The notes under the pieces are model-generated. The model did not search any database. It saw only the letters and a program-made list of their open reading frames with translations, and was not told where the DNA came from. From positions 1 through 64,000 of the forward strand of contig NZ_NFLT01000004.1 of NCBI RefSeq assembly GCF_002161055.1: a DNA stretch of 64,000 bases, given 5' to 3'. This DNA comes from Tyzzerella sp. An114. Lineage in GTDB: Bacteria; Bacillota; Clostridia; Lachnospirales; Anaerotignaceae. The number at the start of each line of letters is the position of its first letter. The stretch's first letter is position 1. Below, in pieces: positions 1 to 64,000 of this stretch. Both the position numbers and the translations under genes were made by a program.

Positions 1-18
1 TGCTGACCACGAATAATT

Positions 19-46
19 ATTATACACGCTTTCTGATAAATGTCAA
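19..46 (-). promoter_or_regulatory. Sigma-A-type promoter leaving the window
   Basis: On the minus strand TTGACA (41-46) and TATAAT (19-24) are separated by 16 bp. Transcription would run off the left edge, so the gene it serves is not visible. Both hexamers match the housekeeping consensus. Confidence 0.55.
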
Positions 47-208
47 CACTTTTTTTAACTTTTTTTCAAAATATTTTAAAATATGCCATTTTCTATTATT
101 TTCTTCGGCGTATATAAAGTTATTATACCATTGTTCTTCTAAAAATACAATATATTTTTAATGGTTTATCACTATTATTTCCCCATATAAAATAATTATT
201 CAATAAAT

Positions 209-937
209 TTACTCTGAAGCATATTTTACAGTTAAATTTACATATGATATATGTTCTTTCATTGCTGCTGAAGCAGTTCTATAATCTTTTGACTTTACAG
301 CATCAAGTATTTTACCATGAAATTCTATTGTCACATCAATAGCTCTTGGATTTTTTATTAAAGATTTCCTTAATGTACTTCTTATACTTTTTTCAAAAGA
401 TTCTCTTGCAGCTAACATTGTATTTATAATTAAATTATTATGGGAAGCATAACAAAGCATAATATGGAAAGATGTATCATAATCTACAAATTTATTTATA
501 TCACCTTTATTAGCAATCATATTAATATAACATTCTTCTATATTTTTTATATCATCATCATTAGCTCTTTTTGCCGCATAACTTGCAGACTCACTTTCAA
601 GCATAACACGAAACTCAAGAAGGTCATTAAGGTCAGAATTAGCCACAGTAAAACTAAAAGGGGCTATACTCACTATATTTTCAATAGGAACTACAAATGT
701 ACCCGCTTTAGACCTTCTTATAAATCCCAAAACAGCTAAAGCAGTATAAGCCTCTCTTAATGTACTTCTTCCAATTCCAAGCATTTCACTTAAAACGTTT
801 TCATTAGGTAAAACACTATCTGGAGGAAGTTTTCCTGATAATATAAGCTCCTTAAAACGTTCAAACAAAGTTGTTGCTATATCTTTACCTAAATCATTTT
901 TCAAAAAATCAACATACTCATTTATTGAATTTTTCAT
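209..937 (-). CDS. FadR-family GntR transcriptional regulator
   Basis: About 242 aa. An N-terminal winged helix-turn-helix (roughly residues 12-82, with GIGRSTLREAYTAL as the recognition-helix region) is followed by an all-helical FCD ligand-binding domain (roughly 100-235). FCD domains bind a metal and a small organic acid through Asp/His residues; candidates are DTSFH, EFHGKIL and the His of MKEHI. The start is ATG at 937 because GGAGG lies just upstream; the frame is open for 26 more codons but no ribosome site supports them. It lies directly downstream of citrate synthase in the same direction, separated by that gene's terminator, so control of the citrate synthase region is possible but inferred. 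The effector is unknown. Confidence 0.88.
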   Translation of the reverse strand: MKNSINEYVDFLKNDLGKDIATTLFERFKELILSGKLPPDSVLPNENVLSEMLGIGRSTLREAYTALAVLGFIRRSKAGTFVVPIENIVSIAPFSFTVANSDLNDLLEFRVMLESESASYAAKRANDDDIKNIEECYINMIANKGDINKFVDYDTSFHIMLCYASHNNLIINTMLAARESFEKSIRSTLRKSLIKNPRAIDVTIEFHGKILDAVKSKDYRTASAAMKEHISYVNLTVKYASE

Positions 938-1031
938 TATAATCCTCCCAAAAATATAGACTCTTTTTGTTATGTTTCGTAATATGATACTATCAAATGG
1001 TTTTTTTAAAGTCAATACGAATAAATAAATA

Positions 1032-1070
1032 AAAAAACACTTTATTTTATAGCAAAATAAAGTGTTTTTT
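1032..1070 (-). terminator. Terminator after citrate synthase
   Basis: Inverted repeat with 17-nt arms (1032-1048 and 1054-1070) and A/T tails on both sides, immediately after the citrate synthase stop codon. Confidence 0.8.
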
Positions 1071-1074
1071 TAAA

Positions 1075-2466
1075 TTATCTAGATTCTATATTTTTATACT
1101 CTCTTCTAGGTGCTACATTCATATATGCTGGTCTTATAATCTTTCCTGCATTTATAAGTTCTTCTATTCTATGAGCACTCCAGCCTGCAATTCTTGATAT
1201 TGCAAATATAGGAGTATAAAGCTCTAAAGGAAGGTCCAACATAGAATAAACAAAACCACTATAAAAGTCGATATTAGCACTTACACCTTTATAAATCTTT
1301 CTCTTTTCAGCAATAACCTTTGGAGCAAGTCTTTCAACCATAGAATAAAGACCATATTCCTCTGTTCTTCCCTTTTCCTGAGAAAGTTTCTCTACGAATG
1401 AAGCAAATATTTTTGCTCTAGGGTCTGATATAGAATAAACAGCATGACCCATACCATATATAAGACCTGCTTTATCAAAAGCACGTTTTTCCAAAAGTGC
1501 TGTAAGATACTCACATATTTCCTCTTCGTCTTTCCAATCCTTAATATTCTTTTTCATATCTTCAAACATCTGTACAACCTTTATATTTGCACCACCATGT
1601 TTTGGACCTTTGAGAGAACCGAGAGCAGCTGCAACAACAGAATATGTGTCGGTTCCCGATGAAGAAACAACATGTGTTGTAAATGTAGAGTTATTACCAC
1701 CGCCATGTTCTGCATGAAGAACAAGGGCAACATCAAGTATTCTAGCTTCAATATCTGTATATTTACCGTCTGGTCTAAGCATAGCAAGTATATTTTCAGC
1801 TGTTGAAAGTTCTGGTTTTGGTGGGTGTATTATGAGACTTTTTCCGTTATAGTAATGATTGTATGTATTATATCCATAAACACTTAAGATAGGGAACATA
1901 GCTATAAGCTGAAGGCACTGTCTTAATACATTTTCGATTGAAATATCATTTGATTTTTTATCATAAGAGTAAAGAGTCAAAACGCTTCTAGCAAGAGCAT
2001 TCATCATGTCATCACTAGGAGCTTTCATTATAACATCACGAGTAAAACTTGTTGGAAGACTTCTATATTTGACAAGAGTTTTATTAAATTCTTCAAGCTG
2101 TTCACAAGAAGGAAGTTCACCAAAAAGGAGAAGATATACTGTTTCTTCAAAACCGAAACGTTTTTCTTTTATAAATCCAGAAACAAGTTCTTCAACATCA
2201 AAACCACGGAAATAAAGTTTTCCTTCACAAGGAACTTCTTCTCCATTTATAACTTCTTTTGATTTTATTTCTGAAATTTCAGTAAGACCTGTAAGGACAC
2301 CTTTTCCATTAAGGTCTCTAAGACCTCTATTTACTTTGTATTTAATATAAAGTTCCTCATTTATATAGTCATTTGTCTTACAGAGAGATGCCAATTTTTT
2401 AATATCATCTGTTATTTCGGAATAATCGAATTTAACAGGTATACTGTAATCATTGTAGTTATTCAT
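1075..2466 (-). CDS. gltA: Citrate synthase (citrate/2-methylcitrate synthase family)
   Basis: 463 aa. It condenses acetyl-CoA and oxaloacetate to citrate. The catalytic triad of the family is visible: His290 in GPKHGGAN, His341 in GMGHAVY and Asp400 in NIDFYSG; HAEHGGGNNSTF (251-262) is the conserved helix before the active site. It is longer than the roughly 430-aa bacterial type II enzyme, with an N-terminal extension of about 60-80 residues, as is common in clostridial homologs. It is monocistronic between its own terminator and the CstA terminator. No aconitase or isocitrate dehydrogenase is visible, so whether it feeds glutamate synthesis cannot be told here. A propionyl-CoA (methylcitrate) specificity cannot be excluded by eye. 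Confidence 0.93.
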   Translation of the reverse strand: MNNYNDYSIPVKFDYSEITDDIKKLASLCKTNDYINEELYIKYKVNRGLRDLNGKGVLTGLTEISEIKSKEVINGEEVPCEGKLYFRGFDVEELVSGFIKEKRFGFEETVYLLLFGELPSCEQLEEFNKTLVKYRSLPTSFTRDVIMKAPSDDMMNALARSVLTLYSYDKKSNDISIENVLRQCLQLIAMFPILSVYGYNTYNHYYNGKSLIIHPPKPELSTAENILAMLRPDGKYTDIEARILDVALVLHAEHGGGNNSTFTTHVVSSSGTDTYSVVAAALGSLKGPKHGGANIKVVQMFEDMKKNIKDWKDEEEICEYLTALLEKRAFDKAGLIYGMGHAVYSISDPRAKIFASFVEKLSQEKGRTEEYGLYSMVERLAPKVIAEKRKIYKGVSANIDFYSGFVYSMLDLPLELYTPIFAISRIAGWSAHRIEELINAGKIIRPAYMNVAPRREYKNIESR

Positions 2467-2595
2467 ATTTATATCACTCTCCTTATAATACTTAACAATA
2501 AATAAACTTCTGTTTGAGATATAATACCATACAAAACAGACATTTGTCTATGCAATATAATATACGGTAAAAATCAGAAACAGTTTAAAAATTAA

Positions 2596-2626
2596 AAATA
2601 CCTCTTTTTTAAAAAAAGAGGTATTT
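2596..2626 (-). terminator. Terminator after CstA
   Basis: Inverted repeat AAATACCTC/GAGGTATTT with A/T-rich tails, lying between the CstA stop and the citrate synthase leader. Confidence 0.7.
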
Positions 2627-2664
2627 AAAAGCTTGTGTTTTAAACTTATGTATTTTTTATATTT

Positions 2665-4107
2665 TTATTTTATAGATTTCTGTTTTTTACCTGTTCTAAG
2701 TATAAGAATTACATAAATAACAGTTATAACAATACCTGCTATATAAGCAATATTCATTGGAATATTAAAACCAATCTTTGCATTTAAAATGAAAGATGAA
2801 ATTATGAAACAGTAGAAAGCACCTGGAATTATTGAGCAGATGAAGTTTCTTCCGTTTTTGTAAAGATAAACAGTAATCATAGCAAAAGCGAATATAGCTA
2901 TTGTCTGGTTACTCCATGCAAAGTATCTCCAAAGAATATTAAATCCATTTGCATTAAGTTTTGCAAATATAAGTATAGCAGCAACAAAAACGAATATTAC
3001 AGCTGATAATATAATACGGTGTGATTTTTCTTTCTGGTCATAGTGAAGATATTCAGCAACCATAAGTCTTAATGATCTTAAAGCTGTGTCACCAGATGTA
3101 ATAGGAAGAACAACAACACCAAGAAGAGCTATAATACCACCGATAGAACCAAGCATATCTTTTGCAACAGTACCAACAACAGCAGTTGCTCCAGGGATTG
3201 CAGAGCCTTCTGGAAGCATTGTATATGTACCCATAGCAGCAGCAGCCCAAATCATAGCAATGAAACCTTCAAGAATCATCATGTAATAGAAAGTCATTTT
3301 GCCTTCTCTCTCGTCAGTAACTGAACGAGCAATAAGAGTAGCCTGTGTTGAGTGGAAACCTGAAGTAATACCACAAGCAACAGTTACAAAGAATATAGGT
3401 AAAATAGGGTCTTTATTAAGACTCATCCACCAAACTGGTTCATCGCCTATACCTGTAAGAGGATATCCTTTGACAAATATACCGCCGAATATGCCGACAG
3501 CTGATAAAAGAAGAATGATACCGAAAATAGGATATATTCTACCAATAATTTTATCTATTGGGAATAATGTAGCTACTAAATAATAAATAAATATAACTGC
3601 GTAAACAATCCATACAGTAGGGTTAGAAGCTGAACCATCCTGATTAAGAATTGATGTTACAAAAATATCTCCAGGTGTGTAAATGAAAACAGCACCAACA
3701 AGGAGCATTAAGAGACAAATAAAAATATTATAAACCTGGAAAGTACCATTTCCAAGATATTTACCTATAAGAGCAGGCATCTGAGCACCTTTTTCTCTTA
3801 TAGAAATCATACCACTCATATAGTCATGAAGAGCACCACTAAGTACACAACCTATTGGTATAATAATAAATGCCACAGGTCCAAAAAGAATACCCTGAAT
3901 AGGTCCAAATATAGGGCCAGTACCGGCAATATTAAGAAGTTCGATTAAGCTGTTTTTCCATTTGTTCATAGGAACAAAGTCGATGCCGTCATTCATTGTA
4001 ATGGCGGGAGTAGGTCTGTCATCCGGTCCAAACACCTTATCACAAAAAGCACCATATAAAGCACCGCCCACAAAAAGGATAACAAGACCGATTATAAATG
4101 TAGTCAT
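2665..4107 (-). CDS. CstA-family carbon-starvation carrier (pyruvate/peptide transporter)
   Basis: 480 aa, a polytopic membrane protein with more than ten hydrophobic segments. The CstA signature is clear near the N terminus: NDGIDFVPMNKWKN followed by HDYMSGMISIREKG. Members import pyruvate or peptides; E. coli CstA and BtsT are about 700 aa, while this short form is the usual clostridial version. The start ATG is preceded by an AGGGGTG ribosome site. It has its own terminator and faces a divergent thioesterase gene. Pyruvate is the most likely substrate from characterised relatives, but the sequence alone does not decide it. Confidence 0.88.
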   Translation of the reverse strand: MTTFIIGLVILFVGGALYGAFCDKVFGPDDRPTPAITMNDGIDFVPMNKWKNSLIELLNIAGTGPIFGPIQGILFGPVAFIIIPIGCVLSGALHDYMSGMISIREKGAQMPALIGKYLGNGTFQVYNIFICLLMLLVGAVFIYTPGDIFVTSILNQDGSASNPTVWIVYAVIFIYYLVATLFPIDKIIGRIYPIFGIILLLSAVGIFGGIFVKGYPLTGIGDEPVWWMSLNKDPILPIFFVTVACGITSGFHSTQATLIARSVTDEREGKMTFYYMMILEGFIAMIWAAAAMGTYTMLPEGSAIPGATAVVGTVAKDMLGSIGGIIALLGVVVLPITSGDTALRSLRLMVAEYLHYDQKEKSHRIILSAVIFVFVAAILIFAKLNANGFNILWRYFAWSNQTIAIFAFAMITVYLYKNGRNFICSIIPGAFYCFIISSFILNAKIGFNIPMNIAYIAGIVITVIYVILILRTGKKQKSIK

Positions 4108-4459
4108 ATTAATACACCCCTTTTTCTGATTAATTACATTTATAAACTAATCATTTAAACAATCCAAATATCATCAAACAAAAATTTTTATATAAAATAA
4201 AAATTAAACACAAGCACATATTTTTTATTATAAAAAACATTTGTTTTGTGATAATAGACTGTTAATTTAAGTATATGCATTTAATCACATTTTTTCAAGC
4301 AAAATATAAAATTCGCCATATTTTTTGTGCATATTGTACACTTGTTTTTATAAAAAAACAACAACTTCAATATATTAAATTTTTACCCAAAAATCATTGA
4401 AAACCTTTAAAAAACGGTATATCATTTTAAAAAATGCTTTAAAAAGGAGACATAATTAT
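4108..4459. other. Divergent intergenic region, about 350 bp
   Basis: Very AT-rich spacer between the divergent CstA and thioesterase genes. It must hold both promoters, but no hexamer pair stands out. A 41-codon plus-strand reading frame near 4276 has no ribosome site and is not called. Confidence 0.5.
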
Positions 4460-4897
4460 ATGTGTAATAATATTAAAAATATATGTTCTACGTCAACCGA
4501 TATACGTGTACGATATGCCGAAACTGATGCAATGGGAGTTGTGCACCATGCAAATTATTATGTATATTTTGAAAGGGCAAGAGAAGACCTTATAAATGCT
4601 TTTGGAATTAGTTATTTTGAAATGGAAAGCCTTGGAGTTATGACTCCTGTAATAGAAACTCAATGCAGATATATAAGCCCTGCAAAATATGGAGATATAA
4701 TAACAGTAAAAACAAACATGGAAAAACTTACTCCTGTAAAATTTGAAATAACCTATGAAGTATCAAGAAAATCAGACGAAACACTTTTAGCAACAGGTAA
4801 AACATTAATGGCTTTCATTGATAAAGAAAACTTCAAACCTGTAAATTTAAAAAAATTTAGACCTGAAATATGGGAAAAATTCAACTCAAAAAATTAA
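4460..4897 (+). CDS. Acyl-CoA thioesterase, hotdog fold (YbgC/FadM type)
   Basis: About 145 aa from ATG 4460, chosen because AAAAAGGAGA lies 9 nt upstream; 21 further in-frame codons upstream lack a ribosome site. The 4HBT signature is present: RYAETDAMGVVHHANYYVYF, with the Asp of ETDAMG and the following His/Tyr forming the usual catalytic segment, then FERARED. The family hydrolyses acyl-CoA thioesters in the cytoplasm. The chain-length preference is not readable. The gene is single, divergent from CstA and convergent with the amino-acid importer, sharing a bidirectional terminator. Confidence 0.88.
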   Translation: MCNNIKNICSTSTDIRVRYAETDAMGVVHHANYYVYFERAREDLINAFGISYFEMESLGVMTPVIETQCRYISPAKYGDIITVKTNMEKLTPVKFEITYEVSRKSDETLLATGKTLMAFIDKENFKPVNLKKFRPEIWEKFNSKN

Positions 4898-4900
4898 ATA

Positions 4901-4940
4901 AAAAAAGACTGTCTGTTTAAATTACAGACAGTCTTTTTTA
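4901..4940. terminator. Bidirectional terminator, thioesterase / ABC importer
   Basis: Stem AAAAGACTGTCTGT (4903-4916) pairs perfectly with 4924-4937 and has T-runs on both strands, between two convergent genes. Confidence 0.88.
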
Positions 4941-4942
4941 TA

Positions 4943-5662
4943 TTAAGCTCTCATTATTTTTGAATATTCTTCAGAATTCATATCGGCAGTAATAACACCG
5001 TTTTCAATAACAACAATTCTATCAGAAACATCTCTAACAAACTTCTCATCATGGCTTATTATAAGTATCCCCATACCATCTTTAGCAAGGTCACGTATAA
5101 TTTTAACAATATCCATAACAAGAGCAGAGTCAAGAGCAGCCGTAGGCTCATCAAAACATAATAATTTAGGATTTGTCACACAGCTTCTAGCAATAGCCAC
5201 ACGCTGTTTCTGACCACCTGAAAGCTCAAAAGGTTTATTGTTAAGTTTATCTCCCATATCAAGTCTTTCAAGTATTTTAATAGCCTTTTTATCAGCTTCC
5301 TCTTTTGACATTTTATAAACCTCAGTCAAAGCAAGAGTCACATTTTCAAGTACAGTAAGATGAGGGAAAAGGTGATAATTTTGAAAAACCATTCCCAAAC
5401 TTTTTCTTATCTCATAGAGTTCTTTTTTTGTGGCACGAACCATTGTACCATTCTCCTCCATACAGAGATATTTCCCATCAATCAATATTGTACCTTTATC
5501 ACAAGTTTCAAGACCCATAATACATCTTAAAACCGTAGTTTTTCCTGCACCGGATTTACCTATTATAGAAATTATTTCTCCAGGGTTTGCCTCAAGACTA
5601 ACACCTTTAAGGACATCTTTTCCCCCGAAAGATTTGCATAATCCATCAGCTTTTAAAAGCAT
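4943..5662 (-). CDS. Polar amino-acid ABC transporter, ATP-binding protein (GlnQ type)
   Basis: About 239 aa. Walker A GKSGAGKT, Q-loop FQNYHLFPHLTVLENV, signature LSGGQKQRVAIARS, Walker B LLCFDEPTAALD and switch His in ISHDEKF are all present. It powers import through the permease encoded just upstream. The start is ATG 5662 because AGGAGT lies 8 nt before it, inside the last codons of the permease gene; the alternative ATG at 5680 would sit in that ribosome site. Last gene of a three-gene operon ending at the shared terminator. Confidence 0.92.
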   Translation of the reverse strand: MLLKADGLCKSFGGKDVLKGVSLEANPGEIISIIGKSGAGKTTVLRCIMGLETCDKGTILIDGKYLCMEENGTMVRATKKELYEIRKSLGMVFQNYHLFPHLTVLENVTLALTEVYKMSKEEADKKAIKILERLDMGDKLNNKPFELSGGQKQRVAIARSCVTNPKLLCFDEPTAALDSALVMDIVKIIRDLAKDGMGILIISHDEKFVRDVSDRIVVIENGVITADMNSEEYSKIMRA

Positions 5663-5669
5663 TTTACAC

Positions 5670-6317
5670 CTACTCCTCATAAATAACTTTCTTTTCTACT
5701 TTTTCAAGAATTTTTGTAATAACAAATGTCATAACAAGATACATTATAGCAGCAACAACAAAAGGAATAAGAGTTACATCTCTATTGGCAATACCTTTTG
5801 AAAGTTTAAGAATATCATTAAGACCTATTATATATACAAGTGATGTATCTTTTACAAGAGTTATTATCTCATTTCCAACAGCAGGAAGTGTTCTTTTAAA
5901 AACCTGAGGAAGTACAATTTTCATATTAATCTGAAAAGGAGTAAATCCAAGTATAGAAGCTGCTTCTCTCTGTCCTTTTTCTATGGACTGTATTCCTGAA
6001 CGGAATATTTCTCCAAAATATGCCGCATAATTAAGCACAAAAGGCACATAGGCAGACATAAGTCTGTTACTTCCAAGACTTATACCTATAACAGGAAGTC
6101 CAAAGAATACAAACATTATCTGGAGCAAAAGAGGAGTTCCTCTCAATGCCCATATGTAAAATTCTGCAATTTTTCGCACAACAACATTTTTAGAAAGTCT
6201 GCAAAGTGCGACTACAATACCAAGGGGTATTGAAAATATAATACATACTGCAAAAACTTTAAGTGTTACTTCAAGTCCTGCACCTATTTGCACAAAATAA
6301 TTTAAAATACTGTCCAT
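5670..6317 (-). CDS. Polar amino-acid ABC transporter, permease (HisM/GlnP type)
   Basis: 215 aa with about five membrane segments. The cytoplasmic coupling loop carries the EAA motif (REAASILGFTPFQINMKIVL), and WALRGTPLLLQ in the second segment is diagnostic of the polar amino-acid permease family. It forms a homodimeric channel with the neighbouring ATPase. The ATPase ribosome site lies in its last codons, so the two are translationally coupled. Substrate class follows the binding protein; the exact amino acid is not readable. Confidence 0.92.
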   Translation of the reverse strand: MDSILNYFVQIGAGLEVTLKVFAVCIIFSIPLGIVVALCRLSKNVVVRKIAEFYIWALRGTPLLLQIMFVFFGLPVIGISLGSNRLMSAYVPFVLNYAAYFGEIFRSGIQSIEKGQREAASILGFTPFQINMKIVLPQVFKRTLPAVGNEIITLVKDTSLVYIIGLNDILKLSKGIANRDVTLIPFVVAAIMYLVMTFVITKILEKVEKKVIYEE

Positions 6318-6378
6318 TACCTGTGGTTTCCCTTCTAGTTACGAATTTAAAAATTTACAAATTTTTATAAACAACAAA

Positions 6379-7224
6379 TTATTTAATGATGTCATCACCA
6401 AACCATTTTTCTCCTATTGCTTTTGTTGTTCCGTCTTCTTTAAGAGCGTCCATAGCTCCGTTTATAGCTTCAACAAGGGCTGTATCATCTTTTCTTGCAC
6501 CAATTCCGTATTCTTCCTCACCAAAGTCCTCATCAAGTATTTTGTACTTTTCAGCACCTTTCTGAGAAATATAGTATTTTACAAGAACTTCGTCAGCAAC
6601 AACAGCGTCACTTCTTCCAGCTTCAAGGTCTCTTAAACACTGGTCATTTGTCTCAAAAGTTACAAGCTCAGCAAAAGTATCTTTAACTTCTGGTTTTCCT
6701 TCTATTGCATCAACAGCACTTGACATATCCTGAGCAGCAACAGTTTTTCCTGCAAGGTCTGCAATACTATTTATATCACTGTCAGCCATTGTAACAACAA
6801 TCTGTCTATTTTCAAGATAAGGGTCTGTAAAGCTTACAACTTCTTTTCTTTCATCTGTTATAGTATATCCATTCCATAATAAATCTACTGTGCCATTATT
6901 AAGCTCAGTCTCTTTCATTGACCAATCAATTGGCTGGAATTCAAAAGGAATGCCAAGTTCTTCAGAAACAGCATTTGCAAGTTCAACGTCAACACCTGTA
7001 AGCTCACCATTTTCATCTCTAAATCCCATAGGAGCAAAAGTATCATCAAGACCAACTATTATTTTATCATAATCAAGAGTAGCTTCGCCACTGTTTTCTC
7101 CTTCTGTTGAAACATTTTCATTGTTTGAATTAGTATCTTCTGTTGATGAACTGTTTCCACATCCTGCAAAAACAGCTACTGCCATAACAGCAGTTAAACC
7201 TAAAGCAAGTATTTTCTTTTTCAT
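6379..7224 (-). CDS. Polar amino-acid ABC transporter, substrate-binding lipoprotein
   Basis: 281 aa. A lipoprotein signal with lipobox ending VFAGC (Cys22) is followed by an acidic Ser/Asn/Glu linker (about 23-50) and an SBP_bac_3 domain: VGLDDTFAPMGFRDENGELTGVDVELA is split by the ligand cleft, with the Arg/Asp pair of RSDAVVADEVL later. It is anchored outside the membrane and delivers an amino acid (cystine-, glutamine- or arginine-type) to the permease. First gene of the operon, behind a TTGACA promoter at 7309-7337; about 60 nt separate it from the permease. Confidence 0.92.
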   Translation of the reverse strand: MKKKILALGLTAVMAVAVFAGCGNSSSTEDTNSNNENVSTEGENSGEATLDYDKIIVGLDDTFAPMGFRDENGELTGVDVELANAVSEELGIPFEFQPIDWSMKETELNNGTVDLLWNGYTITDERKEVVSFTDPYLENRQIVVTMADSDINSIADLAGKTVAAQDMSSAVDAIEGKPEVKDTFAELVTFETNDQCLRDLEAGRSDAVVADEVLVKYYISQKGAEKYKILDEDFGEEEYGIGARKDDTALVEAINGAMDALKEDGTTKAIGEKWFGDDIIK

Positions 7225-7308
7225 AAAAAATTCCCCCTAAAAAAATAAATATTATGTATTATGTTTATATTAATAATCATTAATGTTATATTACATTATC
7301 ACATTAGT

Positions 7309-7337
7309 AGATTAAAGTAAAAATACATTTCTGTCAA
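7309..7337 (-). promoter_or_regulatory. Promoter of the amino-acid importer operon
   Basis: Minus strand: TTGACA (7332-7337), 17-bp spacer, TAATCT (7309-7314), about 85 bp before the binding-protein start. Confidence 0.55.
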
Positions 7338-7367
7338 GGGCATAAATGAAATTAGCAGTAAAAACTA

Positions 7368-7396
7368 TTGACTAAACTAAAAATAATACCTAAAAT
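7368..7396 (+). promoter_or_regulatory. Promoter of tRNA-Arg
   Basis: TTGACT (7368-7373), 17-bp spacer, TAAAAT (7391-7396), 13 bp before the tRNA 5' end. Confidence 0.65.
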
Positions 7397-7409
7397 AGAA
7401 AAAGATTAT

Positions 7410-7483
7410 GTTTCCGTAGCTCAGTAGGATAGAGCGACCGCCTCCTAAGCGGTAGGTCGCAGGTTCGATTCCTGTCGGGAACA
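7410..7483 (+). tRNA. tRNA-Arg (anticodon CCU)
   Basis: A complete cloverleaf: acceptor GTTTCCG/CGGGAAC, D-arm with AGCTCAGTAGGAT, anticodon loop CTCCTAA giving anticodon CCT, T-arm with GGTTCGATTCC, discriminator A at 7483. CCA is not encoded and must be added enzymatically. It reads AGG codons. Confidence 0.95.
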
Positions 7484-7485
7484 TA

Positions 7486-7525
7486 AAAAAAGCCGAAACC
7501 ATTTTTATAGTTTCGGTTTTTTTTA
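7486..7525. terminator. Terminator between tRNA-Arg and MATE gene
   Basis: Stem GCCGAAAC/GTTTCGGT with A-run before and T-run after; it serves the tRNA on the plus strand and the MATE gene on the minus strand. Confidence 0.85.
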
Positions 7526-7528
7526 ATT

Positions 7529-8869
7529 TTAATAATATTTATTTTTATAAAATCTATATGCAAGTAAGCACAAAATTATTTGAACAACAGATGAAATAGG
7601 TGTACTTAATCCTATATGAAATAATGTAGCTCCTTCAATATTACTCATCAAAAAAACCACAGGAATTCTAACACAGAAAGCACCAAAAACACCTTGTAAC
7701 ATAACAAATATTGTTTTTCCACAACCATTAAAATATCCTATAAAACAGAATAAAATAGCAGTCAACAAACAATCAATGGCATAGGCTTTCAAATATTCAT
7801 GGGCAAAAGCGATTACCTCAATTTCATTAGAAAAAACAGAAGACAATAAAGAACCACCAAAAAATGCTAAAGAGCCCATAATAAAACCAGCAACCAAAGC
7901 TGTTTTTATACCATAAAACAAAGATTTTTTTGAACGTTCAAAATTACCAGCACCATTATTTTGTGCAACAAAGGCAGAAATAGACTGCATATATGCTGAT
8001 GCAACCAACATAAGAAATACACAAACTTTTTCTGCAACACCTACTGCTGCCGACTCCATAACTCCCATACTATTTACTACTACCTGTATAAACAAAAAAG
8101 AAAACTGAACTAATAACTCTTGTAATGCAATAGGAGTTCCAATAAATAATATTTTTTTGACACAACTACTATCAAAAGTTATATATTTTTTTGAAAATGA
8201 AAAAGGCAACTGTTTTTTACTTATAAAATAAAAAGAAACAAAAACACTTATAGCCTGAGCAGATACAGTAGCAATAGCAGCACCACTAGCTCCCATATTA
8301 AACACAGCAACTAAAATTAAATCACCAACAATATTAATTATACAAGCTATAACAACTGTAATTAAAGGTGTTTTGGAATCACCAATACCACGAAAAATTG
8401 CACCTATAACATTGTAAGCAGTAATAAAAACTGTTCCTATACCACAGATTTTAATATAATTGCTTGTCTGTTCAAAGGCCTCTTTTGGAGCGTGCATAGC
8501 TTTAGCTAAAGCACTACTAAAAGGCACTATTAACAGAGTAATAATAATTGCAATAACTGCAAAAATGGCAATACCTGCACCTATACCTTTTCCAGCCTGT
8601 TTAGGTCTATTAGCACCTATACAATCTCCAACAAAAACAGTAACACCCATTGTAAGACCTGTAATTACCATTGTAATCATATTAAATAACTGGCTACCGG
8701 AAGCAACTCCCGACTGTTCATAGGTTCCGGCAAATTTACCTACAATTATAAGGTCAGCAGCCCCATACATTGCTTGTAAAAAAAGTGCTAAAAGTACAGG
8801 AAAAGCAAATGAAATAAGTGATTTTAATATATTACCCTCAACTAAACTTCCTCCACTAACTGATTTCAT
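7529..8869 (-). CDS. MATE-family efflux transporter
   Basis: 446 aa with about twelve membrane helices in two homologous halves. Typical MATE features are the N-terminal LISFAFPVLLALFLQ and AADLIIVGKF in helix 2. These antiporters expel cationic drugs or metabolites using Na+ or H+. The start ATG follows AAGGAGGATACT. It is monocistronic, preceded by an unusually long leader with terminator-like hairpins (8964-9017 and 9135-9187), which suggests conditional expression. It belongs to a different subgroup from the MATE at 59618. Confidence 0.92.
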   Translation of the reverse strand: MKSVSGGSLVEGNILKSLISFAFPVLLALFLQAMYGAADLIIVGKFAGTYEQSGVASGSQLFNMITMVITGLTMGVTVFVGDCIGANRPKQAGKGIGAGIAIFAVIAIIITLLIVPFSSALAKAMHAPKEAFEQTSNYIKICGIGTVFITAYNVIGAIFRGIGDSKTPLITVVIACIINIVGDLILVAVFNMGASGAAIATVSAQAISVFVSFYFISKKQLPFSFSKKYITFDSSCVKKILFIGTPIALQELLVQFSFLFIQVVVNSMGVMESAAVGVAEKVCVFLMLVASAYMQSISAFVAQNNGAGNFERSKKSLFYGIKTALVAGFIMGSLAFFGGSLLSSVFSNEIEVIAFAHEYLKAYAIDCLLTAILFCFIGYFNGCGKTIFVMLQGVFGAFCVRIPVVFLMSNIEGATLFHIGLSTPISSVVQIILCLLAYRFYKNKYY

Positions 8870-8963
8870 AGTATATAGTATCCTCCTTAAAAAAATAAAC
8901 TTGGTTTTATGTAATTAAAACTAAATCTTAATTTTTTAAATTTTTATCTATCCTCCTTCTTTA

Positions 8964-9017
8964 ATAAAAAAAGCTGGATAAGAAAACAGGAATTTCACCT
9001 GCCATCTTATCCAGCTT
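8964..9017 (-). terminator. Intrinsic terminator / attenuator in the MATE 5' leader
   Basis: A perfect 12-bp stem (8971-8982 with 9006-9017) with an inner CAGG/CCTG pair, followed on the minus strand by a U-rich run. It lies between promoter 9057-9085 and the MATE start, about 95 nt before the ATG, so transcripts must pass it to express the gene. Confidence 0.75.
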
Positions 9018-9056
9018 ATAACATTAAATGTTATTTACCCTCCGATGAACGATAAA

Positions 9057-9085
9057 ATGATAACAAATAAAAATTTTTATGTCAA
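9057..9085 (-). promoter_or_regulatory. Proximal promoter of the MATE gene
   Basis: Minus strand: TTGACA (9080-9085), 17-bp spacer, TATCAT (9057-9062). It would give a leader of about 180 nt containing the terminator at 8964-9017. Confidence 0.65.
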
Positions 9086-9134
9086 TAAAAAACACTATAA
9101 ATCAGTTATACATAAAATATATAAAAATCCAGAC

Positions 9135-9187
9135 AAAAGAAAATAACCTTTGAATAATGTTTCTTTACACAAAATTCAAAGGTTATT
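9135..9187 (-). terminator. Terminator overlapping a tiny leader ORF
   Basis: A perfect 14-bp stem (9142-9155 with 9174-9187) followed by a U-rich stretch on the minus strand. The stop codon of the 9-codon ORF lies inside its first arm, the arrangement seen in ribosome-dependent attenuators. Confidence 0.65.
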
Positions 9188-9212
9188 CTCTAAACTGTCC
9201 TGGTTCTAACAT
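9183..9212 (-). CDS. Putative 9-codon leader peptide
   Basis: ATG at 9212 encodes MLEPGQFRE and stops at 9183. A GGAGAT ribosome-site candidate lies 13 nt upstream, a little far, and a second GGAG directly abuts the ATG. It has no recognised homology. The only support is position: it ends within the stem of the terminator at 9135-9187. It could control read-through toward the MATE gene through ribosome stalling, for instance by a translation-targeting drug, or it could be chance. Confidence 0.3.
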   Translation of the reverse strand: MLEPGQFRE

Positions 9213-9871
9213 CTCCACTGGAATATCTCCTTTTCTTTTTCAGGTTTTATTTTTTATTCTTTCTTTAATTATAATATATTTTTTATTTCAAGTATAATTG
9301 ATTTTTAATGAATACTAATATTTACGGTATCACCATTCACCACTTAATCATATTATCTATATATTTATTATAATACATTATGTTAAAAATAAGATATAAA
9401 AAATAAATTGTTTAAATCGCTTTTAACAATGTACGTATTTCACAAATACTTCTGATTTAAAAACCTGTTTCGATTCTATGCTTATTTAAGGTGCATAATA
9501 CTTTAGGTAAATTAAAACCTCTTGGCTTTTTCAGTTAAACTATAAGGAATACGATTTTTAAATAGTTAATTTGAATTAATCACATTGTTTTTTTAGCGGT
9601 TTCCTCCTTTATAGATTGTTCCGGATTAAGATTAATTAGAAACTAATTTCTTTACACTAATTCCTACACTTTTCCTTTACAATATATAATTAAAGATAAT
9701 GTTGCAAATCATACAAATTCAATATTAAATTTTAAATAGAATTTAATCTCGGAAAATTAACAATCATTATAAAATTATCCCTGGGAATTGTTTAATAAGA
9801 TTAAAAACTCAAATAAAAAACTTTTATTATTGTGAATTTGTTCTTTAATTTGCTTTCTTTATCTTGTCTCT

Positions 9872-9900
9872 ATTATATAATAGTTATAATAAAATGTCAA
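9872..9900 (-). promoter_or_regulatory. Consensus sigma-A promoter heading a gene-free region
   Basis: Minus strand: TTGACA (9895-9900), exactly 17 bp, TATAAT (9872-9877). Both hexamers are perfect. The nearest downstream gene on this strand is the MATE gene about 1 kb away. Confidence 0.75.
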
Positions 9901-10063
9901 CAACTTTTTAAAAAATTATTTAAAATTTATTTTAAAGATATATTGTATCTACAAAAATACAATTTAAGTGATATTATGTACATAAACAACCAATAAAATA
10001 TCATTTTAAGTGAAAAATCACTTTATTTTAATATATGATGCATAATTGTATTTATAAAAAAAC

Positions 10064-10087
10064 AAAAAGACCTATAAAGGTCTTTTT
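10064..10087 (-). terminator. Terminator of the uracil-DNA glycosylase-like gene
   Basis: Stem AAAAAGACCT/AGGTCTTTTT (10064-10073, 10078-10087); it overlaps the stop codon of the gene. Confidence 0.8.
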
Positions 10088-10652
10088 ATAATATCTCTTT
10101 CAATTTATTTAAGTCATCGTAATATGTATCTTTAAGACTTCTATTATATATTATTGCAGCTGGATGATATAAAGCAAATATCTTTTTACCATCATGCTCT
10201 GTTATTTTTCCGTGATAATCTCCTATAACAGCTTTATTATCATCAAGAACTGCTCTTAAAGGTGTGTTTCCCAAAGTAACTATAATATCAGGTTTTATAC
10301 TTTCAATTTCTTTCATTAAAAAAGGAGAAAAGAACTCAATTTCACTTTTGTTAGGTGTTCTATTTACAGGTTTTCCAGTTTTAGCACTTAAATTAAAAGG
10401 ACGTATTTTAACAACATTTGAAATATATATCTCCTCACGTTTAAGACCAACAATTTCAAGAAATTCACTTAAATTTTTTCCGGCTTTACCTACAAAAGGT
10501 CTCTCTTGTTTTTCCTCGTCTCCTCCAGGAGCTTCTCCAATCATAAATATTTTTGCCTTTTCAGTACCTTCTCCAAATACAATTACTCTATCAGAATAAT
10601 CAGACTCTTTAACTTTTTCAAGAAGTTCATTCTTTATATCTTCAATATTCAT
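10086..10652 (-). CDS. Uracil-DNA glycosylase superfamily protein (family 4-like)
   Basis: About 188 aa from ATG 10652, preceded by AAAGGGGAA; a TTG two codons earlier is less likely. Motifs of UDG family 4 are present: GEAPGGDEE with RPFVGKAG, NVVKIRP, and the C-terminal LYHPAA. Family members excise uracil from DNA. Family-4 enzymes normally carry four Cys ligands for a 4Fe-4S cluster; this protein contains no cysteine at all, and NVVKIRP has Ile where a ligand Cys is usual. It is therefore a cluster-free variant of uncertain activity. It is alone, between the long MATE leader and the DnaA-box region. Confidence 0.82.
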   Translation of the reverse strand: MNIEDIKNELLEKVKESDYSDRVIVFGEGTEKAKIFMIGEAPGGDEEKQERPFVGKAGKNLSEFLEIVGLKREEIYISNVVKIRPFNLSAKTGKPVNRTPNKSEIEFFSPFLMKEIESIKPDIIVTLGNTPLRAVLDDNKAVIGDYHGKITEHDGKKIFALYHPAAIIYNRSLKDTYYDDLNKLKEIL

Positions 10653-10689
10653 AAGCAAATTTCCCCTTTCTGTTTATAACATAACATAT

Positions 10690-10714
10690 TTTTCCACAAA
10701 ATACCTGTTGATAA
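10690..10714. repeat. Inverted DnaA-box pair 1
   Basis: TTTTCCACA (10690-10698, one mismatch to TTATCCACA), 7-bp spacer, TGTTGATAA (10706-10714, one mismatch to the reverse consensus). Confidence 0.6.
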
Positions 10715-10841
10715 AATATTTTTCGCCAAAAAACTTAACATTATATATCCAGTTTCAAAAAACATTGATTTTACAATATTTTTAGTATCTAAAATATTAT
10801 ATTTATAATAACTATATAGTATTATCCATAAGTTATTAACA

Positions 10842-10866
10842 TTATCCACAGAATACCTGTTGATAA
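10842..10866. repeat. Inverted DnaA-box pair 2
   Basis: Perfect TTATCCACA (10842-10850), 7-bp spacer, TGTTGATAA (10858-10866). Same orientation and geometry as pair 1, sharing AATACC in the spacer. Confidence 0.7.
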
Positions 10867-11053
10867 CTTTATTGTTATCAAAAAACCTTATATATTCTAT
10901 ATTTTTAATATATATGTTTTATATTTATTTAAAAATAAATACTTATGTTTACTTTTTTATACAAATTATAACACATATAATTATATATTTTTACTATTTT
11001 ATACATTTTAAATCAATTTTAAAATACTATGTTTTTACAACTATAAAAACTAT

Positions 11054-11078
11054 TTATCCACAGCATTTCTGTTGATAA
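11054..11078. repeat. Inverted DnaA-box pair 3
   Basis: Perfect TTATCCACA (11054-11062), 7-bp spacer, TGTTGATAA (11070-11078), immediately beyond the rhomboid stop codon. Confidence 0.7.
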
Positions 11079-11085
11079 TGTTTAA

Positions 11086-12123
11086 TTATAATATGCCATA
11101 CATAACAATAGAAGAAATAATTCCACCTATAAATCCCCCTATATGTCCCATATTATCAACACCAGTTTCAACAAATCCAAGCATAATATTTATAGCAACA
11201 AGTATAAGCATTGTTGAGTAATTTATACCTTCAATACTCTTTTTATTTCTTTTAGAAGTATATAATATACAAGCGATAAGACCAAATATAGCACCAGAAG
11301 CACCAACAGATATTCCTCCACCAACTAAAAAACTTAAAATACTTCCACATATTCCTGAAAAGAAATATATTACTCCTGTTTCAAATGTGCCATAAAATCT
11401 TTCAGTCATACCACCAAATATATAAAGTGAAATCATATTTTGAGCTATATGAATTAAATCAGAGTGTATGAACATACAAGTAAATAGCCTATAAAATTGA
11501 TTATACAATCTTATATAATAACTACTGTTTCCAAACATATTAATAAACTCATCTCTATTTCCTGTAATCATCATAACAGCAAATATAATTATATTTATCA
11601 ACATAAGAGATTTTGTAAAAATAATATTTTTATTTCCAACAGATTTTTTAATTTCTCTATTAATTTTATTATTATTTTGAAAAGGTAAACACTTTTCAAT
11701 ATTTATTATTTTATCAGGCTGATTATTGCCTGTATATAATCTTTTTTCAGATAAATCATATATCCACCATATATTATAGTGCCCTGCCTCAGGATAAAAT
11801 TCAAGAGATTTTAAGAACTCAATTTTTTTATCATCAATATTTTCAGTAAATATAATATTTAAGCAAACAGCACTTTTACAAAAAAATGGGGCAAAAGTTG
11901 TGTTTAAAAAGCCATAAATTTTCTCTGAAAAATCACATTTTTCATTTATATATAAATCAAAATCAATAAACTCATCACTTGTAATACTTACAGTATAAAA
12001 AACAGGACTGTCAGCTTTTATAAAATATCGTTCATCAAAACTGTGCTGTGAAAATTTTATATTAGTTTCCGAAAACCCCTCTTTAATAATATTTCCACAA
12101 AATTTATCAATATACTGTCTCAT
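11086..12123 (-). CDS. Rhomboid-family intramembrane serine protease
   Basis: 345 aa. The C-terminal half (from about residue 170) has six or seven hydrophobic segments with the catalytic dyad: Ser276 in GASGAIFG and His327 in NMGHIGG, plus the loop HSDLIHIAQNMISLY. It cuts membrane proteins within the bilayer. The first 165 residues are a soluble domain of a type found ahead of clostridial rhomboids, whose role is unknown. The start ATG follows AGAAAGGAA. A separate promoter and a leader with two hairpins precede it (12148-12310), so it is probably not part of the bofA unit. Confidence 0.9.
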   Translation of the reverse strand: MRQYIDKFCGNIIKEGFSETNIKFSQHSFDERYFIKADSPVFYTVSITSDEFIDFDLYINEKCDFSEKIYGFLNTTFAPFFCKSAVCLNIIFTENIDDKKIEFLKSLEFYPEAGHYNIWWIYDLSEKRLYTGNNQPDKIINIEKCLPFQNNNKINREIKKSVGNKNIIFTKSLMLINIIIFAVMMITGNRDEFINMFGNSSYYIRLYNQFYRLFTCMFIHSDLIHIAQNMISLYIFGGMTERFYGTFETGVIYFFSGICGSILSFLVGGGISVGASGAIFGLIACILYTSKRNKKSIEGINYSTMLILVAINIMLGFVETGVDNMGHIGGFIGGIISSIVMYGIL

Positions 12124-12147
12124 AAAAAATTCCTTTCTGTATATAGA

Positions 12148-12180
12148 AAAAACTCATTGAACAAAGTCCAATGAGTTTTT
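12148..12180 (-). terminator. Terminator-like hairpin just before the rhomboid gene
   Basis: Perfect 12-bp stem (12148-12159, 12169-12180) with a U-run on the minus strand, ending about 25 nt before the rhomboid ATG. It is either the end of the bofA transcript or an attenuator. Confidence 0.6.
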
Positions 12181-12181
12181 A

Positions 12182-12207
12182 GAATAAGAAACGGGGATTT
12201 CTTATTC
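12182..12207 (-). other. Leader hairpin before the rhomboid gene
   Basis: GAATAAGAAA (12182-12191) pairs perfectly with 12198-12207 around a 6-nt loop, directly next to the terminator hairpin. Confidence 0.5.
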
Positions 12208-12281
12208 CGGGAGTGATATATACTTTAAAATTTAAAAGGATTGGGGATATGTGAAATAAATTTTCCACAATACCCTTTTTT

Positions 12282-12310
12282 ATAGTATCATCTATAAGGC
12301 ATTTAGTCAA
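12282..12310 (-). promoter_or_regulatory. Probable rhomboid promoter
   Basis: Minus strand: TTGACT (12305-12310), 17-bp spacer, TACTAT (12282-12287), just past the bofA stop; it would give a leader of about 150 nt. Confidence 0.55.
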
Positions 12311-12320
12311 CAGCCTTATT

Positions 12321-12581
12321 TTAAATAATAGCATTCACAGCAATTATGGCAAAAATCCCCGGTATACCCAAAAATCCTGATAAAACCAAAGTAACAATAT
12401 TTCCACCTATCGAAAATCCTGCTGTATTCATCAAAGTGAATATAAAATAACCAATAGCTCCATTTAATAAAAATCTAAATATAAATTTAAAAACTCCCGA
12501 AAATATAACCCCAACAAGTATTATAAAGCATACAATAATCATAAGCTGTATAAGATTGTCAGAATTCAAAATACTACACAC
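12321..12581 (-). CDS. bofA: BofA-family protein (pro-sigma-K processing inhibitor)
   Basis: Up to 86 aa, almost entirely hydrophobic, with three membrane segments and the family C terminus GNIVTLVLSGFLGIPGIF. In Bacillus BofA holds the SpoIVFB protease inactive in the outer forespore membrane until the sigma-K checkpoint. The start is unclear: GTG 12581 touches the ribosome site GGGGGA, while TTG 12569 leaves a 12-nt gap; one of these is used. It follows the DUF2508 gene as yaaL precedes bofA in Bacillus, which supports the assignment. It implies a spore-forming lineage, though BofA also occurs in some non-sporulating relatives. Confidence 0.82.
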   Translation of the reverse strand: MCSILNSDNLIQLMIIVCFIILVGVIFSGVFKFIFRFLLNGAIGYFIFTLMNTAGFSIGGNIVTLVLSGFLGIPGIFAIIAVNAII

Positions 12582-12607
12582 TCCCCCTATTTTTTATTTT
12601 TTATTTT

Positions 12608-12877
12608 TTATCTTTTCCATCTTTTCTTTGGCTCTTTTTTAAACACTTCCGCAGAAACACCGTATTTTTTGGCAAGCCGTAAAAAATACTGGTACTTTTT
12701 ATTTAGGGATATAATTTCATAAATATAACTGTCAATCAAAATTTCATCAGTAGACATATCAAAATTCATTTTCGTTTTGACAAGCTGTAATTTTATTTTT
12801 TCTATCTCTCCAAGTATTTCACTTTCTGTAAATGAAATGCCTTCTTTTTTATCTTCAAGTATTTTTTCGGCTGTCAT
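12608..12877 (-). CDS. DUF2508 (YaaL-like) protein
   Basis: 89 aa, charged and helical, with the family core DEILIDSYIYEIISLNKKYQ followed by YFLRLAKKYGV. The function of the family is unknown. The start ATG follows AAAGGAGGATATTT. It is first in an operon with bofA (26-nt gap), the same pairing as yaaL-bofA in Bacillus. The Bacillus copies lie near the origin too, so the gene order is ancestral. Confidence 0.85.
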   Translation of the reverse strand: MTAEKILEDKKEGISFTESEILGEIEKIKLQLVKTKMNFDMSTDEILIDSYIYEIISLNKKYQYFLRLAKKYGVSAEVFKKEPKKRWKR

Positions 12878-12977
12878 AAATATCCTCCTTTGAGACCTTT
12901 CATTACTCTTTTATAAAAGTATAGTCAAAAATGGTAAAAATTATGCCCCTTGTCCGTTAATTAATCATAAATACAAT

Positions 12978-13012
12978 AAAAAAAGCCGGAGTAAATATTA
13001 CTCCGACTTTAT
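12978..13012 (-). terminator. Terminator of IMP dehydrogenase
   Basis: Stem AAAGCCGGAGTA with its complement ending in CTCCGACTTT and A/T tails, just after the guaB stop codon. Confidence 0.75.
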
Positions 13013-13024
13013 ATTTTAAATATA

Positions 13025-14533
13025 TTATTTAATTACAGTCATATTATTGTCTTTAAGAACAACGTCATGAGCTCCACCCTCAACAATACTTGTTGCAGAA
13101 ACGAGAGTAATTTTAGCTTTCTTCTGAAGTTCAGGGATAGTTAAAGCACCACAGTTACACATTGTGTGTTTAACTTTGCTAAGTGTAAGATTAACGTTGT
13201 CTTTAAGTTTTCCAGCATAAGGAACATAAGAGTCAACACCTTCTTCAAAGGCCATTTTCTTATCTCCACCAAGGTCGTATCTCTGCCAGTTTCTAGCTCT
13301 GCTTGAGCCTTCACCCCAGTACTCTTTCATATAACTTCCGTTGATATTTACTTTATTTGTAGGGCTTTCGTCAAAACGTGAGAAGTATCTACCAAGCATA
13401 ACGAAATCAGCACCCATAGCAAGAGCAAGTGTTATATGATAGTCATAAACAATACCACCATCAGAACAGATAGGAATATAAATACCTGTCTTTTCATAGT
13501 ATTCATCTCTTGCAGCAGCAACTTCTATAACAGCAGTAGCCTGTCCACGTCCAATACCTTTCTGTTCTCTTGTTATACAGATAGAACCGCCACCGATACC
13601 AATTTTAACAAAGTCAGCTCCAGCCTCAGCAAGGAACATAAAACCTTCACGGTCAACAACGTTTCCAGCACCAACTTTAACAGTGTCACCATATTTTTCT
13701 CTTATGAAATCAATAGTTATTTTCTGCCACTCTGAGAAACCTTCTGATGAGTCAATACATAAAACGTCAGCTCCAGCCTCAACAAGAGCAGGAACTCTCT
13801 CTGCAAAGTCTCTTGTGTTTATACCAGCACCAACAACATATCTTTTTGATGCATCAAGAAGCTCATTTACATTTTCTTTGTGTGAGTCATAATCTTTACG
13901 GAATACCATATATACAAGATGCTGATTTTCATCAACGATAGGAAGGGCATTAAGTTTATGGTCCCAAATAATGTTATTAGCTTCTTTGAGAGATGTTCCC
14001 TTTGGAGCAACAACAAGTTTATCAAAAGGAGTCATGAACTCTTTTACTTTTACACTTCTTTCCATACGGCTTATACGATAGTCACGGCTTGTAACAATAC
14101 CTATAAGTTTTCCAGTAGCTGTACCATCTTCAGTAACAGCAACAGTTGAATGACCTGTTTTTTCTTTAAGGTCTAAAATATCCTGTAAAGTACATTCAGG
14201 TTTTATATTTGAATCACTTACAACAAATCCAGCTTTGTATGATTTTGCACGAGAAACCATAGCAGCCTGACTTTCTATTGACTGAGAACCATATATAAAT
14301 GAAATACCGCCTTCTTTTGCAAGGGCAACAGCCATCTTATCATCTGATACAGACTGCATAACAGCAGAAACCATAGGTATATTCATTGTTATAGCAGGTT
14401 CTTCACCTTTTTTAAATTTAACAACAGGTGTCTTAAGACTTACGTTTGTTGGAATACACTCTGATGAAGAATATCCCGGTACAAGAAGATATTCATTAAA
14501 TGTACGGGAAGGTTCGTCGTAATAAAATGCCAT
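13025..14533 (-). CDS. guaB: Inosine-5'-monophosphate dehydrogenase
   Basis: 502 aa. It oxidises IMP to XMP with NAD+, the committed step of guanine nucleotide synthesis. The TIM-barrel ([11 protein letters not shown] near the N terminus) is interrupted by two CBS domains (about 95-225: [23 protein letters not shown] then LNALPIVDE). The catalytic loop [16 protein letters not shown] contains the Cys that forms the thioimidate with IMP; CSDGGI and the YFSRFDESP flap region follow. It is slightly longer than typical (about 490 aa) and belongs to the clostridial subgroup. The start ATG follows AAAGGAGGAG. It is monocistronic, and no riboswitch is seen in the roughly 100-nt leader. Confidence 0.95.
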
Positions 14534-14639
14534 TTTAAAACTCCTCCTTTAGATATATAACTATAAAAATTTTAAAAATTAAATCACGTTTATATTTTTA
14601 ATAGTTTATCACTAAATTTGATAATTTTCTATAAATAAA

Positions 14640-15125
14640 TTATCTCTTAATGTGATTAAGGCAATTTTTTGCTATTATGCCTATTAAAGCCCCTGTTATG
14701 ATACCAGAAATTATAAGTATAGGCATATAAATTGATAGATTTGTCTTCACAACAAGACTTGCAACGACAATCTGACCAATATTATGGCATATTCCACCCA
14801 ATATGCTGACACTGTATATATTAAACTTAAAAATATTTTTAGCTATAACCATAACAGTAAAGCTTAAAATTGCACCAGCCATACTATATAAGAAACCTGA
14901 AAAACCAGAAAACAGCAAACCAGAAATAATAATTCTTATTATTGATATACCCAAAGCTGTTTTATTTCCAAAATAATACATAGCCATAACAACAATAACA
15001 TTTGCAAGGCCAAGTTTGACACCGGGCACAGGTATAGGAATAGGTATCATCATTTCAACCCAACCCATAATTATTGCAAGACCGGCAAATATTCCATAGT
15101 ATGCTGTTTTTTCACTACTTTTCAT
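14640..15125 (-). CDS. Gx transporter / heptaprenyl diphosphate synthase component I family
   Basis: 161 aa, five or six membrane segments, with the family pattern GWVEMMIPIPIPVPGVKLGLANVI and the glycine-rich GGICHNIGQ. Despite its historical name the Pfam family behaves like an ECF-type membrane component and is often found with NusG-domain-II proteins, ApbE and flavin-modified electron-transfer proteins. It is 35 nt downstream of the NusG-II gene in one operon, divergent from apbE. A role in quinone precursor synthesis or extracellular flavin-based electron transfer is inferred from those associations. Confidence 0.82.
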   Translation of the reverse strand: MKSSEKTAYYGIFAGLAIIMGWVEMMIPIPIPVPGVKLGLANVIVVMAMYYFGNKTALGISIIRIIISGLLFSGFSGFLYSMAGAILSFTVMVIAKNIFKFNIYSVSILGGICHNIGQIVVASLVVKTNLSIYMPILIISGIITGALIGIIAKNCLNHIKR

Positions 15126-15160
15126 AATACACCGCCTTTTATAAACTCAAATAAAATTTT

Positions 15161-15526
15161 TTAGTTTGCCACAGTGTCAATATTATTATCATCATTACTT
15201 CGTATTTCAATTATAACTTTATGTGGCAAACATATTATTTTTTCACCATTTTTATTTATTTTTTTCTGATTTACACAATGTTTATCAGGGCAATCCGCCT
15301 CTATAACATCAGCATATCCATCATGTATTTTAAGAACATTGTAATTATCTCCGTTTTTTATTGTATATTCAATATCTTCCGACAGAGAAAATTTCTCACT
15401 TTCAACACCATCAATAATTAAAACTGCAACATCACCTTTGTCATTTTTCCCGAAAGTAAAGACAAAATAAGATATTACAGCAATAAAAACAAGTGCAAAT
15501 ATTAAAATTAAATCTCTTTTCTTCAT
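15161..15526 (-). CDS. NusG domain II-containing membrane-anchored protein
   Basis: 121 aa. One N-terminal membrane segment (about 5-25) is followed by an extracytoplasmic NusG domain II: NVLKIHDGYADVIEADCPDKHC with the conserved Cys pair, then KIICLPHKVIIEI. The family is known only through its neighbours (Gx transporter, ApbE, FMN-binding domains), which are all seen or implied here. The two Cys could form a disulfide or a redox site. First gene of the two-gene operon divergent from apbE. Confidence 0.85.
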   Translation of the reverse strand: MKKRDLILIFALVFIAVISYFVFTFGKNDKGDVAVLIIDGVESEKFSLSEDIEYTIKNGDNYNVLKIHDGYADVIEADCPDKHCVNQKKINKNGEKIICLPHKVIIEIRSNDDNNIDTVAN

Positions 15527-15625
15527 GCAAATCAGTCCTTTTATAATAATTTAATATGTTATATAATACATAATCATGTTTGGTTTTGAAAAGTATAAAA
15601 TTAAAAACTTTAATGGAGGTAAGAA

Positions 15626-16648
15626 ATGAAAAAAACACTGACATTGATTTTTACAGCATTATTATGTTTTTTCATAATATCCGGCTGTCAGAAAAGTGAC
15701 AACACAAATGGTACAGTATATAATCCCCCAGTATCATCAACATCATTTATGTTTGATACGGTAACCAATATAACTATATATTCAGCCAAAACAGAAGACA
15801 ATCCAGAAGAAATACTAAAAGATGTGACAAAAATATGTAATGACCTTGAAAATAAACTTTCAAAGACAATAGAGGAAAGTGATGTAAATCGTATAAACAA
15901 ATCAAAGGGAGAAGCTGTTGAAGTTTCTGATGAGACAGCAGAACTTATAAATCTTTCAAAAAAATACTCTGAACTTTCAAAAGGTGCCTTTGATATAACA
16001 ATAGCTCCTCTTTCTGAAGTTTGGAATTTTCAAAATGAAAACCCAACTCCACCTTCAGATGACGAAATAAACACTCTATTAACATCTGTGGGAATGGATT
16101 TTATAAATATAGATGGAAATACTGTCACAAAGACAAATCCTGATACAGAAATAGATTTGGGAGGTATAGCAAAGGGATATATTGCCGATAAAACAGCTGA
16201 ATATTTAAAATCAAGAAATGTAACATCAGCACTAATAAATTTTGGTGGAAATGTTGTAACAATAGGCTCTAAGCCTGATAACACACCTTTCAAAATAGGT
16301 GTACAGAAACCTTTTGCAGAAACAAATGAAGTATGTGGAGCTGTATCATCTAAAGACGGAACAATAGTAACATCAGGTACATATCAGCGTTATTTTGAAT
16401 ATAACGGTGAAAAGTATCATCATATATTAGACCCAAAAACGGGAAAACCTTCAAACAGTGGTCTTTTGTCAGTAACAATAGAAGGGACAAAATCCGCTGA
16501 TGCAGATGCTCTTAGTACAGCTTGTTTTGTATTAGGTCTTGATAAAGGAATGGAGCTTATAGAAAGTCTTGATGGTATAGAAGGGGTATTTATAACAGAA
16601 GATTATGATATAGTTACAACCAAAAATTCAACATTTGAAAAATTATAA
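15626..16648 (+). CDS. apbE: FAD:protein FMN transferase (ApbE), lipoprotein
   Basis: 340 aa. Lipobox IISGC at about residues 17-21 anchors it outside the membrane. ApbE motifs follow in order: FMFDTVTNITIY, ISKGAFDITIAPL-type segment (LSKGAFDITIAPLSEVWNF), the ligand loop EIDLGGIAKGYIAD, LINFGGNV, and the Mg-binding SADADALSTACFVLG. The enzyme cleaves FAD and attaches FMN to Thr/Ser of target proteins such as RnfG/RnfD or FMN-binding lipoproteins. No target is encoded in the window. The start ATG follows GGAGGTAAGA. Divergence from the NusG-II/Gx operon suggests a shared extracytoplasmic flavin system. Confidence 0.93.
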   Translation: MKKTLTLIFTALLCFFIISGCQKSDNTNGTVYNPPVSSTSFMFDTVTNITIYSAKTEDNPEEILKDVTKICNDLENKLSKTIEESDVNRINKSKGEAVEVSDETAELINLSKKYSELSKGAFDITIAPLSEVWNFQNENPTPPSDDEINTLLTSVGMDFINIDGNTVTKTNPDTEIDLGGIAKGYIADKTAEYLKSRNVTSALINFGGNVVTIGSKPDNTPFKIGVQKPFAETNEVCGAVSSKDGTIVTSGTYQRYFEYNGEKYHHILDPKTGKPSNSGLLSVTIEGTKSADADALSTACFVLGLDKGMELIESLDGIEGVFITEDYDIVTTKNSTFEKL

Positions 16649-16652
16649 AAAT

Positions 16653-16692
16653 AAAAGGCGTAATTTATAAAAATTACGCCTTCTGTTTTTTG
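16653..16692. terminator. Terminator after apbE
   Basis: Stem AAGGCGTAATTT (16655-16666) with 16671-16682, then a T-rich run; on the minus strand it can also end the tRNA-Phe transcript. Confidence 0.85.
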
Positions 16693-16704
16693 ACAATAAA
16701 AAAG

Positions 16705-16777
<73 letters not shown>

Positions 16778-16806
16778 AAAACGCAATTTAAACTTGCGAC
16801 TTGTAT

Positions 16807-16835
16807 ATAATACTACTTTATAATAGTTTTGTCAA
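16807..16835 (-). promoter_or_regulatory. Promoter of tRNA-Phe
   Basis: Minus strand: TTGACA (16830-16835), 17-bp spacer, TATTAT (16807-16812), 29 bp before the tRNA 5' end. Confidence 0.7.
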
Positions 16836-16854
16836 TAGTTTTTTAAAATTAATT

Positions 16855-16890
16855 TTATAATAAAACTCTCTGAAAAATCAGAGAGTTTTA
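16855..16890 (-). terminator. Terminator of the Liv operon
   Basis: Perfect 13-bp stem (16861-16873 with 16878-16890) and U-rich tail on the minus strand, after livF. Confidence 0.85.
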
Positions 16891-16906
16891 TATATTAAAA
16901 ATATAA

Positions 16907-17614
16907 TTAAGCACCAAGATAAGCTTTTTTAATAGACTCATTCTGCATAAGCTCTTTTGCATTACCTTCCATGGCAATTTTACCTGTCTCAAGAACATAA
17001 GCTCTATCAGAAATAGAAAGAGCCATTTTAGCATTCTGCTCAACAAGAAGAACTGTAACACCAGATTTATTAACTTCTTTTATAATCTCAAAAATCTCTT
17101 TAACAAGAAGAGGAGAAAGACCCATTGAAGGCTCATCAAGAAGTAATATTTTAGGTCTGCTCATCAAAGCTCTACCCATAGCAAGCATCTGCTGCTCACC
17201 ACCAGAAAGAGTTCCAGCAAGCTGTTTTTGACGTTCTTCCAAACGTGGAAAACGTTTATAAACAGACATTATATCAGCCTTTATATTTTCAGCAGTGTCC
17301 TTTATTGTATAGGCTCCAAGCTGTAAATTTTCTTTAACACTAAGCTCAGCAAAAACTCGTCTTCCCTCAGGAACCTGAGCAACACCAAGTTGTAATATTT
17401 TGTGTGGTTCAGTCTTTAAAAGATTGTGTCCCAAAAATTCGATTTCACCAGAACGAGCTTTTAAAAGTCCTGATATTGTCTGAAGAGTTGTTGTTTTTCC
17501 AGCACCATTAGCACCTATAAGAGAAACAATCTCACCTTCATTAACTTCTATGGAAACGTCTTTTATAGCATGTATGTTTCCATAATATACATTAAGATTA
17601 TTTACCTTTAACAT
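16907..17614 (-). CDS. livF: Branched-chain amino-acid ABC transporter ATPase LivF
   Basis: 235 aa. Walker A GANGAGKTTTLQ, signature LSGGEQQMLAMGRALM, Walker B KILLLDEPSMGLSP and switch His-equivalent region VLLVEQNAK are intact; the Glu-Gln in place of the usual His-containing switch is typical of LivF. It forms the ATPase heterodimer with LivG and drives import of Leu/Ile/Val through LivH-LivM. Its length equals the family norm. Last gene of the operon, 15 nt after livG. Confidence 0.95.
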   Translation of the reverse strand: MLKVNNLNVYYGNIHAIKDVSIEVNEGEIVSLIGANGAGKTTTLQTISGLLKARSGEIEFLGHNLLKTEPHKILQLGVAQVPEGRRVFAELSVKENLQLGAYTIKDTAENIKADIMSVYKRFPRLEERQKQLAGTLSGGEQQMLAMGRALMSRPKILLLDEPSMGLSPLLVKEIFEIIKEVNKSGVTVLLVEQNAKMALSISDRAYVLETGKIAMEGNAKELMQNESIKKAYLGA

Positions 17615-17629
17615 AAAAACGTTTCCTCC

Positions 17630-18388
17630 TTATTCTCCAAGATATGCTGTAATAACTCTAGGGTCATTTACAACTTTAACAGGGTCACCCTCTGCAATAA
17701 TTCTTCCATAGTCAAGAACCTTTAACTGTTCACAAATTCCTAATACAAGGTTCATATCATGCTCTATAAGAAGAACGGCTATATCAAAATTATCTCTTAT
17801 AAATCTTATCATGTCCATAAGCTCTTGAGTTTCTGTTGGGTTCATACCAGCAGCAGGCTCATCTAAGAGAAGAAGCTTAGGATTTGTAGCAAGAGCTCTT
17901 GCAATTTCAAGTTTTCTCTGCATACCATAAGGTAAGTTTGAAGCTTTGTATTCGCATATACGGTCAAGACCGAAAACTTTTAATATTTCAATAGCCTTTT
18001 TATCCATATTTCTTTCTGCATTAAAGTATGCAGGAGTACGGATTATACTACTTAAAAGAGAATATTTAACCTGATTATGGAGAGCAGTTTTTACATTATC
18101 AAGAACACTCATTTTATCGAAAAGACGTATATTCTGGAATGTTCTTGCCATACCACATTTACATATATCATGGGCAGGTTTTCCATTTAATTTAACACCA
18201 TCAAGAACAATACTTCCATCTGTTGGCACATAAACACCTGTAAGAAGGTTGAAAACTGTTGTTTTTCCAGCACCATTAGGACCTATAAGACCATAAAGGT
18301 CACCTTTTTCTATGGTTATATTGAAATTGTCAACGGCTCTAAGACCGCCAAAAGATATTCCGAGATTATTAACTTCAAGTAAAGCCAT
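17630..18388 (-). CDS. livG: Branched-chain amino-acid ABC transporter ATPase LivG
   Basis: 252 aa. Walker A GPNGAGKTTVFN, GMARTFQNIRLFDKMSVLDNV with the Q-loop, signature LPYGMQRKLEIARAL (the LivG-type LSYG variant), Walker B LLLLDEPAAGMNP and switch His in LIEHDMNLV. It is the partner ATPase of LivF. It follows livM by only 3 nt, so it is translationally coupled. Confidence 0.95.
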   Translation of the reverse strand: MALLEVNNLGISFGGLRAVDNFNITIEKGDLYGLIGPNGAGKTTVFNLLTGVYVPTDGSIVLDGVKLNGKPAHDICKCGMARTFQNIRLFDKMSVLDNVKTALHNQVKYSLLSSIIRTPAYFNAERNMDKKAIEILKVFGLDRICEYKASNLPYGMQRKLEIARALATNPKLLLLDEPAAGMNPTETQELMDMIRFIRDNFDIAVLLIEHDMNLVLGICEQLKVLDYGRIIAEGDPVKVVNDPRVITAYLGE

Positions 18389-18391
18389 GAC

Positions 18392-19387
18392 TTATTCACC
18401 AACCTTCTTTTTATCAGTCTTTTTACCAAAAAGTTTTCCAATAGTATTGTTATTGTAAAGACCTTCTTTTATTTTTGAGTGATTGAAAAGCATTATTATA
18501 ATAAGAACTACTGCATAAAGAAGCATACGGAAATCATCTGCACCTCTTAAAAGCTCTGGAAGAGCTGTAAGTATTACAGCAGCAATAATAGAACCTCTTA
18601 TACTTCCCATACCACCAAGAACTACTATAACAAGTATTTCAATAGATTTATTGTAATCAAATGTTGTAGGTTTAAGAATACCTACGTTATGAGCGTATAA
18701 AACACCGGCAATTCCTGCAAAGAATGCAGATATAACAAATGCCATAACTTTAAAACGACTTACATTTATACCGATTGACTCTGTTGCTATACTGTTGTCT
18801 CTTATTGAGCATATAGCACGACCATGTCTAGAATTAACTATATTTGTAATAGCAATAACTGAAATTGCCATAAGTATAAATACAAGAGTATAACTCTTAT
18901 AGTTTGTGTAAAGAGGTATTTTCTGAAGACCTTTTGCACCATTTGTAATTTCCAATGATATAAGAATTGATTTTATAATTTCACCAAATCCAAGAGTAAC
19001 AATAGCAAGGTAGTCACCATTAAGTCTAAGAACAGGCATACCTATTATAAATCCGAAAAATGCAGCAACAGCACCACCAGCAATAAGAGCAATTGCAAGC
19101 TCTACAACTTCAGGAGCATCCATATTTATTGTTATAAGAGCACCAACATAAGCACCTATTGACATGAAACCTGCATGACCAAGAGAAAGCTCTCCTAAGA
19201 AACCTGTAATAAGGTTAAGGGACACTGCAAGAATTATATTTACAGCAATAGGTACAAGGAGAGATGTGTACTGACGGTTAAGTATACCGCCTTTTAAGAG
19301 AAATGTTATAATAGCATAGCTTATAACAATAAATAATAAATTTGTTAAAGCCTTTTTACCTGCAAATTTTTTCTTTAAATTTTCCAC
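18392..19387 (-). CDS. livM: Branched-chain amino-acid ABC transporter permease LivM
   Basis: About 332 aa from GTG 19387, chosen because AGGGGG lies 8 nt upstream; the frame is open to 19450 but that part overlaps livH and lacks a ribosome site. It has eight to ten membrane segments, with NLITGFLGELSLGHAGFMSIGAY, GDYLAIVTLGFGEIIK and the coupling loop AIRDNSIATESIGINV typical of LivM. The C terminus is basic. It pairs with LivH to form the channel. Confidence 0.93.
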   Translation of the reverse strand: MENLKKKFAGKKALTNLLFIVISYAIITFLLKGGILNRQYTSLLVPIAVNIILAVSLNLITGFLGELSLGHAGFMSIGAYVGALITINMDAPEVVELAIALIAGGAVAAFFGFIIGMPVLRLNGDYLAIVTLGFGEIIKSILISLEITNGAKGLQKIPLYTNYKSYTLVFILMAISVIAITNIVNSRHGRAICSIRDNSIATESIGINVSRFKVMAFVISAFFAGIAGVLYAHNVGILKPTTFDYNKSIEILVIVVLGGMGSIRGSIIAAVILTALPELLRGADDFRMLLYAVVLIIIMLFNHSKIKEGLYNNNTIGKLFGKKTDKKKVGE

Positions 19388-19400
19388 TATCTCCACCCCC

Positions 19401-20282
19401 TTAAACTTTTTCACTCTTCTTCTTGCCAAGGAAACCAGAAGGTCTAACAAGAAGAACTATTACAAGAACACTGAATACGATAGCGTCTGAAAGCTCTGTT
19501 GAAATAAAAGCTTTTGAAAAACTTTCTATTATACCAAGAACAATTCCTCCAAGCATAGCTCCCGGAATACTTCCGATACCACCTAAAACCGCAGCAACAA
19601 AGGCTTTAATACCAGGTAAAGCACCCATTGTAGGTTTAAGCGACTGATACTGACAAATATACAGTATACCAGCAACAGCCGCAAGGAAAGAACCTATTGC
19701 AAATGTCATTGTTATTGTTTTGTTTACATTTATACCTACAAGCTGTGCAGCTCCCATATCTTCTGATACAGCACGCATAGCACTTCCAGCTTTTGTTTTA
19801 TTTATAAAGAATGTAAGTATAATCATTGATATTGTTGTTACAACGAGAGTAACTATTGTTATACCAGAAATTGTAACTCCACCTATATTTATTGAGTCAA
19901 CATTAATTATTGACTGGAAAGGAATAGGTGTAGCTTTAAATATAATAAGTGATGCACTCTGTAAAAAGTAGCTGACACCAATTGCAGTAATAAGAACGGC
20001 AAGTCTTGGAGCATTTCTCAAAGGTTTATAAGCAATTCGCTCTATAATTACACCAAGCACCGCACAAACAACACATGTAAATATTACAGCCGGAATTGCA
20101 GGAAGATGCAAAAGAGCTACAGCAACATAAAGTGCGTATGCACCAACCATAATAATATCACCATGAGCAAAGTTAATCATTTTAGCAATACCATATACCA
20201 TTGTATAACCAAGGGCTATAAGTGCATATATACTTCCTGTTCTCAAACCGTTTATAAGCTGTTCCAAAATATTAGTCAACAT
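19401..20282 (-). CDS. livH: Branched-chain amino-acid ABC transporter permease LivH
   Basis: 293 aa with about eight membrane helices. The LivH start LINGLRTGSIYALIALGYTMVYGI and INFAHGDIIMVGAY are diagnostic; the coupling loop is AVSEDMGAAQLVGINV. It forms the membrane channel with LivM. It is separated from the binding-protein gene by 165 nt containing a 34-bp perfect palindrome, which probably lowers its expression relative to the binding protein. Confidence 0.95.
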   Translation of the reverse strand: MLTNILEQLINGLRTGSIYALIALGYTMVYGIAKMINFAHGDIIMVGAYALYVAVALLHLPAIPAVIFTCVVCAVLGVIIERIAYKPLRNAPRLAVLITAIGVSYFLQSASLIIFKATPIPFQSIINVDSINIGGVTISGITIVTLVVTTISMIILTFFINKTKAGSAMRAVSEDMGAAQLVGINVNKTITMTFAIGSFLAAVAGILYICQYQSLKPTMGALPGIKAFVAAVLGGIGSIPGAMLGGIVLGIIESFSKAFISTELSDAIVFSVLVIVLLVRPSGFLGKKKSEKV

Positions 20283-20376
20283 GTTTTTTCTCCACCTCTT
20301 TTACATCTTAATTATTTTCAACTTAATATTTTTCGACAAAAAACACTTTAATTGCTTAAAGTTTTTCATAATACAA

Positions 20377-20410
20377 TATTTGCCCTCTCCGATATCGGAG
20401 AGGGCAAATA
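20377..20410 (-). terminator. 34-bp perfect palindrome between livK and livH
   Basis: 17-nt arms (20377-20393 and 20394-20410) with no mismatch. There is no U-run after it on the minus strand, so it is more likely a 3'-stabilising or processing stem, or a leaky terminator, than a full stop. Confidence 0.65.
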
Positions 20411-20447
20411 CTAATCTTTTTTTAATTTTATGTATTGGTAAAATTTA

Positions 20448-21656
20448 TTATTCTGCTGCTTCTGTTGTTTCAGCTGTATCAGCTGCTTCATCTCCAACAT
20501 GGTAAGCAACATACTGTCCATCTTTGATTGTTACAAACTTAGCACCTTTTTCAGGTTCACCGTCTGCTGAGAATTTAACTTTACCTGTAAGTCCATCAAC
20601 TTCGATTTCTGTCATAGCTGCAATCATGTCAGCACTTTCTGTTGAACCAGCCTGTTCCATAGCTGCTTTCATAACATAAACAACATCATATCCATCAGCT
20701 GCGAACTGGTCTGGAGTTGAATTGTAAGCTGCTTCATAAGATGCTACGAAATCAGCAACTTCTGGGTCTGTTGCAAGGAATGGGCTTAAGAATATAGCAC
20801 CTTCAACAGTTGAAGGGTCTGTAACCTGTTTGAGGATACCATCCCAACCGTCTCCACCGATGAATGGAAGGTTAAGTCCAATATCTTTAGCCTGCTGAGC
20901 TATATAAGAAGCTGCTTCATAGTATGTAGGAACGAATAATATTTCAGCATTTGAATTTTTGATAGCTGTAAGCTGTGCTGTAAAGTCAACATCACCTTCG
21001 TTGAAAGCCTGATTTGAAACGATTGTTCCGCCTAAAGCTTCAACTTCTTCAACAAATGCATCTTTCATACCTGTGCTGTATTCGTCTGAGTTGTTGAATA
21101 TAACAGCAATATTTTTATATCCTAAATCATTAACAGCAAAGTCTGCCATTGTTTTACCCTGAAGTGGGTCTGTGAAACATAATCTGAAAGCATTGTCAGC
21201 ATCTGTAATACAGTTTATAGCTGAACCTGATGGTGTAATCTGTAATATACCATCCTGAGCTGTGTAATCTTTAATTACGATACAAGGAGCACTTGTAACT
21301 GTTCCTAAAAGAGCATCCATTCCATCGTCCATAAGTGAGTTGTAAGCTGTGATTGCAGTCTGTTCTTTACCTTCATCATCTTTGAAATCAAGAGCAAGTT
21401 TAACTGTTTTATCTCCAACTTTAACTCCGCCTGCGTCATTAATCTCTTTGATAGCGATTTCAGCACCCTGTTTTACAGATGTACCATAAGAAGCTGCACT
21501 TCCTGTAAGAGGTCCAAGTCCTCCAATTAAAAATGTATCTTCTCCGCTTTCACTTGTCTGGGCTGTATCTCCGCTTGTACCATTGTCGCTTGAACCACAA
21601 GCTGCAAGTGAGAATACCATAGCTGCTGCCATTATAGCTGCTAAAAATTTCTTCAT
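20448..21656 (-). CDS. Branched-chain amino-acid ABC transporter substrate-binding lipoprotein (LivK type)
   Basis: 402 aa. Signal peptide with lipobox SLAACG (Cys20) then a Ser/Thr/Glu linker and a Peripla_BP_6 domain: IGGLGPLTGSAASYG, KLALDFKDDEGKE, VTSAPCIVIKDY and AADGYDVVYVMKAAME. It binds Leu/Ile/Val or a related amino acid outside the membrane. The C terminus ends with an acidic Thr/Ala/Glu tail (AADTAETTEAAE). It is first in the five-gene operon, behind the promoter at 21790-21818. Confidence 0.93.
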   Translation of the reverse strand: MKKFLAAIMAAAMVFSLAACGSSDNGTSGDTAQTSESGEDTFLIGGLGPLTGSAASYGTSVKQGAEIAIKEINDAGGVKVGDKTVKLALDFKDDEGKEQTAITAYNSLMDDGMDALLGTVTSAPCIVIKDYTAQDGILQITPSGSAINCITDADNAFRLCFTDPLQGKTMADFAVNDLGYKNIAVIFNNSDEYSTGMKDAFVEEVEALGGTIVSNQAFNEGDVDFTAQLTAIKNSNAEILFVPTYYEAASYIAQQAKDIGLNLPFIGGDGWDGILKQVTDPSTVEGAIFLSPFLATDPEVADFVASYEAAYNSTPDQFAADGYDVVYVMKAAMEQAGSTESADMIAAMTEIEVDGLTGKVKFSADGEPEKGAKFVTIKDGQYVAYHVGDEAADTAETTEAAE

Positions 21657-21691
21657 AAATAATTCCCCCTCAACTTTTTGAAGTACCCAAA

Positions 21692-21710
21692 TGTTTCGTT
21701 TAAAGAAACA
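21692..21710. repeat. Palindrome A upstream of the Liv operon
   Basis: TGTTTC-N7-GAAACA, 19 bp, in the transcribed leader of the operon. The same half-sites and spacing recur at 21746-21764. Confidence 0.6.
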
Positions 21711-21745
21711 ATGTCCATTTAATACTGATTTATTAAATGTATTTA

Positions 21746-21764
21746 TGTTTCATATTAAGAAACA
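21746..21764. repeat. Palindrome B upstream of the Liv operon
   Basis: Second TGTTTC-N7-GAAACA, its centre 54 bp from that of palindrome A and about 25 bp from the -10 box. Confidence 0.6.
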
Positions 21765-21789
21765 CTTCTTTGTTTTTTTATTTTGGTAA

Positions 21790-21818
21790 ATAATACGCTT
21801 AAAATCCCTTCTAGTCAA
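21790..21818 (-). promoter_or_regulatory. Promoter of the Liv operon
   Basis: Minus strand: TTGACT (21813-21818), 17-bp spacer, TATTAT (21790-21795), giving a leader of about 125 nt that contains both palindromes. Confidence 0.7.
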
Positions 21819-22164
21819 GGCAAATTTTTTTGTGTATTCATAAGATGTACATTGTTCTACCAATCAATTTTCATATAAATTTTGCTTATACCAAAACAGG
21901 TATTTGTCATAACGCATAATATATAGGTTTTATATAAGTATTTTTTATATAATATACATAGTAAACATTTTATTGAACTTTCATAATTTCTACATTTATT
22001 TTTAAATAGTATTGTATTTTAATACTGTTTTTTGTACTGTTTTTACTTTAAAACCTTTTTTATATTAAAATTATAAAAAATTACCTTTCTTTTTTTATTT
22101 AATTTTATTTTTCACTGTGATATATTTTAGAAATAAAACAAATTTTAAGGAAGTGACCTATTTT
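21819..22164. other. AT-rich spacer between Liv and fumarase operons
   Basis: About 345 bp without a gene, upstream of both divergent operons. A short direct repeat (TACTGTTTTT twice, around 22022-22046) is visible; otherwise nothing can be named. Confidence 0.4.
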
Positions 22165-23007
22165 ATGAGAGAAATTTCGGTAAATGAAATCATTGAAACA
22201 GTAAAAAGGCTCTGTATAGAAGCAAATTGTATACTTAATGATGATGTATACAATGCCCTTGAATGTTCAAAATGTAAAGAAACTTCACCTGTTGGAAAAG
22301 AAATACTCTGTCAGCTTACAAAAAATGCTGATATAGCAAAATCAGAAAACATGCCAATATGTCAAGATACAGGAATGGCAATAATATTTGTAGAAATGGG
22401 ACAGGAAGTTCATATTTCAGACGGAAGTTTAACAGATGCCATAAACGAAGGTGTCCGCCGTGGGTATACAGAAGGCTATTTAAGAAAATCTGTTGTATCA
22501 GACCCATTTATAAGAGTTAACACAAAAGATAACACACCAGCAGTAATACACTATGACATAGTACAGGGAGATAAAATAAAAATAACAGTTGCACCAAAAG
22601 GCTTTGGAAGTGAAAACATGAGCCGTGTATATATGTTAAAGCCATCTGACGGCATAGAAGGTGCAAAAAAAGCAATACTTGAGACAGTAAAAGAAGCAGG
22701 TCCAAATCCATGTCCTCCTATGGTTGTAGGTGTAGGCTGTGGAGGAAATTTTGAGATGAGTGCATATCTTGCAAAAAAAGCTCTTTTAAGAAAAATAGGT
22801 TCACACTCAGACAAACCTCATATACGTGAAATGGAAGAAGAACTTCTTGAAAAAATGAACAATTTAGGCATAGGACCTCAGGGATTGGGAGGAAACACAA
22901 CAGTTTTAGGTGTGAATATAGAAACATATCCAACCCACATTGCAGGAATGCCAATAGCAATAAATATAAGCTGTCATGTAACTCGTCACGCAGAAGCTAC
23001 AATATAA
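22165..23007 (+). CDS. fumA: Class I fumarate hydratase, alpha subunit
   Basis: About 280 aa from ATG 22165 (AAGGAAGTG upstream); 16 upstream codons lack a ribosome site. Two-subunit class I fumarases interconvert fumarate and malate with an oxygen-sensitive 4Fe-4S cluster. The three expected cluster Cys are visible in MPICQDTG, GVGCGGNF and NISCHVTRH. The protein also fits the L(+)-tartrate dehydratase alpha subunit, which cannot be separated by eye. It is 12 nt from the beta-subunit gene. Confidence 0.9.
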   Translation: MREISVNEIIETVKRLCIEANCILNDDVYNALECSKCKETSPVGKEILCQLTKNADIAKSENMPICQDTGMAIIFVEMGQEVHISDGSLTDAINEGVRRGYTEGYLRKSVVSDPFIRVNTKDNTPAVIHYDIVQGDKIKITVAPKGFGSENMSRVYMLKPSDGIEGAKKAILETVKEAGPNPCPPMVVGVGCGGNFEMSAYLAKKALLRKIGSHSDKPHIREMEEELLEKMNNLGIGPQGLGGNTTVLGVNIETYPTHIAGMPIAINISCHVTRHAEATI

Positions 23008-23019
23008 GGAGGGTAAATA

Positions 23020-23568
23020 ATGACAATAAATTTAAAAACTCCTCTCACAAGGGAAAAAGCTGAAAATCTTAAGGCTGGAGATATTGTAAGTCTTACAGGT
23101 ACAATATACACATCAAGGGATGCAGCCCACAAAAGAATGATTGAAGAATACGAAAAAACAGGAAAATTTCCTTTCGATATGAAAGACGCCATAATATATT
23201 ATGCAGGTCCTTCACCGGCAAAACCAGGGCAAGTTATAGGTTCAGCAGGTCCTACAACATCAGGAAGAATGGACACTTATGCACCTTTTATGATTGAAAA
23301 AGGCGAAACAGGAATGATTGGAAAAGGTGCAAGAAATGAAAATGTTATAAAAGCAATGAAAGAACATAAGGCTGTATATTTCGGTGCAACAGGTGGAGCA
23401 GGAGCATTAATAGCCAGCCATATAAAAGAATGTGAACTTATAGCCTATGAAGATTTAGGAGCAGAAGCTGTTTACAAACTTTATGTTGAAGATTTTCCCC
23501 TTGTTGTGATAATAGACTCAGAGGGTAATAATTTATATGAAACTGAAAAATTAAAATACAGTAAATAA
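23020..23568 (+). CDS. fumB: Class I fumarate hydratase, beta subunit
   Basis: 182 aa. The C-terminal fumarase domain as a separate protein: GDIVSLTGTIYTSRDAAHKR near the start, YYAGPSPAKPGQVIGSAGPT for substrate binding, and KGARNENVIKAM. It completes the active site of the alpha subunit. The start ATG follows AAGGAGGGTAAATA. The operon continues into CapA 17 nt later, though no functional link is evident. Confidence 0.9.
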   Translation: MTINLKTPLTREKAENLKAGDIVSLTGTIYTSRDAAHKRMIEEYEKTGKFPFDMKDAIIYYAGPSPAKPGQVIGSAGPTTSGRMDTYAPFMIEKGETGMIGKGARNENVIKAMKEHKAVYFGATGGAGALIASHIKECELIAYEDLGAEAVYKLYVEDFPLVVIIDSEGNNLYETEKLKYSK

Positions 23569-23585
23569 GAAAGGTTTTATAAATT

Positions 23586-24824
23586 ATGAAAAAAACCATA
23601 ATATTTTTTATTTTGTCAACTTTTTTAATATGTTTTTCATCAGGTTGTGGACAAAACAGTGGAAATGTAAATAACAATGTTAATAAAAGTACAGAAACTA
23701 TTGAAAATGTTAATGCCCAAGAAATAGAAGAACCTAAAGAGCCTGTTATAAACACAGCAAGAATGACATTTACAGGAGATATTATGGTTCATAGCTATCA
23801 ATACAATGAAGCCTATGACTTATCCACAGATACATATAACTTTATGCACAATTTCACAGATATGAAAAAATATTTTGATAAGGCTGATTGTGTAATAGGA
23901 AATCTTGAAACAACCTTTGGAGGAACTGTAAGTGATTATCCTATGTTTTCAAGTCCTGACAGTTTTCTTGACTCTTTAAAATATGCAGGCTTTGACATTT
24001 TCACAACAGCAAACAATCATTGTCTTGACTCAGGAAGTAATGGTCTTATAAGAACATTAGACAAATTGGATGAATACGGTTTTAATCATGTTGGAACATA
24101 TCGAACAGAGGAAGAAAGCCAAAACATACTTGTTCAGAACGTAAACGGAATAAATGTAGCTTTTCTTTCTTATACCTATGGTACAAACGGAATACCTATT
24201 AAAAATCCTTATATGGTAAATATAATAGATGACAGCACAAGAGATAAAATAAAATCAGATATTGAAAAGGCAAGGGAATTATCAGATATAGTTGTTGTTA
24301 TGCCTCATATAGGCACAGAATACAAAGAGACACCTGATGATTATGTTGTATCATACATTGATGATATGTTTACATGGGGAGCAGATATAGTTGTTGCAAG
24401 TCACCCTCATGTTTTATTGCCTATGGATTATAAAACAGTAACAGACCCTGATGGCATAGAAAGACAATGTTTTGTTATTTATTCAATGGGTAATTTCATA
24501 TCTTCTCAAACAACACCACCAAGAAATGCATCAATACTTTTAAATATAGATATACAAAAAGTTGATAATAACAGAGCAACTGTGGAAAATGTGACTTTTG
24601 TTCCAATATGGACTCAATTTAGAGGAACTGACGGAAAAGACCATTTTGTAGTAAGAAGTGTTTATGAAATGCTTACTTTACCTGTTGATGAACAAAAGGC
24701 ACTTTTAAGACAGAAAGATATTTTACGTTTAAATGATATACATTATGAGACAACAAAAATGCTTTTAAACGAAGATGTTCCTATTGAACAGATAAAAGAT
24801 GAATATACATTTGTAAGACCTTAA
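23586..24824 (+). CDS. CapA-family (poly-gamma-glutamate/capsule synthesis type) lipoprotein
   Basis: 412 aa. Lipobox FSSGCG (Cys21) then a Asn/Glu linker and a metallophosphatase-like CapA domain: TFTGDIMVHS, GNLETTFGG, TANNHCLDSGSNGLI, VVMPHIGTEY and VVASHPHVLLPMD with the expected metal-binding His/Asp/Asn. CapA proteins are extracytoplasmic and are linked to polyglutamate or cell-wall processing, but most clostridial members are uncharacterised. It is third in the fumarase operon and followed by a terminator shared with the divergent-strand small gene. Confidence 0.88.
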   Translation: MKKTIIFFILSTFLICFSSGCGQNSGNVNNNVNKSTETIENVNAQEIEEPKEPVINTARMTFTGDIMVHSYQYNEAYDLSTDTYNFMHNFTDMKKYFDKADCVIGNLETTFGGTVSDYPMFSSPDSFLDSLKYAGFDIFTTANNHCLDSGSNGLIRTLDKLDEYGFNHVGTYRTEEESQNILVQNVNGINVAFLSYTYGTNGIPIKNPYMVNIIDDSTRDKIKSDIEKARELSDIVVVMPHIGTEYKETPDDYVVSYIDDMFTWGADIVVASHPHVLLPMDYKTVTDPDGIERQCFVIYSMGNFISSQTTPPRNASILLNIDIQKVDNNRATVENVTFVPIWTQFRGTDGKDHFVVRSVYEMLTLPVDEQKALLRQKDILRLNDIHYETTKMLLNEDVPIEQIKDEYTFVRP

Positions 24825-24829
24825 ATTTT

Positions 24830-24870
24830 AAGTTTTTCCAAATTTAGTAATTTGGAAAAACTTATTTTAT
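24830..24870. terminator. Bidirectional terminator, capA / small Cys-rich gene
   Basis: Perfect 14-bp stem (24830-24843, 24851-24864) between convergent genes; T-runs on the plus strand. Confidence 0.8.
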
Positions 24871-25032
24871 TTTATATTTATATAATATTTCATTTCTTTT
24901 ACGTTTTAATTTATTTTCTGAAATGTTTATGTATATACATTCTTGACAAACTCCCTTAATATCTAAAGTAATTTTATCAAGAATACACTTATTATTTTTC
25001 CAATATATACAAAAAATATTCTCACATTTCAT
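24868..25032 (-). CDS. Small cysteine-rich protein (54 aa)
   Basis: Starts at ATG 25032 behind TTAGGAGAATATAATT and encodes 54 aa. Five Cys are spaced as C3-x4-C8-x7-C16-x12-C29-x2-C32 (MKCENIFCIYW, then GVCQEC), followed by a basic tail. The pattern suggests a metal-binding or disulfide-stabilised mini-domain. It resembles short, unnamed clostridial proteins that begin the same way, from memory only. It is divergent from the XRE regulator, with palindromic sites between them, which suggests control by that regulator. Confidence 0.72.
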
Positions 25033-25064
25033 AATTATATTCTCCTAAATAATAAAAAGAAAAA

Positions 25065-25079
25065 ACATTTACTAAATGT
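25065..25079. promoter_or_regulatory. Palindromic operator candidate
   Basis: Perfect 15-bp palindrome ACATTTA-C-TAAATGT. Its ACTAAATGTCA part is repeated at 25123-25133, next to TTGACA at 25114-25119. Both lie in the divergent region before the XRE gene. Confidence 0.5.
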
Positions 25080-25137
25080 CATATTATTGTTATATTATCA
25101 TAAAATAAACCTATTGACAATAACTAAATGTCAAGAG

Positions 25138-25392
25138 GTGATTACAATTTATAAAAACAAAAATTCAGATGGAAGTTTAAATATATGCGGCTCTAAAATA
25201 GCAATTATAAGAAAAAATATGAAACCTAAAGTTTCTCAAAGAGCTTTTGCAGATATGTTACAACTTAATGGACTTGATTTAGATAAAAATGCAATACAAC
25301 GTATAGAAGCTGGAAAAAGATTTGTAACAGATATAGAACTTAAAATTATTGCTGATGTTTTAAATGTATCTGCTGATATTTTACTTAAATAA
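25138..25392 (+). CDS. XRE-family helix-turn-helix transcriptional regulator
   Basis: About 84 aa. The HTH_3 fold is readable: ISKIAIIRKNMK-type helix 1, VSQRAFADMLQLNGLDLDKNAIQRIEAG for helices 2-4 and FVTDIELKIIADVLNVSADILL at the end, matching small phage-repressor-like proteins. The start is unclear: GTG 25138 lies within the AGAGG ribosome site, and ATT 25147 (an allowed but rare start) has ideal 8-nt spacing; no ATG fits. Palindromes in its promoter region suggest autoregulation. It is followed by its own terminator. Confidence 0.78.
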   Translation: MITIYKNKNSDGSLNICGSKIAIIRKNMKPKVSQRAFADMLQLNGLDLDKNAIQRIEAGKRFVTDIELKIIADVLNVSADILLK

Positions 25393-25426
25393 TAAAAAAA
25401 GACTGCACAAGCAGTCTTTTTTATTT
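25392..25426. terminator. Bidirectional terminator, XRE gene / anti-sigma gene
   Basis: Stem AAAAAAGACTGC (25395-25406) with GCAGTCTTTTTT (25411-25422) between convergent genes. Confidence 0.88.
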
Positions 25427-25427
25427 A

Positions 25428-26216
25428 TCATTCAGCATCTATCATTTCTTTTGCCATATCAAAAAGTATATCTTTTCCCATATCATTATCAAAAGTTGTC
25501 AACATATACTGAACATTATCATCAACCCAATTCACATTTTCAACAACTTTATGCTCAACTTCATCTGTACCATAAGAAACAACAAGGTCACCGCTGTCAA
25601 CAAGAGCCTGTTCTTCTGCTGTAAGTTCATAAGTAGGTGGAACAAACATATAATTATTATAACTATAATTTATAACAGTTCCTTTATAATCTTCATTTTC
25701 ATCAATTGTTCCTTCTTCATATAAATTTTTTGTTGCAGTTAAACTTACATCACTATATTTTTCATTTTTATAGTTTACAGAAACATCAACCCAACTATAT
25801 CCTGTTTTATTTCCGTCTTCATCAATATTATTTGAGTATACAGGTACAGCATAATCAAATTTATAACCATTATCAAAACTTTCAATAATATCAAATCCAA
25901 AGCCTGCTTTTTCTTCTAACTTTGATACTTTTTCATAGTCTTTTATTTCGTCTTTAATATTAGTACGGGCTTCAGTTCCTGCAATAATTCCACTTGCTAT
26001 TGCTGTAACACTTCCAAGAATACATATTGCACCTACAACTACTGCAATCTTTTTAAAACTAAATTTCTTCATATTTTTTTCCTCCTCAAAAGAATTTATA
26101 CTATAATTCACTTTTCTTCTCATAACCTCAAAATCTTCATTGGACAATGAGATATTTTCAGCTCTTTCATTTAGAGTTTCTTTTATTTTTAATTCAATAT
26201 CGCCCCTTTTAATCAA
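25428..26216 (-). CDS. Membrane-anchored anti-sigma factor-like protein
   Basis: 262 aa. A cytoplasmic N terminus of about 55 residues, one membrane segment (about 57-80, KIAVVVGAICILGSVTAIAS) and an extracytoplasmic domain of 180 residues without recognised enzyme motifs. This layout and a 4-bp overlap with the preceding ECF sigma gene are typical of the cognate anti-sigma factor (DUF4179-like group). The start is TTG 26216, inside the sigma stop region, with AGGAGGTG 10 nt upstream in the sigma gene. The signal sensed is unknown. Anti-sigma function is inferred from context. Confidence 0.75.
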   Translation of the reverse strand: MIKRGDIELKIKETLNERAENISLSNEDFEVMRRKVNYSINSFEEEKNMKKFSFKKIAVVVGAICILGSVTAIASGIIAGTEARTNIKDEIKDYEKVSKLEEKAGFGFDIIESFDNGYKFDYAVPVYSNNIDEDGNKTGYSWVDVSVNYKNEKYSDVSLTATKNLYEEGTIDENEDYKGTVINYSYNNYMFVPPTYELTAEEQALVDSGDLVVSYGTDEVEHKVVENVNWVDDNVQYMLTTFDNDMGKDILFDMAKEMIDAE

Positions 26217-26776
26217 TTTGAAGGCACCTCCTTTTTACAAAACTGTTCTCTTTTAGACAATTCTTTTTTTATACTATTTCTACCGGCAAAAAGTCTTGAT
26301 TTTACAGTACCTTCAAAAGAACCTGTAATACTTGCAATTTCTTTAGTTCCCATATCATTGTAATAGTGAAGTATTATAACAGTTCTCTGTTTTATGGGAA
26401 GTGACATTATAATTTTATAAAGTTCCATATTTTCTTGAGACTTTATAATATCATCAATAAAACATCTATCATCTTTAATACTTTCATCAAAAATATTATC
26501 AACAGGTTGTTCTCTCTTAGATTTCTTACAATAGTCCCAAGCTGTTCTAGTGACTATCCTATAAAGCCACCTTTCAAAATATTCAGGTTCTCTTATTTTT
26601 TTACGATTAAGATAGCAGGCTGTAAATGCATCTTGTATAATATCTTCACTGTCTGCATATTTTCCAGAAATAAGATATGCTATGCGAAAAGCCTTTTTAT
26701 AATAAAGCTCCATTAAAATATCAAAGGCCTCTCTATCATCATTAATCATTCTTTTTACAATACTTTCAACATTCAC
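26213..26776 (-). CDS. ECF-family RNA polymerase sigma factor
   Basis: 187 aa. Sigma-70 region 2 (about 10-80: FDILMELYYKKAFRIAYLI, DSEDIIQDAFTACYL, FERWLYRIVTRTAWDY) and region 4 (about 125-180: SLPIKQRTVIILHYYNDMG, IASITGSFEGTVKSRL). No region 1 or 3, as in ECF factors. The start is GTG 26776 with AGGAGG 9 nt upstream. It is co-transcribed with the membrane protein that follows, probably its anti-sigma factor. A TGAACC hexamer at 26852-26857 may be an ECF -35 element for autoregulation. Confidence 0.9.
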   Translation of the reverse strand: MNVESIVKRMINDDREAFDILMELYYKKAFRIAYLISGKYADSEDIIQDAFTACYLNRKKIREPEYFERWLYRIVTRTAWDYCKKSKREQPVDNIFDESIKDDRCFIDDIIKSQENMELYKIIMSLPIKQRTVIILHYYNDMGTKEIASITGSFEGTVKSRLFAGRNSIKKELSKREQFCKKEVPSN

Positions 26777-26867
26777 ACAGCCATACCTCCTTTCTATTTA
26801 GAACGTTCTTTTATGATGCATCTATAATATAGAGTAAAAAACAAAATATATGGTTCATTTTTTGCAC

Positions 26868-26902
26868 AAAAAAAGACCGGAAAAAATTTCCGGTCTTTTT
26901 AA
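26868..26902 (-). terminator. Terminator of gyrA
   Basis: Stem AAAAGACCGGAAA (26871-26883) with its perfect complement (26887-26899) just after the gyrA stop. Confidence 0.88.
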
Positions 26903-26906
26903 TATA

Positions 26907-29387
26907 TTATTCTAAATTTTCAGAATTTTCAGAAAATTCCTCATCTTCAATTTCTTCTTCAGAAACTTTTGCTATACTTACAACATTAACACCTTCATTA
27001 AGGTTCATAAGTTTTACGCCCTGAGAAATTCTTCCAAATGTTGAAATATCTCTACCTCTAAGACGTATTATAACACCTTCAGAAGTAATAAGCATAATAT
27101 CTTCATTATCACCAAGTATGACAGTATCTGTCAAAAGTCCTGTTTTTTCTGTAAGCTGATGTATTTTAACACCTTTACCGCCTCTTATCTGAGGTTTAAA
27201 CTCTGAAGCATCTGTGCGTTTTCCATAACCATTTTCAGTTACATTTAAAACTTTCATGCCATCTTCTATAATCTGAGCAGAAACAACATAATCTCCTTCA
27301 TTGAGAGTTATTGCTTTAACACCAGTAGCACTTCTTCCCATAGGTCTTGCATCATTTTCATCAAAACGTATACCTATACCGTTTCTAGTGCCAACAAAAA
27401 TATCTTTAGTTCCGTCAGTTAAAAGAACAGATATAAGCTCGTCATCATCTCTAAGGTTTACAGCCACAAGACCGCCTTTTCTGATATTTGTAAAGCTCAT
27501 CATATCAGTTCTCTTTATAACACCCTGTTTTGTTATCATAACAAGATATTTATTTTCTTCAAACTCTTTAACAGGCATTACAGCTGTTATGTCCTCTCCA
27601 GCAGATATTTCAAGGAGATTTACAATAGCCATACCTCTTGCAGTTCTTCCTGCTTCCGGTATTTCATAGCCTTTTATCTTAAACACTTTGCCATGATTTG
27701 TAAAGAATAATATATAATCATGAGTTGAAGTTACAAAGAGATTTTTGACAAAGTCTTCCTCTCTTGTCTGCATACCCATAATACCTCTACCGCCTCTATT
27801 TTGGCTCTTATATGTGGCAAGAGGAGTTCTCTTAATATAATTAAGGTTTGTCATTGTGACAACGCTTGTTTCCTCCTCAATAAGGTCTTCAATATCAATT
27901 TCACCTGGATTATTTATAATTCTTGTTCTGCGTTCATCACTATATTTAGATTTAACAGCCATAATTTCATCTTTTATAACACCAAAAAGAAGTTTTTCAT
28001 CAGCAAGAATAGCTTTGAACTCTGTTATTTTTTCCATAAGCTCTCTATACTCATTGTCAATCTTTTCATGTTCAAGTCCCTGAAGTCGTCTAAGCTGCAT
28101 TTCAAGTATAGCCTGAGCCTGAACATCAGAAAGACCAAATCTCTCCATAAGTCTTTCTTTAGCATCATCATAGCTTGTTCTTATTATTTTTATAACTTCA
28201 TCAATATTACTTATAGCAATTTTTAATCCTTCAAGTATATGAGCTCTCTTTTCAGCTTTTTCAAGGTCAAATTTTATTCTTCTTGTAACAACTTCCTCCT
28301 GATGTTTTAAGTACTCATCAAGTATCTGTTTAAGGTTTAAAACCTCTGGTTTTCCATCAACAAGAGCAAGCATAATAACGCCAAAACTCTCTTGAAGCTG
28401 TGAGAATTTATAAAGCTGATTTAAAACAACATTTGCATTAGCATCTTTTTTAAGGTCTATTGTTATTTTAATATCATCACCAGCAGACTCATCAAGTATT
28501 CCGCTTATACCCTCAATACGTTTTTCATGAACAAGGTCAGCAATTTTTTCAACAAGTCTTGATTTATTAACCTGATATGGAATTTCTGTTACAACAATTC
28601 TTTCTCTGCCATTGTCAAGAGTTTCAATCTGAGCTTCTGAGCGAACTACAATTTTTCCACGACCAGTTCTATAAGCAGCTCTTATGCCACTTCTGCCTAA
28701 AATATTAGCACCAGTAGGGAAATCAGGACCTTGTATAAGCTCCATAAGTTCTTCAACGTCTGTATCTCTATTTTCATTTATTTTATTGTCAATAATACGA
28801 ACAACACCGTCTATAACTTCACCAAGATTATGCGGTGGTATATTTGTAGCCATACCTACGGCAATACCGGCAGAACCATTTACAAGTAAATTAGGTATTC
28901 TTGAAGGAAGAACAACAGGTTCTTTTTCATTCTCGTCATAGTTAGGCACAAAATCAACAGTGTTTTTATCTATATCAGCTAACATTTCAACGGCGATACG
29001 TGACATTCTTGCTTCTGTATAACGAGCAGCAGCAGCTCCGTCACCATCTATTGAACCAAAATTTCCATGACCGTCAACAAGCATATATCTCATAGAAAAG
29101 TTTTGTGCAAGACGAACCATAGCCTGATATATTGAACTATCACCATGAGGGTGATATTTACCCATAACTTCACCAACAATACGGGCAGATTTTTTATATG
29201 ATTTTGAAGGGTCAAGATTAAGCTCACTCATGGAGTATAAAATTCTTCTCTGAACAGGCTTAAGTCCGTCCCTTGCATCTGGAAGTGCTCTGGCAACTAT
29301 TACACTCATGGCATAGTCGATATAGCATTTTTTCATTTCCTCCCCTATATCGACAGCAACCATTTTGTCATACTGATTATGTTCCAT
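26907..29387 (-). CDS. gyrA: DNA gyrase subunit A
   Basis: 826 aa. The breakage-reunion subunit that, with GyrB, introduces negative supercoils. The winged-helix domain holds the quinolone region ([19 protein letters not shown]) and the active-site Tyr in [10 protein letters not shown]. The long coiled-coil and the C-terminal beta-pinwheel with the GyrA-box QNRGGRG confirm gyrase rather than topoisomerase IV. Position 83 (E. coli numbering) is Ser in GDSSIY, the quinolone-sensitive state. The C-terminal tail is acidic ([11 protein letters not shown]). The start ATG follows AAAGGACG. About 100 nt from gyrB. Confidence 0.97.
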
Positions 29388-29486
29388 TTACTTTTACGTC
29401 CTTTCTTTAACAAGAGCTCTAAAATATTTATTTAAGAGCTCATTTTCAAAACGGCAGGACAAAACTTCCCGCTTTATTAATTTATA

Positions 29487-31391
29487 TTAAATATCAAGAT
29501 TGCTTACATACTGAGCATTTTCAGTTATAAAGTCACGTCTAGGCTCTACTTTGTCACCCATAAGCATACTGAAAATTTCATCAGCTGTTATAGCATCATT
29601 AAGGTCTACTTTTTTAAGTATTCTATGTTTAACGTCCATAGTTGTATCTCTAAGCTGGTCAAAGTCCATTTCTCCAAGACCTTTATATCTTTGAACATCT
29701 TTTATTCCTGTTCTACCAATTTCATCATAGAGTTTTTCAAGCTCTGCATCATCATAGACATAATAATGTTTTTTATTTTTCTCAACTCTGTAAAGTGGAG
29801 GCTGTGCAATATAAACTTTGCCCTCCTCAATAAGAGGCTGCATATATCTATAAAAGAAAGTAAGAAGAAGTGTTCTTATATGAGCACCGTCAACATCGGC
29901 ATCAGTCATAATAACAATTTTATGATATCTGAGTTTTTCGAGGTCAAAATCTTCAGAAATACCTGTTCCGAAAGCTGTTATCATAGCTTTTATTTCTTCA
30001 CTGGCAAGAATTCTATCAAGACGAGCTTTCTCAACATTCAAAATTTTACCTCTTAAAGGCAATACAGCCTGTGTTTTAGGGTCTCTCGCCTTTTTGGCCG
30101 AACCACCGGCAGAATCACCCTCTACAATGTAAATTTCACAGTTTTTAGGGTCTCTGTCAGAACAGTCTGTGAGTTTACCTGGAAGTCTTGTACTTTCAAG
30201 ACCTGTTTTTCTTCTTACAAGTTCTCTAGCTTTTTTTGCTGCATCTCTTGCTCTTGAAGCAACAAGAGCCTTTTCAATTATTATCTTTCCTGTTTGAGGG
30301 TTCTGTTCAAGGAAGAAGGCAAGCTCCTCTGAAAGTATACCTTCAACAATACCTTTAACTTCACTGTTACCAAGTTTAGTTTTTGTCTGACCTTCAAACT
30401 GTGGTTCAGGTACTTTTACACTTATAACAGCTGTTATACCCTCTCTCACATCATCACCAGAAAGATTTTTATCATTATCCTTTATAAGATTAAATTTCTT
30501 TCCATAATCGTTTACAGTCTTTGTAAGACCTGATTTAAAGCCTACAAGATGAGTTCCACCATCAGTTGTATTTATATTATTTACGAAGGAATGTATATTT
30601 TCCATATATCCATCATTATGTTGGAAAGCAATTTCAACAGTAACACCATCTTTTGCTCCCTCAGCATAGAATATATTTTCATAAAGAGGTGAACGATTTT
30701 TATTTATAAATGACACAAACTCTTTTATACCGCCTTCATAGTGGAATGAACGTTTCTGTTCAATTCCTTCTCTCTCATCTATAAGATTTATTTTAAGACC
30801 TTTTGTTAAAAAAGCAGTCTCTCTAAGTCTCTGTTTTAAAATATCAAACTGGAAAATAAGGTCATCAAAAATTTCAGCATCAGGTTTAAATGTTACTGTT
30901 GTACCATGATTTTCACTTTCACCAGTAACAGTAAGTTTTGTCAATACATTACCTCTGCTGTATTTCTGTTCATAAACTTTTCCGTCTGTCTCAACTTTAA
31001 CATCAAGCCATTCAGAAAGAGCATTTACAACAGAAGCACCAACACCATGAAGACCTCCTGAAACCTTATATCCTCCACCACCGAATTTTCCTCCGGCATG
31101 AAGTATTGTAAATACAACCTCAACGGCAGGTATACCTTTTTGAGCCTGTATACCAACAGGTATTCCTCTACCATTATCTTTTACTGTTATTGTATTATCT
31201 TTGTGTATAAAAACATAAATTTCTGTACAAAATCCTGCAAGGGCCTCATCAACGGCATTATCAACAATCTCATACACAAGATGGTGAAGACCTCTTGTAC
31301 TTGTTGAACCTATATACATACCGGGACGTTTTCTGACAGCCTCAAGCCCCTCAAGGACTTGTATTTGACTTTCATTATACTCTGCTGACAT
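29487..31391 (-). CDS. gyrB: DNA gyrase subunit B
   Basis: 634 aa. The GHKL ATPase ([38 protein letters not shown]), transducer ([11 protein letters not shown]) and TOPRIM metal site (EGDSAGGSA and DADVDGAH) are all intact, ending in the conserved [12 protein letters not shown]. It binds ATP to drive supercoiling with GyrA. Same strand and order as in other Bacillota (recF-gyrB-gyrA), but 360 nt separate it from recF. A palindrome at 31446-31461 lies about 55 bp upstream of its start. Confidence 0.97.
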
Positions 31392-31751
31392 AAATATTAT
31401 CTCTCCTCAATTCCACAGGGCAAAAAAGCCCTACAAAAAAAATAATTCACGATATCGTGAAACACAAAAAACAATAATTTTAAACATACATTAATTATTG
31501 TAATTTATTATACCATTTTTTAATGTTTTTAACAAGAAAATAGGCTAAAAAATAGCTTAAAAAAGCCCGTTTCAGACTATTTTTTAATACTTATTTATAA
31601 TAAAAATAATTGCCTTAAAAAATATATTCTAAACGTCAAAAAGGGTGTACTTTTATTACTTTTTTTATTTAATTTTTACAAATATAAAACTCATTAAACA
31701 AATAGTTTATAAGCAATTTTAAAATACAAAAAAACTTGTGTTCTCAATAAT
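31392..31751. other. recF-gyrB intergenic region, 360 bp
   Basis: Holds the recF terminator at one end, a 16-bp perfect palindrome (31446-31461) near gyrB, and otherwise AT-rich sequence that must contain the gyrB promoter. No gene is seen. Confidence 0.5.
31446..31461. promoter_or_regulatory. Perfect palindrome upstream of gyrB
   Basis: TTCAC-GATATC-GTGAA. It shares the TTCAC/GTGAA halves of parS but with a 6-bp insertion. Possible operator for the gyrase operon; the binding protein is unknown. Confidence 0.45.
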
Positions 31752-31769
31752 TCAAACACAAGTTTTTTT
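31728..31769 (-). terminator. Terminator of recF
   Basis: Inverted repeat AACTTGTGTT/AACACAAGTT with A- and T-runs, overlapping the recF stop codon. Confidence 0.8.
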
Positions 31770-32843
31770 GATTACTTTTCCATTTTCAACATAAAAAATT
31801 GAAGCATTTTTAATATATTTTTTTACAACATCCTCAACACCAGTACATGTAAGTATTATTTGAGTATCTTTTATACTTTCAAGTAAAAACTTTTGTCTAC
31901 TTTCGTCAAGTTCGGAAAAAACATCATCAAGCAATACAACAGGTTTTTCACCTGTCTCATTTTCTATAATATCAATTTCAGCAAGTCTTGTACTTAAAGA
32001 TACAGTTCTTTGTTGACCTTGAGAACCAAAAAGTTTTACATCACAATCATTTACAGTAAAAATAATATCATCTTTATGAGGCCCTTGTGATGTTGTGCCA
32101 TACATAATATCTCTTTCAATACTTGATAACAATTTTGAATGAAAGTTATCTTCTTTACAATCTGGCTTATACTCTATTTTAAGAATTTCGCCCTCTCCTG
32201 TAATTTTTTTATGTTTAATGGCTGATATATCATTTAATTTAGAAATAAAGTTTCTACGGGCTGATATAAGCCTTTTTCCGTATTCCTCAAGCTGATTATC
32301 CCAAACAAATATAGTTTCTTTCAAAGAAGGGTTTTTTTGAATATTTTTTAGTAAACTATTTCTCTGTTTAAGAACTTTGTAATACTGTTGAAGGTCATAG
32401 CAATATACATTACTCATTTGACAAAGCTCCATATCCATAAATCTTCTTCTTTCAGAAGGTCCATCTTTAACAAGACCTAAATCTTCCGGAGAGAATATAA
32501 CAGTTAAAAGTGTACCAAAAAGTTCACTAGACTTTTTTATAGGAATACCATTTACAGCAATACCTTTTCTCTCATCTTTTTTGATATGCAAATCTATTCT
32601 ATCTTTTCTACTACCTTTAACACAAAAAATACGAACATGACATTCTGAACCATTAAAATTTACAAGGCGACTATCAATTCTAGTTCTATGAGAACGACCT
32701 GTTCCACAGACATAAACAGTTTCAAGTATATTTGTTTTTCCTTGGGCATTATTTCCATAAAATATATTTATACCCTTATTCAATTTTAAATCTATTCCAT
32801 AAAGGTTTCTAAAACCCTCAGCAGAAATACTTTCAATATACAA
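31752..32843 (-). CDS. recF: DNA replication and repair protein RecF
   Basis: 363 aa. An SMC-like ATPase that loads RecA at gaps. Walker A GNNAQGKTNILE, signature GSQGQQRTVSLSTRL and Walker B VVLLDDVFSELDESR are present. The start is TTG 32843, with GGAGGTG 6 nt upstream; no ATG fits. It is in the usual dnaN-yaaA-recF order but a hairpin at 32873-32905 and 137 nt separate it from the S4 gene, so it may have its own promoter. Confidence 0.95.
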   Translation of the reverse strand: MYIESISAEGFRNLYGIDLKLNKGINIFYGNNAQGKTNILETVYVCGTGRSHRTRIDSRLVNFNGSECHVRIFCVKGSRKDRIDLHIKKDERKGIAVNGIPIKKSSELFGTLLTVIFSPEDLGLVKDGPSERRRFMDMELCQMSNVYCYDLQQYYKVLKQRNSLLKNIQKNPSLKETIFVWDNQLEEYGKRLISARRNFISKLNDISAIKHKKITGEGEILKIEYKPDCKEDNFHSKLLSSIERDIMYGTTSQGPHKDDIIFTVNDCDVKLFGSQGQQRTVSLSTRLAEIDIIENETGEKPVVLLDDVFSELDESRQKFLLESIKDTQIILTCTGVEDVVKKYIKNASIFYVENGKVIKKTCV

Positions 32844-32872
32844 ATTTACACCTCCTTTTTATGTCCTCCATA

Positions 32873-32905
32873 GAAAAACACAGGCTGTAAATATTTACAG
32901 CCTGT
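32873..32905 (-). terminator. Terminator after dnaN-S4 unit
   Basis: Perfect 26-bp palindrome ACAGGCTGTAAAT/ATTTACAGCCTGT (32880-32905) followed on the minus strand by GTTTTTC. Confidence 0.8.
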
Positions 32906-32981
32906 TGTTTAATAACACTAAACTCAATCTTTGTATAAATATACATTTTATTAATAATAGTGTTTATAAAGCTTGAAATAA

Positions 32982-33203
32982 TCACATTTCTGGAGCTTTT
33001 ATTTGTATTTTACCAATACCATCAACTTCAACAATATCATTATTTCTAATTTTTTTACCTCGTTCTGTTGCAACAACACCATTAACTTTAACCATACCCT
33101 CAGAAATATAATATTTTGCATCAGAACCAGCATCAATCATGCCAGCAAGCTTTAAAACCTGCTGAAGTTTTATAAAATCTGTTTTAATTTCAATAATTTC
33201 CAT
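32982..33203 (-). CDS. yaaA: S4-domain RNA-binding protein (YaaA type)
   Basis: 73 aa, a single S4 domain: FIKLQQVLKLAGMIDAGSDAK, then ISEGMVKVNGVVATERGKKI and NDIVEVDG. The small protein between dnaN and recF is conserved in Bacillota; in Bacillus it has been linked to ribosome assembly. The start ATG follows TTAGGAGAA. It is 17 nt from dnaN. Confidence 0.93.
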   Translation of the reverse strand: MEIIEIKTDFIKLQQVLKLAGMIDAGSDAKYYISEGMVKVNGVVATERGKKIRNNDIVEVDGIGKIQIKAPEM

Positions 33204-33220
33204 AAAAATTCTCCTAACTA

Positions 33221-34324
33221 TTACATTCTTAAAGGAAGTATAAGATATTTATACTCATCACCATCAAGAGGTTTTATAATACAAGGGCTTAAAGAAGCAG
33301 TAAATTGTATAGCAACTTTATCTTCTTCAATAACCTTTAATGCTTCAATAAGATATCTAGGATTAAAAGCAATTTTTAATCCATCACCATCACAGTCAAT
33401 TTCAATTTCCTCATGGGCAGTTCCCAATTCAGCATTTGAATTTATAATAATTCTGTTTCCGCCAATTTCCAATTTAACAGGAATTTTTTTGCTATCTCTG
33501 GAAATAAGACAAGCTCTCTCAAGACTTGAAATAAGCTCACTTCTACTTACAATTATCTTTGTTTTAAAATCTTCAGTAAAACTCTGTCTGTATTTTATAT
33601 ATTCTCCTTCAATAAGTCTTGAAACAACTATACTTTTTCCAAGGTCAAAAAGTATATGTTTATCTGTAACATATAAAGAAACTTTGTCTTCACCTTCATT
33701 AGAAAGTATTTTACTTATTTCATTAAGGGTTTTACCAGGAACAATAACTTCAATATTATCATTTCCACTTATAAGATTTGATTTTTTATAAGAAATTCTG
33801 TAACCATCAACAGATACCATGTTTATACTGTTATTAGATAACTCTATAAGTTCACCAGTAAGTACAGGTTTTGATTCATCTTGAGCTATAGAGAATATAG
33901 TTTGTCTTATCATATTTCTCAAATCATTTTGAAAAAGAACATATTCATTATTTTTTTCAACAATAGGAAGCATAGGAAAATCTTCGCCATCTTGACCAGC
34001 AATCTTAAATTGAGAAAAACCAGAAGATATAAGCGTCATATTTTTTTCATCAGTTTCAATAGAAACACTTTCTCCATTAATACGTCTTATAATTTCTGAA
34101 AATATTTTTGCTTCTATGGCAATAATTCCTGTTTCTTCAACATCAGCATCAATAAACGCAGTTTCTATTCCAAGTTCTAAGTTATTTGCTGTTAATTTAA
34201 AACCTTCTTTTGAAACTGTTAACAAAATACATTCAAGTATAGGAAGAGTTGTTCTTCCAGATACAGCTTTTGAAACGATATTTATACCATTAAGTAGATT
34301 TTCTCTTTGACATGTGAATTTCAT
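33221..34324 (-). CDS. dnaN: DNA polymerase III beta subunit (sliding clamp)
   Basis: 367 aa. Three repeated clamp domains; the N terminus MKFTCQRENLLNGINIVSKAV, GRTTLPILECILL, and the C terminus ending LPLRM are typical. It forms the ring that tethers the replicative polymerase. The start ATG lies after AGGAGTTG. Its leader holds the origin unwinding element, so dnaA-dnaN reads through the origin. Confidence 0.97.
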   Translation of the reverse strand: MKFTCQRENLLNGINIVSKAVSGRTTLPILECILLTVSKEGFKLTANNLELGIETAFIDADVEETGIIAIEAKIFSEIIRRINGESVSIETDEKNMTLISSGFSQFKIAGQDGEDFPMLPIVEKNNEYVLFQNDLRNMIRQTIFSIAQDESKPVLTGELIELSNNSINMVSVDGYRISYKKSNLISGNDNIEVIVPGKTLNEISKILSNEGEDKVSLYVTDKHILFDLGKSIVVSRLIEGEYIKYRQSFTEDFKTKIIVSRSELISSLERACLISRDSKKIPVKLEIGGNRIIINSNAELGTAHEEIEIDCDGDGLKIAFNPRYLIEALKVIEEDKVAIQFTASLSPCIIKPLDGDEYKYLILPLRM

Positions 34325-34578
34325 TATTGTTTACAACTCCTTTTGGTACTATTATATATATAAATATAAATTTTTTTAGTAGTGGTAGTAGTAGGGGCAT
34401 GTTAAAATGTGGATAACTATCGAAACCCCTTTAAAACAGTAAAAAAATGGCTATGGATAAATCTGTGCATATTTAATTATAAAACAAAAAGTTATCCACA
34501 AATTCAACATATTCACAGATTTTAAAAAGTTATTAACATTTTTTCAACATATTTTTCAACAACTTATCAACAGCCTAT
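34325..34578. other. oriC: Origin of replication, dnaA-dnaN part with unwinding element
   Basis: An AT-only stretch (about 34350-34377) followed by a TAG-trinucleotide array (34377-34394), a GGGGC cluster and a perfect DnaA box TGTGGATAA (34408-34416). Further boxes: TATGGATAA near 34452, TTATCCACA (34492-34500) and TTATCAACA (34564-34572). This is the Bacillus-type unwinding arrangement. Confidence 0.88.
34377..34394 (+). promoter_or_regulatory. DnaA-trio array at the unwinding site
   Basis: Six consecutive trinucleotides TAG TAG TGG TAG TAG TAG, then GGGGC and, 9 bp later, a DnaA box. DnaA filaments are known to engage such trios to open the duplex. One trio (TGG) deviates. Confidence 0.8.
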
Positions 34579-35919
34579 TTATTGACCTTTTATTCTCTTT
34601 TCAAGCTCAAGAATTGTTTTCTGAAGAGAAGGATCTTTTTCAAGTTCTTTTTCTATTTTTGTACAAGCATGAATTACTGTAGAGTGGTCTCGACCACCAA
34701 AACGCTCACCAATTTTAGGTAAAGAAATATCAAGAATTTTTCTTGAAAGATACATAGCAATTTGTCGTGGATATGCTATGTTTTTAGGCTTTTTGCTTCC
34801 TGTAATATCTTCAGTACGTATATTATAGTAATTTGCAACAACTTCCTGAATAAGTTCAGGAGTTATCTGTGTAGTAGTTTTATCACTAAAAATATCTTTA
34901 AGAGCATTTTCTGCAAGTTCTATTGTAATTTGTTGATTTGTAAGAGAGGCATAAGCAACAATTCTTGTCAAAGCCCCTTCAAGTTCACGAATATTTGAAA
35001 CAATGCATTTTGCAATAAAAGCCATAACTTCATTAGGAACAGTCAAACCATCAGTATCAGCTTTTTTTTGTAAAATAGCAATTCTTGTTTCATAATCAGG
35101 TGGTTGAATATCAGCTATAAGTCCCCATTCAAAACGACTTCTAAGTCTATCCTCAAGAGTTTTTATTTCTTTTGGAGGACGGTCTGAAGAAATTATAATC
35201 TGTTTGTTTGACTCATGGAGAGTGTTAAATGTGTGGAAAAACTCCTCCTGAGTGCTTTCTTTTTGTGATATAAATTGTATATCATCTATAAGAAGAACAT
35301 CAATATTTCTGTATTTATTTCTAAATTCTTCATTTTTATTGTTCTTGATAGAATTTATAAGCTCATTTGTAAAAGTTTCACTTGAAGCATAAAGCACTTT
35401 TTTATCTGGATTATGTTCAAGTATGTAGTGGGCTATGGAATGCATAAGATGTGTTTTTCCAAGACCAACACCACCATAAAGGAAAAGAGGATTGTAAGCT
35501 CCAGCAGGTGATTCAGCTACAGCAAGTGAAGCTGCATGAGCCATACGATTACTGTTACCTACAACAAAAGAGCTAAAAACATATCTAGGATTAAGATTTC
35601 CTACACTTTCAACTGTATTTACTGATTTTTTGTGACTGGACTTAGTTGGATTATTTTTTTCTTTAAGTTCGTCTTCTGTGAAAATAATTACATTATATTC
35701 TTTTGAAGTTATCTTTTTAATAGAATTTTTTATAAGTGACATATATCTTTTTTCAATCATTTCCTTATAAAAAGAGTCTCCAATCTTGAGAATAAAGTTA
35801 TTTCCCTCTATTTCAAGAGGAACCAAAGGCATTATCCAGGTTTCAAAACTTACAAGAGAAGAACTTTCCTCCTCAATAATTTTTAAAGCCTCATTCCAGT
35901 ATTCTGTGACCTGGTTCAT
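34579..35919 (-). CDS. dnaA: Chromosomal replication initiator protein DnaA
   Basis: 446 aa. Domain I (1-80), a short linker, an AAA+ domain with Walker [13 protein letters not shown] and Walker [10 protein letters not shown], and the DNA-binding domain IV with the signature [19 protein letters not shown]. It binds the DnaA boxes on both sides of its gene and opens the DNA at the trio array. The start ATG follows AAGGAGGAA. Boxes in its own promoter region suggest autoregulation. Confidence 0.98.
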
Positions 35920-36407
35920 AAATAAAAATTCCTCCTTAAAAAACCGTTAAAAAATTGTGGATAAAAAATATATTTATACACAACTAAGAAAAATAAACTG
36001 TTAATAAAAAAAATAATTATACAATTAAAATTACGTTAAAAAAAGATATAAACACGGCTGTGGATAGAGTTTTACACTGACGTGTTTTGAAAATTTATGT
36101 TAAAATATAGTATTTTACAATAAACTTTATAATTTATAAACAATATTGTCAACAACATGTGGATAAAATTTAAATATGAACACAATAAAATATCAACAAA
36201 TTGTTTAATATGTGTATAACTCTAATAATAATAACAAAATACTTTATTATTATCAAGAAAAATTAAGACCTAGGATAAAAATTTTTCAACTTATCAACAG
36301 GGGTGTGCTTTAAAATATGCATGTGAAAATATTTAACGCAGTATTTATTATAAATTAATAAAAGTCCAAAAAAGTCTCAAAATACTTAATCTTACAATTA
36401 AAATTTC
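35920..36407. other. oriC: Origin of replication, upstream DnaA-box cluster
   Basis: Intergenic region between dnaA and rpmH with boxes in both orientations: TGTGGATAA (35956-35964), TTATACACA (35974-35982), TGTGGATAG (36059-36067), TGTGGATAA (36158-36166), TGTGTATAA (36211-36219) and TTATCAACA (36291-36299). It must also contain the dnaA promoter. Gene direction switches here from mostly minus to mostly plus, as expected at the origin. Confidence 0.85.
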
Positions 36408-36436
36408 TTGACGAGCAGTTAAATTTTTAATATAAT
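36408..36436 (+). promoter_or_regulatory. Promoter of rpmH
   Basis: TTGACG (36408-36413), 17-bp spacer, perfect TATAAT (36431-36436). Confidence 0.75.
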
Positions 36437-36494
36437 AGTAGCAGTGCTTGCCTGTGAGCAAGGATAGGCTATGCAATAAAGGAGGTGCGTAAAC

Positions 36495-36629
36495 ATGAAA
36501 ATGACATTTCAGCCAAAGAAAAGACAGAGAAGTAAAGTACATGGCTTCAGAAAAAGAATGAGTACAGCAAACGGAAGAAAAGTATTAGCAGCTAGAAGAA
36601 GAAAAGGAAGAAAAGTATTATCCGCATAA
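36495..36629 (+). CDS. rpmH: Ribosomal protein bL34
   Basis: 44 aa: [18 protein letters not shown], then [20 protein letters not shown], ending VLSA. The very basic sequence is almost invariant in bacteria. The start ATG follows AAAGGAGGTGCG. It is the first gene to the right of the origin and leads the rnpA-yidD-yidC-jag unit, as in nearly all bacteria. Confidence 0.97.
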
Positions 36630-36660
36630 TCTAAAAGTTCTATATACTTACTACTATAAT

Positions 36661-36683
36661 AAGGCCGCAGATAGTGGCCTTTT
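36661..36683 (+). terminator. Weak hairpin between rpmH and rnpA
   Basis: AAGGCC...GGCCTT stem followed by TTTATA; probably a leaky terminator that makes more bL34 than RNase P protein. Confidence 0.55.
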
Positions 36684-36736
36684 ATAATATGTAGTTAATT
36701 TAGCGGATACAACCTTTTGCCCAAAGGAGAATAAAA

Positions 36737-37114
36737 GTGGAATTTACTGAATCTCTCAAAAAAAATTATCATTTCAGATATGTATATAACAAAGGAAAGT
36801 CTATTGCTAACAGACATCTTGTTATGTATGTCCATAAAAATGGAAAGGATACAAACCGTCTTGGTATATCCGTAAGCAAAAAGGTGGGTAAAAGTGTAAC
36901 TCGTTCAAGAGTGACAAGACTTATTCGTGAAAGTTACAGACTCATGGAAAAGGACATAAAATCCGGTTTTGATATTGTTGTTATAGCCAGAGTGTCTTCA
37001 GCAGAATTAGACTATTTCACTTTGGATAAATCACTTAAGCATCTTATGAAAAAACACAATCTTTTTAAATCAGTTAAATCAGATAATACAACAAAAAATA
37101 AAGAAGGAAAGTGA
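36737..37114 (+). CDS. rnpA: Ribonuclease P protein component
   Basis: 125 aa. It assists the catalytic RNA in maturing tRNA 5' ends. The family signature is readable: [20 protein letters not shown]-type segment (RNPs motif) with RLIRESYR. The start is GTG 36737 behind AAAGGAGAA. The stop overlaps the yidD start by 4 nt (GTGA), so the two are coupled. The C-terminal tail is basic and variable. Confidence 0.95.
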
Positions 37115-37332
37115 AAAGTTTGATAAAAAAAGTTTTTTTATTTCTTATTAGATTTTATCAAAAGTGTATATCACCGGCATTGGGACCTCATTGTCGTTTC
37201 ACTCCTACTTGTTCCCAATATGCTTTTGAAGCAATATCAAAGTACGGTGTCTTTAAAGGCGGTTTTCTTTCTATAAAACGTCTTTTAAAATGCCATCCAT
37301 TCCACGAGGGTGGGTATGACCCCGTACCATAA
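37111..37332 (+). CDS. yidD: Membrane protein insertion efficiency factor YidD
   Basis: 73 aa with the invariant core [29 protein letters not shown] and [12 protein letters not shown], including the three conserved Cys. It is a small membrane-associated protein that aids YidC-dependent insertion. Starts at GTG 37111 overlapping rnpA; a normal neighbour of yidC. Confidence 0.95.
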
Positions 37333-37382
37333 AATAATTCATATATTCGATTGATGAGTCGTCGTTTTAAGGAGGCAAAAAA

Positions 37383-38402
37383 GTGTTAGAATCGTTAGCA
37401 GTTTCATCAGCGGGACTTCTTGTTACAAGACAGCCCGGAGTTATAGTTGGACCAATAGCAAATTTTTTGGGTTTTATCTATAATATACTGTTTAATTTTA
37501 TTTATTCGTTTATACAGTCAGGTTCTCTCGGTATAGCTATCATACTTTTTACAATCATTGTAAAACTTGTGCTTTTCCCACTTATGGTGAAACAGCAGAA
37601 ATCAACTTATAAAATGCAAAAGCTTCAGCCTGAGATGAACAAAATCAGAGCTAAATATGCAGGAAAGAAAGACCAGGAATCACAGCAGAGAATGGCATAT
37701 GAAATGCAAGAGTTCCAGAAAAAGAATGGCATTAGTATGTTTGGCGGCTGTCTTCCTTTACTTATACAGCTTCCTATACTTTATGCACTGTTTTATATTT
37801 TCCAGCAGGCATATGTATATGTAGATGTTGTTTCAGACAACTATAATGCAATTGCAAATGCACTTATTTCAATACCTCTTGACCTTAGAATGGAGGCTAT
37901 TGGAGGATTTGCAACACAGATAGCAGACTCAATGAAAGTGCAGCTTGATATGAACAATGTAAATGACATAGTTACTGTTGTAAACTCACTTTCATCAAGT
38001 AACTGGGACCAGATTATGGCTGTTTTAGGTGACAGTGGAAAAGAACTTATACCACTTCTTGCCCAGAAAAATCAGATGGAGAATTTCCTTTTTGTCCATC
38101 TTATAGAAAATCCGGGAATACGTTTCCCAGAAATTATACTTCCTATTTTGTCAGGTGGTACAACATGGCTTTCAAGTAAAATCATGATGAAAAATCAGCC
38201 TCAGCAAAATCCGGACGACCCAACAGCAGCAACAATGAAAACAATGAATATGGTAATGCCTATTATGATGGGTGTTATGACAGTAACTTTACCAGCTGGT
38301 CTTGGACTTTACTGGACAGTAAGTAATCTTTTCCAGGTTGGACAGCAGGTAGTTTTACAGAAATATTTTAAGAATAAAGATGAGAAAGGGGCAGCATTAT
38401 AA
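37383..38402 (+). CDS. yidC: Membrane protein insertase YidC (OxaA/SpoIIIJ)
   Basis: 339 aa. Five membrane segments; the hydrophilic groove Arg/Lys region (LFPLMVKQQKSTYKMQKLQPEM), the cytoplasmic coiled loop (about 80-120) and the GGCLPLLIQLPILYALF segment are typical. It inserts membrane proteins with or without Sec. The start is GTG 37383 behind AAGGAGGCAAAAAA. No lipobox is visible at the N terminus, unlike Bacillus SpoIIIJ. An insertion around residues 155-225 lies between the third and fourth membrane segments. Confidence 0.95.
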   Translation: MLESLAVSSAGLLVTRQPGVIVGPIANFLGFIYNILFNFIYSFIQSGSLGIAIILFTIIVKLVLFPLMVKQQKSTYKMQKLQPEMNKIRAKYAGKKDQESQQRMAYEMQEFQKKNGISMFGGCLPLLIQLPILYALFYIFQQAYVYVDVVSDNYNAIANALISIPLDLRMEAIGGFATQIADSMKVQLDMNNVNDIVTVVNSLSSSNWDQIMAVLGDSGKELIPLLAQKNQMENFLFVHLIENPGIRFPEIILPILSGGTTWLSSKIMMKNQPQQNPDDPTAATMKTMNMVMPIMMGVMTVTLPAGLGLYWTVSNLFQVGQQVVLQKYFKNKDEKGAAL

Positions 38403-38404
38403 TT

Positions 38405-39031
38405 ATGGATGAACTCGAAAAATCAGGAAAAACCGTAGATGATGCTGTAAATGAAGCCCTGAAGGAAATGAACCTTACAAGAGATGAAGTTGAAATAACA
38501 ATAATTGAGGAAGGTTCAAAAGGATTTCTTGGTATGTTTGGTGCCAAAAATGCCATAGTAAAAGTAAAAAGAAAATTTAACCCTGAAAAAGTTGCTGAAA
38601 ATTTCCTTCGTGAAATGTTCCTTGCAATGGGTATAATTGTAAAGATAGAAACAAAATTGAAGGATAAACAGCTTTCAATAGAGTTAAGTGGTGACGATAT
38701 GGGTGTACTTATAGGAAAAAGAGGACAGACTCTTGATTCAATACAGTACCTTGTAAATCTTGTTGTAAATAAAGGTAATGCACCATATATAAGTATAACA
38801 ATAGATACTGAAAATTACCGTCAGAGAAGAAAAGAAACTCTTGAGACACTTGCTCTTAATCTTGCTAAAAAAGTTAAACAGACAAGAAAGAGTGTTGTTC
38901 TTGAGCCAATGAATCCTTATGAAAGAAGAATAATTCATTCAGCACTTCAGAATGATAGATATGTTACAACATACAGTGAAGGTGAAGAACCTTATCGTAA
39001 TGTTGTCATAGTATTAAAAAATCAGCAGTAA
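38405..39031 (+). CDS. jag: RNA-binding protein Jag (KhpB)
   Basis: 208 aa. Jag_N domain (1-50, with the GSKGFLGMFGAKNAIV motif), KH domain (about 85-145, VLIGKRGQTLDSIQYLVNLV) and R3H domain (about 150-205, MNPYERRIIHSALQ). It binds RNA and is coupled to yidC, 2 nt upstream. In Bacillus it is the SpoIIIJ-associated protein. Confidence 0.95.
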   Translation: MDELEKSGKTVDDAVNEALKEMNLTRDEVEITIIEEGSKGFLGMFGAKNAIVKVKRKFNPEKVAENFLREMFLAMGIIVKIETKLKDKQLSIELSGDDMGVLIGKRGQTLDSIQYLVNLVVNKGNAPYISITIDTENYRQRRKETLETLALNLAKKVKQTRKSVVLEPMNPYERRIIHSALQNDRYVTTYSEGEEPYRNVVIVLKNQQ

Positions 39032-39040
39032 TCAAAGAAG

Positions 39041-39083
39041 ACTACCCGATAATTTCGTATTTTTGAAAGTATCGGGTATTTTA
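39041..39083 (+). terminator. Terminator after jag
   Basis: TACCCGAT (39043-39050) pairs with ATCGGGTA (39071-39078), followed by TTTTAATT. Confidence 0.75.
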
Positions 39084-39126
39084 ATTATAAAAATAAATAT
39101 TTTGAATATAAAAAGAGGTGACTACT

Positions 39127-40521
39127 ATGAAAGGAACGTCTCTTGATGATGTAATTGCTGCAATATCCACTCCAGCAGGAAGTGGCGGAATAGGCATTGT
39201 ACGTATAAGTGGTAATGGTGCAATAGATGTTGCAGATAAAATTTTTAAGGGTGTAAGAGGTATAAAACTTATAGATAAAAAAAGCCACACAGTTTCTTAT
39301 GGCAGTGTATATGATATAAAGACAGGAAAAATTATTGATGAAGTTCTTGCTACTGTTATGAAAGCTCCAAACACATATACAAAAGATGATATTGTAGAAA
39401 TAAACTGTCATGGTGGAACTGTTGTTGTAAAAAAGGTTCTTGAGTCTGTTTTGAACAGTGGAGCAAGACTTGCAGAGCCGGGAGAATTTACAAAGAGAGC
39501 CTTTTTAAATGGCAGAATAGACCTTTCACAGGCAGAAGCTGTTATTGATGTTATAAATTCAAAAACAGATATGTCCCGTCAAGCTGCTGTAAGTAGACTT
39601 GAAGGAAAACTTAAAAAGGCTGTAAACCAAATAAGAGATAGACTTCTTGATATGATAGCATCAATAGAAGTTGCAATAGATTATCCTGAACATGATATTG
39701 AAGAAGAAACATATAACAATATGTATAAATCATCAGAAGAAGTTTTGAGAGATATAGACAGACTTCTTGAAACTGCTGACAGAGGTAAAATTGTTCAGGA
39801 AGGTATCGAGACAGTAATTTTAGGTAAACCAAATGTAGGTAAATCATCACTTTTAAACAGATTTCTTGAAGAAGAAAGAGCAATAGTCACAGATATACCG
39901 GGGACAACTAGGGATACTGTGGAAGAGTTTATGAATATAGATGGTATTCCTATAAAAATAGTTGATACAGCAGGAATTAGAGAAACTGGAGATATAGTTG
40001 AAAAAATGGGTGTTTCAAAATCAAAAGAGTATGCCAAAAAAGCAGACCTTGTTCTTATGATGCTTGACTCATCAAGAGAGCTTGACAATGAAGATATTGA
40101 AATACTTGATTTTATAAAAGATAAAAAATCAATTATACTTTTAAACAAATCTGACCTTGAAAATAAACTTGATAAACAAAAACTTGTTGAGTATGTGGAT
40201 AAAGATGATATAATAAGCCTGTCAGTAAAAGAAAATGAAGGTATAGAACAGCTTACAGACAGAATAAAATCAATGTTTATGACAGGTGATGTAAATATTT
40301 CTGATGATGTAATGATTGGCAATGTACGTCACAAAAATGCTCTTTATTATGCAAGAGAAAGTATGGAGAGAGCAAAAACAACAATAGAAACTCGTATGCC
40401 TGAAGATTTTATATCAATGGATTTACAAGATGCACTCCGTTATCTTGGAGAAATAACAGGTGAAAGTGTAGATGAAGAGATAATTGATAGAATTTTTTCA
40501 CGTTTCTGTTTAGGAAAATAA
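39127..40521 (+). CDS. mnmE: tRNA modification GTPase MnmE
   Basis: About 464 aa from ATG 39127 (AGAGGTG upstream); GTG 39118 is in the ribosome site. It acts with MnmG to form the 5-carboxymethylaminomethyl group on wobble U34 of some tRNAs. N-terminal folate-binding domain (AAISTPAGSGGIGIVRISG), central G domain with GKPNVGKSSLLN, DIPGTTRDTVEE, DTAGIRE and NKSDL, and the C-terminal CLGK. All are intact. Confidence 0.97.
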   Translation: MKGTSLDDVIAAISTPAGSGGIGIVRISGNGAIDVADKIFKGVRGIKLIDKKSHTVSYGSVYDIKTGKIIDEVLATVMKAPNTYTKDDIVEINCHGGTVVVKKVLESVLNSGARLAEPGEFTKRAFLNGRIDLSQAEAVIDVINSKTDMSRQAAVSRLEGKLKKAVNQIRDRLLDMIASIEVAIDYPEHDIEEETYNNMYKSSEEVLRDIDRLLETADRGKIVQEGIETVILGKPNVGKSSLLNRFLEEERAIVTDIPGTTRDTVEEFMNIDGIPIKIVDTAGIRETGDIVEKMGVSKSKEYAKKADLVLMMLDSSRELDNEDIEILDFIKDKKSIILLNKSDLENKLDKQKLVEYVDKDDIISLSVKENEGIEQLTDRIKSMFMTGDVNISDDVMIGNVRHKNALYYARESMERAKTTIETRMPEDFISMDLQDALRYLGEITGESVDEEIIDRIFSRFCLGK

Positions 40522-40550
40522 TAAAAAAGTAAAAAATATACAAAAAAAAA

Positions 40551-40610
40551 GGGGCTACGCCCCTAAAAACCTTGGGGCTACGCCCCAAACCCCGCAAGGG
40601 CTACGCCCTT
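40551..40610. repeat. Three tandem GC-rich micro-hairpins
   Basis: GGGGCTACGCCCC (40551-40563), TTGGGGCTACGCCCCAA (40572-40588) and AAGGGCTACGCCCTT (40596-40610) share the core GGGCTACGCCC and are strikingly GC-rich for this genome. They lie between mnmE and mnmG. Confidence 0.8.
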
Positions 40611-40652
40611 GATTAAAAAATTTATACTAACTGAAAATAAAAGGAGAAAAAA

Positions 40653-42539
40653 ATGAGATACGAAGCTGACTCAGTAGATATTATAGTTGTCGGCGGCGGT
40701 CATGCAGGCTGTGAAGCAGCTCTTGCATCAGCTCGTATGGGACTTAAAACTATAATGTTCGCTATAAATCTTGATAGTATTGCAATGATGCCATGTAATC
40801 CTAGTATAGGCGGAAGTTCAAAAGGTCATCTTGTAAGAGAAATAGACGCCCTCGGCGGTGAAATGGGTAAAAATATAGATAAAACATATATACAAACAAA
40901 AATGCTTAATACAGGAAAAGGCCCTGCGGTGTATTCTCTCCGTGCACAGGCGGATAAAAACAGATACAAAGAGACTATGAAACAAACTCTTGAGAATACT
41001 GAAAATCTTAAAATCCGCCAAAATGAAGTAACAGAAATACTTGTGGAAGACGGAAAAGTTACAGGTGTTGTAACTCATTCAGATGCTATTTTCCGTTGTA
41101 AAGCTGTTGTACTTTGTATGGGAACATATATGAAAGCCCGCTGTCTTTACGGTGAAACAATAATGAATTGTGGACCAAACGGTCTTATGAATGCTACAAA
41201 ATTAAGTCAAAATCTTATGGATTTAGGCATAAAACTTTATCGTTTTAAAACAGGTACACCTGCTCGTATAGATAGACGTACTGTTGATTTCTCTAAAATG
41301 GAACCACAATACGGTGATGAAAAAATTGTACCATTTTCATTTGAAAATAAACCGGAAGATATTTATAGAGAGCAAGTTCCATGTTGGCTTACATATACCA
41401 ATGAGGAAACCCACACTATAATAAGAGAAAATCTCCACCGTTCACCTATGTATGCCGGTGTAATAGAAGGTACAGGAACACGTTATTGTCCATCAATAGA
41501 GGATAAAGTTGTTCGTTTTGCTGATAAAAACCGTCATCAAATATTCATAGAGCCTGAAGGTGAAGGCACTTATGAAATGTATGTACAGGGAATGTCAACA
41601 TCACTTCCAGAAGATGTTCAGCTTAGAATGTATAGAAGTGTTCCAGGTCTTGAAAACTGTGAAATTATGCGTACAGCCTATGCTATAGAGTATGACTGTA
41701 TAGACGCAACACAGCTTAAATTAAGCCTTGAATTTAAAAATATAAAAGGATTATTCAGTGCTGGACAGTTTAATGGTACAAGTGGATATGAGGAAGCAGG
41801 AGCACAGGGAATTATTGGTGGTATAAATGCAGCCCAGTATGTAAAAGGGGAAAAACCACTTATATTAAAACGTTCAGATGCCTATATAGGTGTTCTTATA
41901 GATGACATTGTTACAAAGGGAAGTAAAGAGCCTTACAGAATGATGACATCTCGTGCAGAATATAGACTTCTCTTAAGACAGGACAATGCTGACCAAAGAT
42001 TAACTAAAATGGGTTATGATGTAGGTCTTGTTACAGAAGAAAGATATCAAAGACTTCTTGAAAAAGAAAGACTTATAGCAGAGGAAATTGAGAGAGTAAA
42101 AGGTGTAATAATAACACCTAAAGAGGAAGTTTTAAACCTTCTTGCAGAGTATAATTCAACACCTATAAAATCCGGTGTACGCCTCTCTGAGCTTATAAAA
42201 CGTCCTGAGCTTAATTACTTTAAACTTAAATCAATTGACCCTAATAGACCTGAAAATCTCGATTATGAAGTGTATGAACAGGTTAATATACAGATTAAAT
42301 ATGAAGGCTATATAAGACAGCAGTTAAATCAAGTAGAACAGTTCAAAAAACTTGAAAATAGACTTCTTCCAGAAGAAATTGATTATAGTACAGTAAGTGG
42401 ACTTCGTCTTGAGGCACAGCAGAAACTCAATGCAATAAGACCTGTATCAATAGGTCATGCTTCAAGAATAGCAGGAGTTTCACCAGCAGATATTTCTGTA
42501 CTTCTTGTATATATGGAACAAATGAAAAGACAAAAATAA
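40653..42539 (+). CDS. mnmG: tRNA uridine-5-carboxymethylaminomethyl modification enzyme MnmG (GidA)
   Basis: 628 aa, the FAD-dependent partner of MnmE. N-terminal dinucleotide fold [53 protein letters not shown] and the [12 protein letters not shown] segment are canonical, as is the C-terminal helical domain ([11 protein letters not shown]). ATG start behind AAAAGGAGAAAA. The length equals the family norm. Confidence 0.97.
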
Positions 42540-42579
42540 ATTTATGTCCATAATAATTAAATAGGAGGTGTATAAAAGT

Positions 42580-43020
42580 ATGAATACACCCTTTATAGAG
42601 TTTGATGGAAAGAGGGAAAAAGCTGTAAAGAATATATTTATTCATAGAGGTAAAACAGATATAGGAAATCGTATTTGTATACCAGATAAAAATAAACCTT
42701 TTTTCTCAATACCAAATGCTAATGGAACAGTAAAGTCCTTTCTTGAGGCTTTGAATAATAATTACATTGATGAAGCTATGGGATATATAAGCAAAAATGT
42801 TATTTCACCTATAAATTTTAATGAAATATATTCAATATTTGAAGGTGTAAAAAGCTATAAATGTCTTATATCAGTTACAAAGAATACTTCTTTGTTAAAA
42901 CAAGTTTCAATAGCTGTAAAAAAATCATCAAAAAATAGAATAGAGATTATAAATCTTAAAATGGTAAATGAACCTGATAGTTTTGGAAAATGGAAAATTT
43001 ATCAGATAGAAAAGGAGTAG
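42580..43020 (+). CDS. Hypothetical protein between mnmG and rsmG
   Basis: About 146 aa from ATG 42580, with AGGAGGTG 9 nt upstream. There is no signal peptide or membrane segment. The C-terminal 90 residues (FLEALNNNYIDEAMGYISKNV, then SVTKNTSLLKQVSIAV and FGKWKIYQIEKE) look like an NTF2/DUF4878-like alpha+beta fold, a guess only. It sits tightly between two tRNA/rRNA modification genes (28 and 6 nt), which are normally adjacent, so it is probably co-transcribed. The family is not recognised. Confidence 0.8.
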   Translation: MNTPFIEFDGKREKAVKNIFIHRGKTDIGNRICIPDKNKPFFSIPNANGTVKSFLEALNNNYIDEAMGYISKNVISPINFNEIYSIFEGVKSYKCLISVTKNTSLLKQVSIAVKKSSKNRIEIINLKMVNEPDSFGKWKIYQIEKE

Positions 43021-43026
43021 TATAAA

Positions 43027-43749
43027 TTGACCGATATTGAAAAACTTCTTTATGAAAGTCTAAAAACTCTCGGTATTGAAATAAATGAAAATCAGATAAA
43101 ACAGTTTATACTCTATAAAGATTTACTTTTAGAGTGGAACGAAAAAATGAACCTTACAGCAATAACAGAGGACAGAGATGTTATACAGAAACATTTTGTT
43201 GATTGTGTTTCCATAGCATCAAAAATAGATATACCTGAAAATATAAATGTAATTGATGTTGGAACAGGTGCTGGATTTCCCGGAATACCTGTGAAAATAG
43301 CTTTTCCAAAAATGAATATAACTCTCCTTGACTCTTTAAATAAGAGAATAAATTTCCTTGAGGAAGTTGTAAAAGACTTAGGTCTTGAGAATGTAAATTG
43401 TGTTCATTCAAGAGCTGAGGATGGAGGACAAAATTTAGAATATCGTGAAAAATACGATATGTGTATATCAAGAGCTGTTGCAAATCTTGCGGTTTTATCA
43501 GAGTACTGTCTTCCTTTTGTAAAAGTTGGAGGAAGTTTTGTGTCATTAAAAGGACCTGATGTTGAGGAGGAATTAAAAGAAGGCAAAAAGGCAATAGAAA
43601 AACTTGGTGGAGAAATTGTTAAAACAGAAAAAATTGCTATTCCTGACAGCGATATAATCCATAGCCTTGTTATTATAAAAAAAGTTCGACAGACACCAAA
43701 ACAGTATCCTAGAAAAGCCGGAAAAGTTACAAAAAATCCCATAAAATAA
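43027..43749 (+). CDS. rsmG: 16S rRNA (guanine-527-N7) methyltransferase RsmG (GidB)
   Basis: 240 aa. SAM-binding motif I VIDVGTGAGFPGIPVKIAFP, motif for the substrate NEKMNLTAITEDRDVIQKHF, and SRAVANLAVLSEYCLP. It methylates 16S rRNA. The start is TTG 43027 with AAAGGAGTAG upstream; no ATG precedes the conserved region. Confidence 0.95.
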   Translation: MTDIEKLLYESLKTLGIEINENQIKQFILYKDLLLEWNEKMNLTAITEDRDVIQKHFVDCVSIASKIDIPENINVIDVGTGAGFPGIPVKIAFPKMNITLLDSLNKRINFLEEVVKDLGLENVNCVHSRAEDGGQNLEYREKYDMCISRAVANLAVLSEYCLPFVKVGGSFVSLKGPDVEEELKEGKKAIEKLGGEIVKTEKIAIPDSDIIHSLVIIKKVRQTPKQYPRKAGKVTKNPIK

Positions 43750-43755
43750 ATATAA

Positions 43756-43790
43756 AGACCTTGTATTCTGTTGAAATACAAGGTTTTTTA
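43756..43790 (+). terminator. Terminator after rsmG
   Basis: ACCTTGTATT (43758-43767) pairs with AATACAAGGT (43775-43784), followed by a run of T. Confidence 0.85.
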
Positions 43791-43863
43791 AATTATAAAA
43801 AAAATTTCTCCCATAACTTTATATGGTATAATTTGTAAAAAAAGTGAAAAGGGAGTGGGAGTG

Positions 43864-44694
43864 TTGCTTTCAGCAATAAAATTTTGTGATTTTAAAGTAA
43901 AAAAAGGCAGTAATACAGTTTTGAATATACCAATAGATAAAATAAGACCTAATCCGTATCAACCAAGAAAATATTTTGATATAACTTCCCTTGTAGAGTT
44001 ATCAGAGTCTATAAGGGAATATGGAGTTTTGCAACCTGTAACAGTCAGATTTATAAACAATTGTTCATATGAACTTGTATCTGGAGAGAGAAGACTTAGA
44101 GCCTCAAAAATAGCAGGACTTGAGACAATACCCTGTATAGTAGTTAAAATAACAGACAATGAAAGTGCTGTTATGGCACTTATAGAGAATATACAAAGAC
44201 AAAATCTTAATTTTTTTGAGGAAGCGGAAGGTTATGAAAATTTATTGAAAGATTATAATCTTACCCAAGAAGAACTATCAAAGAAACTTAAAAAAAGTCA
44301 ATCTGCAATAGCTAATAAAATAAGACTTTTGAGACTTCCACCAGACATAAGAAAAATAATAATAGATAATGGACTGACTGAAAGTCATGCCAGAGCTATA
44401 ATAAGAATACCTGACAGTGATATACAAAGAGAAGTTTTAAAAACTATTATAGATAAAGATTTTAATGTTAAAAAGACAGAAGAACTTGTTGAAAGAGAAA
44501 TTGAAAAAATAAGAAATAATCAAGGTAAATATAAAATAAATCAAAAAGAAAAAATACGAATAACAGATATACGTATTTTAAAAAACACTGTAAAACAAAC
44601 TGTTGATATAATAAAAAAATCAGGTGTAGAAGCTGGTTTTGAAGATTTTCAACATGGTGATTTTTATGAAATAAATATAAAAATAAAATTATGA
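43864..44694 (+). CDS. noc: ParB/Noc-like partition protein (nucleoid occlusion type)
   Basis: About 276 aa. ParB N-terminal CTPase-type domain (IPIDKIRPNPYQPRKYFDI, GVLQPVTVRF, LVSGERRLRASKIAGLETIP, ALIENIQRQNLNFFEEAEGY) and a central HTH (YNLTQEELSKKLKKSQSAIA) then a basic C-terminal helix. As in Bacillus, this second ParB paralog follows rsmG; Noc there binds its own sites and keeps FtsZ off the nucleoid. The start may be TTG 43864 or GTG 43861 behind GGGAG. Separation from parA-parB by 7 kb is unusual. Confidence 0.82.
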   Translation: MLSAIKFCDFKVKKGSNTVLNIPIDKIRPNPYQPRKYFDITSLVELSESIREYGVLQPVTVRFINNCSYELVSGERRLRASKIAGLETIPCIVVKITDNESAVMALIENIQRQNLNFFEEAEGYENLLKDYNLTQEELSKKLKKSQSAIANKIRLLRLPPDIRKIIIDNGLTESHARAIIRIPDSDIQREVLKTIIDKDFNVKKTEELVEREIEKIRNNQGKYKINQKEKIRITDIRILKNTVKQTVDIIKKSGVEAGFEDFQHGDFYEINIKIKL

Positions 44695-44793
44695 AAAAAC
44701 TATATATATTTTACATTTACAAAGATTGCCCTGTGTTTTATCATAAATTTATAGAATTTAATATTGTGACATAATAAAAAAGGGGTATTGTCT

Positions 44794-45639
44794 ATGAAAG
44801 AAAAAATAAAAGATTTTATATTAATAAACCTAGGTATATTTCTTGTAGCAGTAGGAGTTTATTTCTTTAAATTCCCAAATAACTTTTCAACAGGAGGAGT
44901 CAGTGGTCTTTCAATTATATTTGGAAGTCTTGTTGATTTTATAACTCCCGGTACATTTGTTATTATTATAAATGGTATTTTTCTTGTTTTAGGTTTTATA
45001 TTTCTTGATAAAGGTTTTGGATTAAAAACAGTTTATAGTAGTATAGTTTTTTCTCTTATGATAAGAGGTTTTGAGATAGCAGTACCACTTTCAAATCCTA
45101 TAACAGACCAAAAACTTTTGGAGCTTGTTTATAGTGTAATATTTCCAGCAGCAGGCTCAGCAATACTTTTCAACTGTAATTCAAGTACAGGTGGAACTGA
45201 TATTGCTGCTATGATTATGAAAAAATATACTACTCTTGATATAGGTACAGCCCTTTTATGTACAGACTTTTTTATAGCAGCATCAGCGGCTATTGTATTT
45301 AATATTGAAACAGGATTATTTTCAATACTTGGTCTTGCTATGAAATCTCTAATTGTTGATAGCGTTATAGAGAGTATAAATCTTAAAAAGAGTTTTACTG
45401 TTATAACTACTAAACCAGAAGAAGTGTGTGATTATATAAATTATAATATGCATAGAGGTGCGACAATATGGGAAGCAAAGGGAGCTTTTACTGATGAGAA
45501 AAAATGGGTTATACTTACAGCATTAAAAAGATATGAAGCAAGTCAGCTTAAAAAATATGTTAAGTCAATAGACCCTAAAGGTTTCCTTCTTATTACAAAT
45601 ACAAGTGAAATTATTGGAAAAGGATTTAGAGAAGTTTAA
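44794..45639 (+). CDS. YitT-family membrane protein (DUF161/DUF2179)
   Basis: About 281 aa from ATG 44794. Five or so membrane segments (FLVAVGVYFFKFPNNFSTGGVS, then GTFVIIINGIFLVLGFIFL and NCNSSTGGTDIAAMIM) and a soluble C-terminal DUF2179 (SFTVITTKPEEVCDYINYN, MHRGATIWEAKGAF). The family is a widespread integral membrane protein of unknown role. Own promoter region is likely; it is convergent with PaaI. Confidence 0.9.
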   Translation: MKEKIKDFILINLGIFLVAVGVYFFKFPNNFSTGGVSGLSIIFGSLVDFITPGTFVIIINGIFLVLGFIFLDKGFGLKTVYSSIVFSLMIRGFEIAVPLSNPITDQKLLELVYSVIFPAAGSAILFNCNSSTGGTDIAAMIMKKYTTLDIGTALLCTDFFIAASAAIVFNIETGLFSILGLAMKSLIVDSVIESINLKKSFTVITTKPEEVCDYINYNMHRGATIWEAKGAFTDEKKWVILTALKRYEASQLKKYVKSIDPKGFLLITNTSEIIGKGFREV

Positions 45640-45660
45640 AAATATAAAAAATAAAAATTT

Positions 45661-45692
45661 AAAAATGATACCCCTTAAGGGGTATCATTTTT
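45661..45692. terminator. Bidirectional terminator, yitT / PaaI
   Basis: 32-bp perfect palindrome AAAAATGATACCCCTT and its complement, with T-runs on both strands. Confidence 0.9.
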
Positions 45693-45696
45693 ATTA

Positions 45697-46155
45697 TTAT
45701 TTATAATATTTATTTTGCAAAATCATAAATGAAGCAGTAGCAGTGCCAGCAACAACATTTCTTTTTGGTATTTTTATTTCACCTATAAGGTTTACTATAT
45801 TTTTTCCAAGAGAAACAATTCTTCCTGTAACTTCTATATTATCATCAAGCCATATAGGTTTTAAATAATTTGTTGTTAAAGTTATTGTTGTAACAAATCT
45901 ATTTTCAGAAAAATAATGAGTCAAATAACCAAAAGTAGTATCAAAAATTGCTGTTGTTATTCCTCCATGAAGGGCATTTTGAGGATTTAACATCCATTCA
46001 TCAACATGAAACTTAAGTGTAAGTTCTTTTGTTTCTATATTACAATTACCAAAGGCAGGTTTAAGCATAGATATAAATTTCTGTTGGCTATTTATGGAAT
46101 TAACAAAGTTTTTTATGTTATCTTCCATGTTTTCTTGAGTATACTGTATATTCAT
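45697..46155 (-). CDS. PaaI-family thioesterase (hotdog fold)
   Basis: 152 aa. The HGGITTAIFDTTFGYL segment and the surrounding fold match the PaaI/YigI acyl-CoA thioesterase group; the catalytic acidic residue is Asp in AIFDTTFGY. It hydrolyses aryl- or acyl-CoA in the cytoplasm. It is on the lagging strand relative to its neighbours, divergent from the carboxypeptidase gene. Substrate unknown. Confidence 0.88.
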   Translation of the reverse strand: MNIQYTQENMEDNIKNFVNSINSQQKFISMLKPAFGNCNIETKELTLKFHVDEWMLNPQNALHGGITTAIFDTTFGYLTHYFSENRFVTTITLTTNYLKPIWLDDNIEVTGRIVSLGKNIVNLIGEIKIPKRNVVAGTATASFMILQNKYYK

Positions 46156-46280
46156 TGTAATTTAAACACTCCTTAAGAAAATATTTGAACTTTTGTAATA
46201 ATTTTATTATAGTATAATATGGTCAATTTATATTATATTTAAAGGGTATATTAATTGCAAATAAAAGAGGGGAATTTTGA

Positions 46281-47216
46281 ATGTTAAAGAGAATTAAAAT
46301 GGTTATTGTGGGGACAATGGCAACAGCCATGTTATGTACAAATGTTTATGGATACAGCAATGATTTTTCACATAGAAGCAATGTAAGTTTTATAGAGATA
46401 ATTGGAAATATTCTTGGTATAGGTCAAACAGTTGAAACAAAAGACGCTGACCATGATTTTTCAATGTATGATGACATATATTATTATGAGCCTGAAAATT
46501 TAAGTAGATATACAAAGTTTTCATCAAAAAATCCTGATATTGCACCAGAAGATGTTATATGGCTTGTAAATGCAAATCTTGATAGAGATTTTTATACAAA
46601 ATCAGAAAAAATAAAAGATACAGAGACAATGCCACTTCTTGTAAATAAGTATAATTATCTTCCAAGTAATTATGTTCCAGAAAATCTTGTTTATATAGAA
46701 GATGACAAACAAGCAACTGCCGAGACAGCAGAAGCCTTTAAAGAGATGAAAGAAAATGCAGAGGCTGAAGGAATTGAAATAAATGTTGTTTCAGCTTATA
46801 GGTCAATAGATTATCAGAAAGATTTGTATAAAAGTTATTTAAAAACAGACAGTAAAAAAGTTGTTGATACATACAGTGCTAGAGCCGGTTATAGTGAGCA
46901 TCATACAGGTAGAGCTTTAGACCTTGCTTCTGATGATTGGGATATGGATAATTTTGGTGATACAGAGGCTGGAGAATGGGTAAGAAAAAATGCTTGGAAA
47001 TATGGCTTTATAGTTAGATATACAGAAGAAAATAAAAATATTACAGGTTATAAATCTGAACCATGGCATATAACATATGTAGGAGACGAAGCAGCAGAGA
47101 TAATGCATACTAAAGATATAAAATCTCTTGAAGAATATGTTGAAAAATATGTTAAACATAAACCATTAGACTATAATAATGTAAATACTGAAACTATTGA
47201 AATTGAAAATAATTAA
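46281..47216 (+). CDS. D-alanyl-D-alanine carboxypeptidase, M15B (VanY-type)
   Basis: 311 aa. A signal-peptide-like N terminus (MVIVGTMATAMLCTNVYGYS) then a linker and a VanY-type zinc domain: SAYRSIDYQKDLYKSYL, SARAGYSEHHTGRALDLASD with HTGRALD as the His/Asp zinc-binding motif, and EPWHITYVG with the last His. It trims D-Ala from peptidoglycan stem peptides outside the cell. The C-terminal part is charged. The substrate (DD or LD bond) is inferred from the family. Confidence 0.9.
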   Translation: MLKRIKMVIVGTMATAMLCTNVYGYSNDFSHRSNVSFIEIIGNILGIGQTVETKDADHDFSMYDDIYYYEPENLSRYTKFSSKNPDIAPEDVIWLVNANLDRDFYTKSEKIKDTETMPLLVNKYNYLPSNYVPENLVYIEDDKQATAETAEAFKEMKENAEAEGIEINVVSAYRSIDYQKDLYKSYLKTDSKKVVDTYSARAGYSEHHTGRALDLASDDWDMDNFGDTEAGEWVRKNAWKYGFIVRYTEENKNITGYKSEPWHITYVGDEAAEIMHTKDIKSLEEYVEKYVKHKPLDYNNVNTETIEIENN

Positions 47217-47252
47217 AAAAAAGCACAGAGTAAAAACTCTGTGCTTTTTTAA
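47216..47252. terminator. Bidirectional terminator, vanY-type / alpha-beta hydrolase
   Basis: AAGCACAGAGT pairs with ACTCTGTGCTT, with A- and T-runs on both sides, between convergent genes. Confidence 0.88.
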
Positions 47253-47262
47253 TAAATAATAA

Positions 47263-48216
47263 TTATTTAAAAAATTCTTCTGTTATAGAATTAAATTCTT
47301 CACTGTTTTCATAGTAAGGCAACATGCTTGTATGTTCAAAAACTGCAAACATAACATCAGGGCGAAGTTCTTCCAATATATCAACATTTGAAACACTGTT
47401 ATTTTTGTTTTCTTCTCCCCAAACAACGTATATAGGTATTTTTATACCCTCAAAAGATGTTTTTATATCTGTATTCATAAATTTTGATATAAATGATGCA
47501 TAAGCAAAACGTGAGTCAACACCTTTTCTTCTTGCATTTAAGAAACAGTTATTTTTAAAATCATCAGTAATATTTTCTTTTCCAAAAAATACTTCTGACT
47601 CAAGAATACGGCTTATACTTCTTTTTGATGATTTTATACCGTAAAGTATAGAACCTATATAAGGCATCTCATAAAGTTTTAATGTTTTAGTATCAGATTT
47701 AAGAGCAATATCACTTCCCTCAACTCCAGTAGGACTTACAAGCATAAGTTTTTTAATATTTCCGCTTTCTATTCTATCAGCCATAAGAGCAAAACCACAT
47801 GAAGTTCCAGAAGCTATTACATTACAAGGTTTTTTTATAACATTTTCAATAAATGAATTTAAAAGTAAAGCGTAATTGTAAGCTGTAAATGTGGCACGAG
47901 GTTTTTCGGATTTTCCGAAACCGGGAAGGTCTATTGTATAAACTTTATAACTAAAAGAAAGCTCATCAATGTTATTTTCCCATTCTTTCATTGAAGCACC
48001 AATATAGTTTACACTGTGAATAAGAAGGAGAGGTTCTCCCACACCTTTTATTTTGTAGTGTATATTTCCCATATCAGACTCAAAAAAGAAACCTTCATCA
48101 TCATTATCTTTTCCACGAATTTCAGATATCTTAAAAATACCTCTGTTTATTATAGCTGGTATTATAAGCATACCTCCTGCAAGGGCAGTTTTTGCCAGCA
48201 GATTATTTTTTTTCAT
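47263..48216 (-). CDS. Alpha/beta hydrolase
   Basis: 317 aa. One N-terminal hydrophobic segment (residues 5-25, AKTALAGGMLIIPAIINRGIF) then a cytoplasmic- or outer-facing hydrolase fold: VYTIDLPGFGKSEKP, NVIASGTSCGFALMA (nucleophile region with Ser or Cys where GxSxG is expected; here GTSCGF), and VVWGEENKNNSV plus FEHTSMLPYYEN carrying the general acid/base. It may be an esterase or lipase-like enzyme. The nucleophile Ser is in GTSCG. Function unknown. Confidence 0.78.
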   Translation of the reverse strand: MKKNNLLAKTALAGGMLIIPAIINRGIFKISEIRGKDNDDEGFFFESDMGNIHYKIKGVGEPLLLIHSVNYIGASMKEWENNIDELSFSYKVYTIDLPGFGKSEKPRATFTAYNYALLLNSFIENVIKKPCNVIASGTSCGFALMADRIESGNIKKLMLVSPTGVEGSDIALKSDTKTLKLYEMPYIGSILYGIKSSKRSISRILESEVFFGKENITDDFKNNCFLNARRKGVDSRFAYASFISKFMNTDIKTSFEGIKIPIYVVWGEENKNNSVSNVDILEELRPDVMFAVFEHTSMLPYYENSEEFNSITEEFFK

Positions 48217-48324
48217 ATATTATCACTCCCTTAAGCAGCTATTCAAAAATTTATTATATTTTTAGTATACCATAAATTATTAACCTATAAATAGAAACAT
48301 AAAATAAATTGAGGGTGATTTTTT

Positions 48325-48537
48325 ATGAGAGAATTTATTAATGTTATAGTACAATTATGTATAATAGCTGTTCTCCAAACAGTGGCAGAAGCTTTTTTTG
48401 ATGACCGTAAAAATTATATGAAAAGAATAATATCTGTTTTGTGTGGAGGGGTGTCTCTTTATATTGTACTTTCATATATATATTATTATGTTTATAGAGA
48501 GATAATTCATATTATGAACAGCATGATTTATTGGTGA
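48325..48537 (+). CDS. Small membrane protein (70 aa)
   Basis: 70 aa with two membrane segments (about 5-25 and 38-58) and a short basic loop between them (DDRKNYMKR). The start ATG follows GAGGGTGATT. It has no recognised homology; in shape it resembles the N-terminal part of SpoIIIAF, a guess. It precedes argS by 150 nt, with a small hairpin between. Confidence 0.6.
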   Translation: MREFINVIVQLCIIAVLQTVAEAFFDDRKNYMKRIISVLCGGVSLYIVLSYIYYYVYREIIHIMNSMIYW

Positions 48538-48614
48538 GATATACTGTTGTGATTTCTTATAATGGCTCAAGATTATTGATTTTTAGGTATTTATATGATA
48601 AATTTATATAGATA

Positions 48615-48641
48615 CAAACTCCTTATAGGGAGTTGTTTTTT
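48615..48641 (+). terminator. Short hairpin before argS
   Basis: AACTCC...GGGAGTT with a T-run, after the small membrane protein gene. Confidence 0.6.
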
Positions 48642-48687
48642 GTGTTAAAAGTAATATTATTTACTATTTTTGAAAGGGTTGAAAAAA

Positions 48688-50388
48688 ATGGACTTTAAAA
48701 TGGAAATTGCAAAACTGATTAGTTCTGCGGCGGACATAGATGTAAACGAAGTAATCAGTGCAATAGAAATACCGCCAAACAGTGAAATGGGAGATTATGC
48801 TTATCCATGTTTCAAACTTGCAAAGGTGTTTAGAAAAGCTCCTCCAATGATAGCAAATGAGCTTGTTGAAAAAATTGAGAAAAAAGATTTTATAAAAGAA
48901 ATTAAAGTTGTTGGTGCATATATAAATTTCTTTACAGAAAAAAGCGTATATATTAAAGAAGTTCTTGGTGCGGTTTTTGAAAACAATGAGAACTATGGAA
49001 AGAGCACAGAGGGAAATGGAAAAACAATAGTAATTGACTATTCATCACCAAATATTGCAAAACCTTTCCACGTAGGTCACTTACGTTCAACAGTTATAGG
49101 AAATGCTATATATAAAATATATGAATGTCTCGGATACAACTGTGAAGGGGTAAACCACCTTGGAGACTGGGGAACACAGTTTGGAAAGCTCATTGTAGCC
49201 TACAAAAAATGGGGCTCAAAGGAGGCTGTTGAGAAAGACGGTATACAGGAGCTTATGAGAATTTATGTAAAATTCCATGATGAGGCAGAAAAAGAGCCAG
49301 CTCTTGATGATGAAGCAAGACTTTGGTTTGTAAAAATGCAGGACGGAGACGAAGAAGCTCTTACACTTTGGAAATGGTTCTATGATATAAGTATAAAAGA
49401 ATTTGAAAGAGTATATGATATGCTCGGAGTAAAATTTGATGCTTATACAGGTGAAAGTTTCTATAATGATAAAATGGACGCAGTTGTTCAGGAGCTTAAA
49501 GATAAAAAACTCCTTACAGAAAGTGAAGGAGCTATGATAGTTGACCTTGAAGACGAAAAAATGCCTCCATGTCTTATAATAAGAAAAGACGGTGGCACAC
49601 TTTACGCTACAAGAGATATAACAGCAGCCCTTTACAGAAAGAAAACATACAACTTTGATAAATGTGTATATCTCACAGCTCTTGACCAGAACTTACACTT
49701 TGCACAGTGGTTTAAAGTTATAGAAAAAATGGGATATGATTGGAGTAAAGACCTTGTTCATGTTCCTTTTGGTCTTGTAAGCCTTGACACAGGAAAACTT
49801 TCAACACGTCATGGAAATGTTGTTCTTATGGAAGAACTTTTAAATCAGGCTGTAAATGAGACAACAAAAATTATAGAGGAGAAAAATCCAGACCTTCCAA
49901 ATAAAGAGGAAGTTGCAAAACAGGTTGGTATAGGAGCAGTTATATTTAATGACCTTTATAACAACAGAATAAAAGACGTTGTTTTCTCATGGAGTAGAAT
50001 GCTTAACTTTGACGGTGAGACAGGACCTTATGTTCAGTATACTCATGCAAGAGCTTGCAGTCTTATAAAGAAAGTATGTGAAAATGGAGAGATTGACAAA
50101 AATATAGATTTCTCACTTTTAAGTGATGATGCTTCTGTTGAGGTATGTAAACTTATAGAAATGTATCCAGCAAAAATAAAAGACGCAGCAGCTAAATTTG
50201 AACCTTCAATAGTTACAAGACATCTTGTAGATATTGCTCAGGCATTTAATAAATTCTATCATGATAATCCTATTATGAATAGTGAAGATGAAGTTAAGAA
50301 AGCAAGAATTGCTCTTGTTTATGCTGTAAAAACTGTAATTGCTTCAGGACTTAAACTTTTAGGAATAAACGCACCAGAACAGATGTAA
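48688..50388 (+). CDS. argS: Arginyl-tRNA synthetase
   Basis: About 566 aa from ATG 48688 (AAAGGG upstream; earlier in-frame codons lack a better site). Class I motifs: HIGH variant in SPNIAKPFHVGHLRS, KMSKS-like loop LSTRHGN, and the anticodon-binding DALR domain ending NAPEQM. It charges tRNA-Arg, such as the CCU species at 7410. Sits alone, without a T-box leader. Confidence 0.97.
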   Translation: MDFKMEIAKLISSAADIDVNEVISAIEIPPNSEMGDYAYPCFKLAKVFRKAPPMIANELVEKIEKKDFIKEIKVVGAYINFFTEKSVYIKEVLGAVFENNENYGKSTEGNGKTIVIDYSSPNIAKPFHVGHLRSTVIGNAIYKIYECLGYNCEGVNHLGDWGTQFGKLIVAYKKWGSKEAVEKDGIQELMRIYVKFHDEAEKEPALDDEARLWFVKMQDGDEEALTLWKWFYDISIKEFERVYDMLGVKFDAYTGESFYNDKMDAVVQELKDKKLLTESEGAMIVDLEDEKMPPCLIIRKDGGTLYATRDITAALYRKKTYNFDKCVYLTALDQNLHFAQWFKVIEKMGYDWSKDLVHVPFGLVSLDTGKLSTRHGNVVLMEELLNQAVNETTKIIEEKNPDLPNKEEVAKQVGIGAVIFNDLYNNRIKDVVFSWSRMLNFDGETGPYVQYTHARACSLIKKVCENGEIDKNIDFSLLSDDASVEVCKLIEMYPAKIKDAAAKFEPSIVTRHLVDIAQAFNKFYHDNPIMNSEDEVKKARIALVYAVKTVIASGLKLLGINAPEQM

Positions 50389-50421
50389 AATAATATATAT
50401 TTATACACTGAGGTGAATTAA

Positions 50422-51318
50422 ATGAAAAAACTTAAACTTATATATAATCCTTTTTCAGGAGATAAAAGTTTTAAATATAATCTTGATGCTTGTATAAAGA
50501 TGTTTCAAGAGGGAGGATATGATGTTCATATATTCCGCTCTATAAATACAGGTGATATTGAAAAACATATATCTGAAATGGACAAGGATTATGATGTTGT
50601 TGTTGCATCAGGTGGAGATGGAACAGTAAATATTGTATTAAATGCAATGATGAAAAACGGTATAAAATCCGCTCTTGGAATAATACCTTCAGGAACAGCC
50701 AATGACTTTGCAACATACTTAAATCTTACATCAAACAATGTTGAGGAGTGTTGCAAGATAATAGCTGAGACAGAGCCTAGAGATACAGATGTAGGACTTG
50801 CCAATGACACATATTTTATAAATGTTTGTGGTGGTGGAATATTTATGAATGTTTCACAGACAATAGACACAAATTTAAAAAATGCTCTTGGAACAATAGC
50901 TTATTATCTTAAAGGAATGGAACAGCTTGCAAACTTTTCTCCAATACCTTTTAGAGTAACAAACTCAAAGGAGACAATAGAGGAAAATTTATATTTCTTC
51001 CTTGTGTTAAACAGTGCAGGAGCTGGAAGTTTTGGAAGACTTGCACCGGATGCCTCAATAAGCGATGGAGTTTTTGATTTTATAGGTGTAAAGGCAAAGC
51101 CTGTTCATGAATTAGCTTTACTTTTCGTAAAAATATTAAGGGGCGAACACATAAATGATAGCGGTATTGTGTATTTTAAAGATAGCTATATGAAAATAGA
51201 ATGTCTCAAAGATGATATAAAAGACAGTGAAACAGATGTTGATGGTGAGACTGGACCGGGATTTCCTGTTACAATAAAAACAATACCAAAAGCAATAAAA
51301 GTTTTCGGAAAATTTTAA
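50422..51318 (+). CDS. Diacylglycerol/lipid kinase family protein
   Basis: 298 aa. Kinase catalytic domain: KLIYNPFSGDKSF (nucleotide loop), VVASGGDGTVNIVLNAMM and GIIPSGTANDFATYL (GGDGT and GTAND are the hallmark), FINVCGGGIFM and the C-terminal beta-rich domain (TDVDGETGPGFPV). It phosphorylates diacylglycerol or related lipids at the membrane, as DgkB/YegS do. ATG start after GAGGTGAATTAA. Confidence 0.93.
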   Translation: MKKLKLIYNPFSGDKSFKYNLDACIKMFQEGGYDVHIFRSINTGDIEKHISEMDKDYDVVVASGGDGTVNIVLNAMMKNGIKSALGIIPSGTANDFATYLNLTSNNVEECCKIIAETEPRDTDVGLANDTYFINVCGGGIFMNVSQTIDTNLKNALGTIAYYLKGMEQLANFSPIPFRVTNSKETIEENLYFFLVLNSAGAGSFGRLAPDASISDGVFDFIGVKAKPVHELALLFVKILRGEHINDSGIVYFKDSYMKIECLKDDIKDSETDVDGETGPGFPVTIKTIPKAIKVFGKF

Positions 51319-51319
51319 A

Positions 51320-51335
51320 TGTTTCACGTGAAACA
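51320..51335. promoter_or_regulatory. parS: parS site 1
   Basis: Perfect 16-bp TGTTTCACGTGAAACA, the canonical ParB-binding sequence, directly after the lipid kinase stop. Confidence 0.96.
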
Positions 51336-51499
51336 TATTTTAAGGGGGTACAGAAATAAATTCTGTACCCTTTATGTTTTTACATTCTACTACAAAAACA
51401 TTTAAAATATATTGAAATATGATAAAATATTCATATTTGCCACTGTTCATATAAAAATATATAAAAAATTTGTTGTAAAATTTCCATAAAAAAATAAAT

Positions 51500-51515
51500 T
51501 GTTTCACGTGAAACA
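51500..51515. promoter_or_regulatory. parS: parS site 2
   Basis: Second perfect TGTTTCACGTGAAACA, 180 bp from the first and 65 bp before the parA start, next to a TATTAT -10 candidate (51542-51547), so ParB may also repress this promoter. Confidence 0.96.
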
Positions 51516-51580
51516 TACTTTTTTTACCTGTGATTTTGTGATATTATTTTATTTGAAAAAAATATAAAAGGAGAATTGAT

Positions 51581-52354
51581 ATGGGACGAGTGAGAATAAT
51601 TGCCGTTGCCAACCAAAAAGGTGGAGTAGGCAAAACCACAACATCAATAAACCTTTCTGCTTGTCTTGCTGAAGCAGGTAAAAAAGTCCTAGTAATAGAC
51701 GCCGACCCTCAAGGAAATACAACAAGTGGTCTTGGACTTGATAAAAATGACATTGAATATACAATATATAATGTTATGCTTGGAGAAAAGACTGTTTTGG
51801 AAGTTTCACAAAAGACCTGCGTTGAAGGTCTTGATATAGTGCCTTCAAATATAAGTCTTACAGGTGCCGAGATAGAGCTTATAGGTAAAGATAGCAGAGA
51901 GTATATACTTAAAGAGGGTATAGAGGATATTAAAGAAAAATATGATTTTATAATTATTGATTGTCCTCCATCTTTAAATATAATAACAATAAATGCCCTT
52001 TCTGCGGCAGACACAGTTCTTGTACCTATACAGTGTGAATATTTTGCTCTTGAAGGACTTGAACAGCTTTTACATACAATAGGTCTTGTTAGAGATAGAA
52101 TAAATCCACATCTTGATATTGAAGGAATAGTCTTTACAATGTTTGACGCAAGAACAAATTTATCTTTGCAAGTTGTCGAGGAAGTAAAGAGAAGTCTTGG
52201 ACAAAATGTTTATAGAACAATAATACCCAGAAATGTTCGCCTTGGAGAAGCTCCAAGTCATGGACTTCCAATAACACTTTATGATGGAAAATCAAAGGGT
52301 GCTGAAAGTTATAGACTTCTTGCTGAGGAAGTAATAGAAAAGGAGTGGAGTTAA
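51581..52354 (+). CDS. parA: Chromosome partition ATPase ParA (Soj)
   Basis: 257 aa. Deviant Walker A AVANQKGGVGKTTTSINL, Walker A' and B regions VLVIDADPQGNTTSGLG and FIIIDCPPSLNIITINAL. It binds the nucleoid dimerised by ATP and moves ParB-parS complexes; in Bacillus it also tunes DnaA. Start ATG after GGAGAATTGAT, 65 bp after parS site 2. Confidence 0.97.
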   Translation: MGRVRIIAVANQKGGVGKTTTSINLSACLAEAGKKVLVIDADPQGNTTSGLGLDKNDIEYTIYNVMLGEKTVLEVSQKTCVEGLDIVPSNISLTGAEIELIGKDSREYILKEGIEDIKEKYDFIIIDCPPSLNIITINALSAADTVLVPIQCEYFALEGLEQLLHTIGLVRDRINPHLDIEGIVFTMFDARTNLSLQVVEEVKRSLGQNVYRTIIPRNVRLGEAPSHGLPITLYDGKSKGAESYRLLAEEVIEKEWS

Positions 52355-53251
52355 TTGGGAGCACCTAAAAAAGGACTTGGTTCAAGGGGCTTAGGATTAG
52401 AAGCTCTTTTGAACAGTAAAATGAGTGAGCTTAACGATAAAACTCCAGAAACAGGAGTTTTTGAGGTTGATATTGAAAAAATAGAACCTAATAAAAATCA
52501 GCCAAGAAAACGTTTTGAGGAAAATGCTCTTGAGGAGTTGGCTGAGTCAATAAAAGAGCATGGAGTTTTACAACCTATAATATTAAAGAAAACAGAAAAT
52601 GGCTATGAGATAATAGCTGGAGAAAGAAGATGGAGAGCTTCAAAAATTGCAGGTATTAAAAAAATACCAGCAATAGTTAAGAATATAACTGACCTTAAAG
52701 CTTTTGAGACTGCTTTAGTTGAAAATCTTCAGAGAGAAGGTTTAAACCCTATGGAGGAAGCTAGAAGTTATAAAAGACTTATAGATGAGTTTTCTTTAAG
52801 TCAGGAGGAAGCAGCAAAAAAAGTTGGTAAAAGCCGTTCTGTTGTTGCAAATGCCCTTCGTCTCTTAAATCTTGATGAAAGAGTTCAAAGTTTTGTTGTT
52901 GAGAATAAACTTACAAATGGTCATGCAAGAACTCTTTTAGGAATTTCTGATAATAATAAGCAGTTTGAAATTGCAGAAAAAATTATTGATGAGGAATTAA
53001 GTGTAAGAGAAACTGAAATTTTAGTAAAAAAAATCTCTCAAGGTATAATTATTAAAAAGATTAGTGAACAGGAAGAAAATAAAAAATTCAATACTGATAA
53101 CTATAAGTACATAGAAAATGACCTTAAGAGTATTTTGGGAACAAAAGTTAAACTTACGAATAAAAAGAATAAAGGTAAAATTGAAATAGAATACTATTCC
53201 GATGAGGATTTAGATAGACTTATTGGACTTATTAAAGGTATTCAGTTGTAA
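52355..53251 (+). CDS. parB: Chromosome partition protein ParB (Spo0J)
   Basis: 298 aa. CTPase/clamp domain (KIEPNKNQPRKRFEENALEE, GVLQPIILKK, AGERRWRASKIAG, ENLQREGLNPMEEA), HTH (FSLSQEEAAKKVGKSRSVVA) and a C-terminal dimerisation domain. Binds the two parS sites and spreads. Start TTG 52355 overlaps the parA stop; the ribosome site AAAGGAG lies in parA. Confidence 0.97.
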   Translation: MGAPKKGLGSRGLGLEALLNSKMSELNDKTPETGVFEVDIEKIEPNKNQPRKRFEENALEELAESIKEHGVLQPIILKKTENGYEIIAGERRWRASKIAGIKKIPAIVKNITDLKAFETALVENLQREGLNPMEEARSYKRLIDEFSLSQEEAAKKVGKSRSVVANALRLLNLDERVQSFVVENKLTNGHARTLLGISDNNKQFEIAEKIIDEELSVRETEILVKKISQGIIIKKISEQEENKKFNTDNYKYIENDLKSILGTKVKLTNKKNKGKIEIEYYSDEDLDRLIGLIKGIQL

Positions 53252-53271
53252 ATAAATGAGGTGTTTATAAA

Positions 53272-54129
53272 ATGCAGATGTTTTTTGAAGCAGTCAATAA
53301 TAATGTGGCATATATAATGCTTGGTATGTCTGCTGTGATTGTTATAATTTTTATTTTCTGTATATCTCTTTCAGTAAAACTTTCAAGACTTAAAAAGAGA
53401 TATGAAAAATTCACTGGTGGTGGAGAAAATCACCCTGAAAATCTTGAAACTATGATTACTACTTACAGTGAAGATGTAAAAAATATAGGCGAAACTTATG
53501 GAAGATTACTTTCAATGGTTCAGGAACTTGATGAAGAAATGAAACATTGTACACAGAAAGTAGGCGTTGTGAGATATAATCCTTTTGAAGAAATGGGAGG
53601 AAATCTTTGTTATGCAGTTGCTTTTCTCGATTCACAGGATAATGGAGTTGTATTAAACGGAATTCATGGAAGAAATGGTTCTTTTACATATGCAAAACCT
53701 GTTGAGAGAGGTGTAAGCCCTTATGTTTTAACAGATGAAGAACTTCAAGCTCTTGAAAAAGCAAAAGAAAATGCTTATAAACCTAATGATTTAAAAAAAA
53801 TAATGAAAGTTATAAAACCATCTAAAACTTACAGAGCATCAGAAAAAATAAGATATAACAAAAGTGAAACTGTTGAAAATAAAGTTGAGTATAGAGAAGA
53901 AATGCCAAAGCCTAGAGGAGGCTTTGACATAGATGAAATCGCCGAATCAATATTTGGTTCAAAAGAAAAAAATATTGCTCCGGTAGAAGGGGAAAAAGAA
54001 AATGAAATTTCCCATAATTCAGAAATGCCGGACAAATCCAAACCACAGAAAAAATCATTAGATATAGATGAATTTAATGATTTCAGTGCCTTTGATGCTT
54101 TTAAAGATGACATTGATAAATCAAAATAA
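53272..54129 (+). CDS. DUF4446-family membrane protein
   Basis: 285 aa. One N-terminal membrane segment (about 14-35) then a conserved DUF4446 domain (MVQELDEEMKHCTQKVGVVR, YNPFEEMGGNLCYAVAFLDS, VLNGIHGRNGSFTYAKPV). The last 110 residues are a charged, low-complexity tail with Ile-Asp repeats. The family is often next to parAB; function unknown. Confidence 0.9.
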   Translation: MQMFFEAVNNNVAYIMLGMSAVIVIIFIFCISLSVKLSRLKKRYEKFTGGGENHPENLETMITTYSEDVKNIGETYGRLLSMVQELDEEMKHCTQKVGVVRYNPFEEMGGNLCYAVAFLDSQDNGVVLNGIHGRNGSFTYAKPVERGVSPYVLTDEELQALEKAKENAYKPNDLKKIMKVIKPSKTYRASEKIRYNKSETVENKVEYREEMPKPRGGFDIDEIAESIFGSKEKNIAPVEGEKENEISHNSEMPDKSKPQKKSLDIDEFNDFSAFDAFKDDIDKSK

Positions 54130-54143
54130 ATAATAATGGTTTT

Positions 54144-54180
54144 AAAAAATACTGCACAAATTTTTGTTGCAGTATTTTTT
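54144..54180 (+). terminator. Terminator after parB-DUF4446
   Basis: AATACTGCA...TGCAGTATT with A- and T-runs. A second GC-rich hairpin (GCCCGG...CCGGGC) follows at about 54184-54212. Confidence 0.8.
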
Positions 54181-54439
54181 TATTGCCCGGAAATCGGGGG
54201 AGAAAACCGGGCAGAAATAAAGGGGGTATATCGCTGGTACTTATACTGAATTTTTTATCTCAGTACTGGTACAATAATAATTATTGCCATATATAATATA
54301 AATATACATATATTAAAAATTTTTGTTCTGAAATATAAATTATTTTTTACTTGCAATATTTTTTTTATGTGATATAATAACTCTAAAAGTCGGATATTAT
54401 CCATATCCATATTATAATATTTTTTAAAATGGCGTTAAT

Positions 54440-54651
54440 GAAAGCTAAGTTTCGTAATTCACCCTAAAGAGAGCCGGTGGTTGGTGTGAACCGGAGGGAA
54501 AAAGGAATGTTCCACTTTCACAGCAGCCGGTGATTTAAGCCGGAAGGGTAAGCCCTTTATAGCTTTAAGAGAGGTTCTTTTTTAAAAGAGCAATTTGGGT
54601 GGCAACACGGGAAATATCATCTCGTCCCTTTTTTAGGGACGGGATTTTTTT
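54440..54651 (+). promoter_or_regulatory. T-box riboswitch for serS
   Basis: Stem I (54440-54519) closes with GAAAG/CTTTC; the specifier loop holds UCC (Ser codon, 54511-54513) followed by A. The T-box GGGTGGCAACACGG contains UGGC (54600-54603) which pairs with a GCCA tRNA end, fitting tRNA-Ser with discriminator G. A strong terminator stem (CGTCCCT/AGGGACG) with a T-run follows. Confidence 0.93.
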
Positions 54652-54705
54652 ATTTTAAAAATTTATTTATAATAAAATTGATATTTATTTTAGGAGGCAA
54701 TAAAA

Positions 54706-55980
54706 ATGTTAGATGTAAAGGATTTAAGAAATAATTTTGATGCTGTAAAAGCTGCACTTGATAAAAGACATAAAGATTATCATCTTGAACAGTTCAAAGA
54801 CCTTGACGCAAAAAGACGTGAACTTATAGGACAGGTTGAGGAACTTAAAAGCAAACAGAATGCAGATTCAAAAGAAATTCCTAAACTTAAAAAAGAAGGT
54901 AAAGACACAACAGCTCTTATGGCAGAAATGAAAGAGCTTTCAGCAAAAATAAAAGAACTTGATGCACAGGTTTCAGAAGTTGATGATGCTTTAACATCAT
55001 TCATGTATACAATACCAAATACTCCAAATGCTCTTGTTCCAGATGGAGCTGATGATACAGAAAATCAGGAAATGAGAAAATGGGGAGAACCTACAAAATT
55101 TGATTTCGAGCCAAAACCACATTGGGATTTAGGGGATGAACTTGGAATACTTGACCCTGCAACAGCTGCAAAAATAACAGGTGCAAGATTTACTGTATAT
55201 AAAGGACTTGGAGCAAGACTTGAACGTGCTATAATGAACTTTATGCTTGATACACACGTTGATAAACATGGATATACAGAAGTATTCCCTCCATTTATGG
55301 TAAACAGAAAATCAATGACAGGTACAGGCCAGCTTCCAAAATTTGAGGAGGATGCCTTCAAAGTTGCTGGAACAGATTATTTCCTTGTTCCAACAGCAGA
55401 AGTTCCTGTAACAAATATGTATTCAGATATGATATTAAGCGGTGCAGACCTTACAATTAAACATTGTGCATATACAGCTTGTTTCAGAGCTGAGGCAGGT
55501 TCAGCAGGTAGAGACACAAGAGGTCTTATTCGTCAGCACCAGTTCAACAAAGTTGAGCTTGTAAAATTCACAAGACCAGAAGAGTCTTATGCAGAGCTTG
55601 AAAAACTTACAAATGATGCAGAGGAAATATTACAGCTTTTAGGTCTTCCATATAGAGTAGTAAGACTTTGTGGTGGAGACTTAGGATTTAGTTCAGCTAT
55701 GACATATGACATTGAAGTATGGATGCCAAGCTATAACAGATATGTTGAAATTTCAAGTTGTAGTGATTTCGAAGCCTTCCAGGCAAGACGTGCAAATATC
55801 AAATTTAAAGACAATGTAAAAGATAAAGCACAGTATGTTCATACATTAAATGGTTCAGGTCTTGCAGTTGGACGTACAACAGCTGCTATACTTGAAAACT
55901 TCCAGCAGCCAGACGGAAGCGTAATAATTCCAGAAGTTTTAAGACCATATATGGGCGGAATTGAAAGAATTACAAAATAA
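54706..55980 (+). CDS. serS: Seryl-tRNA synthetase
   Basis: 424 aa. N-terminal coiled-coil arm (residues 30-100) that grips the long variable arm of tRNA-Ser, then class II motifs (motif 2 [20 protein letters not shown], motif 3 [14 protein letters not shown]). Regulated by the T-box leader. Start ATG behind AGGAGGCAATAAAA. Confidence 0.98.
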
Positions 55981-55990
55981 AAATTTATAA

Positions 55991-56020
55991 AAAGAGCAGT
56001 TTAAAAAACTGCTCTTTTTA
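55991..56020 (+). terminator. Terminator after serS
   Basis: AAAGAGCAGTTT pairs with AAACTGCTCTTT, followed by T. Confidence 0.85.
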
Positions 56021-56067
56021 CATATTATTCCAATTATTAAAAAAATTAAATTTTTTTAATAAAGTAT

Positions 56068-56096
56068 TTGACAAGTATTATATATTGTGGTATTAT
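56068..56096 (+). promoter_or_regulatory. Promoter of tRNA-Ser
   Basis: TTGACA (56068-56073), 17-bp spacer, TATTAT (56091-56096), 28 bp before the tRNA. Confidence 0.7.
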
Positions 56097-56124
56097 ATTT
56101 CTTGCAGTAAGCACTGTACTTTAT

Positions 56125-56212
56125 GGAGAAGTACTCAAGTGGCTGAAGAGGTGCCCCTGCTAAGGGTATAGGTCGTTTGCGCGGCGCGAGGGTTCAAATC
56201 CCTCCTTCTCCG
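56125..56212 (+). tRNA. tRNA-Ser (anticodon GCU)
   Basis: 88-nt cloverleaf: acceptor GGAGAAG/CTTCTCC, anticodon loop CTGCTAA, long variable arm, T-arm GGTTCAAATCC, discriminator G (56212). CCA not encoded. Confidence 0.95.
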
Positions 56213-56214
56213 TT

Positions 56215-56250
56215 CAAAAAAGGATTTCGCAAAAGCGAAATCCTTTTTTT
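56215..56250 (+). terminator. Terminator after tRNA-Ser
   Basis: AAGGATTTCGC pairs with GCGAAATCCTT, with a T-run. Confidence 0.9.
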
Positions 56251-56264
56251 ATGTTTTTTAAAAA

Positions 56265-56297
56265 TAAAAAATTCTACCCTAAAAGGGTAGAATTTAA
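56265..56297 (-). terminator. Terminator of the HAD gene
   Basis: ATTCTACCCT (56271-56280) pairs with AGGGTAGAAT (56284-56293), U-run on the minus strand. Confidence 0.8.
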
Positions 56298-56301
56298 AAT
56301 A

Positions 56302-57126
56302 TCAAAAACAGAATTTTTCAATACCAAAGCCAACTCCACCATCATTATTTGATATTGTTATAAAATTGGCTAATTCTTTAATTCCTTCAGCTCCATTTTC
56401 CATAGCAACAGCTGTTCCGGCAAATTCAAGCATTTCAGCATCATTAAAGTTATCACCAAAAACAATAACTTCTTCCGGTTTTATGCCTATAATTCTACAA
56501 AGGTTTTTAAGTCCATCCCCTTTATTTGCTGTCTTTGCACATAATTCTATATTTGTGTCAAGGGAAGATGTTATATATATTTTATCTCCCCAATCTCTTT
56601 TTAAATTTTCCATAAGAACAGGGCGTACATTATCTTTAAGCCAAGGAATATTAATTTTTTCAACATTGTTAGGATTTTCTTTTATAATTTCATGTATGTC
56701 TTGAACAGGTCTTTTAAGTTTTGTATACATTTCTTTAAAAGCCGGTGGAATTTCAAAACTATCAAGTTTATCAAGTATATTTTCTTGGAAATAACCTTCT
56801 CCACCAGCATATACTTCTGTTATTATATCGTACTCCTTAAGATAATCCATAAGACCTATTACAATATCATTTGACATACAGTTTTTATAAATAAATTTAT
56901 TTTCAACTCTATCATATACAGCAGCACCATTTGATGATAATGTATATCTAACATCAAAATTTTTAAAAATATCTTCTGGAACAGTGCTGTTTGTTCTGCC
57001 AGTAGCCGGAACAAAAAGTATTCCTTTTTCTATGGCTTTTTTTATGGCGTTTATATTTCTTTCATGTATTTTTTTATTATCATCAAGAAGTGTTCCGTCC
57101 ATATCAGACGCAATAAGTTTTATCAT
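56302..57126 (-). CDS. Cof-type HAD phosphatase
   Basis: 274 aa. HAD motif I ASDMDGTLLDDNK with the nucleophile Asp, motif II VPATGRT, motif III/IV Lys and VIVFGDNFNDAEML, with a C2 cap domain. It dephosphorylates sugar phosphates, FMN or related; substrate unknown. First in a possible operon ending with the terminator at 56265; MBL gene 13 nt upstream is co-transcribed. Confidence 0.92.
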   Translation of the reverse strand: MIKLIASDMDGTLLDDNKKIHERNINAIKKAIEKGILFVPATGRTNSTVPEDIFKNFDVRYTLSSNGAAVYDRVENKFIYKNCMSNDIVIGLMDYLKEYDIITEVYAGGEGYFQENILDKLDSFEIPPAFKEMYTKLKRPVQDIHEIIKENPNNVEKINIPWLKDNVRPVLMENLKRDWGDKIYITSSLDTNIELCAKTANKGDGLKNLCRIIGIKPEEVIVFGDNFNDAEMLEFAGTAVAMENGAEGIKELANFITISNNDGGVGFGIEKFCF

Positions 57127-57138
57127 TATGTATTCCTC

Positions 57139-57840
57139 TCATTCTATTTTAAAATTTTCCATTGTATGGCTTATTTTTATTATTTTATCTCTGTAACTAT
57201 TTGATTTTTCATCTGAAACTAATCTATCATATACACCAAAGTCACCCCAAAAATGCATTGGCAAAACGTAGTCTATATCAATGTTATCCATAATATAGTC
57301 TATGGCAAGTATATAATTTTCTTCAAGTCTTGGGTCAACAGGTACAAAGGCAACATCTATATGTTTTCCTTCTAATAATGCAACTTCATTTTTATATATT
57401 TCTCCCATAGATTTATTCCAATCATCTGGCTCACCATTCCAATGCCACCAGTTTAAATCACCACTGTGATATATTGTTTTATTGTCACAGTTTACAATAA
57501 ATGCAACTCCCATATCATTTGACAACAATGTTTCAATGGATATGTCATCTATATTATATTTACAATGAGGAGTTACCATTATAACGTCATCAGAAATATA
57601 TTTTTTATCAACATCATCAGAAAGTATAAATTTTACATTGTTGTTTCTATAATCAAATATTTTTCTGTCAAAATGGTCTCCGTGACAGTGGGAAACAAAG
57701 AAGTATATATTTTTATCATTAAATTTTTCAATGTCAAGAGAAGGTATTTTTCCGCCTTCAGTATAATAATCAAATATAAGCACATTTTTATCAGTTTCAA
57801 CAGCAAATCCGCTATGGTGTATGTATGTTACGTTAATCAT
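57139..57840 (-). CDS. MBL-fold metal-dependent hydrolase
   Basis: 233 aa. Metal-binding HxHxDH motif in FVSHCHGDHFD, then THIS-type sites TPHCKYNID, HSGDLNWWHWN and LPMHFWGD. The family (UlaG-like) cleaves phosphoester or amide bonds; substrate unknown. Start ATG after GGAGGATAA; 10 nt from the radical SAM gene. Confidence 0.88.
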   Translation of the reverse strand: MINVTYIHHSGFAVETDKNVLIFDYYTEGGKIPSLDIEKFNDKNIYFFVSHCHGDHFDRKIFDYRNNNVKFILSDDVDKKYISDDVIMVTPHCKYNIDDISIETLLSNDMGVAFIVNCDNKTIYHSGDLNWWHWNGEPDDWNKSMGEIYKNEVALLEGKHIDVAFVPVDPRLEENYILAIDYIMDNIDIDYVLPMHFWGDFGVYDRLVSDEKSNSYRDKIIKISHTMENFKIE

Positions 57841-57850
57841 ATTTATCCTC

Positions 57851-58996
57851 CTATATATAAAGATTAAGATATTTTCTCAAAAGTTCCTCAAATCCATTTT
57901 CATCAAGGCTATTACAGTACATATTAACTCTATTTAAATCTTCATCAGAAAGCATTGAAAGCTGCGTGAAATCGCCGTTAAATCCCATACGGCGAGCCAT
58001 TTGATAGCGTTTCTGTTCAATTCTTGGAAGATTTAGAAAACTGTCAATATACCCTATTATTTTAGGTATATCAGTGTCCAATTTTCCTTTTACATTTTCG
58101 AGAAGGTTTATAATTTGGTCACTTGCTATGTAGCCATCACAATTTTTAATATTTTCTATTAAAAGTCGTATTTCTTCAACCTTTTCAATATCTGTACATT
58201 CTGTAAATTCGCCTTTAGACTTAAGTTCATCCATAAGAGAACCCTCTTTCACAACAAATGTGCGTAAACGAACAAAATCAGGATTTGTTTCGTTTATAAC
58301 TTTTGCAGTTTCAAGGGCGTTTTCTTCCATAAATTCTTTGCCACCGGCACCAGGCATAAAATACATTGAAAGCTCTATACCTGAATTTTTTACTTTTATA
58401 CCTCCCTCAATCTGTTGACTTTGGTTTGTACCTTTGTTTAATATTTTTAAAACTCTGTCAGAACCTGTCTCAAAACCGGAGTGTATTCTTGAAAGACCGG
58501 CATTTTTAAGTTCTTTGTAGCCTTCATCTGTTATTCTTGAAAGGGTATCAGCTCTACCGTAGGAAGTTATACGTTGAATTTCTGGAATTTTTTCTTTTGC
58601 ATAGGAAATAATATGGGAAAGTCTATCGCTTTTAAGTACCATTGTATTTGCATCTTGAAGGAACATAGATTTCATTTTTCCAAAAGCTATCCATGTATAT
58701 ACCATATTATAACAGGATTTTTCCTGATATGTTTCCAATTTTTCATAGTCAGCAGTGGCTTTGTTATAGTCAACCTTGCCATTTTCAGTATATGAAAGTA
58801 TCATATCTCTGTAAAAAGCCATAGCATCTATATCTTTTTTAATATCTTCTATTGTGCGTGTTTTAAAGTTGTGCCCTTTATAGAGAGTACAGAAACGACA
58901 TTTATTCCATGTACAGTTTTCTGTAACTCTTAAAAGAAGACTTACAGCTTCGCTAGGTGGTCTTATAGGGCCTATATCGAATGTTTTTAAACTCAT
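57851..58996 (-). CDS. Radical SAM protein
   Basis: 381 aa. N-terminal cluster motif CTWNKCRFC (C-x4-C-x2-C, a variant of CxxxCxxC) near residue 28, in a TIM barrel with a SAM-binding GG loop-like STAFF region (FMEENALETAKVIN is later), and RITSYGRADTLSR, SRIHSGFETGSDRVLKILNKG. COG1032-like, B12-binding domain not present. First gene of the unit. Reaction unknown. Confidence 0.85.
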   Translation of the reverse strand: MSLKTFDIGPIRPPSEAVSLLLRVTENCTWNKCRFCTLYKGHNFKTRTIEDIKKDIDAMAFYRDMILSYTENGKVDYNKATADYEKLETYQEKSCYNMVYTWIAFGKMKSMFLQDANTMVLKSDRLSHIISYAKEKIPEIQRITSYGRADTLSRITDEGYKELKNAGLSRIHSGFETGSDRVLKILNKGTNQSQQIEGGIKVKNSGIELSMYFMPGAGGKEFMEENALETAKVINETNPDFVRLRTFVVKEGSLMDELKSKGEFTECTDIEKVEEIRLLIENIKNCDGYIASDQIINLLENVKGKLDTDIPKIIGYIDSFLNLPRIEQKRYQMARRMGFNGDFTQLSMLSDEDLNRVNMYCNSLDENGFEELLRKYLNLYI

Positions 58997-59053
58997 ATAT
59001 CCTCCTTTATAATAGATAAAATTTATGTACTTAATTTTAACTTATTATACATA

Positions 59054-59084
59054 AAAAGAGCAACCCTTTAGGACTGCTCTTTAT
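59054..59084 (-). terminator. Terminator of the DUF3842 gene
   Basis: AAAGAGCA pairs with TGCTCTTT, with an imperfect inner stem, overlapping the DUF3842 stop region. Confidence 0.7.
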
Positions 59085-59511
59085 AGTTTTTTTGTATTTT
59101 TTCAATTTCTTCACCAATCATATTTATTGCCATATCAATATGATTTTTTAGTGTTTCACTTTTTGCAGCTATTCTTATATGGCATTTATTCATAGGAACC
59201 ATTATTTTAACAGCATTACTTTTAAATACTGCCTCTGATATAGCAGGAGTTATTTCACCACGAATACCAAAAGGAACCATAACACCCATAACACCTGTTA
59301 TTATATCAGCTTCTTTTGTTAATTTTATAATGTTTTCCTCACCCCATACAGATATATTAGCTCCAGCCTTTTTCATATTTTCGCAGGCAATATCAGTTGT
59401 TCCAGCTGCAATTATATTTATATTATTAAATTTTTGGGAAATTCCTAAAACAAGACTTTTGCCAATTCCGCCGCCTTGACCGTCAATTACAAGTATGTTT
59501 ATATTTTTCAA
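59068..59511 (-). CDS. DUF3842 protein
   Basis: 147 aa, starting MKNINILVIDGQGGGIGKSL, with a P-loop-like GGGIGKS and a Rossmann-like fold (NIIAAGTTDIACENMKKAGA). It is a clostridial family of unknown role, possibly nucleotide-binding. Single gene between the radical SAM and MATE genes. Confidence 0.85.
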   Translation of the reverse strand: MKNINILVIDGQGGGIGKSLVLGISQKFNNINIIAAGTTDIACENMKKAGANISVWGEENIIKLTKEADIITGVMGVMVPFGIRGEITPAISEAVFKSNAVKIMVPMNKCHIRIAAKSETLKNHIDMAINMIGEEIEKIQKNYKEQS

Positions 59512-59617
59512 AGAGTTGCACCTTCCGATTTATGTAAATTTGAATATAAAATATTTCAAAAAAAATGATATAATTATTATATAATATTAAAATAATATTT
59601 TAAATGGAGAATTAGTA

Positions 59618-61009
59618 ATGAAAACAAAATTTATGACACAAGAACAAAAAGTATTATATCTTACAACAGAGCCAATACCTCCTTTAATATGTCAAATGGC
59701 AGTTCCAACAATAATAAGTATGCTTGTAACAAATTTTTATAATATGGCAGATACATTTTTTGTCGGAAAAATAAATACTCAGTCAACAGCTGCCGTAGGT
59801 GTAGTATTTTCAATAATGGCACTTATACAGGCTGTTGGATTTTTCTTCGGCCATGGTTCGGGAAATTATATATCAAAAAAACTTGGTGCTAAAAAATTTG
59901 AAGATGCCTCAAAAATGGCAGCTACAGGCTTTTTTTATGCCTTTTTTGTAGGAATTTTAATATGTATAGTAGGTCTTATATTTTTAGAGCCTTTGTCTGT
60001 AATGTTGGGTTCAACACCTACAATACTTCCTTATACAAAAGATTATCTTAGTATAATACTTATAGGGACACCTTTTATAATGTCATCATTCGTTTTAAAT
60101 AACCAATTAAGATATCAAGGAAGTGCTTCAATAGCAATGGCTGGTATTGTTACAGGGGCTGTTATAAATATAGGTCTTGACCCTATTCTTATATTTGGCT
60201 TTAATATGGGAATTTCGGGAGCAGCTGTTGCAACAACTGTAAGTCAGATTATAAGTTTCTTACTTCTTTTATGGGGTTGCCAAAAAGGTCAGAATATAGG
60301 TATATCAATAAAAAAATTTACACCGGGATTATATTATATAAAAGAAATATTTAAAGGAGGTTTTCCTTCTCTCTGTCGTCAAGGTCTTGCCAGTGTAGCA
60401 CAAATTGCTCTAAACTTTGCGGCAGGAATATATGGTGGAGCCATGGCAGATGCAGCAATTGCCGGAATGTCCGTTGTATCAAGAGTTTCAATGTTTGCAA
60501 ACTCCGCCCTTATAGGTTTTGGTCAGGGATTTCAGCCTGTTTGTGGTATGAATTATGGAGCTAAAAAGTATGATAGAGTTAGAGAAGCTTTTTGGTTCTG
60601 TGTAAAATATGCTTTTATATTCCTTGTTATAGTTTCCATTATAGGTGTAGTTTTTGCTCGACCTATTGTTACAATATTTAGAAAAGATGATATTGATGTT
60701 ATAAATATAGGTACCTTTGCTTTAAAAATGCAGGCAGGAGTATTTTTCTTAAATGCATGGATAGTTATGTCAAATATGATGTTGCAATCTCTTGGAAAGG
60801 CTTTTAAGGCATCTGTTGTTGCAGCATCAAGACAGGGACTTTTTTTCCTTCCTTTAATATTTATACTTCCAAGATTTTTTGGACTTACAGGAGTACAAAT
60901 ATGTCAGCCTATATCCGATATATTTACTCTTATAGTATCAATACCTCTTACTCTTGGAGTTCTTAGAGAATTAAAATATCTATCAAAACAAAATGAAAAA
61001 AGTATATAA
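59618..61009 (+). CDS. MATE-family efflux transporter
   Basis: 463 aa, twelve membrane helices, with FYNMADTFFVGKI in helix 2 and PILIFGFNMGISGAAVAT typical of the DinF/VmrA-type group. Exporter of drugs or metabolites by Na+ or H+ exchange. Second MATE in the window, not a recent duplicate of 7529-8869. ATG start, GGAGAATTAGTA upstream. Confidence 0.92.
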   Translation: MKTKFMTQEQKVLYLTTEPIPPLICQMAVPTIISMLVTNFYNMADTFFVGKINTQSTAAVGVVFSIMALIQAVGFFFGHGSGNYISKKLGAKKFEDASKMAATGFFYAFFVGILICIVGLIFLEPLSVMLGSTPTILPYTKDYLSIILIGTPFIMSSFVLNNQLRYQGSASIAMAGIVTGAVINIGLDPILIFGFNMGISGAAVATTVSQIISFLLLLWGCQKGQNIGISIKKFTPGLYYIKEIFKGGFPSLCRQGLASVAQIALNFAAGIYGGAMADAAIAGMSVVSRVSMFANSALIGFGQGFQPVCGMNYGAKKYDRVREAFWFCVKYAFIFLVIVSIIGVVFARPIVTIFRKDDIDVINIGTFALKMQAGVFFLNAWIVMSNMMLQSLGKAFKASVVAASRQGLFFLPLIFILPRFFGLTGVQICQPISDIFTLIVSIPLTLGVLRELKYLSKQNEKSI

Positions 61010-61042
61010 AAAAGGTATACTTTTTTGAAAATATGTGGTATA

Positions 61043-61075
61043 CTTTCAATGTAGATGTTAAGAATACATTGAAAG
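61043..61075 (+). promoter_or_regulatory. Inverted repeat in the trxB leader
   Basis: Perfect 11-nt arms CTTTCAATGTA (61043-61053) and TACATTGAAAG (61065-61075) with an 11-nt gap, ending at the ribosome site of trxB. It may be an operator or a translation-controlling hairpin. Confidence 0.55.
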
Positions 61076-61087
61076 AGGTGAGTTTGT

Positions 61088-62011
61088 ATGATTTATGATA
61101 TTTTAATTGCAGGAGCAGGAACTGCTGGACTTACAGCAGGAATATATGCCGGTAGAAGTGGTAAGAGTGTTTTAATATTTGAGGGTGCTTTTCCGGGTGG
61201 AGCTATTATAACATCTCCTTTTATAGAAAATTATCCAGCTATAAAAACAATAAGTGGACCAGAGTTTGCCAATGAAATGGTTCAACAGGCAGAAAATGCG
61301 GGAGCTAAAATTGTTTATGAAAAAATTATAGGTGCAGATATTGAGGGAGATATTAAAAAAATAACTACTTCAAGTGGAGAGTACTTAGGAAAAACTCTTA
61401 TTATAGCAACAGGAACAGTAAGAAGAAAACTTGGTGTAAAAAATGAAGTTGAATTTACAGGCAGAGGTGTTTCATACTGTGCTTACTGTGACGGTGCATT
61501 TTTCAGAAATCAGACAGCCACTGTTGTAGGTGGAGGAAATACAGCTCTTGAGGACGCTATATATCTTGCAAATATATGTAAAAAGGTTTATATTATACAC
61601 AGGAGAGATAGTTTCAAGGGAGAAGAAACTCTTTCAAAAAAAGTATTTGAGACAGAAAATATAGAATTTATTCCTGATACAGTTGTTGAAGAAATTATAG
61701 GCGATGATGTATTAAAGGAAATAAAAGTTAAAAATTTAAAAACAGGTGAATTTAAAACAATAGAGACAGAAGGTCTTTTTGTAGCAGTAGGACAAAAAGC
61801 ACAGAATGAAATATTTTCACCACCTGTTGACACAGATGACAGTGGATATGTTAAAGCAACTGAAGATTGCTCAACAAATATTCCGGGAGTATATGCTGCT
61901 GGAGACTGTCGTGTAAAAACACTTAGACAATTGATTACAGCTTCAGCAGATGGTGCTGCTGCTGTAACATCAGCCACACAATATATAAATAAAATAAATG
62001 GAGGTAAATAA
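61088..62011 (+). CDS. trxB: Thioredoxin reductase
   Basis: 307 aa. FAD site [18 protein letters not shown], redox Cys pair CAYCDGAFF (CxxC near residue 135), NADPH site [15 protein letters not shown] with HRRDSF, and the final [20 protein letters not shown]. It reduces thioredoxin, or with rubredoxin downstream may serve peroxide or oxygen defence in this anaerobe. ATG start with GAGGTGAGTTT. Confidence 0.95.
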
Positions 62012-62013
62012 TT

Positions 62014-62175
62014 ATGGCAAAATATGTATGTACAGTATGTGACTATGTTTATGATGAGGCATTAGGAGATGAGGAACACGGAATTGCTCCAGGAACAAAA
62101 TTCTCAGACCTTCCAGATGATTGGGAATGTCCTCTCTGCTCACAGGGAAAAGATGTTTTTGAAGAAACTGAATAA
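62014..62175 (+). CDS. Rubredoxin
   Basis: 53 aa. Two Cys pairs, CTVCDYVYD (C6, C9) and [12 protein letters not shown] (C39, C42), bind one iron; the latter has Ser where Gly is usual. It carries single electrons to oxygen- or peroxide-reducing enzymes. Start ATG behind GGAGGTAAATAATT, 2 nt after the trxB stop, so the two are co-transcribed and coupled. Confidence 0.97.
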
Positions 62176-62182
62176 AATATAA

Positions 62183-62219
62183 AAAAATTTAGGCACTGCG
62201 TTAGCAGTGCCTTTTTTTA
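62183..62219. terminator. Bidirectional terminator, rubredoxin / acyltransferase
   Basis: AGGCACTGC pairs with GCAGTGCCT, with A- and T-runs. Confidence 0.9.
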
Positions 62220-63248
62220 CATTATTGTAAATCTTTTATTTTTTATTGTCTCAAATATAATTCTCTTTATGAAAGCTACTATATAGCTAAATATTATTAC
62301 AAGAGGAACAATTATAAAGAAATAAGGTAATGTGTTTATAACTGACTCTGTTTTTTCTAAAACTGGAGGATATAAAATAGTATCAAATATATAAGATATA
62401 AGATACATATCAAGAGATAACATAGCTATATCTTGTATAAAAAACGCCAAAACTTTATTTTTAATATCCATGTCATAGAAAAGAAGAAATATAAATAAAG
62501 TTACAATTAATGTAGGTAAAGCATTGTAACCACCAAGACAACCCCAATTAAAATGAACACCATAGCAACATTTATATGTTATAACAGCTTCAATAAAACA
62601 TATTGCAAGTATCACAATAGCACATATCCATTTTTTTATTTTTATAGGATACTCTTTGATATATCTTCCTAAAAAGTAGTAAGTTATAGGATACATATCA
62701 ATCCAATAATCAGGTATAAGTTTTAAACCTGATTTTAAATTAAAAACAGGAGGAAGAGCTGTTGAAAACAATAAAACTCCTAAAAGTAATGATTTATGTC
62801 CTTTTGTTTTAAGATTATCATAAAGGAGATTTAAAAAAGGTATAAGTAGGAAAAGACCTATATACATTTCAATATACCATGCATAATTTGAAGCACTGTA
62901 ATTGAATATAGTCATTATCCATTGAATTATACTCTGTTTTTCTCCTAAATATGTTATTTTAAATATTATTGTTATTACACATATAAAGACATAAGATATA
63001 AGTATAGGAATTATACTTTTATAGTGGTCTTTATTTATTTTTCTTTTGCCGTTAAGATAGCCTGTAAGAAGCATGAAAAGAGGAACACAGGTGAAAAAAA
63101 GCCATCTCATGTTGAGCATTATAAACATTCTTTTTCCTTGAACAGGATATGTATAAAAACCATTGTTAAGAAAAAAGTGTACACAAGGCACAAATAAAAA
63201 TGCTACAAAACGGACTATATCTATGCCAAGAACTCTTTTATTTTCCAT
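62217..63248 (-). CDS. Acyltransferase-3 family membrane protein
   Basis: 343 aa, about ten membrane segments. The start ENKRVLGIDIVRFVAFLFVPCVHF carries the acyltransferase-3 pattern with the catalytic His. It probably O-acylates cell-surface or wall glycans; substrate unknown. It follows proC in the same direction with 15 nt between. Confidence 0.88.
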   Translation of the reverse strand: MENKRVLGIDIVRFVAFLFVPCVHFFLNNGFYTYPVQGKRMFIMLNMRWLFFTCVPLFMLLTGYLNGKRKINKDHYKSIIPILISYVFICVITIIFKITYLGEKQSIIQWIMTIFNYSASNYAWYIEMYIGLFLLIPFLNLLYDNLKTKGHKSLLLGVLLFSTALPPVFNLKSGLKLIPDYWIDMYPITYYFLGRYIKEYPIKIKKWICAIVILAICFIEAVITYKCCYGVHFNWGCLGGYNALPTLIVTLFIFLLFYDMDIKNKVLAFFIQDIAMLSLDMYLISYIFDTILYPPVLEKTESVINTLPYFFIIVPLVIIFSYIVAFIKRIIFETIKNKRFTIM

Positions 63249-63263
63249 AACAAAACAAACTCC

Positions 63264-64000
63264 TTAAATTCTGTTATCTTTTTCTATAACTGCATCAACA
63301 GCACTTATAATACTACTTTCAAAACTATCTTTTAAGAGTGAAGATACACCTTCTATTGTTGTTCCACCAGGAGAACAAACTCTGTCAACTAATGCCCAAG
63401 GGTGTTCGTCACTTTCAATAACCATTTTTGCACTTCCAAGTACAGAATTAGCAGCTATTTCAAGGGCTTGAGATTTAGTCAAACCATGTTTTACACCAGC
63501 ACGAGCAAGGGAGTCAATATAAATATATGCAAAGGCAGGAGAAGCTCCAGCAATAGCACTAAATACTCCAAATTTATCTTCAGCTATTTCTGTAACACTT
63601 CCTATTGTTTTAAATATTTCTTTTACAGTTTCTATATCTTCTTTTGTTGTGTTTTTGTTTCCGCATATTCCAGAAACAGAAGAACCAACAACAGCATTTA
63701 TATTAGGCATAACTCTTGCTATTTTTGTTTCTTCACCAAAAAGATTTTCAAGATATTCTGTTGTTTTTCCTGCTGCAAGGGATATTACAAGAGGTTTTTC
63801 TTTTAATATAATATCTTTTATAAAAGGTGCAACTTCAGCTAATATATGAGGTTTTACACCTAAAATAACAACATCACAGCCGCTAACAGCATCATTATAA
63901 TTTTCACATATATTTATACCACATTCATCAGCAAGTTTTTTTGCTGATATATTTGTTTTACTGATAGCAAATATATCCTTTGGAGAGACAGTATTTTTTC
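63264..64000 (-). CDS. proC: Pyrroline-5-carboxylate reductase, truncated by the window edge
   Basis: About 245 codons are visible; the start lies beyond 64000. The frame stays open to the edge and reads SGCDVVILGVKPHILAEV (end of the NADPH-binding fold), ARVMPNINAVVGSSVSGICG and SGASPAFAY-type AGASPAFAYIYIDSLARAGV with SPGGTTIEGVSSL at the end. It makes proline from pyrroline-5-carboxylate. The N-terminal GxGxMG motif is outside the window. Confidence 0.93.
   Translation of the reverse strand, partial: KNTVSPKDIFAISKTNISAKKLADECGINICENYNDAVSGCDVVILGVKPHILAEVAPFIKDIILKEKPLVISLAAGKTTEYLENLFGEETKIARVMPNINAVVGSSVSGICGNKNTTKEDIETVKEIFKTIGSVTEIAEDKFGVFSAIAGASPAFAYIYIDSLARAGVKHGLTKSQALEIAANSVLGSAKMVIESDEHPWALVDRVCSPGGTTIEGVSSLLKDSFESSIISAVDAVIEKDNRI

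Follow-up and report, generated by a model that had tools for sequence, protein, structure and literature searches.

In Tyzzerella sp. An114, whose genome is available as 2.75 Mb in 78 contigs, a 427-bp gap separates a family-4 uracil-DNA glycosylase gene (udg) from a rhomboid-family gene and is on balance best regarded as an oriC-proximal, non-coding, putative DnaA-binding control element. In it, DnaA boxes form inverted pairs whose two members are always 7 bp apart, and a third box stands at two fixed offsets; this arrangement is kept across genera and recurs in other families at other loci, and the conservation of exact spacing suggests a control site for chromosome replication. The features lie in the window, the whole stretch of 64,000 nucleotides that was analysed (positions 1 to 64,000 of contig NZ_NFLT01000004.1), and are as follows.

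10086..10658, minus strand: family-4 uracil-DNA glycosylase gene (udg), downstream of the element; TIGR00758 over cut-off
10659..11085, no strand: whole non-coding intergenic element, the rhomboid-udg gap, 427 bp
10690..10714, plus strand: inverted DnaA-box pair 1, udg-proximal, TTTTCCACA-N7-TGTTGATAA; same position (-57/-41) in relative G001
10822..10830, plus strand: box at offset +36 of pair 2, completing the 0/16/36 three-box module; TTATCCATA, 1 mismatch; offset shared by 25 genomes of 7 genera
10833..10841, plus strand: third box at offset +25 of pair 2 (udg orientation), abutting the strong box; TTATTAACA, 2 mismatches; offset shared by 17 genomes of 8 genera
10842..10866, plus strand: inverted DnaA-box pair 2, TTATCCACA-N7-TGTTGATAA
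10867..11053, no strand: A/T-rich stretch between pairs 2 and 3, 89% A/T, a level not kept in relatives
11054..11078, plus strand: inverted DnaA-box pair 3, adjoining the rhomboid stop codon, TTATCCACA-N7-TGTTGATAA
11086..12123, minus strand: rhomboid-family membrane protein gene, upstream of the element; matches below curated cut-offs
34579..35919, minus strand: dnaA, about 24 kb from the element, as marker of the origin region; TIGR00362 over cut-off

Three units of the form TTATCMACA-N7-TGTTGATAA begin at 10690, 10842 and 11054, all in one orientation and with the positions and sequences that a preliminary description of this DNA had given them; the second half-site is a TTATCAACA variant in each. 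The A/T-rich DNA that the same description placed between pairs 2 and 3 is borne out: 10867-11053 is 89% A/T, a value reached by 2 of the 6381 windows of equal length in the 64 kb, and the whole gap is 83%. The stated distance of about 24 kb between the locus and oriC is right, as dnaA is located at 34579-35919 with perfect DnaA boxes on both sides, at 34408, 34492, 35956 and 36158. Absent from that account are the boxes at 10822 and 10833, which stand in line with the middle pair. Pair 2 has both the +25 and the +36 box, and the outer pairs 1 and 3 have neither.

With up to one mismatch to TTATNCACA-N7-TGTNGATAA, a search of both strands of the whole genome returned only the three units, and three other places appeared at two mismatches. 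The genome scan proposed earlier as a test of the locus thus finds the unit unique at zero or one mismatch and not common elsewhere. Up to three mismatches gave 102 matches against 246 for the reversed pattern and so no excess, and the degenerate form TTNTCMACA-N7-TGTKGANAA, with no mismatch allowed, again matched only the three units, with none for its reversed control. The gap at 10659-11085 holds seven boxes within one mismatch of TTATCCACA and three N7 pairs in its 427 bp, compared to a mean of 0.20 boxes, a maximum of two and no N7 pairs in 2000 dinucleotide shuffles of the same sequence, which makes it a significant DnaA-box cluster outside oriC. Perfect copies of TTATCCACA number 39 genome-wide, against 87 for the reversed word, and, though scarce, they cluster at the element and at dnaA.

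Relatives carry the same unit. A pattern search found it in 40 of the 58 genomes of the family (Anaerotignaceae), in one to three copies each, with no match for the reversed pattern, and the comparison with relatives at the same locus, which the preliminary description had also proposed, places it in the same intergenic position in both congeners examined and in most of the family. At 25 of the 29 loci listed for the 39 matching relatives, udg and rhomboid both adjoin the unit; at one locus udg alone does so, at two rhomboid alone, and at one neither. A second N7 site in G021 (C172) has no adjoining udg or rhomboid homologue, and a match in G025 (C45; L029), likewise without udg or rhomboid beside it, is located inside an apparent purine-synthesis gene (by sequence) and was treated as chance. 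When 1 kb upstream of udg is considered, an inverted N7 pair is present in 45 of the 53 family genomes with a clear udg, where 60 shuffles of each gave an expectation of 0.0; the other five of the 58 (G011, G013, G023, G034 and G042) were left out, and G022 was counted once, without its second udg copy. Its two udg loci, on contig C1 at 311097 and 464870 (L111 and L121), are about 154 kb apart and identical in UDG protein and in box pattern. Box spacings of 0 to 20 bp were compared, with 45 genomes at N7, 10 at N6 and at most five at any other.

The eight genomes of the 53 in which the N7 pair is missing are G031, G033, G035, G041, G043, G044, G054 and G055. G031 and G033 retain the three-box pattern with a degenerate first box, the upstream sequence of G035 amounts to only 266 bp, and G054 is a plain exception, in which udg stands 9 kb from dnaA and boxes with up to one mismatch are lacking. 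In G041, G043, G044 and G055 an extra gene occupies the space before udg. This gene, between rhomboid and udg, encodes about 220-240 amino acids and overlaps the udg start as placed in three of the four genomes; it coincides with loss of the DnaA boxes in G041, G043 and G044 and with their displacement in G055. Alignment of the rhomboid-udg gap in Anaerotignum (genus g6) and genus g3 also contains conserved blocks outside the boxes, such as those around TATGCAACACAAGATGAATA in g6 and most of g3 and around ATTGGGGTATACATAA in g6, which are possibly promoter or protein sites.

The third box emerged when the surroundings of all N7 pairs were searched, in 314 offset-strand bins, for boxes with up to two mismatches. 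Boxes in the same direction occur at +36 in 25 genomes of seven genera and at +25 in 17 genomes of eight genera, whilst the next best bins reach four genera and the mean of the 314 bins is 0.25; the two offsets were chosen after seeing the data. One or other is occupied in 41 of the 45 genomes with an N7 pair, and the difference of 11 bp between them would correspond to about one helical turn.

Allowing up to two mismatches, the 0/16/36 pattern was found in 41 of 392 genomes of the order Lachnospirales, with none for the reversed control: 31 of the 58 in the family, seven in family f22 and one each in f5, f21 and f25, the f21 and f25 matches having two mismatches each. The pattern is absent from most sampled families of the order. 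In the phylum sample only five of 398 genomes match, the own genome and four of the distant family f62, and presence throughout the phylum was rejected. The f62 sites are not counted as the same element because three of the four need two mismatches in the middle box; the match in G663 is exact.

Distances to dnaA were taken in the 24 family genomes with dnaA and udg (in G023, the element) on one contig, genomes with the two on separate contigs being left out. The pair or the three-box pattern is present in 22 of these, about 4-124 kb from dnaA, a range that draft contigs bias toward short values; the second udg copy of G022 (202 kb) was not counted. The two without a pair are G044, where udg is about 350 kb from dnaA, and G054 (9 kb). 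Within the single-contig chromosomes G029, G024, G023 and G031 the element is about 30-124 kb from dnaA. The f22 element is 97 kb away in the single-contig chromosome G205 and 92-105 kb away in the three genomes with both on one contig, and in G106, G176 and G075 an N7 pair adjoins dnaA itself (named from sequence), in the origin region. Since strand and replichore of the element vary between genera, gene-order inertia with inversions round the origin is a possible cause of this closeness, which may be nothing other than plain gene-order inertia.

As imperfect palindromes, the pairs could in principle act in RNA, and the preliminary description offered as an alternative a hairpin in the ends of the udg and rhomboid mRNAs. 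Both genes are on the minus strand, so that the gap is the 3' side of rhomboid and the 5' side of udg, not two mRNA ends. As regards hairpins or terminators where the rhomboid mRNA ends, folding of the three pairs as 35-mers on both strands (six sequences) is modest, at -3.1 to -8.1 kcal/mol with z of -1.2 to -3.9, and the half-sites vary mostly without compensation. In 58 family pairs with boxes within one mismatch, the udg-near box always has C at position 6, and the other box has A in 26 and C in 32, with no A/A pair; looser matching gave 64 pairs, of which 28 are A/C, 33 C/C, two T/C and one A/A (compensated, in G001). The A/C pairs set A against G centrally and so break the stem, a mismatch that 26 of the 58 pairs keep, which makes a hairpin unlikely. 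No terminator was called at the element, and an Rfam scan of it up to E 1 gave no match, thereby yielding no known RNA family. With neither a called terminator nor general compensatory pairing of a stem, this reading is scarcely credible. The DnaA boxes beside an A/T-rich stretch would also suit a secondary or relic replication origin, which we consider very improbable. A 187-bp stretch of at least 88% A/T is present in one of the 51 testable family gaps, the own one, and of at least 80% in 14, among them those of two congeners (85 and 88%); a conserved A/T-rich unwinding stretch beside the boxes is thus lacking among these gaps. Furthermore, cumulative GC skew across the window reaches its minimum at about 35 kb, where dnaA is, and not at 11 kb. 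Of the earlier proposal of a titration or origin-like locus, then, a regular DnaA-box locus outside oriC has good support and the likeness to an origin does not.

The position of the element upstream of udg in most family genomes counts against a control locus, as it also fits gene regulation: DnaA would act as a transcription factor at a udg operator and couple a DNA-repair gene to the replication cycle. In support of such an operator are the predominance of udg at the listed loci given above and the start of the proximal module about 60-80 bp before udg in most g2, g3 and g6 genomes, and the E. coli DnaA regulon derived from ChIP is reported to include nucleotide-synthesis and repair genes (PMC11317965). 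In the six f22 genomes examined the module occupies a different locus, where its neighbours include a thymidine kinase gene in four genomes and a TetR-type gene in five, and two more direct boxes are near it in five of the six; apart from rhomboid and udg, genes at the relatives' loci were named from sequence alone. However, the element is not always tied to a gene it might regulate. It remains without an adjoining thymidine kinase gene in f22 genomes G191 and G223; in G023, where udg was not found and the gene that follows encodes a short-chain dehydrogenase, the 0/16/36 module is exact; in G034, which has no clear udg, the pair is between the convergent 3' ends of rhomboid and a P-type ATPase gene; and in G055 the boxes (an N6 pair, not N7) adjoin rhomboid, with a further gene inserted before udg. 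The N7 pair is 357-534 bp from udg in g13, g14 and g17. Across Clostridia at large, an N7 pair is located within 700 bp of udg at 23 of the 80 named udg loci listed (of 353 confirmed), and the udg loci of Caloramator, Thermotalea and Christensenella have no box with up to one mismatch within that distance, so the element was rejected as a trait of udg across the class. Because the element outlives udg, a udg operator is not accepted as the sole explanation and appears rather unlikely, although an added role in udg expression may exist where udg still adjoins it. Passive titration, in which a high-affinity sink near oriC would resemble the B. subtilis clusters and the geometry would serve affinity only, gains from the presence of a strong-box cluster near oriC and from the six DnaA-box clusters of B. 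subtilis, whose joint deletion is reported to cause early initiation (PMC5295017, PMC13220808). Against it, by argument rather than test, a sink seems not to need a fixed 7-bp inverted spacing, nor a third box whose two offsets differ by one helical turn, and the recurrence of the same geometry in other families would not seem to be required of it. Fixed inverted spacing with a phased third box is hard to explain by titration alone, which we think rather improbable, although titration by a complex of fixed shape is possible.

For the preferred reading, a DnaA-binding control element, a plausible sequence of events can be proposed. The boxes of the inverted pair have their ACA ends facing, which would place two DnaA molecules face to face, docked on the pair, and a third DnaA would join them in line, giving one defined DnaA complex rather than independent sinks. 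Being near oriC, the site would be duplicated early in each round, and the element might then determine the supply of active DnaA for the following initiation, either by retaining DnaA or by altering its nucleotide state as the E. coli DARS loci do. Counting against this reading are the eight of the 53 genomes that lack the N7 pair at the chosen threshold, the two outer own pairs, which have no third box, the after-the-fact choice of the offsets, and the rarity of the three-box pattern outside the order and its absence from most families sampled within it.

The closest known counterparts include the DARS1 and DARS2 cores of E. coli. Like them, the clostridial element is non-coding, is outside oriC and consists of three DnaA boxes, in which box I is inverted relative to box II and box III follows box II in the same direction; box II is also the best match to the consensus in both. 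This order and orientation are found in 41 of the 45 genomes with an N7 pair and at own pair 2, but not at the two outer own pairs. Both cores, as read in the K-12 sequence of E. coli, have boxes I and II inverted 5 bp apart and boxes II and III in line 3 bp apart, as opposed to 7 and 11 bp (or 7 and 0) in the clostridial element, where the 5- and 3-bp core spacings were not found. We take the K-12 DARS1 core to be the one between bioD and uvrB, and the DARS2 core presumably the one about 0.5 kb before mutH, the sites being placed partly by the map positions in PMC5295017. With the order and orientation of DARS and other spacings, the candidate element may work like DARS and is not filed as DARS, exact membership being ruled out by the spacing. 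In E. coli, the opposed boxes I and II are described as holding ADP-DnaA head to head, with release of ADP, and this opposed arrangement is the reported working part of DARS (PMC8682772); DARS2 is further reported to work with IHF and Fis (PMC4245941, PMC8682772). A DARS-like locus in Clostridia that reactivates (or inactivates) DnaA, at which the face-to-face pair and the in-line third DnaA would change the nucleotide state and which would be kept near oriC independently of its neighbours, is a tentative possibility. If true, it would be a chromosomal DnaA switch in a Gram-positive lineage, such as is reportedly missing from B. subtilis: the 2026 review PMC13220808, in the sections available, gives datA, DARS1 and DARS2 as absent from B. 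subtilis and the regulators that balance DnaA-ADP/ATP interconversion there as not known. An element of rigid geometry across Clostridia genera and several families provides a concrete 45-bp DNA on which the nucleotide-state question can be asked in a Gram-positive lineage.

Other known DnaA-binding loci are also comparable in part. The DnaA-box clusters of B. subtilis are also intergenic regions in a member of the Bacillota that reportedly bind DnaA with high affinity outside oriC (PMC4447404, PMC5295017), but adjoin other genes (ywlC, ywcI, gcp-ydiF, trmE, yqeG-sda and yyzF), and such clusters are said, in the text available of one of these papers, to have no significant role in B. subtilis initiation (PMC5295017). 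datA of E. coli is likewise a DnaA-box cluster outside oriC, and is reportedly always near oriC in that species (PMC4585315), but is set apart by its description as an IHF-dependent locus of about 1 kb with five boxes (PMC5295017). The tandem double DnaA boxes at E. coli ChIP sites resemble the element in that a defined two-box spacing is reported to govern binding (PMC11317965), although they are 2-3 bp apart in tandem rather than inverted with 7 bp. A paper on the C. difficile origin discusses DnaA-box clusters, in the sections available, only at oriC (PMC7561715). Among the matches listed for open-access literature on DnaA boxes in Clostridia, with udg and in Anaerotignum, and on DnaA-reactivating sites in Firmicutes, the element was not found described.

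Further box arrangements were seen elsewhere. In the own genome, one intergenic gap holds two perfect TTATCCACA boxes in one direction, at a distance of 224 bp (L238; C5:24665 and 24889), the only other perfect-box pair less than 1 kb apart besides those at the element and in the dnaA region. In three f62 genomes, two perfect boxes face each other 27 bp apart beside apparent suf-type genes (by sequence; L235, L236 and L237), perhaps another DnaA element. On the single-contig chromosome of G024, three boxes accompany an inverted N3 DnaA-box pair (L239; C1:18202) that lies beyond dnaA, about 17 kb away on its other side.
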